Source: Cyanobacteria bacterium REEB417 (GTDB lineage: Bacteria > Cyanobacteriota > Cyanobacteriia > PCC-6307 > Cyanobiaceae). Taken from it: a stretch of 64,000 nucleotides of DNA. The notes beneath the pieces are model-generated. The model did not search any database, had not been told where the DNA came from, and was given only the letters and a program-made list of their open reading frames with translations. The DNA is taken from the NCBI GenBank assembly GCA_018970945.1, contig JAGWVJ010000003.1, positions 1 through 64,000 of the forward strand, given 5' to 3'. The position numbers were made by a program, and so were the translations under genes. Below, piece after piece: positions 1 to 64,000 of the stretch (positions are counted from its first letter, which is position 1; each line of letters starts with the position of its first letter).

Positions 1-112
1 GGAACAGCAGGAGCCCTGACCAGCCCACAAAAACGAAGCGGTCGCGCTTGAGCCAGTCATCGAGGACGTCGAACCATCCCCGTTGCGGCGCGCGCCCTAC
101 AGCGATCGTCAT
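1..112 (-). CDS. psbD: Photosystem II D2 protein, 5' end only (truncated by window edge)
   Basis: Reverse complement of 1-112 translates [37 protein letters not shown], the conserved D2 N-terminus; too short for the ORF track. Confidence 0.95.
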
Positions 113-293
113 GGGTAGAGCGAAACACCCGGCGATGGTACCAACGTTGAGCGGCGCTCCGTGGCCGTTTGCAACGGGCCGACATCCCTTGTTGGATCTG
201 GGTTTTAGGTATTTCTTCCGATTCTGGGTCTGACCTTCTGGCCGATCCTGAAGCGGCGGGCGGCAAGATGGCTTCCGTCTTCCTTTCTGTGCA

Positions 294-872
294 ATGGCCA
301 GCAGTGCCACGGCAGCCCAGCCACCTCAGCAGGGTTCGGATCAACAGGTTCTCGAGCAGCCGGTGCTCGGTTCACGTCGTTTGTCCAACGTGCTGGTGGC
401 CCTCGTGGTCAGCACCGGCGGCCTCGGCTTCCTGCTCACCAGCGCCTCGAGCCGGCTGGGTCTCGATCTGCTGCCGATCGGTCACCCGGCCGCGCTCGAA
501 TGGGTGCCACAGGGGCTGGTGATGGGCCTGTATGGCGTCGCAGCCCTGCTGTTGTCGTCCTACTTATGGTCTGTGATCGCCATTGACGTGGGTGCCGGTA
601 GCAACCGTTTTGACCTGGCCAGCGGCGAGGCCACCATCAGCCGGCGGGGGTTCCGCCGGAGCATCGATGTCAGCATTCCCCTTGCCCAGATCCAGGCCGT
701 CAAGGTGGAGGTGCGTGACGGTCTCAATCCGCGTCGGCGCCTGGCACTGCGGGTGCAGGGTCGCCGTGACATGCCCCTGACCCGGGTGGGGGAGCCCATG
801 CCCCTGGCTGAACTGGAACTCGGTGGAGCCCAGTTGGCACGGTTTCTGGGCGTTCCCCTTGAGGGTCTGTGA
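294..872 (+). CDS. ycf4: Photosystem I assembly protein Ycf4
   Basis: 192 aa, two TM segments, Ycf4-like C-terminus ([52 protein letters not shown]); divergent from psbD. Confidence 0.9.
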
Positions 873-1570
873 TGGCCCGCTGGTTGCTGGCCGTGGTGCT
901 GTTGCTGGCGCCGTTCGGTCTCTCGGCCTGCAGTGCCGAAGGTGGATCCAGACCCCAGGGGTGCGATGTTGCCGGCGTGGCCTGCCTGCAGGGCACGGCC
1001 CTGGTGGCCCTGGAGACCGGCAAGGGAACTGTGCGGATTCAGCTCGATGGTGCGGCGGCACCGCTCACAGCAGGCAACTTCGTCGATCTCGTCAACCGCG
1101 GCACCTACAACGGCACGGTGTTCCACCGGGTCGTCCGCGAGCCGGTGCCCTTTGTGGTGCAGGGGGGTGATCCCCAGACCGCCAATCCCAATGTGAGCCC
1201 CACCCAGTACGGCATGGGGAGCTATCTCGATCCGCTCAGTGGCCAAAGTCGTCTGATCCCGCTTGAGCTCAAGCTCACCAAGGAGGAGACCCCCCGCTAC
1301 GGCCAGCAGCTGACGGCTCCGGGCATCACGCGCCAGCTGGCCCTTGTGCACCAGCGTGGGGCGGTGGCGATGGCCCGCTCCAACGACCCCAACTCGGCCA
1401 GTGCCCAGTTCTACATCGCCCTTCAGGCCCTGCCCGAGCTCGACGGCCGCTATGCGGTCTTCGGCCGGGTGGTGCAGGGCATGGACGTGGTCGACCGCAT
1501 CCAGCAGGGCGACAAATTGGTCAAGGCCCGGGTGCTCGAAGGGGGCACCCTGGTGCAGGCACGGCCTTAG
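872..1570 (+). CDS. Cyclophilin-type peptidyl-prolyl cis-trans isomerase, lipoprotein/secreted signal
   Basis: [37 protein letters not shown]...VQGGDP...[26 protein letters not shown] lipobox-like N-terminus; alternative GTG start at 869. Confidence 0.9.
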
Positions 1571-2097
1571 GCCGGCACCCGCTTGTCAAGACGGGTGCTC
1601 TTGAGCAGCTCGGTGTTCACGCCCGAGGCCCGCTCCAGAGCCACCTTGCCGGTGCGAGCGATCTCGAGGATGCCGTAGGGCTCCATCAGACGTTCGAGCG
1701 CCACGAGTTTGCCGGGATCTCCCACCACCTCGAGGGTCAGGGCTTCGTCGGCCACATCGACCACCTTGGCCCTGAACACAGTTACCAGTTCAAGGATGGC
1801 GCTGCGCTGCTGGGCCGGCGCAGCCACCTTGAGCAGCATCAGCTCCCGCTCGACCGCCGGAATTGTCGACAGGTCGATCACGCCGAGCACGTTGACCAGC
1901 TTGTCAAGCTGTTTGGTCATCTGCTCGAGGGTGCGGTCATCGCCCTCGACCACCATGGTGAGCCGCGACATGCCGCCCTTTTCGGCGGGCCCCACTGCCA
2001 GGCTCTCGATGTTGAAGCCGCGGCGCGCGAAGAGTCCCGAGATGCGGCTGAGCGCGCCCGATTCGTCTTCAACCAGCACCGAGAGGGTGTGCTTCAT
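1567..2097 (-). CDS. ilvH: Acetolactate synthase small subunit
   Basis: [42 protein letters not shown] domain; internal Met at 2097 is the likely start. Confidence 0.95.
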
Positions 2098-2125
2098 GGA
2101 GCAGACCGCCGCTGACCACAACAGA

Positions 2126-3061
2126 TCAACCAAAGGTACGCGTCAGCCAGTGCAGCAGCAGCTGATTGAACGGATCGGCCGCTTCGTCGTGGGGGCAGTG
2201 TCCGCAGCGGGGCAGCACGGCCAGCTCAGCGCGGGGCTGCAGGGCCAGGCACTGGTCCGACACCTCCAGGGGCACCAGGCGGTCGGCTGCGCCCCAGATC
2301 AGCAGCAGCGGTTGCTGCAGCCGGGGCAGCAGGGCGCGGGCGGTCGCCTGCCAGGGGCGCAGGGCCATGGCCGTGCTCATGGCCCGCAGGCTGCGCACCG
2401 CCGTGGGCCGCAGGGCGGGGCGGGCGATCAACCGGCGCAGTTGGTGATCGCCGAGCACGGGGCTGCAGTAGGCCAGCTGGATGCCCAGATCCAGCAGGGG
2501 TGAGCGGGCCAGCAGCGGCACGATCAGCTCGAGCGGCAACAGCCGGCACAGCAGTGTCACCAGGGCGCGCCACAGGCGGCGCAGCCATGGTGCGCGGCGG
2601 CCGGGCCGGCGGGGGGCACGCAGAAGGCTGGGGTCGGCCAGGGGGGCGGCCACCACGGCCCGCACCCAGCGCGGCGCGAACACCCCGCAGCTGAGTGCCA
2701 CCAGCCCGCCCAGCGAATGGCCCACCAGCACCACCGGCTGCTGCACCACCTGCGCTGCGAAGGCCTGCACCTGGCGTGCCCAGAGCCGGTTGTCGAGGGC
2801 GCGGCCCCGCCGCAGGCCCGGTTGGCTCGAGGCGCCGAACCCGATCAGATCGAGGCCATAGACACGCCAGCCGGCGGCGGCCAGCGGAGCCGCCGTGTGG
2901 CGCCAGTGGCCGCTGCTGGTGCCAAAGCCATGCAGCAGCAGCAGAGCCGGGGCGTTGGCCTCACCCAGCACCTGCCAGTGACACTGCAGGCCCTGCCACT
3001 GCCAGAACTGTGCCTCGCCCCATTGGGTTGAGGCGTCAGGCTGGGAGGCGCTGGAGTTCAC
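2126..3061 (-). CDS. Alpha/beta hydrolase
   Basis: [31 protein letters not shown] nucleophile elbow, C-terminal CGHCPHDE. Confidence 0.88.
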
Positions 3062-3069
3062 CGGCGGCT

Positions 3070-4287
3070 GTGACGACAGGGGCGGCAGATCACTATTGCG
3101 AAGGGGCGGCTCGCCTGCGGCCGGGGAGCGGTTTCTTTCGCGCCGAGTCTCGCCCCGCCCGCGACCTGGGTGTGTTGCTGCTGGCTGACCTGGTGGCTGC
3201 GCGCCGCGAGGCGGCTGCCATTGCCGGCACCTCTGAACAAGCTGCTGAACCGCTCGCCGTGCTCGATGCCATGGCGGGGTGCGGCATCCGGGCCCTGCGC
3301 TTCGGCCTCGAGGTCATGCCGGCGGGCAGCGTGCTCTGGGTCAACGATGCCGACCCCGATCGGCTGCCGCTGCTGCAGGCCAACCTGGCCCCCCTAGCGG
3401 CCAGTGGACCCGGGCCGCAGATCACGGCCCAGACCGCTCAGCAGCTGTTGGCCGCCGCTGTGGTCGAACGCCGCCGCTTTGATCTGGTCGATCTTGATGC
3501 CTTCGGCTGCCCCAGCGACCTGGTGCCGCTGGCGCTCGAGGCGGTCAGGGTCGGCGGCCTGCTGTATGTGGCCAGCACCGATGGCCGTTCGCCCACCGGC
3601 CATGACCGTCGTGGTGCACTGCGTCAGCTGGGTGCGGCAGCCCGGGCCCACCCGGCCAGCTGGGAACTGGCCCTGCGCCTGCAGCTGGGGGTGATCGCCC
3701 GCGCCGCCTGGGCCCAGGGGCGCGGCATTCAACCGGTGCTCAGCTTCAGCGAGGGCCGCACCTTTCGTACGGCGGTGCGGCTGCAGGCGCGCCCTGCCGC
3801 TGCCGGGTTGCAACAGCTCGGCCTCCTGGCCCATTGCCATGGCTGCGGTGATCAGCAGGTGCAGCCGTTGCTGCAGCTGGGGCGCTGGACGCGCTGCCGC
3901 TGCCCGGGCGAGGAGCCTCCGCTGGCCATCAGTGGGCCGCTGTGGATCGGCCCGTTGCAGGACCCGGCCGTGCTGGCCCGCCTGCTGCAGCGGGCCGAGC
4001 AGCCGCCGGAGGCTGTGGCGGGGCCCTGGCTGGGCCAGCCGGGGCGCCGGCTGCTGCAGCGGCTGGTGGCCGATGCCGCCGATCTGCCCCGCTGCTGGCC
4101 GACCGGTGCGATCGCCCGCTGCCTGGGGGGCGGTCCGCCGCCCCTGATGGCATTGGTGCAGGCCCTGCGGCAGCTGGGCTACCGGGCTGCCGCCAGCGGC
4201 GTGATGCCCTCCCAGGTGCGCAGCGATGCCCCCTGGAGCGTCATCCTTGAGGTGGCCAGCGGGTTGGTCCAGGCCCAGGACTGCTAA
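3070..4287 (+). CDS. tRNA (guanine-N2)-dimethyltransferase, Trm1 family
   Basis: YCEGAARLRPGSGFFRAESRPARDLGVLLL, AVLDAMAGCGIRALRF, DLVDLDAFGCP, C-terminal HCHGCGD...RCRCPG zinc-ribbon-like cysteines; GTG start at 3070 fits better than the upstream ORF extension. Confidence 0.85.
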   Translation: MTTGAADHYCEGAARLRPGSGFFRAESRPARDLGVLLLADLVAARREAAAIAGTSEQAAEPLAVLDAMAGCGIRALRFGLEVMPAGSVLWVNDADPDRLPLLQANLAPLAASGPGPQITAQTAQQLLAAAVVERRRFDLVDLDAFGCPSDLVPLALEAVRVGGLLYVASTDGRSPTGHDRRGALRQLGAAARAHPASWELALRLQLGVIARAAWAQGRGIQPVLSFSEGRTFRTAVRLQARPAAAGLQQLGLLAHCHGCGDQQVQPLLQLGRWTRCRCPGEEPPLAISGPLWIGPLQDPAVLARLLQRAEQPPEAVAGPWLGQPGRRLLQRLVADAADLPRCWPTGAIARCLGGGPPPLMALVQALRQLGYRAAASGVMPSQVRSDAPWSVILEVASGLVQAQDC

Positions 4288-4318
4288 ATAGGTAGCCACC
4301 AACGACAAGTCCAGGTCC

Positions 4319-4417
4319 ATGGCCTCAGAAATCTTCGGCATTGCAGCTCTGTTCTGGGTGCTGATTCCCGTGGGTCTGGCCGGTGGGGCTTTGCTGCTGA
4401 AGCTGCTCAAGGACTGA
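4319..4417 (+). CDS. petM: Cytochrome b6f complex subunit 7 (PetM)
   Basis: 32 aa: [32 protein letters not shown], a single-TM PetM sequence; below the ORF-track cutoff. Confidence 0.88.
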
Positions 4418-4474
4418 GGCCCACGCGCCGGGCGGGCGGACCCCTAGGCTCAGGCCGCTTGTGAAACGGTCGGC

Positions 4475-5437
4475 ATGCAGCTCCTGGTCGTCGGTGGCAC
4501 CGGAACCCTCGGCCGGCAGATCGTGCGCAGGGCCCTTGACCAGGGACACCAGGTCCGCTGCATGGTGCGCACCCCACGCAAGGCCGCCTTTCTGACCGAA
4601 TGGGGCTGCGAGCTCACCCGAGGCGATCTGCTTGAGCCCGCCAGCCTCGACTATGCACTGGAGGGCCAGGAGGCCCTCATCGATGCCGCCACGGCCCGTG
4701 CCACCGAGCCGGGCAGCGCCTACGCCATCGACTGGACGGGCAAGCAGAACCTGTTTGCCGCCGCTCGCCGCGCCCAGGTGAGGCGCGTGGTCTTTCTGTC
4801 ACTGCTGGCAGCGGCCCAGCATCCCGATGTGCCGTTGATGGAGATCAAGGCCTGCACCGAGCAATGGCTCGCTGCCTCCGATCTCGACTACACGATCCTG
4901 CAGGGCGTTGCCTTCATGCAGGGGTTGATCAGCCAGTTTGCGATTCCGGTGCTCGAGTCGCAGACCGTGTGGGTGAGCGGTTCACCCACGCCGCTGGCGT
5001 ACATGAACACCCAGGATGTGGCCCGGTTTGCTGTGGCTGCCCTGGAGCGCCCCGAGACCGTGCGCCGCAGTTTTGCGGTGGTGGGCCCGCGTGCCTGGAC
5101 CACCGGCGAGATCACCCAGCTCTGTGAGCGGCTCAGCGGCAAGGAAGGCCGAGTGGTGCGGGTGCCGCCCGTTCTGCTCAAGGCCATGCAGGCGGTGGCC
5201 AGTTTCTTTGAACCGACGGTCAACATCGCCGAGCGGCTGGCTTTCGCTGAGGTCACCGGTGGCGGCGCCGCCCTCAACGCGCCGATGGACGAGACCTACG
5301 CGGCCTTTGGTCTCGACCCTGCCGAGACCACCGATCTCGAGTCGTACCTCAGGGAGTACTACGACACAATTCTCAAACGCCTTCGGGAGATGGAGGCCGA
5401 TCTCGACAAGGACGCGAAGAAGAAGCTGCCGTTCTGA
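4475..5437 (+). CDS. ycf39: NAD(P)-binding protein Ycf39 (PSII assembly, HCF244 homolog)
   Basis: MQLLVVGGTGTLGRQIVRRALDQGHQVRCMVRTPRKAAFLTEWGCELTRGDLL; atypical SDR with Ycf39-like C-terminus. Confidence 0.9.
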   Translation: MQLLVVGGTGTLGRQIVRRALDQGHQVRCMVRTPRKAAFLTEWGCELTRGDLLEPASLDYALEGQEALIDAATARATEPGSAYAIDWTGKQNLFAAARRAQVRRVVFLSLLAAAQHPDVPLMEIKACTEQWLAASDLDYTILQGVAFMQGLISQFAIPVLESQTVWVSGSPTPLAYMNTQDVARFAVAALERPETVRRSFAVVGPRAWTTGEITQLCERLSGKEGRVVRVPPVLLKAMQAVASFFEPTVNIAERLAFAEVTGGGAALNAPMDETYAAFGLDPAETTDLESYLREYYDTILKRLREMEADLDKDAKKKLPF

Positions 5438-5492
5438 GGCTTGCACCGCCAGTTCGTCTGTACTACAATAAGAGTCCCGACTGCTGCTGCCT

Positions 5493-5708
5493 GTGTCTGT
5501 TGCCCAGATCAAGAACCTGCAGCGGCGACTCGCCATCCTCGAGCAGGAGGCGACGGAGGAGGTGACCCGCGCCAGCGGCCACGAGCTGTGGCAGTCGCTC
5601 GGTTTCGATGCCCTCGACAGCATCGAAGATTCCGAACTCAGGGCACGGGCCAACTACTACTACGGTCAGCTGCAGACGGTGCGCGAGCTCAAGGCCTCGA
5701 TCGGCTGA
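5493..5708 (+). CDS. Small conserved-type hypothetical protein (71 aa)
   Basis: MSVAQIKNLQRRLAILEQEATEEVTRASGHELWQSLGFDALDSIEDSELRARANYYYGQLQTVRELKASIG; TACAAT -10-like box just upstream. Confidence 0.65.
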   Translation: MSVAQIKNLQRRLAILEQEATEEVTRASGHELWQSLGFDALDSIEDSELRARANYYYGQLQTVRELKASIG

Positions 5709-5790
5709 TGGCCACCGGCACACGTAGCCGACATCACGCTTCTTGTACCAATGCCGGCTGGGCACGGAAGTTGCCATAGCCTCCGTGCCC

Positions 5791-6087
5791 ATGGGTAGCC
5801 CGATCAGCAAGGAGCTTTTTCTGCAGCGCGCCGAAGCGCGGTTCGGAGCGTTGTACGACTACAGCGAGATCCTTTACAAGAGCTTCAAGACACCGATCAA
5901 GATCCGCTGCACCGAACACCCGGTCAAGCTGATCACGATCACCCCCGAAAAGCACCTTCAGACCACCGGTGGCTGCAAGTTCTGTCTACGCGCCATGCGG
6001 ATCAACGCCCTGGAGCGCGAGCTCAACCGTCCCCCCTACGGCGACGAGCGGGAAGCCCCCCTACCCACCCCCGCCACCCTGGCCTGA
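5791..6087 (+). CDS. Small DUF723-like zinc-ribbon protein
   Basis: MGSPISKELFLQRAEARFGALYDYSEILYKSFKTPIKIRCTEHPVKLITITPEKHLQTTGGCKFCLR resembles the (F..A...G..YDYS...Y.....I.I.C..H......P..HL...GC..C) repeat; start ambiguous (5743 or 5791). Confidence 0.65.
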   Translation: MGSPISKELFLQRAEARFGALYDYSEILYKSFKTPIKIRCTEHPVKLITITPEKHLQTTGGCKFCLRAMRINALERELNRPPYGDEREAPLPTPATLA

Positions 6088-6735
6088 TTTTCCGCAGCCG
6101 GCCCGGCCACCCCGGCCCGGCGTATGCGGCAGCCGCTGCAGGCGCGCAAGCTCCTCTGCGTCAGCCTCGCGCCAGCAGCCCGCCTGCAGGCCCGCCCAGG
6201 TCAGGGGGGGCTGGCCGTCATTGAGGTTGATTGCCATGCGGATCAGCCGCAGGGTCGGCAACCCGACGGCGGCGGTCATGCGCCGCACCTGACGGTTGCG
6301 GCCCTCGCGCAGGTCGATTGCGATCCAGCTGGTGGGGATCTGGTGGCGCTGGCGAATCGGCGGGTTGCGCTCGGTGATCCCGGCATGGGTGATGGCGTCG
6401 TCGTCAAGAACCTGGACACGGGCCGGCAGGGTGATCCGCCCCTGGATCACCACCCCCTGGCCGAGCTGTTGCAACGCCTCGGGGCACGCCGAGGCCTCGC
6501 CCTCGACCTGCACCCAGTAGGTGCGCCAGTGGCCGAATGCCGGATCGGTGAGCCGCTGTTGCAACCTCCCATCGGAGGTGAGCAGCAACAGCCCTTCGCT
6601 GTCGGCGTCGAGCCGTCCCGCGGCATAGACCCGCGGTACCGCGATGTACTCGGCCAGGGTTTGCCAGCGGCTGCCAGTCTCGGGTGTGAACTGGCTCAGC
6701 ACCCCGTAGGGCTTGTGAAACAGCAGACTCGTCAC
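6061..6735 (-). CDS. RNA pseudouridine synthase, RsuA/RluE-like
   Basis: LLFHKPYGVLSQFTPETG, AAGRLDADSEGLLLLTSDGRLQQRLTDP, EGRNRQVRRMTAAVGLPTLRLIRMAI. Confidence 0.9.
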   Translation of the reverse strand: MTSLLFHKPYGVLSQFTPETGSRWQTLAEYIAVPRVYAAGRLDADSEGLLLLTSDGRLQQRLTDPAFGHWRTYWVQVEGEASACPEALQQLGQGVVIQGRITLPARVQVLDDDAITHAGITERNPPIRQRHQIPTSWIAIDLREGRNRQVRRMTAAVGLPTLRLIRMAINLNDGQPPLTWAGLQAGCWREADAEELARLQRLPHTPGRGGRAGCGKSGQGGGGG

Positions 6736-6791
6736 GGGCGCCGACCCTTAAGCTGACTTGACGATGTCATCAGGTTCAGGCACACGGCCGC

Positions 6792-7061
6792 ATGATCGAA
6801 ACCTCCGGTGTGATCGAAAAGGAGCAGGGCAACGGGTTTTACCTTGTGACCCTCGAGCAGCCGGCTGGTCACCAGTGCCTCTGCCGTGCAGCCGGCAAGC
6901 TCACCAAGTTCCGCATCAAGCTGCTGGCAGGCGACAAGGTGCTGGTCGAGATCAGCCCCTATGACCTCACCCGCGGCCGCATCACGTACCGCGAGCGTAA
7001 CGCCGGAGCCGCCGGGCCCAGGCCCGGCGGCAACCGCCCGGGTGGCCCCAGGCGCCGCTGA
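6792..7061 (+). CDS. infA: Translation initiation factor IF-1
   Basis: MIETSGVIEKEQGNGFYLVTLEQPAGHQCLCRAAGKLTKFRIKLLAGDKVLVEISPYDLTRGRITYRER (S1-like OB fold). Confidence 0.92.
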   Translation: MIETSGVIEKEQGNGFYLVTLEQPAGHQCLCRAAGKLTKFRIKLLAGDKVLVEISPYDLTRGRITYRERNAGAAGPRPGGNRPGGPRRR

Positions 7062-7077
7062 GTCGAGGACCTTCTGG

Positions 7078-8442
7078 TCAGGCGGGAACGCCGACCAGGG
7101 CCTCGATCGCCGCTTTGAAGGTGCTGCGCTGCTTGACGCCGCGGAAGGTCTCCTTGAGCTCCTTGTTGAAGAACAGCTGCACCGTGGGGGTGCCGGTGAC
7201 ACCAGCCTGCACGGCGATCTCCTGATCGGCCTCGATGTCGATCTCGACCCCCTGGGCAGCCCCGCCCAGGTCTTCGAGCACCCGTTTCAACTGGGGCTTG
7301 AGCACGTGGCAGGGGCCGCAGGTGGGTGAGGTGTAGACGACCAGCAGGGGCTTGGGACTGTCGTGATACAGCTTGCGCAGGGCATAGCTGCCTTTCTGCC
7401 AGAGGGCATCGGGGTCAAAGTTGGCCTCGTCGCTTTCAGCGGTGCGGGTCGGTTCGCCGACCTCCCGGGGATCGACGGTTTCACGGCTCACGGCGACCGC
7501 CAATTGATGGTGGCTGAGCCAGCGCTCGGCCGCCAGGGCCGCCTGGCAGCCGCTACCGGCGGCCGTGATGCCCTGGCGCCATTCGGCGTCGGCGACGTCA
7601 CCGGCCGCAAACACCCCCTCCCTGCTGGTTTCGGGCCGGCCCGGCAGGGTCACCAGATAGCCCTTGCCATCAAGATCGAGCTGTCCGGCCACCAGACGGG
7701 TGTTGGGGGTGTGCCCGATGGCATAGAAGAGGCCCTTGACCTCAAGTGTTTCGGTGGCGCCGTTGACGCTGTCACGAAGCGCGATGGCTTCCAGCCAGTC
7801 GCCGCCACTGGCATCGGCGACCTGGCGGTTCCAGTGCACGGTGATGTTGGGGTTGGCCAGCACCCTGTCGGCCATGGCGGCGCTGGCGCGCAGCGTGCCC
7901 GTTCGCACGATCAGGTGCACGTGGCTTCCGTATTTGGTGAGGTAGACCGCTTCTTCGCAGGCCGAGTCTCCGCCGCCGACGACCGCCACGGGGGCGCCGC
8001 GAAACTGGGGTGTGGCGCCATCGCAGATGGCGCAGGCGCTGATCCCCTGGCTCCAGAAGCGGGCTTCGTTGGGCAGGCCCAACCGGTTGGCGCTGGCCCC
8101 GGTCGCCAGGATCACGGCCTGGGTTTCGATCACCTGGGCCTCAGCGGTGATCCGATAGGGCCGCTGTGTCAGATCGATCGCGTCGGCGTCGGCTTCGATC
8201 AGGCGGGTGCCCCAGCGCAGCGCCTGGGCCTTCATGCGGTCCATCAGGTCAGGACCGAGGATGCCGTCAGGAAAGCCCGGGAAGTTCTCGACGTGGGTGG
8301 TGGTCATCAGCTGACCACCGGGGATGCCCCCGTCCTGGAAGCCGGTGATCAGCAGGGGGCTCAGGTTGGCCCGTGCCGCATAGATGGCAGCGGTGTAGCC
8401 GGCAGGCCCCGACCCCACGATCACCACGTTTTCGACACCCAT
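7078..8442 (-). CDS. NADPH-thioredoxin reductase fused to C-terminal thioredoxin domain (NTRC)
   Basis: GSGPAGYTAAIYAARANLSPLLITG, CAICDG redox motif, then YTSPTCGPCHVLKPQLKRVLEDL thioredoxin domain. Confidence 0.93.
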   Translation of the reverse strand: MGVENVVIVGSGPAGYTAAIYAARANLSPLLITGFQDGGIPGGQLMTTTHVENFPGFPDGILGPDLMDRMKAQALRWGTRLIEADADAIDLTQRPYRITAEAQVIETQAVILATGASANRLGLPNEARFWSQGISACAICDGATPQFRGAPVAVVGGGDSACEEAVYLTKYGSHVHLIVRTGTLRASAAMADRVLANPNITVHWNRQVADASGGDWLEAIALRDSVNGATETLEVKGLFYAIGHTPNTRLVAGQLDLDGKGYLVTLPGRPETSREGVFAAGDVADAEWRQGITAAGSGCQAALAAERWLSHHQLAVAVSRETVDPREVGEPTRTAESDEANFDPDALWQKGSYALRKLYHDSPKPLLVVYTSPTCGPCHVLKPQLKRVLEDLGGAAQGVEIDIEADQEIAVQAGVTGTPTVQLFFNKELKETFRGVKQRSTFKAAIEALVGVPA

Positions 8443-8622
8443 GGCCCTGCTTAAGCGGAATGACTACGACTTAAATGTATCGAATCGTGGCGGGGCCTGG
8501 GGTCTTGATAGCCCCTCGCGGCCGTCGCCGGGCGAGCAAGGCTCAGGCCCGGCGGCCTCGGCCAGGGACTTGCATGGTCTACAGATTTGTTTTAGATTTG
8601 CGGCGTCTTTTTGGTTCCAGGG

Positions 8623-8871
8623 TCAGATCTCAAGCAGTCCATCGGTTTCGGGGCTGTTGCAGCTGCTGAACAGCCTGTTCAGGTCGGCCGGCACCATCAG
8701 CACGCTGGTGGCCAACAGATCGGGATGCTCCTCCAGGCAGAGCAGCCATTCACGAAATTCCTCGTTCAGGGCGTAGCTCTCCTCGTAGTGTTCGAGGGCA
8801 TCGAGTGTTGCGCCACGGGCCAGTGCCCAGCTCACGGCGACCGTTAGTCGGCGCTCGATTGCTGCGTCCAT
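8623..8871 (-). CDS. Hypothetical small protein (82 aa)
   Basis: Complete ORF in a gap with no competing gene: MDAAIERRLTVAVSWALARGATLDALEHYEESYALNEEFREWLL... Confidence 0.5.
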   Translation of the reverse strand: MDAAIERRLTVAVSWALARGATLDALEHYEESYALNEEFREWLLCLEEHPDLLATSVLMVPADLNRLFSSCNSPETDGLLEI

Positions 8872-8959
8872 GATTCACCGTCCCCAGGTGGTCGGACCAC
8901 GCTGGCTGGTGGCGGGCCGATCGGCGGTGTTGGTTGACACAACGTCGCAGATTGCCTGC

Positions 8960-10402
8960 TCATGCGGGCCGCCGTTGCTGCACAAAACGCGGCAGCTGGG
9001 GGCCGTTCATCGCCAGGACGGCGCCCGCTGCGTCGGCGATGGCCGCCGGCGGCCCCTGCGATTCCCCACCGACTGGGCAGGCCCCTGCCGCATCGGTCAC
9101 CAGCAGGCTGCGGGCCCTCAGCAGGTAGGGCTCGCTGAGCGACCAGCTGCGGGCATGGCTGATCAACAGGGGGTCGGCAGGGGCATACACAAACGACGGG
9201 TGCCGCGGAACCGGCTCGGAACTGGCCTGGTCGCCATGCAGGCGCACCGCGCGGGTGATGGCTTGCACAAAGCGGCTGCGGGTCACCACGGTGCTGAGGT
9301 AGGCCACCACCCGTAGCCGCGGCGCGTCGAAGCCCTCGGAGCACATGTCGATGCTCACCAGCCAGTCGGCTTGGCCCGCCTTGAAGGCGACCAGCCGTGC
9401 TTCGGCCTCGGGGTCGAGCGAGTGCACCAGCAGCGCACGGTCGCCCTGCTCGAGCAGCAGCTGGGTGATCTGCCGGGCATGGGCGATGTCACGTGCGATC
9501 ACCAGGCCCCCGGCCTCGGGATGCTGGAGCTGGCGCACCTGCTCCAGCCGGTCGCGGGCCTGGAGCAGAACCCGTTGGGCAATGCTGCTGGCATCGGCCA
9601 ACCGGATCGCCCGCCGCAGGTTGCGGGCACGCCAGCTTTCCCGGGTCTCCGATGACAGGCACGAGCGTTCGGGAGCGTCGCTGGCATCGGGGCGGGCGTG
9701 GTCCACCCATCCATCCTGAAAGCGAAACTCGAGGGGCCGCACATCCCCGGCGGCAATCAGTTGGCGCGGTTCCACGCAGAGGTCGGGCACGATCCGCTCC
9801 ACCAGCTCACCGGCTTCGCGCACCTGCACCCGTCTGGCGGCGCAGAAGCCCAGCTGGTCGGCACGGAATGGCGTACCGGTGAGCCCAAGCCTTAGAGCGG
9901 CCGTGCTGCTCAGGCAGTCGAACGCGTGGCCCCAGGCGGCGGCCTCGGGATCGTCGGGGTCGATGCCCAGATGGTGCACTTCGTCGGCGATCGCCAGCCA
10001 GGGCGTGGTGTGCCATTGCCGCAGCTGATGCTCCAGGGTCAACCGGTGCAATGCCGCGCTCTGGTAGCTCAGCAGCAGGCCTGCCGCCGGAGCCGGCTCT
10101 GCCTGCCCCGACCAGTCGCTGAGTGGCAGACCGAGCCGCTCAGCCGCCTGCAGCCACTGACCGGCGATGGCGGTGCGGTGGCAGAACACCACAAAGCGTT
10201 CGACCCGCCCTTCACGCCGCAGTTGCTGCACGCCCAGCAGGGCGCCAAGGGTCTTGCCCGCCCCTGGCCCGGCGTGGATCAGCACATCCTGGCTACCGCC
10301 GCCCTGCAGCAGACGGGAGCGCAGCAGCTGGATCAGCCTGCTCTGCCACTGGCGCGGCTGCAGCGGCGGCCGCCCGCTCAAGGCAAACGAAAGAGAACCC
10401 AT
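8960..10402 (-). CDS. SF2 DEAD/DEAH-box helicase
   Basis: Walker A GPGAGKT, DEVHH box, LTGTPFRAD, motif VI-like QAITRAVR. Confidence 0.88.
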   Translation of the reverse strand: MGSLSFALSGRPPLQPRQWQSRLIQLLRSRLLQGGGSQDVLIHAGPGAGKTLGALLGVQQLRREGRVERFVVFCHRTAIAGQWLQAAERLGLPLSDWSGQAEPAPAAGLLLSYQSAALHRLTLEHQLRQWHTTPWLAIADEVHHLGIDPDDPEAAAWGHAFDCLSSTAALRLGLTGTPFRADQLGFCAARRVQVREAGELVERIVPDLCVEPRQLIAAGDVRPLEFRFQDGWVDHARPDASDAPERSCLSSETRESWRARNLRRAIRLADASSIAQRVLLQARDRLEQVRQLQHPEAGGLVIARDIAHARQITQLLLEQGDRALLVHSLDPEAEARLVAFKAGQADWLVSIDMCSEGFDAPRLRVVAYLSTVVTRSRFVQAITRAVRLHGDQASSEPVPRHPSFVYAPADPLLISHARSWSLSEPYLLRARSLLVTDAAGACPVGGESQGPPAAIADAAGAVLAMNGPQLPRFVQQRRPA

Positions 10403-10478
10403 GGCCGCATTATTGAGTGTTCTGGCCTATGGGCATCGGGGCGGGCGTTCCTAACTTCGGGCCAACACGGGTCAGCCC

Positions 10479-10670
10479 ATGGATTCCTTCAATGCCGGCG
10501 CTCCGCGCCACAACAGCGGGACTCCTGCCCAGCGCCGCCACCTGCTCGAGCTCTGCTGGCAGCACGAATGCGACATCGATCCGATGATCCTGCGGGCCAG
10601 ACAGCTGCGGCATCAGGGGGCCTGGCCCCAGGCGGTCTGCCTGGAGCAGGAACTGCTCCCGCTTTTCTGA
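10479..10670 (+). CDS. Hypothetical small protein (63 aa)
   Basis: Short ORF MDSFNAGAPRHNSGTPAQRRHLLELCWQHECDIDPMILRARQLRHQGAWPQAVCLEQELLPLF in a gap. Confidence 0.45.
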   Translation: MDSFNAGAPRHNSGTPAQRRHLLELCWQHECDIDPMILRARQLRHQGAWPQAVCLEQELLPLF

Positions 10671-10827
10671 GTGACGGGTCTTGCGTCACCGGTCTTGCCC
10701 CTCTGGTCTGAGCGCGCCCGGTGGGGGTGTGCGCACAAAGCGCCGCAAACGATTGCGGTTAACGCTCCCTTCACTTCCAAATGGAGGGCGATGGGATCCC
10801 TGTTGATCGGGGTCGGGAGGTGATGGT

Positions 10828-12012
10828 GTGTTGACAGTGCTGGTGCCCCGCGAAACCCGCCGGGGCGAGCTGCGGGTGGCCGCCACCCCGGAGACCGTCA
10901 AAGCGCTTGTGGCTGCTGGCCTGACGCCGTTGCTCGAGTCCGGGGCGGGCGAGACGGCTGGCTACACCGATGCGGCCTACGCGGCTGCCGGTGCCCGCTT
11001 GATCGATGCCGGGTCGGCCGACTGGTCGGCAGCTGATGTGGTGCTCTGCGTTGCCCCACCCCAGCCTGAGCAGCTGCAGCAGCTCAAGCCCGGTGCCCTG
11101 CTGGTGGGTCTGCTGGAGCCCTATGGGGCCTCAGCCCTGCTGCAGCTGCTCACCGACCGCCGCCTTTCGGCGGTGGCCATGGAGCTGCTGCCCCGCATCA
11201 GCCGCGCGCAGAGCATGGATGTGCTCTCATCGCAGGCCAACATCGCCGGCTACAAGGCGGTGCTGCTGGCGGCGGCCGCGCTCAACCGCTACGTACCGAT
11301 GCTGATGACGGCCGCCGGTACGATTCAGCCGGCACGGGCGCTGGTGCTGGGTGCGGGGGTGGCAGGCCTGCAGGCGGTCGCCACGGCGCGGCGTCTGGGG
11401 GCCGTGGTCTACGTGAGCGATGTGCGGCCTGCCGCCAAGGAACAGGTCGAGTCGCTGGGCGGCCGCTTCATCGAGCCGCCGGTCGAGCAGGAGCGGCCCG
11501 CCGAGGCCGGCGGCTATGCCCTGGCTGCGTCGGAGGCCTTCCTGGCGGCTCAGCGGCAGCAGCTGGCCGAACAGCTGGCCCTGGCCGATCTGGTGATCTG
11601 CACCGCCCAGGTGCCGGGCAAACCGGCGCCCCGCCTGATCAGTGACGCCATGCTCGCCGGCATGAAACCCGGCTCGGTTGTCGTCGACCTGGCGGTGGCC
11701 CAGGGGGGCAACTGCGAGGGCAGCGTTCCCGGCGAAATGGTCGTCCGTCACGGCGTTCAGCTGATCGGTGCCGATGGCCTACCCAGCAGCGTCGCCAACC
11801 ACGCCAGCGCCCTCTACTCCCGCAATCTGTTGGCCCTGCTGCAGCACCTGCTGGCGGCTGCCCAGGGGGCCGAGGCCAGCGTCCCCAGCCTCGGCATCGA
11901 TCCAGAGGATCCGATCCTGGCGGGCTGCCTGATCAGCCATGGGGGCCGCTGCCTGCGACCCGATCTGCTTCCGGCTAGCGAGCAGTCCTCACCCTCCCTT
12001 GCACCGGTCTGA
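10828..12012 (+). CDS. pntA: NAD(P) transhydrogenase alpha subunit, domain I (PntA-1)
   Basis: LVPRETRRGELRVAATPETVKALVAAG; ALVLGAGVAGLQAVATARRLGAVV. Confidence 0.93.
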   Translation: MLTVLVPRETRRGELRVAATPETVKALVAAGLTPLLESGAGETAGYTDAAYAAAGARLIDAGSADWSAADVVLCVAPPQPEQLQQLKPGALLVGLLEPYGASALLQLLTDRRLSAVAMELLPRISRAQSMDVLSSQANIAGYKAVLLAAAALNRYVPMLMTAAGTIQPARALVLGAGVAGLQAVATARRLGAVVYVSDVRPAAKEQVESLGGRFIEPPVEQERPAEAGGYALAASEAFLAAQRQQLAEQLALADLVICTAQVPGKPAPRLISDAMLAGMKPGSVVVDLAVAQGGNCEGSVPGEMVVRHGVQLIGADGLPSSVANHASALYSRNLLALLQHLLAAAQGAEASVPSLGIDPEDPILAGCLISHGGRCLRPDLLPASEQSSPSLAPV

Positions 12013-12014
12013 CC

Positions 12015-12359
12015 ATGAGCTCGTTGTCACAAGCCCTCTGGGTGCTGCTGCTCGGCAGCCTGCTGGGCTTTGAACTGATCGGCAAGGTGCCCCCCACCCT
12101 GCACACGCCCCTGATGAGCGGGGCCAACGCCATCAGCGGCATCACCGTGCTGGCCTCCCTGAGCCTGATTGCCCAGGCCGACGGAAACCCTGCCCTGCTG
12201 CTACTGGGGGCGGGGTCGCTGGCGTTCGCCCTGTTCAACGTGATCGGTGGCTTTGTGGTCACCGATCGCATGCTGGCGATGTTCGGGCCCAAATCCTCCG
12301 GGCCCAAATCAGCCGGGCGCAACGCGTCCAGTTCCAAGCCCTCGAGCGCCAAGTCATGA
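12015..12359 (+). CDS. NAD(P) transhydrogenase alpha subunit, membrane part (PntA-2)
   Basis: LLGFELIGKVPPTLHTPLMSGANAISGITVLASL; between pntA-1 and pntB. Confidence 0.92.
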   Translation: MSSLSQALWVLLLGSLLGFELIGKVPPTLHTPLMSGANAISGITVLASLSLIAQADGNPALLLLGAGSLAFALFNVIGGFVVTDRMLAMFGPKSSGPKSAGRNASSSKPSSAKS

Positions 12360-13804
12360 ACCCCACTGTTGTCTTGAGCTACGCCATCGATCTGGTGGCG
12401 GTGTTGCTGTTGGCCCTGGGGCTCAAGGGGCTCTCCAAGGTGCGCTCGGCCCGCTCGGCCAATGGGCTGGCGGCCCTGGCCATGGGCCTGGCGGTGTTGG
12501 GCCTGCTGATGCAGCAACAGCTCAGCCTTGAGGCCTGGCTATGGATCGCCGGGGGCACCGCCATCGGCGGCCTGGCGGGATGGCTGCTGGCCCAACGGGT
12601 GCCCATGACCGCCATGCCCGAGACCGTCGCCCTGTTCAACGGCTGCGGCGGCATGGCGTCGTTGCTGGTGGCTGTGGCGGTGGCGTTGTTTCAGAGCACA
12701 ACGGGGACCCTCAGCGACACCGCTGTGCTGGTCGAGCGCCTGTCGATCGTGATTTCGGTGTTCGTCGGTGCGATCACCTTCAGTGGCTCGATCGTGGCGA
12801 TGGGCAAGCTGCAGGGGTGGATCTCCACCCCGGGCTGGACCCAGAGCCCGGTGCGCCACGGGGTCAACATCACCTTGGCCGTGGCGGCTCTGGTCGGAGC
12901 TGTGGCGCTTCCGGCCGATCCAGCCGGTCCAGTTCTGTGGCTGTTGGTGGCTGCCTCCACCGTGCTGGGCATCGGGGTGACCCTGCCGATCGGCGGTGCC
13001 GACATGCCCGTCGTGATCTCGTTGCTCAACAGCTACTCGGGCGTTGCCGCCGCCGCTGCCGGCTTCGTGGTGGGCAGCCAGCTGCTGATCGTGGCCGGTG
13101 CCATGGTTGGTGCGGCGGGCCTGATCCTGACCCAGGTGATGTGCACCGCCATGAACCGCTCGCTGGTGAGCGTGCTGTTCGGCGGTGCCCTGGGAGCCAG
13201 CGCAGCCGGGCATGTGGGTGGGGGTGGTGACGAAGCCGGCTACACCCGCATTACCAGTTGCAGCGCCGAGGAGTGCGCCATGGCCCTCGAAACCGCCGAG
13301 CGGGTGGTGTTTGTGCCTGGTTATGGCCTGGCGGTGGCCCAGGCCCAGCACACCCTGCGGGAGCTCTCGAAGCTGCTCGAGGCCAACGGTGCCGAGGTGA
13401 GCTACGCCATCCACCCGGTGGCGGGCCGCATGCCCGGTCATATGAACGTGCTGCTGGCCGAGGCCGATGTGCCCTACGAGCAGCTCATCGAGATGGACGC
13501 CATCAACCCCGAGTTTCCGCGCACCGATGTGGTGATCGTGCTGGGGGCCAACGACGTCGTGAACCCCGACGCCAAGAGCGATCCCACCAGCCCCCTGTTC
13601 GGCATGCCGGTGCTGGAGGTCGACCAGGCGCGTCAGGTGTTCGTGGTCAAGCGCAGCCTGGGCGCGGGGTATGCGGGCATCAAGAACGCCCTGTTCGAGC
13701 TGCCCCAGACGGCCATGGTCTTCGGCGATGCCAAGGCGGTGCTGGCCGGCCTGGTGAGTGAGCTGCGGGAGCTGGGGGTGGGCAAGAAGCCCGCGGCGGT
13801 CTGA
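12356..13804 (+). CDS. pntB: NAD(P) transhydrogenase beta subunit
   Basis: TVALFNGCGGMASLLVAVA; VPGYGLAVAQAQHTLRELSKLLEANGAEVSYAIHPVAGRMPGHMNVLLAEADVPYEQ. Confidence 0.95.
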   Translation: MNPTVVLSYAIDLVAVLLLALGLKGLSKVRSARSANGLAALAMGLAVLGLLMQQQLSLEAWLWIAGGTAIGGLAGWLLAQRVPMTAMPETVALFNGCGGMASLLVAVAVALFQSTTGTLSDTAVLVERLSIVISVFVGAITFSGSIVAMGKLQGWISTPGWTQSPVRHGVNITLAVAALVGAVALPADPAGPVLWLLVAASTVLGIGVTLPIGGADMPVVISLLNSYSGVAAAAAGFVVGSQLLIVAGAMVGAAGLILTQVMCTAMNRSLVSVLFGGALGASAAGHVGGGGDEAGYTRITSCSAEECAMALETAERVVFVPGYGLAVAQAQHTLRELSKLLEANGAEVSYAIHPVAGRMPGHMNVLLAEADVPYEQLIEMDAINPEFPRTDVVIVLGANDVVNPDAKSDPTSPLFGMPVLEVDQARQVFVVKRSLGAGYAGIKNALFELPQTAMVFGDAKAVLAGLVSELRELGVGKKPAAV

Positions 13805-13808
13805 AGCG

Positions 13809-14813
13809 ATGGGGCCGTTGGGTCTGCCTCCCTTTCGTCCCCGGTTTCCCTGGCTCAGCCCTGACCTGCAGACCCTGCGCGACAGCCTGCGCCCCCAGCC
13901 TGTGTTGCTGCCCCGGGCGCAGCAGCGCTGTCTGATCCCGGTCGCGGGGGGTGAGCTGCTGGCGTGGTGGGCCCTGCCCCAGCGGCCGCCCCAGGCTGTG
14001 GTGCTTCTGGTGCATGGTCTTGGCGGCAACAGCGAGAGCGTGGGGGTGCGCCGCCTGGCGGCCCTGCTCCTGCAGCGCGGCCTGGCGGTGCTGCGGCTCA
14101 ACCTGCGCGGCGCAGGGGTGGGGCGCGATTTGGCTTCGGGCAGTTATGCGGCCCGATGCAACAGCGATCTGCTGCCGGTGCTGGCCCAGGCCCGTCAGCT
14201 GGCCCGGGGACTGCCCCTGGTTGGTGTGGGGTTTTCGTTGGGCGGCACCGTGCTGCTCAACGCCGTGCTCGCCAACCCTGCCGGTCTCGACGGGGTGGTG
14301 GCCCTGAGTGCCCCGCTGGACCTGGCCGCCAGCTGCCGTCATATGCAGCGACGCCGCAATCGGCCCTACCTGTGGGTGGTGGTGCAGCGCCTGCGGCGCC
14401 AGGTCTCAGCTGACCCAGCCGGCCTGACCGCGTCAGAGCGCCGTGCCCTGGACGCCGCACCGGGCTGGAGCCTGGAAGGTTTTGACGCGGCCATCACCGC
14501 ACCGCGCTGGGGCTACGACGCCGTGGAGCACTACTACGCCGCTGCCAGTCCCCTGCCGCAGCTGCACAAGGTCGTGACCGCCCTGCCGCCCTGCCTGGTG
14601 CTGCAGGCCGCCGATGACCCCTGGGTGCCCGCCGCTCCGGCGGTGGCCCTGGCCGAGGCCTGGTCTCGATGCCCGTCCATGCTGGTCGTGTTGCCCCCCC
14701 GGGGCGGTCATAACGGGTTTCATGGCACCGGTGATCATGCCCAGGCTGGTGCGGCGGCCAGTTGGAGCGATCGGCTCACCGCCAGCTGGATCGCCCAGCA
14801 GCTGGGCGGTTGA
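13809..14813 (+). CDS. YheT-family alpha/beta hydrolase
   Basis: VVLLVHGLGGNSESVGVRRLAALLLQRGLAVLRLNLRGAG; GVGFSLGGTVLLNA; GGHNGF. Confidence 0.88.
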   Translation: MGPLGLPPFRPRFPWLSPDLQTLRDSLRPQPVLLPRAQQRCLIPVAGGELLAWWALPQRPPQAVVLLVHGLGGNSESVGVRRLAALLLQRGLAVLRLNLRGAGVGRDLASGSYAARCNSDLLPVLAQARQLARGLPLVGVGFSLGGTVLLNAVLANPAGLDGVVALSAPLDLAASCRHMQRRRNRPYLWVVVQRLRRQVSADPAGLTASERRALDAAPGWSLEGFDAAITAPRWGYDAVEHYYAAASPLPQLHKVVTALPPCLVLQAADDPWVPAAPAVALAEAWSRCPSMLVVLPPRGGHNGFHGTGDHAQAGAAASWSDRLTASWIAQQLGG

Positions 14814-14822
14814 TCGCGCCGC

Positions 14823-15167
14823 TCAGCCAGCCGTGGCCAGGTTGTAGCGCTGCACAATCCAGGCCTCGATCGGAGAGCCGCCGATCAGATGGTCATCGAC
14901 GATGCGCTGGAGCCGTTCGGGGGTGACGCCGCCGTAGACGATGCCGTCGGGCCAGATCAGCAGCACCGGTCCCTGGCAGCAGATGCGCAGGCAGTCGGCC
15001 TTGCTGCGCAGCACGATGCCTCCGGGCCGGGCCGGGTCCTCCAGGCCCCGCTCACGCACCAGGCGTTTCAGGGTGTCCCAGCTGGCGACGCCGACCTGGG
15101 GATCGGGGTTGCAGAGCGCCTTGGTCGGGGTGGCGCACAGCAGCAGGTGATGGGAGACGGGGCTCAA
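14823..15167 (-). CDS. (2Fe-2S) ferredoxin domain protein
   Basis: [14 protein letters not shown]...[43 protein letters not shown]. Confidence 0.85.
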
Positions 15168-16390
15168 GCCGCCACCAGGGCTGCAGCCTCGCGCACCGCC
15201 TGACGGGCCCAGGCGTCGACCGCCAGCACGTCGTCCAGAGAGGGGGAGGTCATCAGATCGACCCGGTGGCGATCACACACCCCGTCGATCAGTTCGGGAA
15301 TGTCGAGGAAATGGATCTGTTCGTCCAGAAACAGCGCCACGGCCTGTTCGTTGGCGGCGTTCATCACCGCCGGCATGGTGCCGCCGGCGCGCCCTGCGGC
15401 ATAGGCCAGCGCCATGCAGGGGTAGCGCGCGGGGTCAGGTTTGCGGAAGGTGAGGGAGCCCACTTCGGTGAGATCCAGCCTCCGCCATGGGGTCTCCAGA
15501 CGCTTGGGCCAGCTGAGGCAATAGAGGATCGGCAGCTTCATGTCGGGCCAGCCCAGTTGGCCCAGCACCGAGCTGTCGGCCAGCTCGACCATCGAGTGGA
15601 TGATCGACTGGGGGTGGATCACGATCTCGATCTGGTCGTAGTCCAGGCCGAACAGGTAGTGGGCCTCGATGACTTCGAGGCCCTTGTTCATCAGGGAGGC
15701 GCTGTCGACGGTGATCTTGCGCCCCATGCTCCAGTTGGGATGGCTGGTGGCATCGGCCACGGTCGCTTTGATCAGGTCTTCAGGGGCCCAGTCCCTGAAC
15801 GCGCCGCCGCTGGCGGTCAGCTGGATGCGGCGCAGGCCAGGGGTGGGGGTGCCGGTGCTGAGGCGCGCCGTTTCGGCGTAGGGCGTGCCCTGCAGGCATT
15901 GAAAGATTGCCGAGTGCTCCGAGTCGGCCGGCAGCAGCCGCGAGCCACTTTTGGCCAGCTCGGGCAGCACCACCGGCCCCGCGGCGATCAGGGTTTCCTT
16001 GTTGGCCAGGGCCAGGTCCTTGCCGGCGCGGATGGCGGCCAGGGTGGGCAACAGGCCGGCGCATCCGACGATGCCCGTCACCACCAGATCAGCCGTGGTC
16101 CAGGCGGCCGCGGCACAGAGGCCGTCGTTGCCACCCAGCAACGCGGGCAGGCGGGTGGGGCGCTCAGCAGGGTCAAGACCGTCGAGCCGCTCGCGCAGCT
16201 CGCCGACGCGGTCGGGGTCGGCGAGCGCCACCACCTCAGGGGCGTGGCGCTGGATCTGCCGGACCAACAGGTCCAGGTTGTTGCCGGCGGTGAGCGCCAC
16301 CACCTTGAAGCGATCGGGGAACTCCTCGGCCAGCTCGAGCGTCTGGGTGCCGATCGACCCGGTGGAGCCAAGCACGGAGAGGGCTTTCAC
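15164..16390 (-). CDS. dxr: 1-deoxy-D-xylulose 5-phosphate reductoisomerase
   Basis: [69 protein letters not shown]. Confidence 0.96.
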
Positions 16391-16578
16391 GGACTGGCTT
16401 CACAGGTCGCCGCCCAGTTTGTCACTCATTGAACTTGGGCTGGTCGGATCGGCATGCGGGCGCAGCGGTTGGTTTGGGTCGGTACCCAGCCAGCGCCGGC
16501 CATTGCTGAAGGGTCCCATGGCTTGAGGACATGGATCAGGCGCGGGACACTGGGCGCCACCAATCCCGAATCACTCTG

Positions 16579-17961
16579 ATGCCCAGCCCCATCTCTGAGC
16601 AGCCTGCTGGGCCAGGTCAGAACCAGGGCCATCCGACCGAGAGCTGGAGCTCGAGTCTGGGGTTCGTGTTGGCAGCCGCCGGCAGTGCCGTGGGTCTGGG
16701 CAACCTCTGGGGCTTTGCCTACCGCGCCTCCCAGGGGGGCGGGCTGGCCTTTGTGGTGCTCTATGTGGCGATCGTGCTGCTGGTGTGCCTGCCGGTGCTG
16801 ATTGCCGAGATGGTGCTGGGCCGTAGCACCGGCCATGCGCCGCTGCTGGCGCCGATCACCGCCGGTGGTCGCCGTTGGGCACCCCTGGGGTGGTTGTTCA
16901 TGGCGGCAGCGGTGGGCATCCTCAGCTACTACGCCGTGCTGATGGGCTGGACCGGCCGCACCCTGCTGCATGCCCTGCTGGTGGGCCTACCTGCTGACAT
17001 GGAGGCTTCCAAGGCGTTTTTTGCTTCAATCAGCTCTGGCGGTTCTGCGCTGCTGGGCCATGTGCTGAGCATGGCGCTGACCGGCATCGTCGTGGCCGCA
17101 GGGGTGCGCGCCGGGATCGAACGGCTCAGCCGCTGGGGCATTCCCCTGCTGTTTGTGCTGCTGCTGGTCCTGCTGATCTGGGCTGCGGGTCTGCCTGGAG
17201 CCATGGAGGGTTACCACACCTTCTTGCTCAAGTGGGATGCCAGCAAGCTGCACGATGCGACCACGATCCGCAACGCCTTCACCCAGGCGTTCTTTTCGAT
17301 CGGTGCGGGCATTGGCGCGATCCTGGCCTATGCGGCCTATCTGGACCGACGCAGTGCCATCCCCACCGAGGCGGCGGCCGTGGTGACCATGGACACAGCC
17401 GTGGGGCTGATGGCCGGTTGTGTCACCTTTCCGCTGGTGGCCAGCTTTGCCCTGGGTGATGTCGTGAGCAGCAGCACCGTGGGCACCCTGTTCATCGCCC
17501 TGCCCACCGGCATGGCCTCGCTGGGGGGCGCGGGGCGGGTCGTGGCGGTGGCGTTCTTCGGGCTGGCCTACATCGCCGCGATCACCTCGTCGGTGTCCCT
17601 GCTCGAGGTGCCGGTCGCCTCGCTGATCGACCGCCTGGGTTGGCGCCGCCCACGGGCTGTCTGGCTGGGCGTGGCAGTCATCACGGTGCTAGGGCTGCCC
17701 GCAGCGCTCGACACGGGGGTGCTCGAGCGCATGGATGCTGTGTTTGGCGGAGTGTTGCTGATTGTCGGTGGTCTCCTGCTGGCGTTGTTGCTGGGCTGGG
17801 GATCCCCGGGACGTCTGCGTCAGGACCTGCAGGCCTCGGGGACGCCACCGGCGCTGGTAGGCAGTCTGCTGTGGTTGCTGCGCTGGGTGTCTCCCTGTGC
17901 CATCAGCATCGGTCTGGTGATTTCACTGGTCGATCTGGCCCGCAGCTGGGCCGGGGGCTGA
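16579..17961 (+). CDS. Sodium-dependent transporter, SNF/NSS family
   Basis: WSSSLGFVLAAAGSAVGLGNLWGFAYRASQGGGLAFVVLYVAIVLLVCLPVLIAEMVLG. Confidence 0.92.
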   Translation: MPSPISEQPAGPGQNQGHPTESWSSSLGFVLAAAGSAVGLGNLWGFAYRASQGGGLAFVVLYVAIVLLVCLPVLIAEMVLGRSTGHAPLLAPITAGGRRWAPLGWLFMAAAVGILSYYAVLMGWTGRTLLHALLVGLPADMEASKAFFASISSGGSALLGHVLSMALTGIVVAAGVRAGIERLSRWGIPLLFVLLLVLLIWAAGLPGAMEGYHTFLLKWDASKLHDATTIRNAFTQAFFSIGAGIGAILAYAAYLDRRSAIPTEAAAVVTMDTAVGLMAGCVTFPLVASFALGDVVSSSTVGTLFIALPTGMASLGGAGRVVAVAFFGLAYIAAITSSVSLLEVPVASLIDRLGWRRPRAVWLGVAVITVLGLPAALDTGVLERMDAVFGGVLLIVGGLLLALLLGWGSPGRLRQDLQASGTPPALVGSLLWLLRWVSPCAISIGLVISLVDLARSWAGG

Positions 17962-17963
17962 CT

Positions 17964-18008
17964 GACCCAATAACGACCCAATAACGACCCAAAGATTGAC
18001 CCAAGGAT
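17964..18008. repeat. Short tandem repeat, period 11-12 (GACCCAATAAC x2, then GACCCAAAGATT, GACCCAAGGAT)
   Basis: Repeated GACCCAA units at 17964, 17975, 17986 and 17998, right after the transporter stop codon. Confidence 0.8.
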
Positions 18009-18438
18009 GGAGGCATGATTGTTGCCATGCCTTGGCATTGATTGCATGTCATCAGTGGTCGGGGGGGGTGATCCAACCGCAGGATCAGCTCACTCGACCC
18101 ACTGGCCCTGGCGTGCGCCACCGGTTACTCGACCCTTGCGGTGGGCTCCCGGCGCCCAGTGGCGCAACTGCAGCGGTGTGGCCGGGTGAGGCTCATGGTG
18201 GTGCGCCAGCCGCTGATCCAGTCGATCACCACCGTGTTGCCCTCGAGGGTTCAGACGCCGCCGGTGCGGGTGTCGACCTCGGTGGCTGCTCTGGCTGTCG
18301 CCGCGACTGCCGGTTTGCTGGGCATGGGTGTCTGGGCGCGGGCGGCATCCAGCCCTGCGCCAGGCTGGGCTCCGTCAAGCGTGGTCTCAGCGTCTGCGGC
18401 CCAGGTGGGCTTAACTGACCCCAGTTGCACCGACACCT

Positions 18439-18678
18439 GTGTCTGCCCTGCCCGGCTGGCTGCAACGCTGGAACTTCATTGAGCGGGCCCGCCACGAGCG
18501 CACGCTCTGGGATGCCTTCGAGCGGGGCGAGTCGATCGAGCAACAGGTGGAGCAGTGCCGTGCCGCCGTCGAGGCGGGCGATCAGGGCCGCGCTTTCGAG
18601 CTCGAGGTCTGGACCACCACGCTGGTGCGCATCCGCAGGATTGAGAAGCTGATGCGCCAGCCCCCCGAGCAGGGCTGA
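18439..18678 (+). CDS. Hypothetical small protein (79 aa)
   Basis: MSALPGWLQRWNFIERARHERTLWDAFERGESIEQQVEQCRAAVEAGDQGRAFELEVWTTTLVRIRRIEKLMRQPPEQG; charged helical ORF. Confidence 0.6.
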   Translation: MSALPGWLQRWNFIERARHERTLWDAFERGESIEQQVEQCRAAVEAGDQGRAFELEVWTTTLVRIRRIEKLMRQPPEQG

Positions 18679-18685
18679 TGCGAGC

Positions 18686-20179
18686 TCAGCGCCTCAGCCA
18701 GTCGGTGAGCCCACCGGGTTTGTCGATCAGCTCGATGCCGGCCGCCAGCAGCCGGGCGCGGATCTGATCGGCGTTTGCAAAATCTTTGGCCGCCTTGGCG
18801 GCGCGGCGCTGGTCGATCAGGGCGTTGATCTCGGTTTCGGAGAAACCTTCGGCTGCGGCAGCTGTGCGCGCGGCCGGCGCGTTGGCTTCGCCCTTGAGTC
18901 CCAGGACGCCAGCCAGCTCTTGCAGCAGGGCGGCCCGCCGCGCCATGGCGGGCGTCTGCCTCTGCTCGGCAGCGGCCCCGTCTCCCCGCTCGATGCGATT
19001 GGCCAGCGCCCGCAGCGGTCTGGCCAGCTCAAACAGCACCGCTGTGGCGGCCGCAGTGTTGAGGTCGTCGTCCATGGCGGCGATGAAGCGCTCGCGTGCG
19101 GTGCTGAGCTCGGCGGGCAGTGCCGGTGCGCCCTGGGGCTGGGGCGTGATCGCTGCACGGGTCGAAGGCGCGCTGCCGCTGCCTGCGATCAGCTCCAGGG
19201 CGCTGTTGAGCCCCTGCCAGCCGGTGGCGGCTGCGTCCAGGGCCTCGGTGGTGAAATCGAGTGGTTTGCGGTAGTGGGCCTGCAGCACGAACAGCCGCAG
19301 GGTCATGGGGCTGACGCCGCTGGCCAGCAGGTCGCGGATGGTGGTGAAGTTGCCGAGCGATTTGCTCATTTTTTCGCCATCGACGTTCACCATGCCGTTG
19401 TGCAGCCAGGTGCGCGCCAGCGGTTGGCCGGTGGCGGCTTCTGACTGGGCGATTTCATTCTCGTGGTGGGGAAAGATCAGATCGGCGCCACCCAGGTGAA
19501 TGTCGATGGTGTCGCCCAGCTCCTGGCGCACCATCGCCGAGCACTCGATGTGCCAGCCCGGCCGTCCCGCTCCCCAGGGCGAGTCAAAGCTGGGCTCGCC
19601 TGGCTTTGCACGTTTCCAGAGGGCAAAGTCGAAGGGGTGCCGCTTCCGGGCTTCTTCGGCGGTGGCGGTGCGGCCGCTGGCGCCCTGTTGCTGCTCGGCC
19701 AGATCGCGGCCGCTCAGCTTGCCGTAGCCCTGCTGCTTCATGACGGCGAAATAGACGTCGCCATCGGCGCAGTAGGCCGCACCCTTGGCTTCGAGCTCCT
19801 GAATCAGGGTGCGGATGCCGTCGAGGCAGCGGGTGGCCCTGGGCATGCGGTCGGCCCGCAGAATGTTGAGCGCATCCATGTCGGTGTGGAACGCCTCGAT
19901 GTTGCGTTCGCTCACCGCCTCCATGCTGCTGCCTTCGGCGGCGGCGCGATTCAGGATCTTGTCGTCGATGTCGGTGAAGTTCTGCACGAACGTCACCGCA
20001 TAGCCCCTCCAGACCAAATAGCGGCGCAGCACATCCCAGTTGATGTAGCTGCGGGCATGCCCCAGGTGGCACAGGTCATAGACCGTGACTCCGCAGCAGT
20101 AGATCCCAACGCGACCGGCCACCAGGGGCTCAAAGGGTTCAACGCGCCGGGTCAGGGTGTTGGTGAACCGCAGGGTCAC
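18686..20179 (-). CDS. cysS: Cysteinyl-tRNA synthetase
   Basis: [49 protein letters not shown]. Confidence 0.97.
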
Positions 20180-20220
20180 AGGGCCGATGCCAGCATGAAA
20201 GAGCCACCGTAGAGGGCAGC

Positions 20221-20733
20221 ATGAAGCCGCCGTTCTGGGGCCCTGTCATGGTCCGACTACGCCCGATCCTGGTTGCGCCGCTGGCGCTGCTCGCCTCGGT
20301 TATGGATGGCCCGCTGCCTTCGGCCGCGGGCCAGGCGACGAGCCCCCAGCTGGTGCTGCGGCCCGGCGGCGAACGCTTTGCCAGCGGCGACCCGATCTGG
20401 TGGCTCGAGCTGCGGCAGGGTCAGCGGCAGCTGGGCCGATGGGCCGCCGCATCCGGCCTGAAGCAACAGCAGACCGCCGATCGGCGCTGGAGCCCGGGCA
20501 ACGGTGCGCCCTTGCCCATCGGGGTCTATTCGGTGGGACGACCGGAGCCCTGGGGCCGCGATCTCTGGATCGATCTGCAGCCCCTGTTTCGGACCACCCG
20601 CAGCGCCCTGGGGATCCACAACTGTTTCCCGGGGGTCGGCTGCATCTGCCTGCCCGATCGGGCTCAGTTGAATCAGCTGGCCGCGCTGATCAGGCGGCAT
20701 GGCGTTCGCCGCCTTGAGGTGCTGAGCCGCTGA
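20221..20733 (+). CDS. Secreted protein with a divergent L,D-transpeptidase-like C-terminus
   Basis: N-terminal signal-like hydrophobic segment; [12 protein letters not shown]-like region ([24 protein letters not shown]) then [25 protein letters not shown] resembling the YkuD HG...GCIRL pattern. Confidence 0.65.
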
Positions 20734-20749
20734 AGCTTCCGGCGGGCGG

Positions 20750-23700
20750 CTACTTGGCCTCCATCCAGTTGGGGCCGACGCCGGTCTCGACCAGCAGCGG
20801 CACCGTCAGGGTGACGGCTTGCTCCATGGTGCACTGCACCAGCTCGCGCACCTCGGGGATGGCGGCCGGCTCGGCTTCGAGCACCAGTTCGTCGTGCACC
20901 TGCAGCAGCAGCCGGGCCGGTAGCCCGGAGGTGGCCAGCGCGGCGTGAAGCTGCACCATGGCCAGCTTGATGATGTCGGCCGATGAGCCCTGGATCGGCG
21001 CATTGGCGGCCGCCCGCAGCTGCTGGGCCTCCATGCCGGCGCGACGGGCTGACTCGAGATCGAGCGTCAACGGATCGGAGCCCAGCAGCCGGCCCAGGCC
21101 GGCAGGGTCAAAGGCAAAGGGCCGCCGTCGCCCCAGCAGCGTTTCGACATAACCGCGACTCAGGGCCAGCCGCTCCTGCAGCTCAAGAAAGGCAAACACC
21201 TTGGGATAGCGCTGTTTGTAGCGCTGCAGAAACTCCTTGGCCTGGGCCTGGCTCACGCCGGTTTCGCGGGCAAAGCGCTGGGCCCCCATGCCATAGATCA
21301 CCCCGAAGTTGATCGTTTTGCCCAGGCGCCGTTCATCGCTGCTGACCGGCTCAGCCTCGGCCTTGTCGAGCAGCAGCCGGGCGGTAAGCCGGTGCACATC
21401 GTCGCCCTGCCGGTAGGCGTTGACCAGGACCTCTTCGCCCGAGAGGTGCGCCAGGATGCGCAGCTCGATCTGCGAGTAGTCGGCGCTCAGCAGCTGCCAG
21501 CCCTCCTGGGGCAGAAACGCCTTGCGGATCCGCCGCGAGAACTCGGTGCGCACCGGAATGTTCTGCAGGTTGGGGTTGCTGCTGCTTAGGCGCCCGGTGG
21601 CGGTGACGGCCTGGTTGAAATCGGTGTGGACCCGACCGGTCTCCGGTTCGACCAGCAGCGGCAGGGCATCGACATAGGTGCTCTTGAGCTTGCTGAGGGT
21701 GCGGTGCTCGAGCACCAGCGGTACCACCGGGTGGTCGGCCTCGAGCTTCTCGAGCACAGCCGCATCGGTGCTCCAGCCGGTCTTGGTCTTGCGCGATTTC
21801 TTGCGGTCCAGCCCCAGGGTCTCGAACAGCAGCTCGCCCAGCTGCTTCGGCGAGGCCAGGTTGAAGTCGACCCCGGCGGCGGCCCTGGCGTCAGCTTCGA
21901 GGCGCACCAGAGTTGTCGAAAGCTCTTCAGACAGCTCCTTGAGGTAGTCGATGTCGATGCGGATGCCGGTCGCTTCCATGAGCGCGAGCACCGGCTCGAG
22001 CGGTTGTTCCACCTGCTCGAGCAGGGGCAGCAGTGCGGGACCCAGGTCCTCGAGCTGCTGGCGCAGCAGCGGTGCCAGCCGTCGGGTGAGGTGCACGTCC
22101 ATGCCGCAGTACCGGGATGCGGCATCAATCGGCACCACGGCAAACGTTCCCCCTTTGGGCACCAGTTCGCTGTAGCTGGTGGGCACGAAGCCGAAGTTGC
22201 GCTCGGCCAGCACCTCCAGCCCGTGTTTGGCATTGGCATCGCGCAGGTAATCGGCCAGCAACGTGTCGAGCACCACCCCGCCAAGGGGCAGGCCATGGCG
22301 CAGCAGGATCAGCCGGTCGTACTTGGCGTTCTGCAGCGTTTTGGGATGCGCGGGGCTGGCCAGCCAGGGCGCCAGGGCCGCCAGCACCGTTTCAAGCGGA
22401 AGCTGCGGTGGCGAGGCTGGCGGTTCGCTCAGCAGATCGTCCGCGGCCGGCGGCTGGTGTCCGATCGGGATGTAGGCCAGGGCATCGGGCTCGTCGCCCC
22501 AGGCGACACCGATGCCCACCAGTTCGGCCTTGAAGGGGTTGAGACTAGTGGTCTCGGTGTCGAGCGCCACCGGGGCGGCCGGGTCAGTGGCCGCCAGCAG
22601 CAGGGCTACCACCCGCTCGAGCGCCGCTGGGGTGGTGATCAGCTGCGGCTGCAGCTGTGGTGCTGCTGATGGGGTGTCCTTGCCGGCAAGTGTGACGACA
22701 GCGGCGCCTTCGGGGTTGGAGGATTCGCCGCTCGGCGGCGCTGGCTCTGGTGCCGGTTGCGACGAGGTGGTCGAGAACAGCTGGGCGAAGGTGCCCACCT
22801 GTTTGGCCAGCGAGTACAGCTCCAGCTCCTCGAGCGATGCCGCCAGTGATGCGGCGTCGACGCTGCCGAGCTCGAGTCGCGGGTCTGTGGGCAGGGGGAT
22901 GTCGACCAGAATTTCGGCCAGGTGGCGCGAGCGGTAGGCGTCGTCCTTGCCTGTGGCGAGCTTCTCGATCAGCGCCCCTTTGAGAGCGCCCTTGGGGTCC
23001 TTGGCCTTGGGACCGCCGGCCTGGAGCTGATCGAGGGCGGTGTAGATGCCGTCGAGGTTGGTGTGGGCTGCCAGGAGGCTGATCGCGGTCTTGGGACCGA
23101 CGCCTTTGACCCCCGGAATGTTGTCGCTGGTGTCGCCGGTGAGGGCCTTCAGATCGACGACATCTTCTGGCGTCACCCCGAGCTTGGCGATCACCCCGTC
23201 GCGGCGCATTTCGGTGGGGCCGCCAGCTTTTGCATAGGGGCCGCCGCCCATGTAGAGCACGGCGATGTCGCGCTGGTCGTCAACCAGTTGAAACAGGTCG
23301 CGATCCCCTGAGAGGATGCGGACCCGCCAGCCCGTGTTGGCGGCGCGGTTGGCCAGGGTGCCCAGCACGTCGTCGGCCTCGTAGCCGGGAGCCATCGCCA
23401 ACGGGATGTCAAGGCTCTGCTGCAGGATCTGCTGCAGATTGGCGAGGTCGGCAAAGAAGTGCTCGGGCGCTTCGTCGCGGTGGGCCTTGTAGGCCGCATC
23501 GGCCTCATGCCTGAAGGTGGGCTCAGCCGTGTCGAAGGCCACCACCAGCCCCTGGGGCCTCAGTCCCTTGCAGTTGTCAAGCAGGGCCTTGAGAAAGCCG
23601 TAGGTGACGCTTGTGGGGACCCCTGCTTTGGTGCTGAGGCCCCCGTCGCCCCCCTTGCTGAAGGCGTAAAAACTGCGAAACGCCAGCGAGTGGCCGTCGA

Positions 23701-23833
23701 TCAGCAGCAGCAGCGGTTTGTCGGATGCTGCTTGGGCCGCCACGGCGCTTCGCCTGAATGGCTCCTCAGCCTGCCAGATGTGCAGCGCGGGGGGCCATGG
23801 CCAGCAGTGCAGGCCTGGCATCAGAAGTCGCAT
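20750..23833 (-). CDS. polA: DNA polymerase I
   Basis: LLLLIDGHSLAFRSFYAF 5' exonuclease domain; ALDTETTSLNPF 3'-5' exonuclease-like domain; SADYSQIELRILAHLSGEE and LLQVHDELVLEAE polymerase motifs. Confidence 0.97.
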   Translation of the reverse strand: MRLLMPGLHCWPWPPALHIWQAEEPFRRSAVAAQAASDKPLLLLIDGHSLAFRSFYAFSKGGDGGLSTKAGVPTSVTYGFLKALLDNCKGLRPQGLVVAFDTAEPTFRHEADAAYKAHRDEAPEHFFADLANLQQILQQSLDIPLAMAPGYEADDVLGTLANRAANTGWRVRILSGDRDLFQLVDDQRDIAVLYMGGGPYAKAGGPTEMRRDGVIAKLGVTPEDVVDLKALTGDTSDNIPGVKGVGPKTAISLLAAHTNLDGIYTALDQLQAGGPKAKDPKGALKGALIEKLATGKDDAYRSRHLAEILVDIPLPTDPRLELGSVDAASLAASLEELELYSLAKQVGTFAQLFSTTSSQPAPEPAPPSGESSNPEGAAVVTLAGKDTPSAAPQLQPQLITTPAALERVVALLLAATDPAAPVALDTETTSLNPFKAELVGIGVAWGDEPDALAYIPIGHQPPAADDLLSEPPASPPQLPLETVLAALAPWLASPAHPKTLQNAKYDRLILLRHGLPLGGVVLDTLLADYLRDANAKHGLEVLAERNFGFVPTSYSELVPKGGTFAVVPIDAASRYCGMDVHLTRRLAPLLRQQLEDLGPALLPLLEQVEQPLEPVLALMEATGIRIDIDYLKELSEELSTTLVRLEADARAAAGVDFNLASPKQLGELLFETLGLDRKKSRKTKTGWSTDAAVLEKLEADHPVVPLVLEHRTLSKLKSTYVDALPLLVEPETGRVHTDFNQAVTATGRLSSSNPNLQNIPVRTEFSRRIRKAFLPQEGWQLLSADYSQIELRILAHLSGEEVLVNAYRQGDDVHRLTARLLLDKAEAEPVSSDERRLGKTINFGVIYGMGAQRFARETGVSQAQAKEFLQRYKQRYPKVFAFLELQERLALSRGYVETLLGRRRPFAFDPAGLGRLLGSDPLTLDLESARRAGMEAQQLRAAANAPIQGSSADIIKLAMVQLHAALATSGLPARLLLQVHDELVLEAEPAAIPEVRELVQCTMEQAVTLTVPLLVETGVGPNWMEAK

Positions 23834-23862
23834 AGAATGGTGCGTTGGTTGATGCTGGGACG

Positions 23863-24066
23863 ATGCGTACGACCGTCACCCTTGACGACGCCCTGATGGC
23901 TCGTGCCCAGGAGCTCGATGGCACCAAGCAGCCCAGTGCCCTGTTGCAGCGCGCACTCCAGGCCCTGATCGAGCGCGAGAGCGCCAGGCGGCTTGCTGCT
24001 CTTGGTGGCAGTGAACCTGATCTCGAACTGCCACCAAGGCGGCGTGAGGTTGATGCTGCTGGTTGA
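23863..24066 (+). CDS. VapB-like type II antitoxin
   Basis: MRTTVTLDDALMARAQELDGTKQPSALLQRALQALIERESARRLAALGGSEPDLELPPRRR; overlaps the following PIN-domain gene. Confidence 0.85.
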   Translation: MRTTVTLDDALMARAQELDGTKQPSALLQRALQALIERESARRLAALGGSEPDLELPPRRREVDAAG

Positions 24067-24418
24067 TACCTCGATCTGGATTGATCACCTGCGCCAGGGT
24101 GATTCCTTGCTCTCTGAAACCTTGGGCAAGGGCAGGGTCGCCGTGCACGACTGGGTCATTGGCGAGTTGGCTTGCTGTCAGTTGCGCAATCGTGACGAGG
24201 TTCTGACCTTGCTGCAGGATCTGCCGCGCGCCCCGCTCGCCACCCACCACGAGGTGCTGATGCTGATCCACAGCGAAGGCTTGATGGGTCAAGGTGTCGG
24301 CTACATCGATGTTCACCTCTTGGCTTCATGCCGGTTGGGATCGTTGCGGTTGTGGACGCGTGATCGCAGGCTCCAGCGGTTGGCGAACGATCTGTGCATC
24401 GCGTCAGTCTTGCCCTGA
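24053..24418 (+). CDS. VapC-like PIN-domain toxin ribonuclease
   Basis: MLLVDTSIWIDHLR start motif; WVIGELACCQL; GYIDVHLLASCRL acidic residues. Confidence 0.9.
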   Translation: MLLVDTSIWIDHLRQGDSLLSETLGKGRVAVHDWVIGELACCQLRNRDEVLTLLQDLPRAPLATHHEVLMLIHSEGLMGQGVGYIDVHLLASCRLGSLRLWTRDRRLQRLANDLCIASVLP

Positions 24419-24434
24419 GGTCTGCTCAGTACCA

Positions 24435-25037
24435 GTGGTCGAAGAAACCAGCTCTGACGCCGCCTTGAGCCCCTGCCGGCACTACCGCTGGTGGTTGCGG
24501 CGGCAGTGGCAGCCGCGGTTGCCCCCCCTGGTGTTCATCGGTCTGAACCCCTCCCGCGCCGATGCCGAGCGGGATGATCCAACCCTGCGCCGGATCGTCG
24601 GTTTTGCGCGGCAGTGGGGGTTTGGCTCGGTGACGGTGCTCAACCTGTTTGCACGCATCAGCCCCAGCCCCGCGCTGCTCAGGCGGGCTGCCGATCCGGT
24701 GGGGTCCGACAACGATCGCTGGCTGCAGCGGGCCCTGGACCGCAGTGCCGCTATCTGGCTGGGGTGGGGGAACCAGGGTGCCTGGCGAGGCCGCGACCGG
24801 CAGCTGCTGGAGATGGTGCGGCAGGGCCTGGTTGGCGAGCCCCACCGCGCGAGCAGGCTGTTGTGCCTGGGTCTGACGGCTCAGGGTCAGCCCCGCCATC
24901 CGCTCTATGCCGCCGCTGCCCTTCCACCCCAACGGTTGGTGGTGGCACAAAGCTGTGGCCATGGGGCATTGTGTGGACATCGTGCCGATGCGCCATGGGC
25001 CGCACCCCTCGCCGCTATGCCATTCATCTGCACCTGA
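24435..25037 (+). CDS. DUF1643-family protein
   Basis: CRHYRWWLRRQW...PLVFIGLNPSRADAERDDPTLRRIVGFARQWGFGSVTVLNLFA; GTG start assumed. Confidence 0.8.
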   Translation: MVEETSSDAALSPCRHYRWWLRRQWQPRLPPLVFIGLNPSRADAERDDPTLRRIVGFARQWGFGSVTVLNLFARISPSPALLRRAADPVGSDNDRWLQRALDRSAAIWLGWGNQGAWRGRDRQLLEMVRQGLVGEPHRASRLLCLGLTAQGQPRHPLYAAAALPPQRLVVAQSCGHGALCGHRADAPWAAPLAAMPFICT

Positions 25038-25237
25038 GCGGTGGTCAGAGCGAGGTGGTGCACTTTGCCGACCTCGAGGCGTTTCAGCAGTGGTATGGAA
25101 GCGTGCTCACGGCATCGGCTCCTGAAGCCTTCGTCAATGTGCCGATCTCCGAGATGGAAGGTGAGTACCTGGTCCTGCGGCCCAGTGCGGTGATCGCCAT
25201 CCGCGTTGAGCCCCAGTTCAACGCCCTGGATGCATGA
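24995..25237 (+). CDS. Conserved-type hypothetical protein (80 aa)
   Basis: [80 protein letters not shown]; overlaps the adjacent genes at both ends. Confidence 0.65.
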   Translation: MGRTPRRYAIHLHLSGGQSEVVHFADLEAFQQWYGSVLTASAPEAFVNVPISEMEGEYLVLRPSAVIAIRVEPQFNALDA

Positions 25238-26481
25238 CGCCTGAGCGGCTTGGCGTGCTCTGGGGGGTCACGGTCTTTGCCGGCGCGATCGCCCAGGCCC
25301 TGGCCTGGTTGAGCGGTCTGCCCGGTGTGGTGCTGCTGCTCTTGGCAGGGCTGTTGATCGGCCGCTCGGGGCTGCATCTGGTTGAGCCCCTGGATCTGGG
25401 CATCGGTCTCGAAGTCGTGGTCGGTCTGTTGGTCAGCCTGGTGCTGTTCGATGGGGGCATCAACCTCAAGCTGCCGGGGGATGCACTCAAGCTCACGGTG
25501 CTGCGCATCGTGCTGGTGCGGCTGGTGCTGGCGGTGGCCGGCGGCCTGCTGGCGGCCCACACCCTCGCCGGTCTGAGCTGGCCCCTGGCAGCTGTGTTCA
25601 GCGCCATCGTGCTGGCCACCGGTCCCACGGTGGTCAATCCTCTGGTGCAGCAGATCCGGTTGCGGGCGCCCCTGGGTGAGGTGCTTGAGGGCGAGGGTCT
25701 GGTGTTGGAGCCCATCGGCGCGGTGCTGGCGCTGCTGCTGCTCGAGCTGGTGCTGGGAAATCTGCACGGCTGGCGAGAGCTGCTGCTAGGCCTGCTCGAG
25801 CGCCTGCTCGGTGGGGTGGCCGTCGGTGCTGCCTGTGGATGGTTGCTGACGGCAGCCCTGAGGCGCATCCCCGCGGCCTCGGCGGCTCCCCTGCGGCTGC
25901 AGCTCAGCCTGGGGGTGCTGTTCCTGATGTTTTCTCTGTGTGAGCAGGTGTTGCCCGAATCGGGTCTGCCGGCGTCGGTGGCGGCTGGGGTGGTGTTGGG
26001 GCGGCGCCTCGACACCGACGCCAGCGAGCTCGATGACCTGATCCGCCAGCTGGCGATGCTGGCGATCACCATGCTCTTCCCACTGCTGGCAGCCGATGTC
26101 AGCTGGGCCGAGCTCAGTCCCCTGGGGTGGGGCGGTGTGGCTTGCGTGCTGGTGCTGATGCTGTTGCAGCGTCCCCTGGCGATCGGCCTGGCCACCTGGG
26201 GTCTGCCGTTCTCCTGGTCGGAGAAGCTTCTGCTGGCATGGCTGGCGCCGCGGGGCATCGTCACGGCGGCAGTGGCCTCCCTGTTCACGATCCGCCTCGA
26301 GGAGGCGGGGGTGCTCGGGGCCGGCCGACTGCAGGGCCTGGTGTTTCTGACGATCCTGATGACCGTGGGACTGCAGGGTCTCAGTGCCAGGCCCCTGGCG
26401 ACGCGGTTGGGCCTGGTGGCCGCAGGCTCAGAGGCAGCGACTGATTCGGCTCAGGTCAGCGCCGATCCTGTGCAGCAGTAG
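25234..26481 (+). CDS. Sodium/proton antiporter (CPA family)
   Basis: Multi-[43 protein letters not shown]. Confidence 0.88.
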
Positions 26482-27897
26482 CCAGGTCTCCATCAGATCG
26501 GGCCCTTGCAGGCTGCCCAGCAGTGCTGCTCGCAGGGATTTCATCAGCACGCCTTTCTTGATGCCTGCTCTGGTCACTGCGTCTGTGAGCAGCTCCTGGG
26601 CCTCTGGTGCGCTGAGTGGTGTGTCTCCATGCCGTTCCAGGGCCGCAGCCAGGGCGGCCAGGGCCGGCCGGGCTCCGTCGATCGCGAGTTGGGCCGCGGC
26701 GGCTTCGTTGAGCTCCGGGGCCGTGAAGAACGGGGCCGCCTGCTCCACCCCGTCGGCCAGCAGCGTCAGTGATGGCCCCAGCAGGGTCGCCAGATCCAGT
26801 TGCCACAGGGAGTCGGCCGCTGGGCCGCTCACGCCCCAGCCCTGTTCGCTCCACAGGGGAGCCAGTTTCGCGTGCAGAGTGCTGGCGCTCAGTGAATGGA
26901 GTACCTGGCCGTTGAGCCAGTTGAGCTTGTCCCAGTCGAAGCGTGCCCCTGCCCTGTTGACTCGATCGAAGTCAAAGACCTCGGCCGCTTGATCGAGGCT
27001 GAAGCGCTCGCCCATTCCCTCGGGTGGCGACCAGCCCAGCAGGGTCATGTAGTTGGCCAGGGCCTCGGCCGTGTAGCCCATGGCCCTGAAGTCGCTCACC
27101 GACGTGACCCCGTCGCGCTTGGAGAGCTTCTTGCCCTCCTGGTTGAGGATCAGCGGGGTGTGGGCAAAGACCGGCGCGGTCTGGCCCAGGGCCCCGTAGA
27201 GCAGCAACTGCTTGGCGGTGTTGGCGATGTGGTCTTCGCCGCGGATCACATGGCTGATGGCCATGGCCGCGTCATCGACCACCACCACCAGGTTGTAGAG
27301 CGGGTCGCCGATCTGATCGGCAGGTGCGCGGCGGGCGATCACCATGTCGCCACCGAGATCACTGCCGCTCCAGCGCATGGGGCCGCGCACCAGATCGTTC
27401 CACGTGATCACGGCAGTGTCGTCAATCCTGAAGCGCACCACCGCCTGCCGTCCCTCGGCGATGTAGGCCTGCTCCTGCTCGAGGCTCAGATCCCTGTGCC
27501 GGTTGTCGTAACGGGGCGCCTGCCTGGAGGCAGCCTGAGCCTCGCGCATGGCGGTCAGTTCGTCGTCACTGGCGTAGCAGCGGTAGGCGTGGCCACTGGC
27601 GAGCAGCTGGGTGATGGCGGTGCGATGGGCTTCGATGCGCGCGCTCTGGATGACGGGCTCGCCGTCCCAGTTGAGCCCCAGCCACTGCAGCCCCTCCAGA
27701 ATGTTGGCGGTGTAGTCGCTCTTGCTGCGTTCTTTGTCGGTGTCTTCGATCCGCAGCAGGAACTGACCGCCATGACGCCGAGCAAACAGCCAGTTGAAGA
27801 CGGCTGTGCGGGCTGTGCCGATGTGCAGCGTGCCGGTCGGGCTCGGTGCAAGGCGCACCCGGACCGGTTGATCAGTCGCCACGGAAACGGCCGCCAT
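26428..27897 (-). CDS. gltX: Glutamyl-tRNA synthetase
   Basis: [50 protein letters not shown]. Confidence 0.97.
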
Positions 27898-27923
27898 GGG
27901 GTCGTGAAATCCGGAGATTGAAA

Positions 27924-27997
27924 CGGGACTGACGGGGCTCGAACCCGCAACTTCCGCCGTGACAGGGCGGTGCTCTAACCGATTGAACTACAGTCCC
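27924..27997 (-). tRNA. tRNA-Asp (GTC)
   Basis: Reverse complement GGGACTGTAGTTCAATCGGTTAGAGCACCGCCCTGTCACGGCGGAAGTTGCGGGTTCGAGCCCCGTCAGTCCCG folds as a cloverleaf; anticodon loop CTGTCAC. Confidence 0.95.
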
Positions 27998-28149
27998 AGA
28001 AAGGCCGTAGGCCTGGTCTGGTGTCGCTCTTGAGCACGATCCGGAGAGGCCTGGATCGGTTGGTCAGCGACCTCAGAAGTATCTGTGATCGGCGGTCCCC
28101 CCGTCAACTGAAGTGTTGCACTGGGCGAGGCCGCCGATCGTGCAGGCAA

Positions 28150-28350
28150 TCAGGGCCTGAAGCCAGCAGGCTCGATCAGTCGCACTTGGTTGCCGCGAGC
28201 CGTGAACTCACGTCCCTGATCGCTCTGCACGACCACCCGACCCCCCGATTTGACCCGGATCACCCGTGCCCGCACCCAGCCGAGAGCGGCTGATTCGAGC
28301 ACCTTCACCACATCACCAGGTTGCAGATCCAACTCCATGTCCGGAACCAT
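28150..28350 (-). CDS. Small hypothetical protein, SH3-like/KOW-like
   Basis: MELDLQPGDVVKVLESAALGWVRARVIRVKSGGRVVVQSDQGREFTARGNQVRLIEPAGFRP; start could be 28338 or 28350. Confidence 0.65.
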   Translation of the reverse strand: MVPDMELDLQPGDVVKVLESAALGWVRARVIRVKSGGRVVVQSDQGREFTARGNQVRLIEPAGFRP

Positions 28351-28374
28351 GAAACAGCAGTTGGGAGCATCGAA

Positions 28375-28447
28375 CGCGCCGTGGAGGACTTGAACCCCCG
28401 ACATCAGGTTTTGGAGACCTGCGTTCTACCAACTGAACTAACGGCGC
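28375..28447 (-). tRNA. tRNA-Trp (CCA)
   Basis: Reverse complement GCGCCGTTAGTTCAGTTGGTAGAACGCAGGTCTCCAAAACCTGATGTCGGGGGTTCAAGTCCTCCACGGCGCG; anticodon loop CTCCAAA. Confidence 0.95.
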
Positions 28448-28488
28448 AAGGCCGATGCCCCCGGAAAAAATGAAAGAGACCGTTGGCC

Positions 28489-29055
28489 TCAGCGATCGAA
28501 GCGCTGCTTCACGCGAGTGGCTTTACCCACCCGGTCACGCAGATAAAAGAGCTTCGCCCGGCGCACCTTACCCCGACGTTCCACCTTGACGGAAGCCACC
28601 TGGGGGCTGTGAAGCATGAACACCCGCTCCACACCGACACCTTGGAAGATTCGACGCACCGTGATGGTCTCGTTGAGACCACCATGGCGCTTGGCGATCA
28701 CAACGCCTTCATAGGGTTGCACGCGCTCTTTGTTGCCCTCGCGGATGCGTACGCCCACCTTGACGGTGTCACCCACATAGATCTCGGGCAGATCGCTCTT
28801 GAGCTGCTCGGCTTCAAAGGCCTTGATCAGATCTTGGGCGCTCAGCTTGCCGGTGGAGGCCCTGGGGCTGGCCACGGCCGTGGCGGTGATGGTCTCGCTG
28901 GTTGCCGGTGTCTCCACGGTTTCGCTCGTGTCTGGGGTCTCGTTCTCGATGGTGCTGTCCACAGTGTTGATGCTCGCGTTGGTGCTCGTTGGGCCGTCGG
29001 CGTCCCTGGCTGGGTTCGGCGCTCTTTCGGGTGCCCCGCCCGTTGCTTCTGCCAT
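28489..29055 (-). CDS. rplS: 50S ribosomal protein L19 with long acidic/Thr-Ser-rich N-terminal extension
   Basis: [62 protein letters not shown]; Met at 29055 as start. Confidence 0.93.
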
Positions 29056-29095
29056 GGCTGCCCCCAAGTCCTGGCCAAACAAACAGTGTACCGGC

Positions 29096-29413
29096 TCAGG
29101 GTTGGGCTCTCCGAAGAGCGCGTCGCAGCCGCTGCCACAGCAGGCCGCAGCCGCTGACCAGCATCCATAGCAGTCCCAGGGCGTTGAGCAGCACGTAGGC
29201 GGTCTCGCCGCCGCGGCCAAACCAATGCTGCAGCCACTCACCCTCATGCAGAACCATGAAGAGGTGGGCCTGGTCCCTGTTCAGGCCGCCCCAGTCGCGC
29301 AGCAGCCGGTATCCCAGGCCAGTCGTCACCGTCAGCAGCAGGGGCAGCAGCACCACCGGTGCCAGGTTGCGGTGCAGTTCACGCCATCCGGGCAAGGGGG
29401 AAGGCTCGCTCAT
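29096..29413 (-). CDS. Small PepSY-TM-like membrane protein
   Basis: [34 protein letters not shown]...[22 protein letters not shown], two TM segments. Confidence 0.65.
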
Positions 29414-29502
29414 GGCAGGGCTCGGAGCGCCAGGACGCAGTCCAGCACGGCGCTGCAGGGGTTGTTAGCTTGCCTACGGGTACCGATGCATGGGTGGGTG
29501 GC

Positions 29503-30384
29503 ATGAATCTGTTCGCTGATCTGCTCGCCAGCACCAAGGCAGCAACTGCACCCAGCCCGGTCGCTGCGTCGCCTTCCGGTGCCGTTGTCGAAACCGGCCC
29601 GCGCATCCAGAAATCGCGTCGCGGCGTTGAGATCAAGTCGGCGCGTGAGATCGAGATCATGCGCCGTGCCAGTCGCATCGTCGCCACGGTGCTGCGGGAG
29701 ATGCAGGACCTGGCCGCACCGGGCCTGACCACCGGCGATCTCGATGCCCATGCCGAGCGTCGCATTCGTGAGTTGGGGGCCACCCCGAGCTTCAAGGGTT
29801 ACCACGGCTTCCCGGCCAGCATCTGCGCCTCGATCAACAATGAGGTGGTGCATGGCATCCCCAGCAACAAACGTGTGATCCGGGCCGGCGACCTGCTCAA
29901 GGTGGACACGGGTGCCTACTTCGAGGGTTATCACGGCGACAGCTGCATCACCATCTGCGTTGGCCAGGAGACCCCTGAGGCGGCACAACGGCTGGCACGG
30001 GTCGCCCAGGAGTCGCTGATGCAGGGCCTGGCCCGGATCAAAGCCGGCAACACCCTGTTGGACATCGCCGCCGCCGTCCAGGACCACGTCGAGGCCCATG
30101 GCTTCGCCGTGGTCGAGGACTACACCGGCCATGGCGTCGGTCGCAACCTGCACGAAGAGCCCTCGGTGTTCAACTACCGGACCCGTGAGCTACCCAACAT
30201 GAAGCTGCGGCCGGGCATGACCCTGGCGGTCGAGCCGATCCTCAACGCTGGCAGCAAGGCCTGCCGCACCCTGAGGGACCGCTGGACGGTTGTCACCGTC
30301 GATGGCAGCCTCTCGGCCCAGTGGGAGCACACCATTGCGGTCACCAGCGATGGCTGCGAAATTCTCACCGATCGCGACTTCTAG
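29503..30384 (+). CDS. map: Methionine aminopeptidase
   Basis: [64 protein letters not shown]. Confidence 0.95.
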
Positions 30385-30421
30385 ATCGGGTTCCGTTCAG
30401 CCCTCAGGCCCCGCTCCGCCC

Positions 30422-31144
30422 TCAGGCCCTAGTCAGCAGCGTGTTGTAGAGCCAGCGGCTCAGCGTGGTGAGCGGCATCATCACGTAAATCAGGGGATTG
30501 GGGGTCACCAGGATCAGGTTGCAACCCAGGGAGGCCTGCAGCAGCACCTGGTCTGCTACGAAGCCCACCGGCATCAGCCCCACCGGATTGAGCGCCGACC
30601 GGAAAGGTCCCAGCACCAGCCGCCTGATCCGCACCGCCCTGGCCAGATCGAGGCTGCGCAGGCTCAGCAGCTGCCCCAGCAGGCGTTTGCTGATCTCATA
30701 GAGCGGGCTGAAGGCTGGCTCGATCTCGGCTTCCGAGGTGTTGATCCAGACCTCGGGTCTGGGTCGGGCGGCGCGCTCGGCCTCGCTGCGGCTGGCCACC
30801 AGGGCCGCAAAGCCCTCCAGCAGCCGCCAGCTGCTGAGGGCATTCACCTCGAGGCTCCGGGCCGTCGCTTCGGCATTGCGCTGCTGCTGGAGGTTGACGC
30901 CGTGGTTAAGCACCAGCAGATCGACCATGCCCAGCTCGGTCAGCAGGGCCTGCTCCTGACCCACCTGCCAGGTCAGTTGCTGCAGGGGGATCAGGGCTCC
31001 GGCGCGATCATGCAAGTGCAGAGGGGCGGAGCTGTGGCTGATGGCCACCAGGCGGGCTCCCCGGTGATGCCAGCGCTGCAGCAGGGCCCGGCCCAGGGCG
31101 CCGCTCGCCCCCGTGACCGCCACTGTGATCTGAGCTGATGTCAT
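30422..31144 (-). CDS. Short-chain dehydrogenase/reductase
   Basis: ITVAVTGASGALGRALLQRWHHRGARLVAISHS; LVLNHGVNL; YEISKRLLG. Confidence 0.85.
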   Translation of the reverse strand: MTSAQITVAVTGASGALGRALLQRWHHRGARLVAISHSSAPLHLHDRAGALIPLQQLTWQVGQEQALLTELGMVDLLVLNHGVNLQQQRNAEATARSLEVNALSSWRLLEGFAALVASRSEAERAARPRPEVWINTSEAEIEPAFSPLYEISKRLLGQLLSLRSLDLARAVRIRRLVLGPFRSALNPVGLMPVGFVADQVLLQASLGCNLILVTPNPLIYVMMPLTTLSRWLYNTLLTRA

Positions 31145-31202
31145 GGCATGCGCTGGGCGGGTATGGCGCAGACGCGGCCACAGGCGTCAGCATGGAACAA
31201 CC

Positions 31203-31613
31203 ATGTTCACGCCCGAAGGCATGCAGGACGGCGGCGACCCGGCCGGTGAGGGCACCGCTTCAGCGTCGGCGGCGGTGCTGCTGCCCCTGTTTGCCCCCTA
31301 CTGGGGAGGCCTTGAGCCTGCGCTTGAGCGGGCACTGCTCCTGCTGCTGCAGGGGAGTTTCGCGGGTGAGCGCTGCCTGGATGGGGGGCAGAGGCGGGCC
31401 TACCTGTTGGAGTGGGTCGCCATCCGGGCGCCACTGGAACCCACACCCTGTGCGCTGACGTTTCCCGAACACCCGGCCATTCGGTACGCGTTTGCGATAC
31501 CCGCCCATCGTCTGCTGCGCTGGCTTGCGGGCGCCCAGGCCAGCGAACCGGCCGTCGATCTGCCCGATGACTTCTGGCAGTGGCTGATTCTGGGGGACGA
31601 AACCTCCACATAA
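31203..31613 (+). CDS. Hypothetical protein
   Basis: ORF MFTPEGMQDGGDPAGEGTASASAAVLLPLFAPYWGGLEPALERALLLLLQ... Confidence 0.6.
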   Translation: MFTPEGMQDGGDPAGEGTASASAAVLLPLFAPYWGGLEPALERALLLLLQGSFAGERCLDGGQRRAYLLEWVAIRAPLEPTPCALTFPEHPAIRYAFAIPAHRLLRWLAGAQASEPAVDLPDDFWQWLILGDETST

Positions 31614-31648
31614 ATTGGTCAGATCTCGCCGATTCGGGAGCGTTTGAC

Positions 31649-32785
31649 ATGGTTTCAGCTCTCCCCTCAACAGGTGTTTCAACCCTGTTGATCGGCTCCT
31701 GCGAGGCCTTCGGCGGTAAGTCGGCGGTGGTCTTGGGGCTTCTGCGTCAGCTGCTCTCCGCCGGCGTCGCTGTGCATTACGGCAAGCCGCTGGCCACCAG
31801 TGTTGAGGGGGAGGCCCAGCCCGGTGACCCGATGCACCCCGACGGCCTGTTGGATGACGATGTTCAGTTCATCGGTTCGATCCTGGGACTCCAGCCCGGG
31901 TGCCTGTTGCCCTCGCTGCAGCAGTTGAACGCGGCTTCGGCCCGATCCAGGCTGCTTGAACCCCACCCTGGCGATGCCGAGGCCCAGGCCCTGGCCGCCG
32001 TGCGCGCCCAGCTCGCCGCCCTGGACCCGGGGGCCACCGTGCTGCTTGAGGCCGCTGGCACCCTGGCCGAGGGGTTGCTGTACGGTCTCAGCCTGGTGCA
32101 GCTGGCCTTGGGCCTGGAGGCGCCGGTGCTGCTGGTCCATCCCTGGAGTGATGCGCGCAGCATCGAGCCCCTGCTTGAGGCCAGGGCCCGTCTCGGCGAC
32201 TTGTTGGTCGGGGTGGTGCTCAACGGGGTTCAGCCCGATGCCGTAGCCACGGTGCGCGACGAGATCGGAGCCGCACTGGGGCGGTTGGGCATTCCGGTCT
32301 GTGGCGTGCTGCCCCGCAGCCCGCTGCTGCGCAGTGTCACCGTCGAGGAGCTGGTGAACCGCCTCGAGGCCCGGGTGCTGTGCTGCCACGATCGGCTTGA
32401 TCTGCTGGTGGAGACCCTCTCGATCGGGGCCATGAATGTCAATGCCGCCATGGAATTCTTTCGGCGGCGCCGGAACATGGCCGTGGTGACGGGCGCCGAT
32501 CGCACCGACATCCAGCTCGCGGCGCTGGAAGCCTCCACCCAGTGTCTGATCCTCACAGGTGTGGGTGAACCCCTGCCCCAGTTGATCAACCGTGCTGAAG
32601 AGCTCGAGGTGCCCCTGCTGCGGGTCGATCACGACACGCTGGCCACGGTTGAGGTGATCGAGCGCGCCTTCGGCCACGTGCGCCTGCACGAGGGTGTGAA
32701 GGCCACCTATGCGATCCGGCTGGTGGAGGAAAACTGTGACTTCTCACCCGTGCTGGCCCGCCTCGGGCAGGAGCGCACGCCCTGA
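31649..32785 (+). CDS. P-loop/DRTGG-domain protein (phosphotransacetylase N-terminal-like)
   Basis: TLLIGSCEAFGGKSAVVLGLLRQLLSAGVAVHYGKPLATS; DRTGG-like MAVVTGADRTDIQLAALEASTQCLILTGVGEPLPQLINRAEELEVPLLRVDHDTLATVE. Confidence 0.8.
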   Translation: MVSALPSTGVSTLLIGSCEAFGGKSAVVLGLLRQLLSAGVAVHYGKPLATSVEGEAQPGDPMHPDGLLDDDVQFIGSILGLQPGCLLPSLQQLNAASARSRLLEPHPGDAEAQALAAVRAQLAALDPGATVLLEAAGTLAEGLLYGLSLVQLALGLEAPVLLVHPWSDARSIEPLLEARARLGDLLVGVVLNGVQPDAVATVRDEIGAALGRLGIPVCGVLPRSPLLRSVTVEELVNRLEARVLCCHDRLDLLVETLSIGAMNVNAAMEFFRRRRNMAVVTGADRTDIQLAALEASTQCLILTGVGEPLPQLINRAEELEVPLLRVDHDTLATVEVIERAFGHVRLHEGVKATYAIRLVEENCDFSPVLARLGQERTP

Positions 32786-32833
32786 AGCAGGCCCTCTGGA
32801 CGCCGCTGCTAGTTTCGAGAAGCAGGCTGCGCG

Positions 32834-33352
32834 GTGCAGGTGACCCGGTCTCTCGATCTCCCGGCGTTGGATCGGGTTGACACGCTGGCGCAGGAGCTGG
32901 CCATGTTGCAGGACAAGGGCAAGCGTCGCATCGCCATTCTCGGCAGCCGGCACGTCCCCGTTGTGGCCATTCATCTGGTTGAACTGGTGGCCCGCTCCCT
33001 GGCCCAGGAGGGACACAACCTGATCACCTCCGGTGCCCAGGGTGTCAATGCGGCGGTGATCCGCAGCGTGCTCGAGATCGACCCCGGCCGGCTGACCGTG
33101 CTGCTGCCCCAGAGCCTTGATCGCCAGCCCGGCGAATCCCGTGAGCAGCTCGAACGGGTGCTGCACCTCGTCGAGAAGCCAGAGCACGATGAGTTGCCCT
33201 TGCCGATGGCCAGCAGCCTGTGCAATCAGGACATCATCAGCCGTTGCGATCAGCTGATCTGTTATGCCTTCCACGACAGCGAGACGCTGCTGGCCAGTTG
33301 CCGCGCCGCCGAAGACATGGGAAAGGTGGTCACTCTGATGTTCTTTGACTGA
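32834..33352 (+). CDS. DprA/SMF-like Rossmann protein (stand-alone)
   Basis: RRIAILGSRHVPVVAIHLVELVARSLAQEGHNLITSGAQGVNAAVIRSVLE...LTVLLPQSL...RAAEDMGKVVTL. Confidence 0.65.
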   Translation: MQVTRSLDLPALDRVDTLAQELAMLQDKGKRRIAILGSRHVPVVAIHLVELVARSLAQEGHNLITSGAQGVNAAVIRSVLEIDPGRLTVLLPQSLDRQPGESREQLERVLHLVEKPEHDELPLPMASSLCNQDIISRCDQLICYAFHDSETLLASCRAAEDMGKVVTLMFFD

Positions 33353-33380
33353 GAGCCATCCACTGCGGGCGCCCCAGTCC

Positions 33381-33815
33381 TCAGCTCGCCAGCACGGCAC
33401 GCAGGCCCTCGATGTACAGCACGCCGGTGCACACCATCGCCCCAGCCCAGCAGAGGCTGCGCAGGGGAGGCTGGTTGGCCACGTAGGCCGCGATGTAGGC
33501 CAGACGCAGCAGGGGCCAGGCCAGGGCCAGGGCACCGGGCAGGGGTCCCTGCACCCCGCTGACCAGGGCCAGCAGGCAGGCGGGTGCAAACAGCGTGAAG
33601 GCCTCGAAGCTGTTCTGGTGGGCCCAGTTGGCCCGCTTGCCCCAGGCGGGCAGCCGCTCAAACATGGCCCGCGGTGCGGCGAGGTCGGTGAGCTTGAAAT
33701 CGGCCTGAGAGCGTGCCGCACCCAGCGGCACCAGGCTTGCCACCACGACAGCCGCGGCTAGCACCAGCGCCCAGGCAAACAGGGGGTCGGGATGGTCGGG
33801 CATGGCTTGAGGCAT
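33381..33815 (-). CDS. MAPEG-family membrane protein
   Basis: RLPAWGKRANWAHQNSFEAFTLFAPACLLALVSG; YIAAYVANQPPLRSLCWAGAMVC. Confidence 0.85.
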   Translation of the reverse strand: MPQAMPDHPDPLFAWALVLAAAVVVASLVPLGAARSQADFKLTDLAAPRAMFERLPAWGKRANWAHQNSFEAFTLFAPACLLALVSGVQGPLPGALALAWPLLRLAYIAAYVANQPPLRSLCWAGAMVCTGVLYIEGLRAVLAS

Positions 33816-33888
33816 GGACAGCTTCCTTTTCTACGCTGGCCGTAATCAGACGGGCCGCCGCCAGGTTGGTCTCACCGCTTCGATTGCC

Positions 33889-34363
33889 ATGGCCGACTCG
33901 TTCAGCTTTGACTGCGTCAGTGATTTTGACCGTCAGGAGCTGGTCAACACCGTTGACCAGGTGCGGCGCGAGGTCGGCCAGCGTTACGACCTCAAGGACT
34001 CAGGCACCACGATCGACCTCGAAGAGGCGGCGCTGGTGATCACCACCGCCAGCGACATGACCCTGCAGGCTGTTGAGGACGTCTTGCGTCAGAAGGCCAC
34101 CAAACGGGACCTGTCGCTCAAGATCTTTGACTTTCAGACCCTAGAGCCCGTGGGCGGCAACCGCGTCAAGCAAGTGGTCAAGCTGCGCAAAGGGCTCAGC
34201 CAGGAGCTGGCCAAGAAGCTCAGCAAGACCGTGCGCGATCAGCTCAAGAAGGTGACCGTGGCCATCCAGGGCGAAAGCCTGCGGGTCACCGGCAAGAGCA
34301 AGGACGATCTGCAGGCCGCGATCCAGTTGCTCAAGGCCCAGGACGTCGAGGTGCCACTGCAGT

Positions 34364-34380
<17 letters not shown>
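33889..34380 (+). CDS. YajQ-family cyclic-dinucleotide/nucleotide-binding protein
   Basis: MADSFSFDCVSDFDRQELVNTVDQVRREVGQRYDLKDSGTTIDLEEAALVITTASDMTLQAVEDVLRQKATKRDLS. Confidence 0.94.
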
Positions 34381-38058
<3,678 letters not shown>

Positions 38059-38080
<22 letters not shown>

Positions 38081-38577
38081 GGCGCGGTGATCAGGTTGAT
38101 CGCCGAGAACGCCAGGCCGATGCCGAACAGCATGCCGATGGCCCAGAGGCTGTCGGTCGGCCATTCGGCGATCAGCATCCCCCCCAGCACCGTGGTGACG
38201 ATGCCGTCGATCAGCACCAGGCCACGGGCCGGACCATTGCCAGCAGCTGCGGCGGCCAGTTCCATCACTCCTTCAAAGGCCAGCAGGAAGCCGACGAACA
38301 GGGTCAGGCTCACTTCGCTGTCGACCGGGAAGGCCAGCACCCAGATGCCGCCACCAAAATAAAGCAAGCCCGACAGAAGTCTGAAGATCTTGCCCTTGAG
38401 GTCGCCCTCACCGGTGAGGCGCAGCACCTGGCTGATGCCTGCGATCACAGCCACGGCTCCGATCGCGATCGTCAGCAGGGTGGCCGACACAAACGGAACC
38501 ACAATCGAGAGACCAGCGGCTGCAAACAGCAGGGCGGCGGTGAGCCAGCGCAGGGTGGGTGAAGCCGGAACCGACAC
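38059..38577 (-). CDS. HdeD/DUF308-like membrane protein
   Basis: LLFAAAGLSIVVPFVSATLLTIAIGAVAVIAGISQVLRL; WVLAFPVDSEVSLTLFVGFLLAFEGVMELA; six TM segments. Confidence 0.82.
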
Positions 38578-38748
38578 GGGAGATCAAGGGACAACGACGG
38601 CAAACACCATACGAGGCTTTGGCTGCTGCGCTTGGCTCTGACGCAGCTGTCGTTGCTTGCTGGTCGTTTCGATGGCAATCCATCACAAAGCTCTGCGGCC
38701 TTAACCCGAGCTGCCCATGATGTGGTGGACATCCTGCACACAGGAGCG

Positions 38749-39246
38749 ATGTTCGAGCTGCTCCCGCCGCTCAACGATCACAACCTGCCCTGGATGGACA
38801 CGATCCATCCGATCGTGGTCCATTTTGTGATTGCGATGGGTCTGATTAGTTTTGTGTTTGATCTGATCGGTGTCGCCTTTCGCAAGGTGCAACTGTTCGA
38901 GGTCAGCTTCTGGAACCTGCTGTTTGCCACAGCAGCCATTTTCGTGGCCATCATCTTTGGCCAGGTCGAGGCAGGCCTGGCCGCCCCGTACGGTGCCTCC
39001 CGCGACATTCTCAATTTGCACAGCACGATCGGCTGGTCCCTGGCCGGGGTGTTGTCGCTGCTGTCGGGTTGGCGCTATGTGATTCGCAGCCGCGATCCCG
39101 GGCACCTGCCGATCGGTTTTCTTGGGGCCGGTGCACTGCTGTCGGTCTTGATCGTGGTGCAGGTGACCCTGGGCAACCAATTGATCTGGGTCTATGGGCT
39201 GCACACGGTGCCGGTGGTTGAGGCTGCCCGCGCCGGCTTGGTCTGA
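38749..39246 (+). CDS. DUF2231-like membrane protein
   Basis: MDTIHPIVVHFVIAMGLISFVFDLIG, LHSTIGWSLAGVLSLLSGW, LHTVPVVEAARAG; Met at 38749 assumed. Confidence 0.78.
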   Translation: MFELLPPLNDHNLPWMDTIHPIVVHFVIAMGLISFVFDLIGVAFRKVQLFEVSFWNLLFATAAIFVAIIFGQVEAGLAAPYGASRDILNLHSTIGWSLAGVLSLLSGWRYVIRSRDPGHLPIGFLGAGALLSVLIVVQVTLGNQLIWVYGLHTVPVVEAARAGLV

Positions 39247-39279
39247 GCGATGGCATCTGAGTGTTGGGAGAACATGTTG

Positions 39280-39926
39280 TGACTCATCTGTTGTTGACGA
39301 CTGGCCAGCAGCCGTATGTGGCCGACCCTCCGGCGATCGAACAGCTGGCCTCTGGACTAGGGCCCAATGGCTTGCCCTACAGCCTGCCGATTCACCCGAA
39401 TCTGGTGCACCTGACGATTGGTCTGTTCGTAATTGCGATCGCCTTTGACATCGCTGGTGCCCTCTATCCGATCGAAAAGCGGGTGTTCCGCTTCCTGGCC
39501 CTGCCGATCACCCGGGCCGGCTTTCACGATGTGGGCTGGTACAACCTGCTGGCTTGTGCCGTGGCCACCTTCTTCACCGTGGCCGCCGGTTTCTACGAAA
39601 TGCTTCTGGCCCAACCGATCCCGGGTGTGACGAGCACCATCGGTTTGCAGAGCATGCAGACGATGCTCTGGCACGGGGTTGGCGGCGTCGCCATTCTTCT
39701 GGTGATTATCGCCATGACTGTGTGGCGTGGTTATCAGCGTTTTCGTTGGCGTCGCGACATGGGGCGACAGGTCCAGTGGCTCTACTTGCTTGTGGGCCTC
39801 GTTTTGTTTTTGGTGATCGGCCTGCACGGCACTCTCGGTGCTGAGCTGGCTGGTGAGTTCGGAGTGCACGTGACTGCCGATCAACTGCTCGCTTCCGGTG
39901 CCAATCTCAAGGAGGCTCTGCCATGA
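39280..39926 (+). CDS. DUF2231-like membrane protein
   Basis: PIHPNLVHLTIGLFVIAIAFDIAGALYPIEKRVFRF; MQTMLWHGVGGVAILLVI; IGLHGTLGAELAGEFG; start codon uncertain (39261 or 39280). Confidence 0.78.
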
Positions 39927-40867
39927 CCAGTGCGTCGCCACAGAAACCGCGTTTCACACTGCTGTCGATGCTCGGCCTGGCGCTTTTGGTGCTTGTGCTG
40001 GTCGCCCTGAGCTGGTGGATGGGCCAGCAGGCTTACCATTGGTTGCCGGTGCAGGCATCGACAGCTGCACCGTTGGTGGATGGCCTGTTCAGTTTTGAAA
40101 CCGCTGTCGGCACCTTTGTGTTTGGCGGTGTCGTGGCGGTGATGATCTGGGTTGTGCTGATGCACCGGGCCGAGAAATACGACGAGACCGACGCCGAGCC
40201 GATCGAGGGCAATACCAAGCTTGAAGTGATCTGGACGGCCATTCCATTTGTGCTGGTGATGGCGATTGCGGTGTATGCCATCCGGGTCAACACCAGCCTG
40301 GGGGTCTTGGGTCCGATGGAGCACATTCATCAAGACAATCCTGCGGAGGAGATTGGGGGGTATCCCGGCGACCGCTTGCCGGCAGAAGCCATCGAGGTGG
40401 TTGCTCGCCAATGGTCGTGGGAATTCCGCTATCCAGCTGCCAATGTCTCTTCTACTGAGCTGCACCTGGCAGTGGATGAGCCCGTCACCTTCCGGTTGGT
40501 GTCGGAAGATGTCCTGCACGGATTCTTTGTTCCCGCCTTCCGTCTGAAGCAGGACGTTGTCCCTGGGCGGGCAATCAACTTCAACCTGACGCCAACCCGT
40601 GAGGGTCGCTATCGCCTTCGAGACTCCCAGTTCAGCGGTACTTGGTTTGCAGCCAATCAGGCTGATGTTGTTGTCGAAAGCGGCGATGCCCATGCTGCCT
40701 GGTTGAAGCAGGCAGAAAAACTTCCGCTTCAGAGTGGCATCAGTGATGCGGTTGATGAATACGCCGCGCGCGCCAAAAAAGCCAATCCCGGCTGGGCCAC
40801 CGTGCCGCCTGCTCCACCCCCTCAGGTCAATGTGCCTGGTTCTAACAACCTCCCCCATGACGCCTGA
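39923..40867 (+). CDS. ctaC: Heme-copper oxidase subunit II lacking the CuA site (ARTO-like)
   Basis: VARQWSWEFRYPAANVSSTELHLAVDEPVTFRLVSEDVLHGFFVPAFRLKQDVVPGRAINFNLTPTREGRYRLRDSQFSGTWFAANQADVVVES; CuA Cys/His/Met motif replaced. Confidence 0.92.
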   Translation: MTSASPQKPRFTLLSMLGLALLVLVLVALSWWMGQQAYHWLPVQASTAAPLVDGLFSFETAVGTFVFGGVVAVMIWVVLMHRAEKYDETDAEPIEGNTKLEVIWTAIPFVLVMAIAVYAIRVNTSLGVLGPMEHIHQDNPAEEIGGYPGDRLPAEAIEVVARQWSWEFRYPAANVSSTELHLAVDEPVTFRLVSEDVLHGFFVPAFRLKQDVVPGRAINFNLTPTREGRYRLRDSQFSGTWFAANQADVVVESGDAHAAWLKQAEKLPLQSGISDAVDEYAARAKKANPGWATVPPAPPPQVNVPGSNNLPHDA

Positions 40868-40876
40868 GTAGATCCG

Positions 40877-42559
40877 ATGACACTTGCGACCTTCCCAGCC
40901 AGCGAACCCAAGCCGAGTTGGACCCGCTATTTCAGCTTCAATACTGACGCCAAGGTGATTGGTATTCAGTACATCGTGCTGGCGTTCTTCTTCTTCTTAA
41001 TCGGTGGCCTTTTGGCCATGATCATTCGCGGTGAGCTGATCACGCCTGAGGCCGATCTGGTCGATCGCACCGTGTACAACGGCATTTACACGATGCACGG
41101 AACAATCATGTTGTTCCTGTTCATTTTTCCAGTGCTTAATGGACTCAACAATTTGTTGATTCCGACGATGATCGGCGCGCCGGACATGGCCTTCCCCAGA
41201 CTCAATGCTGTCGCGTTCTGGCTGGTGCCGATCTTCGGAACCCTGCTGATCGCCAGTTTCTTTGTGCCCGGGGGTCCCGCCTATTCAGGTTGGTGGTCCT
41301 ATCCGCCGGTGAGCGTTCAGAACCCTCTGGGCCATCTGGTGAACGGTCAGGGCATGTGGCTGACTGCAGTCGCCCTCTCCGGTGTGTCTTCGATCATGGG
41401 GGCAGTCAATTTCGTCACCACGATCATTCGCATGCGGGCGCCTGGGATGACCTGGTTTCGGATGCCTGTGTTCTGCTGGACGGCACTGGCTGCCCAAAGC
41501 CTTCAGTTGATTGGTTTGCCTGCTCTCACGGGAGGCGCCATCATGCTGCTGTTTGACTTGGTCGCCGGCACCACGTTCTATGACCCTTCGGGTGGTGGAG
41601 ATCCGGTTCTCTATCAGCATTTTTTCTGGTTCTATTCCCACCCTGCGGTGTATGTGATCATCCTGCCGGTCTTCGGGATTTTCTCTGAACTCTTCCCCGT
41701 TTATGCCCGCAAGCCGTTGTTCGGCTATGTGTATGTTTCCTTAGCCTCGTTCATCATTGTAGGCCTTGGCTTGATCGTGTGGGTGCACCACTTCTTCACC
41801 AGTGGCGTTCCCCAATGGATGCGCAACCTGTTCATGGTTAACACCATGCTGATTTCGGTGCCTACAGGCGTCAAAGTTTTTGCCTGGTTAGGCACCCTGT
41901 GGCGAGGCAAGATTCGCTTGACCACCCCAATGCTCTTTTGCCTTGGCGGTCTGTTTAACTTTGTGTTTGCTGGCATCACCGGTGTAATGCTTGCGACAGT
42001 TCCAGTTGATATTCACGTCAGCAATACTTACTTTGTTGTGGGTCATTTCCATTATGTTATCTACGGTGCCGCTGTTATGGGAATTTTCGCGGCTATCTAT
42101 CACTGGTTCCCGAAATTCATCGGTCGCATGCCCTACGAGGGCCTAGGTAAGCTTCATTTTCTGCTCACATTCATCGGTGCCAACCTCAATTTCCTGCCAA
42201 TGCACCCTTTGGGGCTGATGGGAATGCCGAGGCGGGTGTCGAGCTATGACCCCGAGTTCGCATTCTGGAATGTGCTGGCCAGTCTGGGTGCCTTTCTGCT
42301 TGGGGTTTCGATCATTCCTTTTCTTCTGAACATGATCAGTTCCTGGATTCGTGGTCCCAAGTCCACGCACAATCCATGGAATGCCATCGGGCTGGAGTGG
42401 TTGTTGCCCTCACCACCGGCTGAGGACAATTTTGGAGAACACGTGCCGGTTGTGATCTCCAAGCCCTACGGCTATGGACTCGGTAAACCCCTTGTGGAAC
42501 ACCAAGCTGAGATTGAACAAGCCCTCACCGCTGCTGAACTTCAGGAGTCCTCGCGATGA
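40877..42559 (+). CDS. ctaD: Heme-copper oxidase subunit I (YSHP-type)
   Basis: FWFYSHPAVYVIILPVFGIFSE; WVHHFFTSG CuB histidines; SVPTGVKVFAW; VGHFHYVIYGA heme ligands. Confidence 0.96.
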   Translation: MTLATFPASEPKPSWTRYFSFNTDAKVIGIQYIVLAFFFFLIGGLLAMIIRGELITPEADLVDRTVYNGIYTMHGTIMLFLFIFPVLNGLNNLLIPTMIGAPDMAFPRLNAVAFWLVPIFGTLLIASFFVPGGPAYSGWWSYPPVSVQNPLGHLVNGQGMWLTAVALSGVSSIMGAVNFVTTIIRMRAPGMTWFRMPVFCWTALAAQSLQLIGLPALTGGAIMLLFDLVAGTTFYDPSGGGDPVLYQHFFWFYSHPAVYVIILPVFGIFSELFPVYARKPLFGYVYVSLASFIIVGLGLIVWVHHFFTSGVPQWMRNLFMVNTMLISVPTGVKVFAWLGTLWRGKIRLTTPMLFCLGGLFNFVFAGITGVMLATVPVDIHVSNTYFVVGHFHYVIYGAAVMGIFAAIYHWFPKFIGRMPYEGLGKLHFLLTFIGANLNFLPMHPLGLMGMPRRVSSYDPEFAFWNVLASLGAFLLGVSIIPFLLNMISSWIRGPKSTHNPWNAIGLEWLLPSPPAEDNFGEHVPVVISKPYGYGLGKPLVEHQAEIEQALTAAELQESSR

Positions 42560-43155
42560 CTACCGCTTACCCCACTCCGACTGAGCCGAAAGAACATACG
42601 GCTGAGCACGAGAAGCACAACCTCACTGGGTTCATCATCTTTCTCTGCTCAGAAAGTGTCATTTTTCTGGCCTTCTTCAGCGGATATGCGTTGCTCAAAA
42701 CCAGCGCGCTTGATTGGTTGCCGGCTGGTGTCGATGGGCTTGAATGGCAGATGCCACTGATCAACTCGGTGGTATTAGTGTCCAGCTCCGGAACCATCTA
42801 TCTTGCCGAGCGGGCCAAGGCAAGAGGAAGCATCTGGGGCTTTCGCGGTTTCTGGCTGCTGACCATGGCGCTTGGGTCCTATTTCCTCTATGGCCAGGCG
42901 GTGGAGTGGAGTGGTCTCGAGTTCGGCTTCACCTCTGGAACCTTTGGCGGCACGTTCTACCTGCTAACTGGATTCCATGGACTGCATGTCGCTACTGGGG
43001 TTGGCTTGATGACATTGATGCTGATCAAGTCATTCATTCCTGGCAATTACGACGGTGGTGAACAGGGCGTTGAGGCCACGTCACTGTTCTGGCACTTTGT
43101 CGATGTCATCTGGATCATCCTTTTTCTCCTCATCTACGTCTGGCAGCGGAGTTGA
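42556..43155 (+). CDS. ctaE: Heme-copper oxidase subunit III
   Basis: GFIIFLCSESVIFLAFFSGYALL; TGFHGLHVATGVGLMTLMLI; FWHFVDVIWIILFLLIYVW. Confidence 0.95.
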   Translation: MTTAYPTPTEPKEHTAEHEKHNLTGFIIFLCSESVIFLAFFSGYALLKTSALDWLPAGVDGLEWQMPLINSVVLVSSSGTIYLAERAKARGSIWGFRGFWLLTMALGSYFLYGQAVEWSGLEFGFTSGTFGGTFYLLTGFHGLHVATGVGLMTLMLIKSFIPGNYDGGEQGVEATSLFWHFVDVIWIILFLLIYVWQRS

Positions 43156-43158
43156 CCC

Positions 43159-44676
43159 ATGATCATTGATGACACCCATTACGACGTGATCGTCATCGGC
43201 AGCGGAGCTGCCGGTGCCACTGTCGCCAATAGCCTGGGCCAGCGCAGTTTCAAGGTGCTGTTGCTCGAGCGCGGTGGTGTGATGCCACTCGCTGATCAGA
43301 ATGTCGCTGATGTGGATTTGTTCCGTAAGGATCGTTATCACCCACCAGAGCAGTGGGTTGGAACCGATGGTGATCCCTTCTCGCCTCAAGCGATCTATGC
43401 CTTTGGTGGCAACACCAAGATCTGGGGAGGGGTACTCGAGCGCATGCGCGAGCGCGAGTTCGAGGGCCTCCATCTCCAGCAGGGGAAGGCACCGGCCTGG
43501 GGATTCAACTATGACGCCTTTGAACCTTGGTATGAGAAAGCCGAGGCGATGTATTGCGTTCACGGGGCCGCCGGTCTCGATCCTTCCGAACCCAAGCGGA
43601 GTGCACCCTATGGTTCTGCACCCAAGCCGGTGGAGCCGTTTCTCGATGAACTGCGTCAGGGACTCGAACGCCAGGGCGTGCATCCCTACCCTCTGCCGCT
43701 CACCTGGTCAGACTCGGCGGTAGATCCCAGTGGCGATGCCGAGTTGTTCGGGGTCGACCCTGCACGACGCTGCAGCACTCTGACGGTTCGCGGCGGTGCA
43801 ACGGTCACCCAGCTTCATGTCAATGCTGCTGGCACTGAAGTTCGTGGAGTCGAAGCTCAGATTGATGGTCAGCACTGGATGTTCACTGCCCACCAGGTGG
43901 TCTTGGCTGCCGGTGCTCTGAACACCCCGGCGATCTTGTTGCGTTCGGGTTGTGAACGCCATCCCCATGGCTTGGCCAATGGCTCGGATCAGGTCGGCCG
44001 CAACCTGATGAAGTTGCAGCAAACCTCGATCTTGCAGCTTGCTGCAGCGCCCAATTCTGGACGTTACGGTCGCTCCTTTGGCATCAATGATTTTCTCTGG
44101 GGCGACCAGAACGTCAGCTTCCCCCTCGGGGCGATTCAAAATGGGGGTGGCGTGCTGCAGGACGCCTTGTTTGCTGAGTCGCCCCCGGTGCTGTCATTGG
44201 TGACCAAATTGTTGCCCAACTTCAGTCTTGAGCAGCTCGCTTCCCGTTCGATCACTTGGTGGGCCAGCAGTGCTGTTCTGCCCCAGTCTCAGAACCGGAT
44301 CACCCTGCGTCAGGGGCGCATCCAGGTTAATTACACCCCCAATAACCGAGAGGCCCACGATCGCCTCGTCTACCGCTGGATCGATGTGCTGAAAGCCGTT
44401 GAGGCTGATCCCGCGTGTCAGGTCGTCAAGGCGGCTCCCACCCACCCGCGTGGTGAGGCTCCACTGTCTGCCATGGGATCTGCCTGCGGGACTTGTCGAA
44501 TGGGCGACAACCCCGCGACGTCCGTTGTTGATCTTGATGGCAGAAGCCACGAACTGACGAACCTGACGATTGCTGATGCCAGTGTGTTTCCGTCCTGTCC
44601 GATGATGGGATTCGGGCTCACAGTGATCGCCAACGCGCTGCGCATTGCCGATGCTGTGTCGAGCTCCCTGCAATGA
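43159..44676 (+). CDS. GMC oxidoreductase family protein, paralog 1 (lacks predicted catalytic His/Asn positions)
   Basis: YDVIVIGSGAAGATVANSLGQRSFKVLLLERGG; FGGNTKIWGGVLERM; GTCRMGDNPATSVVDLDGRSHELTNLTIADASVFPS. Confidence 0.92.
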   Translation: MIIDDTHYDVIVIGSGAAGATVANSLGQRSFKVLLLERGGVMPLADQNVADVDLFRKDRYHPPEQWVGTDGDPFSPQAIYAFGGNTKIWGGVLERMREREFEGLHLQQGKAPAWGFNYDAFEPWYEKAEAMYCVHGAAGLDPSEPKRSAPYGSAPKPVEPFLDELRQGLERQGVHPYPLPLTWSDSAVDPSGDAELFGVDPARRCSTLTVRGGATVTQLHVNAAGTEVRGVEAQIDGQHWMFTAHQVVLAAGALNTPAILLRSGCERHPHGLANGSDQVGRNLMKLQQTSILQLAAAPNSGRYGRSFGINDFLWGDQNVSFPLGAIQNGGGVLQDALFAESPPVLSLVTKLLPNFSLEQLASRSITWWASSAVLPQSQNRITLRQGRIQVNYTPNNREAHDRLVYRWIDVLKAVEADPACQVVKAAPTHPRGEAPLSAMGSACGTCRMGDNPATSVVDLDGRSHELTNLTIADASVFPSCPMMGFGLTVIANALRIADAVSSSLQ

Positions 44677-47369
44677 CGGCGCCAACGCTGGCTTCATTGT
44701 CGAAGGGGCCCCAGTCAGAGGCTCCATCGGAACTCAGGCGTCTGGCCGAACGGGACCATGGTCATCGCGACTGGTCGTTGTGGGGGAGTTACCTGCCTGA
44801 GCGGCAATGGGGAACCGTTCGTGAGGATTACTCGGCCGATGGGGATGCGTGGCGTTCCTTTCCCCATGACCATGCCCGATCACGGGTGTATCGCTGGGGT
44901 GAGGATGGTTTGCTCGGCATCTGTGATCAACAGTGTCGGCTCTGCTTTTCGCTGGCGCTCTGGAATGGACAGGACCCGATCCTGAAGGAGCGTCCCTATG
45001 GCCTGAGCAATCCGGAAGGTAATCATGGTGAAGATGTCAAGGATTATTTCTTTCATTTGGCGAACACGCCAACCCACAGCTTCATGCGTGGGCTGTACAA
45101 GTATCCGCAGGCAACTTTTCCTTATCAGCAACTTGTTGATGAGAATGCCAGGCGTGGACGTGACCAGCCCGAATATGAGCTTGTCGATACGGGAATTTTT
45201 AATGAAAGCCGTTATTTCGACGTTTTCATTGAGTATGCGAAAGCCTCAGCCAGCGATCTGTTGATCAGCATCCGCGTCATCAATCGCGGTCCAGACCCGG
45301 CACCCCTGACTTTGCTGCCAACCCTGTGGATGCGCAACACCTGGAGTTGGGGGTATCCCGATGAGCGGCAATTGCCTATCCAATTGCAGGGTGACCGGCT
45401 CCAAACTTCTGATATCCCCTCGCTTGGTGTTTACACTCTGGAGTGTGAACAGCCGGGTGAGTGGTTGTTCACGGACAACGAGACCAATCAGGAGCGTCTC
45501 TATGGACAGCCCAATTTAACTCCTTATCAGAAAGATGGCTTTCATCGTTATCTGATTGACGGTGAGCAAGCGGCCATCAACCCCCAGCAACAGGGCACAA
45601 AGGCTGCTCGTCTGCTGCAGCGCATCCTGGCTGCCGGGGAAGAGTGGCAGGTTCGCCTGCGTCTACGCTCTGATGATCATGCTGCAACGCAAGCTTTTGG
45701 TCCCGATTTTGACCGGGTTCTTTCGGAGCGGGAGTGTGAATGGAAGGCCTTTATGGAACATACTGTTCCCAATCTCTCTGATGATGATCGGCTAATTCAT
45801 CATTCAGCCATTGCTGGTTTGTTCTGGGGCAAGAAGTATTACGGCTGGAGTGTGACCCGTTGGCTTGAAGGCGATCCAAACCAGCCGCCACCGCCGCCGA
45901 ATCGTTGGCAGACGGAAACTGCCCATTGGAGCCGGCTTCACGCCCACGACGTGATCTCGATGCCGGATTGCTGGGAGTATCCCTATTTCTGCCAATGGGA
46001 TCTGATGTTTCATGCGGTCGCCTTTGCGATCGTTGATCCACAGACTGCCAAACAGCAGTCGATGTTGTTGCGCACGCCGCACTACACGGCACCCAATGCT
46101 CAGACCCCGGCCTATGAGTGGGCGCTGTCAGACCCGAACCCGCCGATTGGGGCTTGGGCTGCGATGCGCATTTTCCAGATTGAGCGCAAGCAGTATGACC
46201 GAGCCGATCTTGCTTTTTTGCGCTCTGCATTGCGAAAACTGCTGCTTGAATACGGCTGGTGGGCCAACCGTAATGATCGCTCTGGCGACAATGTGTTTGA
46301 AGGCGGTTTTCTAGGGCTTGATAACATTGCAATCTTTGATCGCCGCTTTCACCTTGCTGACGGCAGTCGCATTGAGCAGTGTGATGGTACCGCCTGGATG
46401 GCGTCGTTGAGCCTGAACCTGTTGTCCATTGCTGTCGAACTATCGACTGAAGAGTCTGAGTATGCCGATCTTTGCGAGCGTTTTGTTTACGATTTCGTGC
46501 AGTTGGCGTTGACGCTGAACACGCCTGGCCAGAGGGGGTATGTGAATTGGGATGAGCAGGATGGTTTTTATTACGATGTCATCAAGCGGCCTGACGGCAG
46601 TACTGATTTTCTGCGGACACGTTCATTGACTGGCTTGATTCCGCTGCTCGCTGTAGCCAGTTTTGATGTTGAGACGGTTTCTAGGCTTCCGGTCCTTGAT
46701 GTTCTCAAGAGCATGCGTTGGTTCGTACATGAACGCACCACGCCAACCTGGTTGGCGGCAAACCTGGGCCAATGGCGCAATGACCGTTTGCTGTTCACCC
46801 TCGTTCCGGAGGACCGGCTGCGGCGCATCTGCGAGCGGCTGTTTGACGAGGATGAATTTCTTTCGCCCTACGGATTAAGGGCCCTATCGAAGGTCTATGG
46901 CGATAACCCCTATCAGTTCACAGAGGGCGGTGACCATGAGGTTCTGTCCTATTCACCTGCGGATAGTCCGGTGGCCATGTTTGGTGGGAATTCCAATTGG
47001 AGAGGCCCCGTGTGGATGCCGACCAATTTTCTGCTGATCGAATCTCTGCAGAAGTTTGCCCATTTCTATGGCGATAGCTTCAAGGTCGAATTCCCGACCC
47101 GATCGGGCAATTGGTTGAACCTCTGGGAGGTTTCCCTGGAGCTTGAGCGTCGCCTTGTTGGCATTTTCCGACGTGATGCCGATGGACGCCGCCCTTTCAA
47201 TGGTGATGTCGAGCTGTTTCAGCAGGATCCTCATTGGCGGGATCTGATCCAGTTCAATGAGTATTTTCACGGTGACAGTGGCCGGGGTATCGGTGCCTCG
47301 CATCAGACAGGTTGGACGGCCACAGTGGCCAAGATGATCAACCAGCTCAGCCGCTATCCGAGCGGGTAA
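44673..47369 (+). CDS. GH63/MGH1-like glycoside hydrolase
   Basis: ERQWGTVREDYSADGDAWRSFPHDHARSRVYRWGEDGLLG; WEYPYFCQWDLMFHAVAFAIVDP; NWRGPVWMPTNFLLIESLQKF; GASHQTGWTATVAKMI. Confidence 0.88.
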   Translation: MTAPTLASLSKGPQSEAPSELRRLAERDHGHRDWSLWGSYLPERQWGTVREDYSADGDAWRSFPHDHARSRVYRWGEDGLLGICDQQCRLCFSLALWNGQDPILKERPYGLSNPEGNHGEDVKDYFFHLANTPTHSFMRGLYKYPQATFPYQQLVDENARRGRDQPEYELVDTGIFNESRYFDVFIEYAKASASDLLISIRVINRGPDPAPLTLLPTLWMRNTWSWGYPDERQLPIQLQGDRLQTSDIPSLGVYTLECEQPGEWLFTDNETNQERLYGQPNLTPYQKDGFHRYLIDGEQAAINPQQQGTKAARLLQRILAAGEEWQVRLRLRSDDHAATQAFGPDFDRVLSERECEWKAFMEHTVPNLSDDDRLIHHSAIAGLFWGKKYYGWSVTRWLEGDPNQPPPPPNRWQTETAHWSRLHAHDVISMPDCWEYPYFCQWDLMFHAVAFAIVDPQTAKQQSMLLRTPHYTAPNAQTPAYEWALSDPNPPIGAWAAMRIFQIERKQYDRADLAFLRSALRKLLLEYGWWANRNDRSGDNVFEGGFLGLDNIAIFDRRFHLADGSRIEQCDGTAWMASLSLNLLSIAVELSTEESEYADLCERFVYDFVQLALTLNTPGQRGYVNWDEQDGFYYDVIKRPDGSTDFLRTRSLTGLIPLLAVASFDVETVSRLPVLDVLKSMRWFVHERTTPTWLAANLGQWRNDRLLFTLVPEDRLRRICERLFDEDEFLSPYGLRALSKVYGDNPYQFTEGGDHEVLSYSPADSPVAMFGGNSNWRGPVWMPTNFLLIESLQKFAHFYGDSFKVEFPTRSGNWLNLWEVSLELERRLVGIFRRDADGRRPFNGDVELFQQDPHWRDLIQFNEYFHGDSGRGIGASHQTGWTATVAKMINQLSRYPSG

Positions 47370-47390
47370 TCCAGTTCTTTCGAGCCTTTT

Positions 47391-49022
47391 TTGAATCCAA
47401 TGCAGGACCTCAACGGGCCCACCTGGTCCCAGTCACCCTTGCCGCAGACCAACCAGCTGACGGTGAGCAATGGTGACCACTTCGATGTGGTCATCATCGG
47501 CAGTGGTGCCGGCGGCGGAACCCTTGCCCGCGTTCTTGCTCCCACTGGGTTGAAGATCCTGGTGTTAGAACGGGGTGATTGGTTGCCGCAGGAGCCCGAG
47601 AACTGGGATGCCGATGCGGTCTTCCAGCAGGGTCGTTATCTGTCGAAGGACATCTGGACCGATAAGCACGGCAAGCCTTTTCAGCCGGGCAGTCATTACT
47701 TTGTCGGCGGCGCCACCAAGATGTATGGCGCTCACCATTTCCGCCTGCGCGCTCGCGATTTCGAAGAGCTGGTGCATGTGGATGGCATTTCCCCAGCCTG
47801 GCCCCTGCGCTACAGCGACTTTGAGCCCTGGTATCAGATGGCAGAGGAGATGTATCACGTCCATGGCTTGCGCGGCGAGGACCCGACAGAGCCGCCGGCC
47901 AGCCAGCCTTACCCCCACGCGCCGATCTCACACGAGCCACGCATCGCCAAGCTGGCTGAGGACCTACGCGCCGCCGGCCTGAACCCGTTCCATGCCCCGA
48001 GCGGGGTGATGCTGGATGAGGCCAACATGGCTTTCAGCCGTTGTCGGCGCTGCAACAACTGTGATGGCTTCCCCTGTCTTGTTCATGCCAAAAGTGATGC
48101 CGAGGTGATAGGCATCAGGCCTGCCCTTGGACAAGCCACTGTCTCCCTGCTGACCAGGGCAGAGGTCAAGCGTCTGGAAACCGACCCTTCCGGCCGCACG
48201 GTTCAGTCTGTTCATCTGGAGCGGGATGGCGAGCCAATGCGGGTCAGTGGTGATCTGGTTGTGGTCAGTTGTGGCGCGGCCAACACCGCCCGTCTGTTGT
48301 TGATGTCGGCCAATGACAAGCACCCCCGCGGTCTGGCGAATGGTAGTGATCAGGTGGGACGGAATTACATGTTCCACAACAGCAAGGCGGCAGTTGCCTT
48401 ATCGCACGAGCCGAATCCGACGGTTTTTCAGAAGACGATCTCAGTCAACGATTGGTATTTCGGTGATGCTGATTTTGACTTCCCGATGGGCAATGTTCAG
48501 ATGACGGGTAAGACCCGTGGTGCGATCATGAAGGGCTATGCACCAATCGAGACTTTTCTGATGCCGAATTGGTCGATGGACAAGATCGCTGAACACTCTC
48601 TTGATTTTTGGGTGTCCACCGAAGATCTTCCTGATCCTGATAACCGGGTGACAATCACCGCCGACGGAGCGATCAATCTTTCCTACACTCCGAACAACCA
48701 ATCTGCAGCTGATCACCTGTGGAGCCGTTTGCAGACCTTGCTGGATCGTTTGTATCTCAAAGACCATCTGGTTGAACGCCAGGTCTACATCAAAAATGCC
48801 ATGGGTATTGCTGCCGTCGGTCACCAGGCGGGCACCTGTCGTTTCGGAACGGATCCATCCACGTCGGTGCTGGATGTGAATTGCAAGGCCCATGAGCTTG
48901 ACAACCTCTATGTTGTCGACACCAGCTTTTTCCCGAGCATCGGTGCCGTCAACCCGTCGCTGACGGCGATTGCCAATGCCATTCGCGTTGGCCATCACCT
49001 GCGCGAGCGGCTGGTTCGCTGA
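47391..49022 (+). CDS. GMC oxidoreductase, paralog 2, with Cys-rich motif
   Basis: FDVVIIGSGAGGGTLARVLAPTGLKILVLERGD; CRRCNNCDGFPCLVHAKSDAEV; GHQAGTCRFGTDPSTSVLDVNCKAHELDNLYVVDTSFFPSIGAVNPSLT. Confidence 0.93.
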   Translation: MNPMQDLNGPTWSQSPLPQTNQLTVSNGDHFDVVIIGSGAGGGTLARVLAPTGLKILVLERGDWLPQEPENWDADAVFQQGRYLSKDIWTDKHGKPFQPGSHYFVGGATKMYGAHHFRLRARDFEELVHVDGISPAWPLRYSDFEPWYQMAEEMYHVHGLRGEDPTEPPASQPYPHAPISHEPRIAKLAEDLRAAGLNPFHAPSGVMLDEANMAFSRCRRCNNCDGFPCLVHAKSDAEVIGIRPALGQATVSLLTRAEVKRLETDPSGRTVQSVHLERDGEPMRVSGDLVVVSCGAANTARLLLMSANDKHPRGLANGSDQVGRNYMFHNSKAAVALSHEPNPTVFQKTISVNDWYFGDADFDFPMGNVQMTGKTRGAIMKGYAPIETFLMPNWSMDKIAEHSLDFWVSTEDLPDPDNRVTITADGAINLSYTPNNQSAADHLWSRLQTLLDRLYLKDHLVERQVYIKNAMGIAAVGHQAGTCRFGTDPSTSVLDVNCKAHELDNLYVVDTSFFPSIGAVNPSLTAIANAIRVGHHLRERLVR

Positions 49023-49026
49023 GCCG

Positions 49027-50433
49027 TTGGAACCACTGACGCTTGGGCCTGACTGGCAGGATCCGCTTCCCCTGATCAGCCTTGATCAGGCCCTTGAGCG
49101 CAGTCTGCTGGTCAGCGGTCTAAGTCGTGAGCAGTTGATTAACCGTCTGCTTGCCGATGTGGGCCATCCGCTGCTGCACCCGCTGGTGTGGGTGTTGCCG
49201 CGCCGTTGGCGTTTGGCACCTGCTTCTCTGCCTGCCCGGTTGCAGGGTCTCAGTGCCTTGCTGCAGGAGGGGCTGATCAGCCCGGTATTTCTGGCGGCGT
49301 TGGTCGACGATCTGGCCCATCTCTGGCCACCACCTGCCGCTGCGGCAACGGCCGAGATGCTCTGGCAGCGCCAGGCGATCGACTGGCAGGGCTCCGCCCT
49401 GTCCCTGCCGTCGCAGTGGTCTGTGCTGCAGCAGGTGGCCTCTGGTGTCGCTGATCAGGCCGTTGTTGACAATGTGACCCGATGGCCGCACATCAGCCAT
49501 GGGTTGTGCTGGTCCAATGTTGGACTGCACTTCAGCCAGACCGCCCAGGCGCGTTGTGCCAATGCACTGTTGGCCCAGGTGTTCAATCGACTGGCCGCCA
49601 ACGCCGTCGCGCCTCGGGTTTTCAGCTTTGAAGGTTGCAACGATGGGGCAGCCTTGCTGGCGTGGTTGGTTGATCAGGGTTGGAGCGTGCGGGCACGGCT
49701 GCGCAGCAGCATCGCCAGCTTTGGCCTAGGCGCGTCCCTGGCGTTGCCCGATGAGCCACCGCGTCAGATTCCCCTGGCCCTGCCATTGCGGACCGGTCTG
49801 CTGGATCGCGATGGTCAGGAGGTGGTCTCGCTGTTGCCCCACACGGCGCTTGAGCTGGAGCTCAGCTGCGGTGCACAGCTGCTGCGCCTGCAGTGGTATC
49901 AGGGAACCGGTGGCCTGTGCGGCTGGGATGGTCTCAATGATCTGCGGCGCCCCTGGCAGAACGACCCGTACACCGGCACGGTTCGCTACCTGGGCGAGCC
50001 GTTTGAAGGCCTCCAGCTGAGTGCCCTGATGCCGTTGTGTGAGCTGATCGCCCTTGTCCACAACCTTGAAGCCAGCGCGAGCCATTTGCGCCTTGGTGGT
50101 TACGGCAGTCTCGGCTTCTGCATCGACAGCACTGCCCTGCTGCAGCAGGCCCTGTGCGGACGCTGTGATCTGTTCCCTTTGGTGCTACCTGGCCTCTGGC
50201 GTGAGCGCTTGTTGCGGCGTTGCAGCAAGCTTGTCGAGGATGGCGTTGTGAGAACAGCCTCGTTGTCTGTCGTCGCCAGGTACCGCCGGGCATTGGGTGA
50301 GCTGCCGTTGGATTTTTCGCACCATGGCAGCACCGTCAGCGATGCCTGGCGGCGGCTGCAGGCTTCGCTGCCAGTGCGCAGCCCTTTTGCCGTGATTCAG
50401 CAGTTGCATCAGCTGCAACCGGCAGGCTCCTAA
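49027..50433 (+). CDS. Uncharacterised protein (about 470 aa), family not recognised
   Basis: Long ORF (48970-50433 in the track, TTG start). TTG 49027 lies 5 bp after the GMC stop; ATG 48976 would overlap the GMC gene. No recognised domain. Confidence 0.75.
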   Translation: MEPLTLGPDWQDPLPLISLDQALERSLLVSGLSREQLINRLLADVGHPLLHPLVWVLPRRWRLAPASLPARLQGLSALLQEGLISPVFLAALVDDLAHLWPPPAAAATAEMLWQRQAIDWQGSALSLPSQWSVLQQVASGVADQAVVDNVTRWPHISHGLCWSNVGLHFSQTAQARCANALLAQVFNRLAANAVAPRVFSFEGCNDGAALLAWLVDQGWSVRARLRSSIASFGLGASLALPDEPPRQIPLALPLRTGLLDRDGQEVVSLLPHTALELELSCGAQLLRLQWYQGTGGLCGWDGLNDLRRPWQNDPYTGTVRYLGEPFEGLQLSALMPLCELIALVHNLEASASHLRLGGYGSLGFCIDSTALLQQALCGRCDLFPLVLPGLWRERLLRRCSKLVEDGVVRTASLSVVARYRRALGELPLDFSHHGSTVSDAWRRLQASLPVRSPFAVIQQLHQLQPAGS

Positions 50434-51524
50434 AGGCCGCCGATGATTGCGGCGATCACAGCGGTGCGGTTGCGATCGGAAAAGGGGCCACTGAGTCCGT
50501 TGTGGGAGAGACCGTTGATGCAGTGACGCCGCACCTGGCCGCGCTTGAGCGCTTTGTTCCAGTTGGACAGGGGCAGCAGGGGCGAGCGGCCCGGGTAGGC
50601 GATTCGTCCGAACGCCGCCACGGGATCGCGGTCACCGACGATCATGGCGATCTCGCCGACCTGCTCGAGCAGCTGGTTGCCGCTGAACACCCCACAGAAG
50701 GTCATGATCCGAACAGGGCAACGGCAGATGCGGCGGAGGTACTCGGCCATGCCCAGGGCCATTTCGCCTCCACCGCTGTAGCCCAGGAGCACCAGCTCCT
50801 GGGGTCGGCCGCCGGGGGGCTGGCCCGGCTGAAAGCCTTGCTCTGCCAGCCGTTGCGCCACCTTGAGCGCCAGCTCGTAATTGAGGATCGGGCCATAGCG
50901 CCTGTCCGATGAGATGCCCACTTTGATGACGTTGTTGGCCTGCACCAGAACGGCACAGATCAGGCTGACCCAGGGATTGGGATGGTGCTCCTGCAAGGCA
51001 AACAGCCGTCGCCAGAACCAACTGCCGCCGGCGTCATCGGCCAGCCTGGCTGGGGTGACTGTGTAAGTCTCGAGGCCTTTGAACAGCCGCACATGGCTGG
51101 GCAAGCGGGATTCCAGCAAAGCCAGAAACGCCGCCACCTTTGGGGGATGGTCACGCTCACTCTGGTGAATGCCGTCCAGGTAGACGATTGTGCAGCGTGT
51201 CGATGCGGCGTCAGCTGTTGCGACAGCGGGCTCAAGAAAGATGTCAGCTGGTTGGGGCAGTCCCCCCAGCCAGCCGCGCCAGAAGGCGAACTGCGACGTG
51301 ACCGAAATCACGCCACTGATCGGGATCAGCAGCAATCCAAGGATGGCAACAGCCTGCAGCACCAGGGCCAGATCCGCAGGCGATAGGGCCGACAGCAACA
51401 GGGGCCCGGCGTGCAGGCTGATCACCAGTGAGCTCAGCCCGCTGAGCAACACCAGCCAGCCCAACACCCCTGCCAGGCGTCGCTGACCCGCCAGCTGAAT
51501 CCGGATCGCCTGCAGCGGGGCCAT
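50430..51524 (-). CDS. Membrane-anchored protein with alpha/beta-hydrolase-like elbow
   Basis: Two N-terminal TM segments (LGWLVLLSGLSSLVISL, LVLQAVAILGLLLIPISGVISV), then ELVLLGYSGGGEMALGMAEYLRR. Confidence 0.7.
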   Translation of the reverse strand: MAPLQAIRIQLAGQRRLAGVLGWLVLLSGLSSLVISLHAGPLLLSALSPADLALVLQAVAILGLLLIPISGVISVTSQFAFWRGWLGGLPQPADIFLEPAVATADAASTRCTIVYLDGIHQSERDHPPKVAAFLALLESRLPSHVRLFKGLETYTVTPARLADDAGGSWFWRRLFALQEHHPNPWVSLICAVLVQANNVIKVGISSDRRYGPILNYELALKVAQRLAEQGFQPGQPPGGRPQELVLLGYSGGGEMALGMAEYLRRICRCPVRIMTFCGVFSGNQLLEQVGEIAMIVGDRDPVAAFGRIAYPGRSPLLPLSNWNKALKRGQVRRHCINGLSHNGLSGPFSDRNRTAVIAAIIGGL

Positions 51525-52066
51525 CAGGATTCAGCGGTGGGCGCCAGTGTGCTGGCCAGTTGCCGGTAGGCGCGCTGCCAGCCTTGATGAAACACGGCGA
51601 CAACCAACAGCAGGGCCACCACGAATCCCGGTGTGGCCAGCACCAGCGCCTGGCCATAGGACACGTTGAAGTGCACGTGCAACAGGGTGATCATGTTGAG
51701 GTGGATCAGGGCCCAGATCACGCTGGCGATCAGGTCACTGATGTACGGGGCCGCGACAAAGCAATAGAACAACCCGGGGATCAGAGATGGTCCAAGCTTG
51801 GCCAGCAGTTCGCCAGGATCGATGGCGGCGCCCGCGAAAGCGCGAAGCAACAGCATGTTGATCAGGCTGGCCAGCACCAGCGCCAGCGACAGCACCAGCG
51901 CATCGAGGATCAGCTGGCTGACGACCTGCCGCGGTGTGAGCCTGTTTGCCACCAGGGCGAACAGGTGGGACAGCGACATCGACAATCCCACCAGGGCGAC
52001 AAGGCCGAGTCCGGCATCGGCCTGCATCAGCCATCGGGCCAGCTGGTCGAGGGCCTGCTCGATCAT
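51524..52066 (-). CDS. Integral membrane protein, unknown family
   Basis: MIEQALDQLARWLMQADAGLGLVALVGLSMSLSHLFALVANRLTPRQVVSQLILDALVLSLALVLASLINMLLLRAF...; multiple TM segments. Confidence 0.75.
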   Translation of the reverse strand: MIEQALDQLARWLMQADAGLGLVALVGLSMSLSHLFALVANRLTPRQVVSQLILDALVLSLALVLASLINMLLLRAFAGAAIDPGELLAKLGPSLIPGLFYCFVAAPYISDLIASVIWALIHLNMITLLHVHFNVSYGQALVLATPGFVVALLLVVAVFHQGWQRAYRQLASTLAPTAES

Positions 52067-52767
52067 GCAGCCCGGGTGCCGTTAAGACGGGGACGGTTGA
52101 TGATCCAGAGCACGAAGATCGAGAGTACGGCGCAATAGAAGCACCACACCGAGTTGAAGGTCTTGCTGTAGGTGAACCAGGTCAGGAAGATCGAAACGAA
52201 GATGAGGATGCCGAACAGCTTGACGGCTTTGTCGCGCAGGGCGACCAGCGGCAGCACGATGAAGCCCCAGTACACCAGTTCACCGACGGGCTCGGTGTTC
52301 ACGAAGTTGTGCCAGGCGCTGTGCAGGTTGCTGATGTCGTACAGGAGGCGGCCCGTGCTGTGGACTGAGGGTTGCACCGCAGGGGGGTTGAACAGGACCG
52401 GCAGGTAGAAGCCAATGCCCAGCACGGTCGCCACGATCGCCACCCATTTGAGGCGATGCAGCAGAGCTTTGCTTTCGGTGCTTCGGGCGATCGACCAGGC
52501 GCTCCATGGGATCCAGATCATCCAGAAGCAGTAGGCGAAGAACAGAAAGCCCAGCGAGGCGAGGGTGGTGAGCGGTTCGGCCCGGCCGTTGTCAATGCCG
52601 GTCCAGACCAGTCCTTCGGTGAACTGCTGCACCCCAAAGAAAAAGGGTGTCAAAGCAAGTGGGACGTAATCCTTCTGGTCTGTTGTTCTGGCGATATGGG
52701 TCGCATACAGACCCAGGGGCATCAGAACAGCCGAGGCGGTGAAGCTGGCCGAGGCTGAAAAGCACAT
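52063..52767 (-). CDS. DUF6629-like membrane protein (MCFSASASF start)
   Basis: MCFSASASFTASAVLMPLGLYATHIA...PLALTPFFFGVQQFTEGLVW...; seven TM segments likely. Confidence 0.78.
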   Translation of the reverse strand: MCFSASASFTASAVLMPLGLYATHIARTTDQKDYVPLALTPFFFGVQQFTEGLVWTGIDNGRAEPLTTLASLGFLFFAYCFWMIWIPWSAWSIARSTESKALLHRLKWVAIVATVLGIGFYLPVLFNPPAVQPSVHSTGRLLYDISNLHSAWHNFVNTEPVGELVYWGFIVLPLVALRDKAVKLFGILIFVSIFLTWFTYSKTFNSVWCFYCAVLSIFVLWIINRPRLNGTRAA

Positions 52768-52875
52768 CGTTGCGCGGGATGAAATATCCCGATTGTGTCG
52801 ATGCAACCCAACGTTGGCTATCGCGATCTAATCGATTGCAACCAATGGTTGCGTCGCCGATCCGGTGTTGTTGGA

Positions 52876-53481
52876 TCAGGGCTCGAGCAGGGCGTCGCAC
52901 AGTCGCCCCAACGACCGCGATTCGCTGACCAGGCCTGGGTGGGTGCGCGCCGGCAAGGGTTGGACCGGACCAACGGGCAGCACCCCTCGCCAGCTCGGAA
53001 CGACCATCAGATCGAACCGGCAATAAAAGCTGCGGCAGTCGAGCTCGGCCAGCCGCTCCGGGTGGCGTCGCAGGCTGGTCTCCAACCGCTTGAGAAAGGC
53101 GCTGTCCAGTTTCATGTCGGCGATACCGGCCAGCCAGGCCCGTGGCATCAGCTGGGCGGCCAACGTTCCCCGTTGGGGGCTGCCCACGCAAAGAAACCTG
53201 CGTGTGCGTCGATAGCCTCCGAAGTCCTGGATCCAGCTGCGTCCCACCAGGCCACCCATCGAAAAGCCCAGCAGGTCGACCACAGCGTCGCCACCAAAGG
53301 CTTCGGTGATGTGTTGATCAAGCCGGGCTGCCAGATCGACCAACGGCACATGGCCCAGACCGTGGTGCAGGTGGGGAATCAGCAGCGGATCGCGGCGGCC
53401 GTCAAGGGCGGTGCAAAGCCTGTTGAACAGCCGGGGCGTGTCCCACAGGCCGTGCACCAGCACCAGCGGCGGATGACCCAT
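52876..53481 (-). CDS. Lipase-like alpha/beta hydrolase
   Basis: PLVLVHGLWDTPRLFNRLCTAL; VDLLGFSMGGLVGRSWIQDFGG; GSPQRGTLAAQL. Confidence 0.88.
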   Translation of the reverse strand: MGHPPLVLVHGLWDTPRLFNRLCTALDGRRDPLLIPHLHHGLGHVPLVDLAARLDQHITEAFGGDAVVDLLGFSMGGLVGRSWIQDFGGYRRTRRFLCVGSPQRGTLAAQLMPRAWLAGIADMKLDSAFLKRLETSLRRHPERLAELDCRSFYCRFDLMVVPSWRGVLPVGPVQPLPARTHPGLVSESRSLGRLCDALLEP

Positions 53482-53978
53482 CAGGCCAGCATCGAGCGCA
53501 GCAGATCAGCGATCAGCAGGTTGTCGAGGGACCACAGGCCCCCTCCACAGGTGGCCAGCACGGCACACATCACCACATACATGGCGGCTTTCTCCCAGCT
53601 GGGTGGCTCGCCCACGCCCATCGGGCCGGCATAGTCACCTTCCGGGATCTGATACGGATCCGGGGCGATGAAGGGAAAGCCCGAGCGAATCTCCAGCACC
53701 ATGGCATAGGCCATGGAAATGGCGATGGCCAGCGCAGCCAGGGGCGTCAAGAGTCCGGGAATCAGGGCGATACCGGCACCCCACATCGAGAACGCAGAGA
53801 GAAAGCAGAGCCAGATCGGCGTCTTCAGGCCTTCAGACCAGGTTTTGAGATTGCGCAGCTTGGGCCAGCCGTGGCGGATAAAGCAGACGCCAAGAAAAAC
53901 CCGCAGCAGCAGCAAGGCCGACGCAGCGAGAGGTGAGGGCCCGCTGGGCACAACCAGTTCGACGATGGTGATCGGCAT
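53481..53978 (-). CDS. DoxX-family membrane protein
   Basis: ASALLLLRVFLGVCFIRHGWPKLRNLKTWSEGLKT...GAGIALIPGLLTPLAALAIAISMAYAM. Confidence 0.85.
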   Translation of the reverse strand: MPITIVELVVPSGPSPLAASALLLLRVFLGVCFIRHGWPKLRNLKTWSEGLKTPIWLCFLSAFSMWGAGIALIPGLLTPLAALAIAISMAYAMVLEIRSGFPFIAPDPYQIPEGDYAGPMGVGEPPSWEKAAMYVVMCAVLATCGGGLWSLDNLLIADLLRSMLA

Positions 53979-54026
53979 CGCTCGGGTGCCGCTCTGCACG
54001 GCTTGCAATGGCACCAACTTAAGGAG

Positions 54027-55322
54027 TCAGTGCCGTTCCTGCAGCAGATCTGAGAGGGCGTGATAGATCGGTTTGTGGATCCACAATTTGCCCGCATAGG
54101 CACCGATCACCGAGGCCATCAGCACCCCGGCGAGGAGTTGTTGATCGCCGGCCATGTGCAGCGCAAAAACCAGGCTCATCACCGGCAGCTGGGTGGCCCC
54201 TGCCAGGCCGCCTGCCATGCCGATCGCCACCCCCAGGCCCCCCAGGTCGAGGGACTGGGTGATCAGGTCGCCGATGACGGCCCCGATTGCGAAGGCCGGA
54301 TCGATCAGGCCGCCGGGAATGCCTGCCCCCAAGGCGAGGCAGGGGCCGACGATGCGGGCCACCAGGTCGACCAACGTGGCGTGATGGCTGACCGGATCCG
54401 CCAAGATCCAGGCCATCAGCGCTTCACCGTCACCCCCGCTGGCTCCCCTGCTGATCAGGGCCAGGCCGCTGATCAGGGCCCCCAGCACCAGGCCGCCGCT
54501 CCAGGGATGCTGGCGCACCCGGGGCAGGATGCGGCGCGTGCTTTCCAGCAGCAGCCGGGCAAACAGGCCTCCCAGCAGGCCGCCGCAGAGCCCCAGCCCC
54601 GCGCCCAGCAGCAGCTGGTTGAGCTCGCGCGGGTTGAGGCTCACCAGGCCAAGGGTGAACTGGGGCTGGCCATCGAGGTTGCTGATCTCGGCGGCCAGGG
54701 CGCACACCACCAGGGCCGGCCAGATCAGCTGGGCGCCGAAGCTGCCGAGCAGCTCCTCGGCCATGAACACCACCCCCATCAGCGGGGTGTTGAAGCCTCC
54801 GGCCAGGCCGGCGCCGGCGCTGATCGCCACCAGGTTACGGGTCGACAGCCGGTCCAGCAGCCTGGGCCAGCGGCTGCGCAGGGCCTGGGCAACGGCGGCA
54901 CCCACCTGCACCACCGGTCCTTCGCGGCCCATCGGGAACAGGGCCAGGCTGGCGATGGACCACAGCGTCAGCCGCTGCACGGTGGCATCGGCGGCGAGCA
55001 GCTCGGGACTGCGGCTGGGTTCCTCCAGCGTCAGCATCGTCTGGGGAATTCCTGATCCCGCCCCCCGGCGCCATAGCCGGGCCTGCAGGGCCAGCAACAC
55101 GGGCATCACCACAAGGGGTGAACAGACCTGGGCGATGCGCAATGGCGTCCAGCCGGCAGCGGTGAACGCCGGCATGCGGTTCAGCAGCTGGTCCTGCCAG
55201 TGGTCCACCAGGTTCAGCGGCGCGCAGGCGAGTCCCACCAGCACCCCCAGCAGGGCCAGCTGCAGGATCAGCACCACCCCGTTGCGCACCCGGCGCAGTG
55301 GTGGCGTTGACAAAGGAACCAT
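54027..55322 (-). CDS. ClC-type chloride channel/antiporter
   Basis: FPMGREGPVVQVGAAVAQAL (GREGP selectivity motif); SAGAGLAGGFNTPLMGVVFMAEE; Met at 55322 as likely start. Confidence 0.93.
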   Translation of the reverse strand: MVPLSTPPLRRVRNGVVLILQLALLGVLVGLACAPLNLVDHWQDQLLNRMPAFTAAGWTPLRIAQVCSPLVVMPVLLALQARLWRRGAGSGIPQTMLTLEEPSRSPELLAADATVQRLTLWSIASLALFPMGREGPVVQVGAAVAQALRSRWPRLLDRLSTRNLVAISAGAGLAGGFNTPLMGVVFMAEELLGSFGAQLIWPALVVCALAAEISNLDGQPQFTLGLVSLNPRELNQLLLGAGLGLCGGLLGGLFARLLLESTRRILPRVRQHPWSGGLVLGALISGLALISRGASGGDGEALMAWILADPVSHHATLVDLVARIVGPCLALGAGIPGGLIDPAFAIGAVIGDLITQSLDLGGLGVAIGMAGGLAGATQLPVMSLVFALHMAGDQQLLAGVLMASVIGAYAGKLWIHKPIYHALSDLLQERH

Positions 55323-55380
55323 GGGGATCGGCTGCCATGACGAAGGACCTGGGCCATCATCGGTGCAGATGGCTGGTCCC

Positions 55381-57537
55381 ATGGTGACGTCGGTGGCAAC
55401 CACCCCTGGGCTGTTGCCAGGGCAGGCGGCCCCGCTGGGGGCCAGCGTCAGCGGCGATGGCGTCAACTTCAGCCTCTATGCCCGTGATGCCACAGCCGTG
55501 GAGCTGTGCCTGTTTGACACCTGCGATGCCGAGCAGCCGTCGGTCTGTCTGCCATTGGCGGGCGAGGCCCATCGCAGCGGCCACTATTGGCATGGCTGGG
55601 TGCAGGGGCTTGCCCCGGGCCAGCTCTACGGCTACCGGGTGCATGGACCGCAAGACCCCGCAGCCGGCCTCCGCTGTGATGCCCGCCAGCTGCTGCTGGA
55701 CCCCTACAGCCAGGCCCTGGCCGTGCCTGCTGGCTATTGCCGCAACCAGGCGCAAGCCGATGGGCCGCGCGGCTGGGCCGATGCGATCAAGTGCGTCGTC
55801 GCCGATCTGGACGCCTACGACTGGGAGGGGGATCGCCCGCTGAACCGCCCCAGCAGAGAGACGATCATCTACGAGCTGCACGTCCGGGGCTTCACGGTCC
55901 ATCCCTCGGGCGGGTTGAACCCGGCGATGGCCGGAACCTACGCCGGCCTGATCGAGAAGATTCCTTACCTCAAGGATCTGGGGATCACGGCAGTCGAGCT
56001 GTTGCCTGTGTTTGAGTTCGACCCTCAGGATGCCCCCGCCGGGCTGCCCAACTACTGGGGCTACCAGCCGATCAGCTTTCTGGTGCCTCACCACGCCTAC
56101 AGCAGCGCCTGGCGCCAGAACGCCGATGCGCTGGCGGTTCTCGACGAGTTCCGTGACATGGTCAAGGCCCTGCACCGCGCTGGGATTGAGGTGATCCTCG
56201 ATGTGGTGTTCAACCACACGGCCGAAGCCGGCGCCGATGGCCCCACCTTCAGCTACCGCGGCCTAGCCAACCGCGATTACTACCTGCTGGACCCGGCTGA
56301 TCCCTCGGCTTACCTCGACGTCACCGGTTGCTTCAACACCTTCAATGGCAACAACCCGGTGGTGCGGCGGTTGATTCGCGACAGCCTGCGCCACTGGGTC
56401 CAGCACTTTCACATCGACGGGTTTCGCTTTGACCTGGCCTCGGTGCTGGCCCGTGATGAAAGCGGCAACCCCGAGCCGAGGCCTCCGATTTTGTGGGACC
56501 TCGACACCGATCCGGTGCTCGCCGGCACCAAGCTGATCGCCGAAGCCTGGGATGCGGCAGGCCTTTACCAGGTGGGATCGTTCGTCGGCGACCGCTGGCA
56601 GGAATGGAACGGTCGTTTCCGTGACGATCTGCGGCGGTTCATCAAGGGTGATGGCGGCCAGGTGGCGGCTGTCAGTCAGCGGCTGATTGGCAGTCCCGAC
56701 ATCTACGGCCCCAAGCGCCGCGAGGCTGAGGCCAGCATCAACTTCATCACCTGCCATGACGGCTTCACCCTGGCTGACCTTGTCAGCTACAACGACAAGC
56801 ACAACGAGGCCAATGGCGAAGCGGGCCGCGATGGCTCAGCCGACAACGCCAGCTGGAACTGTGGCATCGAGGGGCCGAGCAGCGATCCGCAGGTGCAGAT
56901 GCTGCGCAAGCGGCAGATCCGCAATTTTCTGACGTTGTTGTTGCTGTCAGCTGGCACCCCGATGCTCGGCATGGGCGATGAGATCTGCCGCTCGCAAGGG
57001 GGCAACAACAATGCCTACTGCCAGGACAACCCCATCAGCTGGCTGGATTGGGATCTGCTGGAGCAGAACCGGGACATCCATCGCTTTGTGCGCGAGTTGT
57101 GCGCGTATCGACAGCGGCGCGACTTGGTCGTCGATGGGCAGGCCCTGAGCCTGGCGGATCTGTTGCAGCGCAATCACATCAGCTGGAACGGCGTGCAGCC
57201 TGGCCAGCCCGACCGCACTGACGCCTCCCGCTCGTTGGCCCTGACCCTGACCAGCAGCGCCCATCGCTTCCGTTGCGCGCTGATGGTCAACGCCTGGTGG
57301 GAGCCTCTCACTTTTGCACTGCCCGAGGCGGATTTTGGCGGTCAGCTCTGGCACCGCTGGATCGACACGGCCCAGCCGTCACCCGAGGACATTGTTCCCT
57401 GGGATCAGGCAGAACTGGTCGACCAGCAGCAGGCTCAGCTGGCACCCCGTTCCCTGATGGTGCTGATCACAGGCCATCAGGGGCTGATCAGCAGCAGTGC
57501 CCCAACGGCCATCGCCGCAAACAGCACGATCAGCTGA
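55381..57537 (+). CDS. glgX: Glycogen debranching enzyme (isoamylase-type, GH13)
   Basis: APLGASVSGDGVNFSLYARDATAVELCLFD; VILDVVFNHTAE; DGFRFDLASVLARDESG; LIAEAWDAAGLYQVGSF; NFITCHDGFTLADLVSYNDKHNEANGE. Confidence 0.94.
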   Translation: MVTSVATTPGLLPGQAAPLGASVSGDGVNFSLYARDATAVELCLFDTCDAEQPSVCLPLAGEAHRSGHYWHGWVQGLAPGQLYGYRVHGPQDPAAGLRCDARQLLLDPYSQALAVPAGYCRNQAQADGPRGWADAIKCVVADLDAYDWEGDRPLNRPSRETIIYELHVRGFTVHPSGGLNPAMAGTYAGLIEKIPYLKDLGITAVELLPVFEFDPQDAPAGLPNYWGYQPISFLVPHHAYSSAWRQNADALAVLDEFRDMVKALHRAGIEVILDVVFNHTAEAGADGPTFSYRGLANRDYYLLDPADPSAYLDVTGCFNTFNGNNPVVRRLIRDSLRHWVQHFHIDGFRFDLASVLARDESGNPEPRPPILWDLDTDPVLAGTKLIAEAWDAAGLYQVGSFVGDRWQEWNGRFRDDLRRFIKGDGGQVAAVSQRLIGSPDIYGPKRREAEASINFITCHDGFTLADLVSYNDKHNEANGEAGRDGSADNASWNCGIEGPSSDPQVQMLRKRQIRNFLTLLLLSAGTPMLGMGDEICRSQGGNNNAYCQDNPISWLDWDLLEQNRDIHRFVRELCAYRQRRDLVVDGQALSLADLLQRNHISWNGVQPGQPDRTDASRSLALTLTSSAHRFRCALMVNAWWEPLTFALPEADFGGQLWHRWIDTAQPSPEDIVPWDQAELVDQQQAQLAPRSLMVLITGHQGLISSSAPTAIAANSTIS

Positions 57538-58601
57538 ATGCCCTCGTACCAGGCGACTTCGCGGTTGTCGGTCATGCGCTCGACCATGACGATGGCGATC
57601 GCCAGTGCTGCCAGGGCGATCGGCGGCAGGCTCAGATGCAGGTAGCGCCCCATCGGGATGCCGATCAACACCAGCAGCGGTAACACAAACAACAGCAGTT
57701 GCAGGCTCGATTCGACCGTGCTGGTCATCAACAGCTGCATCTGTCGGCGTGAGGCGGCCCTCAGGGCCACCAGCGCCTCGGGCAGGCAGCCGAACAGGGG
57801 CAGCAGAAACAACCCCACAAACAACTCGTTGAGGTGGGAGGCGGCGACCAGCTGCTCCAGGGCATCCACCAACCGCTCGGAGATCACGGCCACCAGGGCG
57901 GTGATGACCGCCAGGGCAACAACGATGAGCCGCAGCGGTGCCGGTGAGCCATCGCGATGGCCGGGATGGGGTTCACCCGGTGCGGGCTGGGCGGCCTGCT
58001 GCTCCGCTCGGGGCAGGGCAAAGGCCAGGGCGTAATAGGCCAGGGCCAGCAGGGCCACCAGAATGGAGTAATTGCTGAAGGCATCGGGCCTGTTGCTGCC
58101 CTGCATCGCCGCCTCGATGCCACGCTGATAAAAGACCGAGGGCAGGGCCAGCAAAATCGCGCTCATCAGCAGTTGCTGGGTGTGCAGATCCCTGCTGTGG
58201 GGGTCGATCGCCTGCGCCTGTTCGCGGGTGGTGGCGACCACGATGCCCAGCCCCAGAACCGGTAGGCAATTGATCACCACCGAGCCGGCAATGCTGATCA
58301 CCACCAGCGGGTAAAGCCCGCTGTTGAGGGCATTGATCGCGACCAGGAGCTCGACAACGTTGCCAAAGATCACACTGACCAGCCCGCCGAACCTGGGCCC
58401 CAGATGCTCCACCAACGCCTCCACGAGCTGGCTGAGCACGATGGCCAGCGGCAGCAGGCCCAGGCCGCAGAGTGCGAACACCAGCAGGTGACCAGGTAGG
58501 CCGCTGAAGCCATCTGCCACGCCGGGCCACAGCATCAGCACTGTTGCCGCCAGCAGCGGCCGCCAGCGTGGGGGCGGAAGCAGCAGCCCCGTCAGGGTCA
58601 T
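57477..58601 (-). CDS. cax: Calcium/proton exchanger (CaCA family)
   Basis: RFGGLVSVIFGNVVELLVAINALNSGLYPLVVISIAGSVVINCLPVLGLG; NELFVGLFLLPLFGCLPEALVALRAA. Confidence 0.88.
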   Translation of the reverse strand: MTLTGLLLPPPRWRPLLAATVLMLWPGVADGFSGLPGHLLVFALCGLGLLPLAIVLSQLVEALVEHLGPRFGGLVSVIFGNVVELLVAINALNSGLYPLVVISIAGSVVINCLPVLGLGIVVATTREQAQAIDPHSRDLHTQQLLMSAILLALPSVFYQRGIEAAMQGSNRPDAFSNYSILVALLALAYYALAFALPRAEQQAAQPAPGEPHPGHRDGSPAPLRLIVVALAVITALVAVISERLVDALEQLVAASHLNELFVGLFLLPLFGCLPEALVALRAASRRQMQLLMTSTVESSLQLLLFVLPLLVLIGIPMGRYLHLSLPPIALAALAIAIVMVERMTDNREVAWYEGIQLIVLFAAMAVGALLLISP

Positions 58602-59581
58602 CCGCGTTGCACCAGCTGCAGGCGGTGCCCATCGGGGTCGGCCACCTGCAGGCCGCGGTTGAACCCGAGCGCGTTGCCCTGATCCGCCAGCTGCACCACC
58701 CCCGGACAGAGCAGGCGCCCACCAAAGGACTCGATCTGGGCGGCAATGGCGGTCAGATCGTCGACCTGCATTCGGATCTGCCAGTGGGCCAGGTCGGCCG
58801 GGCTCAGATCAGCCGGCATCGGTCGGCCGTGGTTGGGAGCCTGGTACTCCAGGCATTCGATGCCGGCGCCCTGGGGGCAGCGATGGCCGGTGATGCGCAC
58901 CCGTGTCTGCTCCAGATTGTCCAGATCGTCCTGGGTGGGACCGCTGTTGACGCCATCCCCGCCAAGGCGCAGCCCCAGCAGGTCGTCATAGAAACGGCAG
59001 CTCTGTGCGGTGTCGGCGATGCTGATCGCACTGTGGTCGATCCCCAGCAGTCCTGACCCCTGGTGCCAGCGGACCTCCCCTTTGTCAGCGGGAAATTCCA
59101 GCAGCTCCAGGTTGTGACCGTCGGGATCCCTGAACTTGAAGGCGCGGATGCCGGCGGCGGCCCGGTTCCAGTCCGGCAGGGTCTGCGGTCCCCGCGACAC
59201 CGGCTGGGCCAGGCCCTGCTCAAGCGCCGGTTGCAGGCGTTGGAGCGCAGCCTCCAGGTCGCTGGTGACCAGGCACAGATGCTGAAACCACAGATCACAA
59301 CTGCGTGAGTCGGCCGGGATCGGGCGCCCTGCCGACTGCTCTGTTTCGGCCTCGAGCAGCGCGAAGATCTCGAGGGTCTCCTGACCCAGTTGCAGCCGCG
59401 TCAGGCTGAAGCGGCCCTGGGGCAACCCCAGCAGTTGCCCGTAGCCTCCGCCCGTGATCTGCAGGGTCTCCCCTGGTTCAAACCCGAGCGCCTGGCAGTA
59501 GAAGTCGGCGGCCCGTACAGGGTCTGCGCTGCTGAATCCCAACTGCAGCACCTGGGGGTTGGCGGTCCTCGCGCTGCTCAT
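58598..59581 (-). CDS. VOC (glyoxalase/dioxygenase-like) protein, two domains
   Basis: LQLGFSSADPVRAADFYCQALGFEPGE; KFRDPDGHNLELLEFP; GIDHSAISIADTAQSCRFYDDLLGLRLGG; VADPDGHRLQLVQ. Confidence 0.88.
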   Translation of the reverse strand: MSSARTANPQVLQLGFSSADPVRAADFYCQALGFEPGETLQITGGGYGQLLGLPQGRFSLTRLQLGQETLEIFALLEAETEQSAGRPIPADSRSCDLWFQHLCLVTSDLEAALQRLQPALEQGLAQPVSRGPQTLPDWNRAAAGIRAFKFRDPDGHNLELLEFPADKGEVRWHQGSGLLGIDHSAISIADTAQSCRFYDDLLGLRLGGDGVNSGPTQDDLDNLEQTRVRITGHRCPQGAGIECLEYQAPNHGRPMPADLSPADLAHWQIRMQVDDLTAIAAQIESFGGRLLCPGVVQLADQGNALGFNRGLQVADPDGHRLQLVQRG

Positions 59582-60033
59582 GGCCCCAGTTCCAGCAGCA
59601 GGGCACTGGCGGCGGCGGTGGCCGCTTCGGCGATCGCCAGGTCGGTGCTTGGGGTCATGCCCGAGACTCCGAGCGCCCCCAGGCAGTGCCCGTTGTGGAT
59701 CAGCGGGATCCCCCCGGCCATCGCCACGGCCGGCTGGCCGAAGATGCCGGCCAGTTGGGCCAGGGCCGGGCGCTCGTGGTTGATCGCCTGCTCCTGCGGG
59801 GCTGTGGGTTTGCCGTTCAGGGCGGCCATGCGGGCCTTGGCGATGGCCGTTTCGGCGCTGGCGGGGCTGGCGCCGTCGCGCCGATCCAGCCCCAGCAGGT
59901 GCCCGCCGGGGTCCACCACGGCAATGCTGACCCGGGCCGGCCCCATGGCGTCGCCGTTAGTCAGGGCGGCGCTGTGGGCAGCGTCGATGATGCGCCGCAC
60001 CTCGTGCAGCTGCAGCAGGTGGGTGGCTTGCAT
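59578..60033 (-). CDS. GlcG/HbpS-like heme-binding family protein
   Basis: MQATHLLQLHEVRRIIDAAHSAALTNGDAMGPARVSIAVVDPGGHLLGLDRRDGASPASAETAIAKARMAA; GGIPLIHNGHCLGALGVSGM. Confidence 0.88.
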   Translation of the reverse strand: MQATHLLQLHEVRRIIDAAHSAALTNGDAMGPARVSIAVVDPGGHLLGLDRRDGASPASAETAIAKARMAALNGKPTAPQEQAINHERPALAQLAGIFGQPAVAMAGGIPLIHNGHCLGALGVSGMTPSTDLAIAEAATAAASALLLELGP

Positions 60034-60293
60034 CAGCCCGGCCAGACGATCTGCATCAGCCACAGGTGGCCCTCGAGGCTCACGCCAGCCGCGGCGGCCT
60101 GCAGGTCAGGTTCGCTCAGCCGCAGGGTGGCTTCGGCCTGATGGACCACCAGATCGACACCGGTGAACGCAAAGCCCCGTTCTGCGCCGAGTTCGGCGAT
60201 GGCGTTCAGGTTGGGGCAGCGCTGCATCTGCTGCAGCAGGTCCGGATCCGCTTTGACCTGTTTCAGGAATGTTTCCAGGGAGGGATTGGCCAT
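60033..60293 (-). CDS. Nif11-like domain protein
   Basis: MANPSLETFLKQVKADPDLLQQMQRCPNLNAIAELGAERGFAFTGVDLVVHQAEATLRLSEPDLQAAAAG resembles Nif11 family. Confidence 0.78.
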   Translation of the reverse strand: MANPSLETFLKQVKADPDLLQQMQRCPNLNAIAELGAERGFAFTGVDLVVHQAEATLRLSEPDLQAAAAGVSLEGHLWLMQIVWPG

Positions 60294-60300
60294 GGTCGGG

Positions 60301-61230
60301 TCAGGGTGCGGCGATGCCGCGGGTGTTGGTGAAGAGGCTGTAGATGGCCTGGGAGGCGCAGATGAACAGCCGACTGTGGTGACGATCGCCAAAACAGAGA
60401 TTGGACACCCGCATCGGCACGAGCACCTTGCCGATCAGGGTGCCATCGGGGGCAATGCAGTGCACGCCGTCGGCGGCGCTGCACCAAAGGTTGCCCTCCT
60501 CATCGACCCGAAAGCCATCGGCCCAGCCGGGGTTGATCCTGTGAAACATCTCCCCGCCGCTGAGGCTGCGGCCGTCGTCGCCAACAAGGAACCGGCGAAT
60601 CCACTGGCGCGGCTCGGCGGCGCCGGGTGCACCGGTTTCGGCCACATAGAGGAACCGCTCATCGGGCGAGAAGGCCAGGCCATTGGGTCCATCAAAATCG
60701 CAGGCAACCGCCTCCACCGCGCCACTGTCGGGATCCAGCCGATACAGGGCCGGAGGTTGCTCCGACTCCTGACGACCGCCTTCGTAGTCGTTCTTCAGGC
60801 CATAGAGCGGATCACTGAACCAGATTGAACCGTCGCGCTTGACGATCACGTCGTTGGGTGCATTGAGACGATGGCCCCGTGCCTGGCTGACCAGGCTCGT
60901 GACCGTCCCGTCGTGTTCCAGTCGTGTCAGGCTGCGGCTGCTGTGGTGACAGCAGATCAGGCGGCCCTGGCGGTCCCGGGTCTGGCCATTGCCGTAGTCC
61001 GATGGTGCGCGGAATACCGTGACGCCGTGCTGCTCGCTCCAGCGCAGGGTGCGGTTGTTGGGAATGTCGTTGAACAGCAGGCAGTTGTGGTCACCGAACC
61101 AGACCGGCCCTTCGACCCAGCGGAAACCATCGGCCACCAGCTCAAGCCCGGCGTTGAACAGCACTAGGTGTTCAAAGCGTGGATCGTGACATTCCGTGCA
61201 GACCGACGGTTGCTTCATGGGTTGATCCAC
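60301..61230 (-). CDS. SMP-30/gluconolactonase family protein
   Basis: LELVADGFRWVEGPVWFGDHNCLLFNDIPNNRTLRW; NAPNDVIVKRDGSIWFSDPLYGL; DGPNGLAFSPDERFLYVAETG. Confidence 0.92.
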   Translation of the reverse strand: MDQPMKQPSVCTECHDPRFEHLVLFNAGLELVADGFRWVEGPVWFGDHNCLLFNDIPNNRTLRWSEQHGVTVFRAPSDYGNGQTRDRQGRLICCHHSSRSLTRLEHDGTVTSLVSQARGHRLNAPNDVIVKRDGSIWFSDPLYGLKNDYEGGRQESEQPPALYRLDPDSGAVEAVACDFDGPNGLAFSPDERFLYVAETGAPGAAEPRQWIRRFLVGDDGRSLSGGEMFHRINPGWADGFRVDEEGNLWCSAADGVHCIAPDGTLIGKVLVPMRVSNLCFGDRHHSRLFICASQAIYSLFTNTRGIAAP

Positions 61231-61698
61231 TCAGCTGAAGAATCCTGGTGGTGCCTGTCTCCAGGCCTCGTCGTTGCGCTGGATGATCAGCTGCACGCAG
61301 GGTTCATCACCCACCTGCGCCGACAGGTGGCCGCAGCGGCCGTCAGGCGTGGTGATGCAGCCTTGATCGCCGCCGAAGGAGTATTCACCGGCCTGGATCA
61401 CCACTTTGTTGCCGTCCATGCTTTCGACCGACCAGGCACCCCGGAGCACATAAATCCATTTCGGGATGTGGTTCTCGTGCCAGTCGGCGGTCCAGCCCAC
61501 CGGCAGGTAGGTGACGAAGGCATTGCCCTGATCGAACAACGGTCGCGAGAACTGGGGAGAGTCACCCGGTCCGAGCTGGCCCAGGGTGAACCGGTCGATC
61601 GTGCACTGAACCTGGCGACTGACGCCGTCCTCACCACACCACAGGTGCCAATAGGTTTCGGGTTGGGGAGCCAGGCTGAAGGGATCGGTCATGGTCAA
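61231..61698 (-). CDS. Cupin-domain protein
   Basis: YLPVGWTADWHENHIPKWIYVLRGAWSVESMDGNKVVIQAGEYSFGGDQGC. Confidence 0.8.
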   Translation of the reverse strand: MTMTDPFSLAPQPETYWHLWCGEDGVSRQVQCTIDRFTLGQLGPGDSPQFSRPLFDQGNAFVTYLPVGWTADWHENHIPKWIYVLRGAWSVESMDGNKVVIQAGEYSFGGDQGCITTPDGRCGHLSAQVGDEPCVQLIIQRNDEAWRQAPPGFFS

Positions 61699-62099
61699 CG
61701 CTTGATCGCGATGGCTGAGATCTCAAGCTGGATGCCGAGCACCAGCGCTGACACTTCCACCACAGCTCGCGATGGGTAGGCGTTCGGATCGGGGAAATAC
61801 TCCTGCCAAACCGCATCGAAGGTGTCCAGGGTGTCGATGTCGGTTAGGTAAACGGTGGCACTCACCACATCGCCTGCATCGAAACCCGCCTCCTCAAGGA
61901 CCGCCATCATGTTGCGCATCACCTGACGGGACTCCAGGGTGATGTCGCCGTTACCGACCACCTGGTTCGTTGCCGGATCCACCGGCAGCTGTCCGGTGAT
62001 GAACAACATGTCGCCCACCTGGAAGCCCTGGCTGTAGGAGGCCACCGGCTTGGGGAAACGGTCGCTGTGGATGGCTCGGCGGGTCAGCGGCACGGTCAT
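61695..62099 (-). CDS. RidA family protein (YjgF/YER057c/UK114)
   Basis: PKPVASYSQGFQVGDMLFITGQLPVDPATNQVV...TVYLTDIDTLDTFDAVWQEYFPDPNAYPSRAVVEVSAL. Confidence 0.92.
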   Translation of the reverse strand: MTVPLTRRAIHSDRFPKPVASYSQGFQVGDMLFITGQLPVDPATNQVVGNGDITLESRQVMRNMMAVLEEAGFDAGDVVSATVYLTDIDTLDTFDAVWQEYFPDPNAYPSRAVVEVSALVLGIQLEISAIAIKR

Positions 62100-62282
62100 G
62101 GCCTGGGTGATTGCTCTGGCTCGGTCTCACCGTAGGGAGCTCCGCGGAGCTGTGAACCCACTGTTACGGAGCTCTGGTGGAGCGCTGTCGGCAATCTGTC
62201 CAGGGGTGTTGCAGATGGCGGCATGCCGTTGCAGATCCTCCTAGGTTTTGCGACGTGCCCCTTGATCTCAACGGTCTGATCC

Positions 62283-63086
62283 ATGACCACCAATCCCTAC
62301 GCCCAGGAGACCCTGTCCACGCTGCTGGCGGGCAAGGTGGCGATCGTCACCGGTGGTAACAGCGGCATCGGCAAGTCCATCGTCGAATGTCTGGCGCAGC
62401 TGGGCGCCAAGGTCGTGATCGATTACCGCTCTCACCCCGAGGCCACCGAAGATCTTGAAAAGGAGATCGGCAGCTATGGCGGCACCAGCTTCGGTGTGCA
62501 GGCCGATGTGTCGAAGCTGGATGATCTGCAGCGCCTGGTCGACACGGCGGTGAGCCGCTATGGACGGCTCGATGTGATGGTCAACAACGCCGGTATCGAG
62601 ACCCGCACCTCAATCCTGGACACCACACCTGATGACTACGACAAGGTGTTGGACGTCAACCTGCGTGGTGTGTTCTTTGCGACTCAATTCGCCGCCAAGC
62701 AGATGATCGCTCAGGGAGGGGGTGGCCGCATCATCAACATCTCCTCAGTACACGAGGACTGGCCCATGCCGAACAACACCCCCTATTGCTGTGCCAAGGG
62801 TGGGGTTCGGATGATGACCCGAACAGCGGCTCTGGAGCTGGCCCCCCACGGCATCACTGTGGTCAACGTGGGACCGGGAGCTGTGGCCACCCCGATCAAC
62901 GACTCGACCATGAACAATCCTGAGTTGCTGGCCAAACTGAATGCCGCCATACCGCTGGGTCGCATGGCCCAGCCCGAGGAGATCGCCCGGGTGGTGGGCT
63001 TCCTTGCCAGTGATGTGGCCAGTTACATCACGGCGACCACGATCTTTGCCGATGGCGGCATCATGCAGAGCAGCCCTGGGCTTTGA
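62283..63086 (+). CDS. SDR oxidoreductase, glucose 1-dehydrogenase-like
   Basis: KVAIVTGGNSGIGKSIVECLAQLGAKVVIDYR; NNAGIETRTSILDTTPDDYDKVLDVNLRGVFFATQ; INISSVHEDWPMPNNTPYCCAKGGVRMMTRTAALELAPHGITVVNVGPGAVATPIN. Confidence 0.88.
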   Translation: MTTNPYAQETLSTLLAGKVAIVTGGNSGIGKSIVECLAQLGAKVVIDYRSHPEATEDLEKEIGSYGGTSFGVQADVSKLDDLQRLVDTAVSRYGRLDVMVNNAGIETRTSILDTTPDDYDKVLDVNLRGVFFATQFAAKQMIAQGGGGRIINISSVHEDWPMPNNTPYCCAKGGVRMMTRTAALELAPHGITVVNVGPGAVATPINDSTMNNPELLAKLNAAIPLGRMAQPEEIARVVGFLASDVASYITATTIFADGGIMQSSPGL

Positions 63087-63595
63087 TCGCCATGGCCATC
63101 GACGAGTTCGTCCCCCTCTCCCGTCTTGAAGCCGAGCTCGGCACCAGTCGGGTTGATCTGCTGCTGTTGATCCGTCGTCTCGGCCTCGAACCGATGCGTC
63201 GGGGCATGCGCACGTTCCTGAGCACAAAGGATGCCGCCGTGCTGGCGAGCCGCTTCTCGGGAGAGGGAACCGAATCCGTGGCGGCCGAGTTGGTGCTCGA
63301 GGAGAATCCCGTCAGTCAGCTGCCGGTTCCGATCGAGCCGCAATGGTTCAAGGCTGATCTCTACGCCGACCTGCGGCTGTTTCGCGAGCGTCTGGAGATT
63401 CTCGAGCGCCTGGTTCGTACGGGTATTGAGATCGATGGTCGGGAGCTTGCCGATCTGCTGCAGCTCAAACGGCTTCCGGCAGTCGAACAGCAGGGGGATG
63501 CCGCTTTCTTTGATCGCCTGGGCCTGCGGTTCTGGCGCCGCAGCAGGCCGGGACAACGTCTGAGCTGGAAAGTTACGGCCGACGCTGAATCATGA
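63083..63595 (+). CDS. Hypothetical protein with N-terminal HTH-like segment
   Basis: MAIDEFVPLSRLEAELGTSRVDLLLLIRRLGLEPMRRGMRTFLSTKDAAVLASRF; Met at 63092 is an alternative start. Confidence 0.7.
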   Translation: MIAMAIDEFVPLSRLEAELGTSRVDLLLLIRRLGLEPMRRGMRTFLSTKDAAVLASRFSGEGTESVAAELVLEENPVSQLPVPIEPQWFKADLYADLRLFRERLEILERLVRTGIEIDGRELADLLQLKRLPAVEQQGDAAFFDRLGLRFWRRSRPGQRLSWKVTADAES

Positions 63596-63674
63596 CAAAG
63601 GCTGGCTGTATCAGTGGCACCATCGTTGCTGCTGATTACGATCCGGCCAATGGTTTTTGAGCCTGGAGATTGCC

Positions 63675-64000
63675 GTGATCACCAGTTGTTTTGATCGGTC
63701 AGTCCTGGCGGTGATTCCGGCTTTGCTGGCACAGGCCGCCGAGCAGGGTGAAGCTGCACTTGACTCTGTTGTGCAGTCGCCCGAGCCTCTGCAACTGGCC
63801 AGCTTTCCGGTGCAGCTCGCTGCGATCGGTCTGGTGCTGGTGATCAGCATCGTTGTTGATCGCTTCGCCCTGCGCATCGGCGTGCCTGGGGCGTTGGCGC
63901 TGTTCGGGGCCGGGGTGGCGATCCAGCCGATGTCGGAGGCGACGTTTGATCACAAGGACTTTGAAAGCCTGCATGTGATTGCGCTGTGTCTGTTGCTCTT
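63675..64000 (+). CDS. N-terminus of a cation/proton antiporter-like membrane protein (truncated by window end)
   Basis: GTG at 63675: VITSCFDRSVLAVIPALLAQAAEQGEAALDSVVQSPEPLQLASFPVQLAAIGLVLVISIVVDRFALRIGVPGALALFGAGVAIQPM...; open to window end. Confidence 0.6.
   Translation, partial: MITSCFDRSVLAVIPALLAQAAEQGEAALDSVVQSPEPLQLASFPVQLAAIGLVLVISIVVDRFALRIGVPGALALFGAGVAIQPMSEATFDHKDFESLHVIALCLLL

Follow-up and report, generated by a model that had tools for sequence, protein, structure and literature searches.

A cyanobacterial ARTO operon with a CuA-less subunit II, and the question of its electron donor

Introduction

How does a terminal oxidase receive electrons when its subunit II has lost the CuA center? 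This question is raised by a 64,000-nucleotide stretch of DNA from a cyanobacterium (the window), in which a sequence-only reading had recognized an oxidase subunit II gene of the alternative respiratory terminal oxidase (ARTO) type with an erased CuA ligand motif. ARTO is a heme-copper oxidase with no CuA in its subunit II; the Anabaena operon alr2729-alr2730-coxB3-coxA3-coxC3 encodes a type-1 ARTO, and the enzyme has been termed a quinol oxidase (PMC6616624). The ctaC2-D2-E2 genes of marine picocyanobacteria have a proposed role in iron reduction (PMC10119275; PMC7676907), and ARTO is reported from 85% of Synechococcus reference genomes and from low-iron Prochlorococcus (PMC10119275). ARTO is thus widespread and linked to iron reduction, yet its donor has been assumed by analogy with the bo3 oxidase. 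We found that the earlier finding reads a known enzyme correctly and that the gene is an ordinary member of its family. There is no bo3 quinol site, and a flavoprotein gene and two DUF2231 genes travel with ARTO, which gives concrete candidate genes that can be tested.

The oxidase locus

The window comes from a 1.96-Mb genome that is 79% complete, and the genomes closest to it are those of freshwater picocyanobacteria of the Cyanobium/Synechococcus type. The oxidase genes lie in a tight plus-strand block that begins with two DUF2231 membrane proteins, continues with subunits II, I and III, and ends with a GMC flavoprotein and a GH63/MGH1-like protein (Table 1). The first gene probably starts at the Met codon used by its relatives in the alignment, although the program-made ORF opens at 38632.

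Table 1. Features of the ARTO block, in window coordinates
Feature	Position	Strand	Basis
DUF2231 membrane protein a (alr2729/alr2730 type), first gene of the operon	38749..39246	+	Pfam DUF2231, E 4.8e-33
DUF2231 membrane protein b	39261..39926	+	Pfam DUF2231, E 2.9e-39
ARTO subunit II (ctaCII), CuA lost, zero Cys	39923..40867	+	Intact 314-aa ORF; Pfam COX2_TM and COX2
His199 in E-D-V-L-H-G-F, first CuA ligand position, kept	40517..40519	+	Alignment
Erased CuA loop, R-D-S-Q-F-S-G-T-W-F-A-A-N	40619..40657	+	Translation and alignment
ARTO subunit I (ctaDII), A2-type	40877..42559	+	Pfam COX1, E 1.1e-153; residue table; tree
ARTO subunit III (ctaEII)	42556..43155	+	Pfam COX3, E 1.3e-31
GMC-family flavoprotein (GMC1)	43159..44676	+	Pfam GMC_oxred_N/C
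GH63/MGH1-like glycosidase	44673..47369	+	Start overlaps the GMC1 stop codon

Almost all of the 80 related loci show the order DUF2231-DUF2231-II-I-III, with exceptions mostly on short or cut contigs, and this order is also annotated on the Nostoc edaphicum plasmid pNe_5 (L105). On that plasmid (2880-11629), the ARTO operon stands next to a GMC gene and cytochrome bd genes, which follow it. The glycosidase gene is present in Cyanobium-type loci and not in WH5701-type loci. By our own reading of the sequence, a large hydantoinase/5-oxoprolinase-like protein is encoded upstream of the block at 34364-38080, as it is in many relatives. We took the 325-aa minus-strand ORF at 39881-40858 for a shadow of the oxidase gene.

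The CuA site of subunit II

CuA has two His ligands, and the full ligand set of CuA cytochrome c oxidases is C, C, H, H, M. In the window subunit II only the first His of this set remains; the other four of the five side-chain ligands have been replaced, three of them family-wide. The loop D-S-Q-F-S-G-T-W-F-A-A-N, as first read, was confirmed both by translation within the intact ORF and by alignment. Against the CuA subunit that this genome encodes at another locus (CAELCGPYHGGM, contig C58), the first Cys has become Asp234, the Glu Gln236, the second Cys Ser238, the second His Phe242 and the Met Asn245. By comparison, both Cys, both His and the Met are kept in 23/23 CuA-type subunits.

How general are these changes? 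In every relative that covers the site (80/80 at each position), Asp stands for the first Cys, Ser for the second Cys and Phe for the second His. This uniformity excludes a sequencing error and marks the D/S/F replacement as a fixed trait of the family. The claim that both Cys, the His and the Met are replaced therefore holds for the Cys pair and the second His, but it misses the first His, His199, which is kept in 81/81 relatives and in 29/29 members of a wider ARTO set. Loss of the Met is true of the window protein and of its lineage: Asn stands there in 67 of 80 close relatives, whereas 23 of the 29 wider ARTOs have Met, and this is where the window lineage differs from known ARTO. We also looked for a Cys pair elsewhere in the protein, the observation that the sequence-only reading had itself named as contrary to its claim, and found no Cys in all 314 residues.

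The upstream scaffold was said to be kept, and subunit II does retain its cupredoxin scaffold, with the copper pocket refilled by Asp, Ser and Phe. The replacement of the second Cys by Ser and of the second His by Phe also occurs in CyoA of four bo3 quinol oxidases. However, the first ligand position is His in ARTO and Asn in 4/4 CyoA proteins, so the pockets seem to have been filled separately in the two groups.

Subunit I and the bo3 quinol site

By the residue table, subunit I keeps H106, H284, H333, H334, H419, H421, Y288, D135 and K362 (E. coli numbering), which comprise every ligand of heme and CuB, the Tyr that forms the cross-link, and those residues of the D and K channels that were checked. 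With these in place, subunit I should reduce O2 and probably pumps protons. Its A2 motif, Y-S-H-P-A-V-Y, has Ala at the position of E286, a feature common to cyanobacterial CtaD.

The quinol site of bo3 has been described as a cluster of R71, D75 and H98 plus residue 101, printed as Glu101 (PMC10256718) but Gln in the E. coli sequence that we used as reference; R71 and D75 are also placed in the site by PMC9731990. The window subunit I has I, L, V and G at R71, D75, H98 and Q101. The set was found in no ARTO that we aligned, and it is kept in 4/4 CyoB controls. CtaD proteins likewise do not have it, and therefore there is no sign of a bo3-like quinol site in ARTO.

Phylogeny separates the two enzymes as well. 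In a maximum-likelihood analysis of 46 subunit I sequences, a set lacking those of Synechocystis and Anabaena 7120, the ARTO proteins group in a single clade (100/100) that is sister to cyanobacterial CtaD (joint fork 100/99), and CyoB lies far off, with the window protein outside its clade. By this placement beside CtaD and away from bo3, the cyanobacterial line lost CuA on its own, in an event separate from the loss in bo3.

Altogether, the assignment to ARTO stands, on the motif, the operon and a supported clade. The locus shares with other cyanobacterial ARTOs (ctaCII-DII-EII; alr2729-alr2730-coxB3A3C3 of Anabaena; ctaC2D2E2 of Prochlorococcus and Synechococcus) the CuA-less subunit II, the A2-type subunit I, the upstream DUF2231 pair and the single subunit I clade. 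The bo3 ubiquinol oxidase (CyoABCD) resembles it in the CuA-less subunit II with Ser and Phe at the same positions, but differs in the first CuA position, the quinol-site residues, the subunit I clade and the residue at E286. It differs, too, in gene content, since no CyoD-like (subunit IV) gene follows subunit III in the window, where GMC and glycosidase genes stand instead. The aa3 cytochrome c oxidase of cyanobacteria (CtaC-CtaD-CtaE) has the same fold and the closest kin of subunit I, but there CuA is complete.

The electron donor

What, then, feeds this enzyme? The donor cannot be read from the missing CuA alone. Since both bridging Cys and one His are gone, we infer, in agreement with the sequence-only reading, that cytochrome c is unlikely to be the direct donor. 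The quinol oxidase implied by the same reading accords with the name used in the literature (PMC6616624), but since the bo3 quinol-site residues are absent this part is weaker than was stated: quinol as donor is something that we infer, and the quinol step is without structural support. Plastoquinol is nevertheless our first choice, because the enzyme is membrane-embedded and has no CuA. We read the locus as an ordinary cyanobacterial ARTO, a heme-copper O2 reductase of three subunits whose genes stand behind those of two DUF2231 membrane proteins, and one that is probably fed by plastoquinol at a site unlike that of bo3. Electrons would pass from the membrane straight into subunit I, with plastoquinol as their most likely source, and the enzyme may give the cell a second outlet for electrons next to its normal CuA oxidase. 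Two things that ARTO subunit II retains count against this explanation, the His at the first CuA position and a Q-W-x-W motif untypical of cyanobacterial CtaC.

Could the operon partners feed the oxidase instead? Here the GMC flavoprotein would oxidize a substrate or pass on electrons, the DUF2231 proteins would act as b-type cytochromes that deliver them across the membrane to subunit I, and quinol would take part indirectly or be unused. We consider this unlikely, although several observations favor it, among them the missing bo3 quinol site. The Cyanobiaceae genomes that have GMC1, 60 of 101, are precisely those that have ARTO (Fisher p about 3e-29, a value that overstates independence because the genomes are related and the genes are neighbors). 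Genes that lie side by side do not give independent evidence by occurring together. GMC1 lies within about 4 kb of ARTO in the Cyanobiaceae rows that were checked, and adjoins it in most of the 80 loci, being missing mainly at contig ends. In a sample across the phylum, the gene adjoins ARTO in 8/8 genomes with a high-scoring ARTO outside family f7, which is probably Nostocaceae. However, the ARTO operons of f7, a large family, have the DUF2231 pair and no GMC gene after subunit III, and the gene is also missing beside four lower-scoring ARTOs of family f6; one genome (G036) has a GMC relative and no ARTO. Our literature search found no paper joining GMC proteins with cyanobacterial terminal oxidases.

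The sequence of GMC1 points both ways. Its best match in sequence and fold is fructose dehydrogenase (E 1.7e-30), and among proteins of solved structure it stands nearest to the flavin subunits of membrane fructose and glucose dehydrogenases, which suits an input role. Unlike those FAD-dependent enzymes, GMC1 does not conserve the usual catalytic His and Asn. Residues vary at the His position (S441), where 8 of 36 relatives have His, and the Asn position (G484) is G or S in relatives, with Asn in one of the 36. The same loop carries a nearly invariant CxxC (C443, C446), and no partner subunits of the dehydrogenase kind were seen. A GMC1 paralogue encoded at 47391-49022 keeps the canonical His and Asn and has a Cys-rich insert (CRRCNNCDGFPC).

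The DUF2231 proteins give a similarly divided picture. In the alignments, H59, H64, H130 and H191 of protein a are invariant, as are H45, H50, H138 and H203 of protein b, in which H189 is also conserved at 90% or more. The four invariant His of each protein lie in or near predicted helices, which hints that the proteins may bind heme, and in Calothrix-type loci they keep higher identity than subunit II does. The AlphaFold model of protein b has four helices (pTM 0.66) but no significant match in the PDB fold search, and a profile search likewise returned no solved relative. A known b-type cytochrome fold was considered for DUF2231 and rejected (best profile E 0.032; no fold match below E 0.66).

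A broader proposal can be built on the same genes: in picocyanobacteria and several other lineages, ARTO might be a six-gene module in which the non-canonical GMC protein and the two His-rich DUF2231 proteins form a dedicated input that replaces both CuA and the bo3-type quinol site. We regard this, too, as unlikely.

That a soluble carrier (cytochrome c6 or plastocyanin) passes electrons directly to heme, with subunit II offering a docking domain free of copper, is less probable still. The conserved scaffold, the first CuA His and the aromatic Q-W-x-W patch would fit a docking surface, but no ARTO examined has kept either bridging Cys or the second His, and the changes at the second Cys and second His match those of CyoA. 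Moreover, we know of no A-type oxidase in which electrons enter directly without CuA. Finally, a degenerate gene or an assembly error has practically no standing given the intact ORF and operon, and the 80/80 conservation rules out a sequencing error or pseudogene.

If ARTO is fed by plastoquinol, as we favor, which other outlets does this cell have? The genome encodes the complete CuA oxidase on contig C58. Cytochrome bd was not found in it, a weak absence at this level of completeness, and in the search of the genome for alternative oxidase (PF01786) no control matched.

Variants of the locus were seen in other lineages. Pseudanabaena-type loci have extra ORFs between ARTO subunits II and I (L074, 6908-8146; L080, 6875-7429), one product of which is a conserved small Cys-containing protein, and a third Pseudanabaena locus (L073) has a similar gap. 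Outside cyanobacteria, an Alteromonas plasmid (L112) carries a DUF2231 gene at 1135-1605 beside coxB-ctaD and adjoining a CopD gene.
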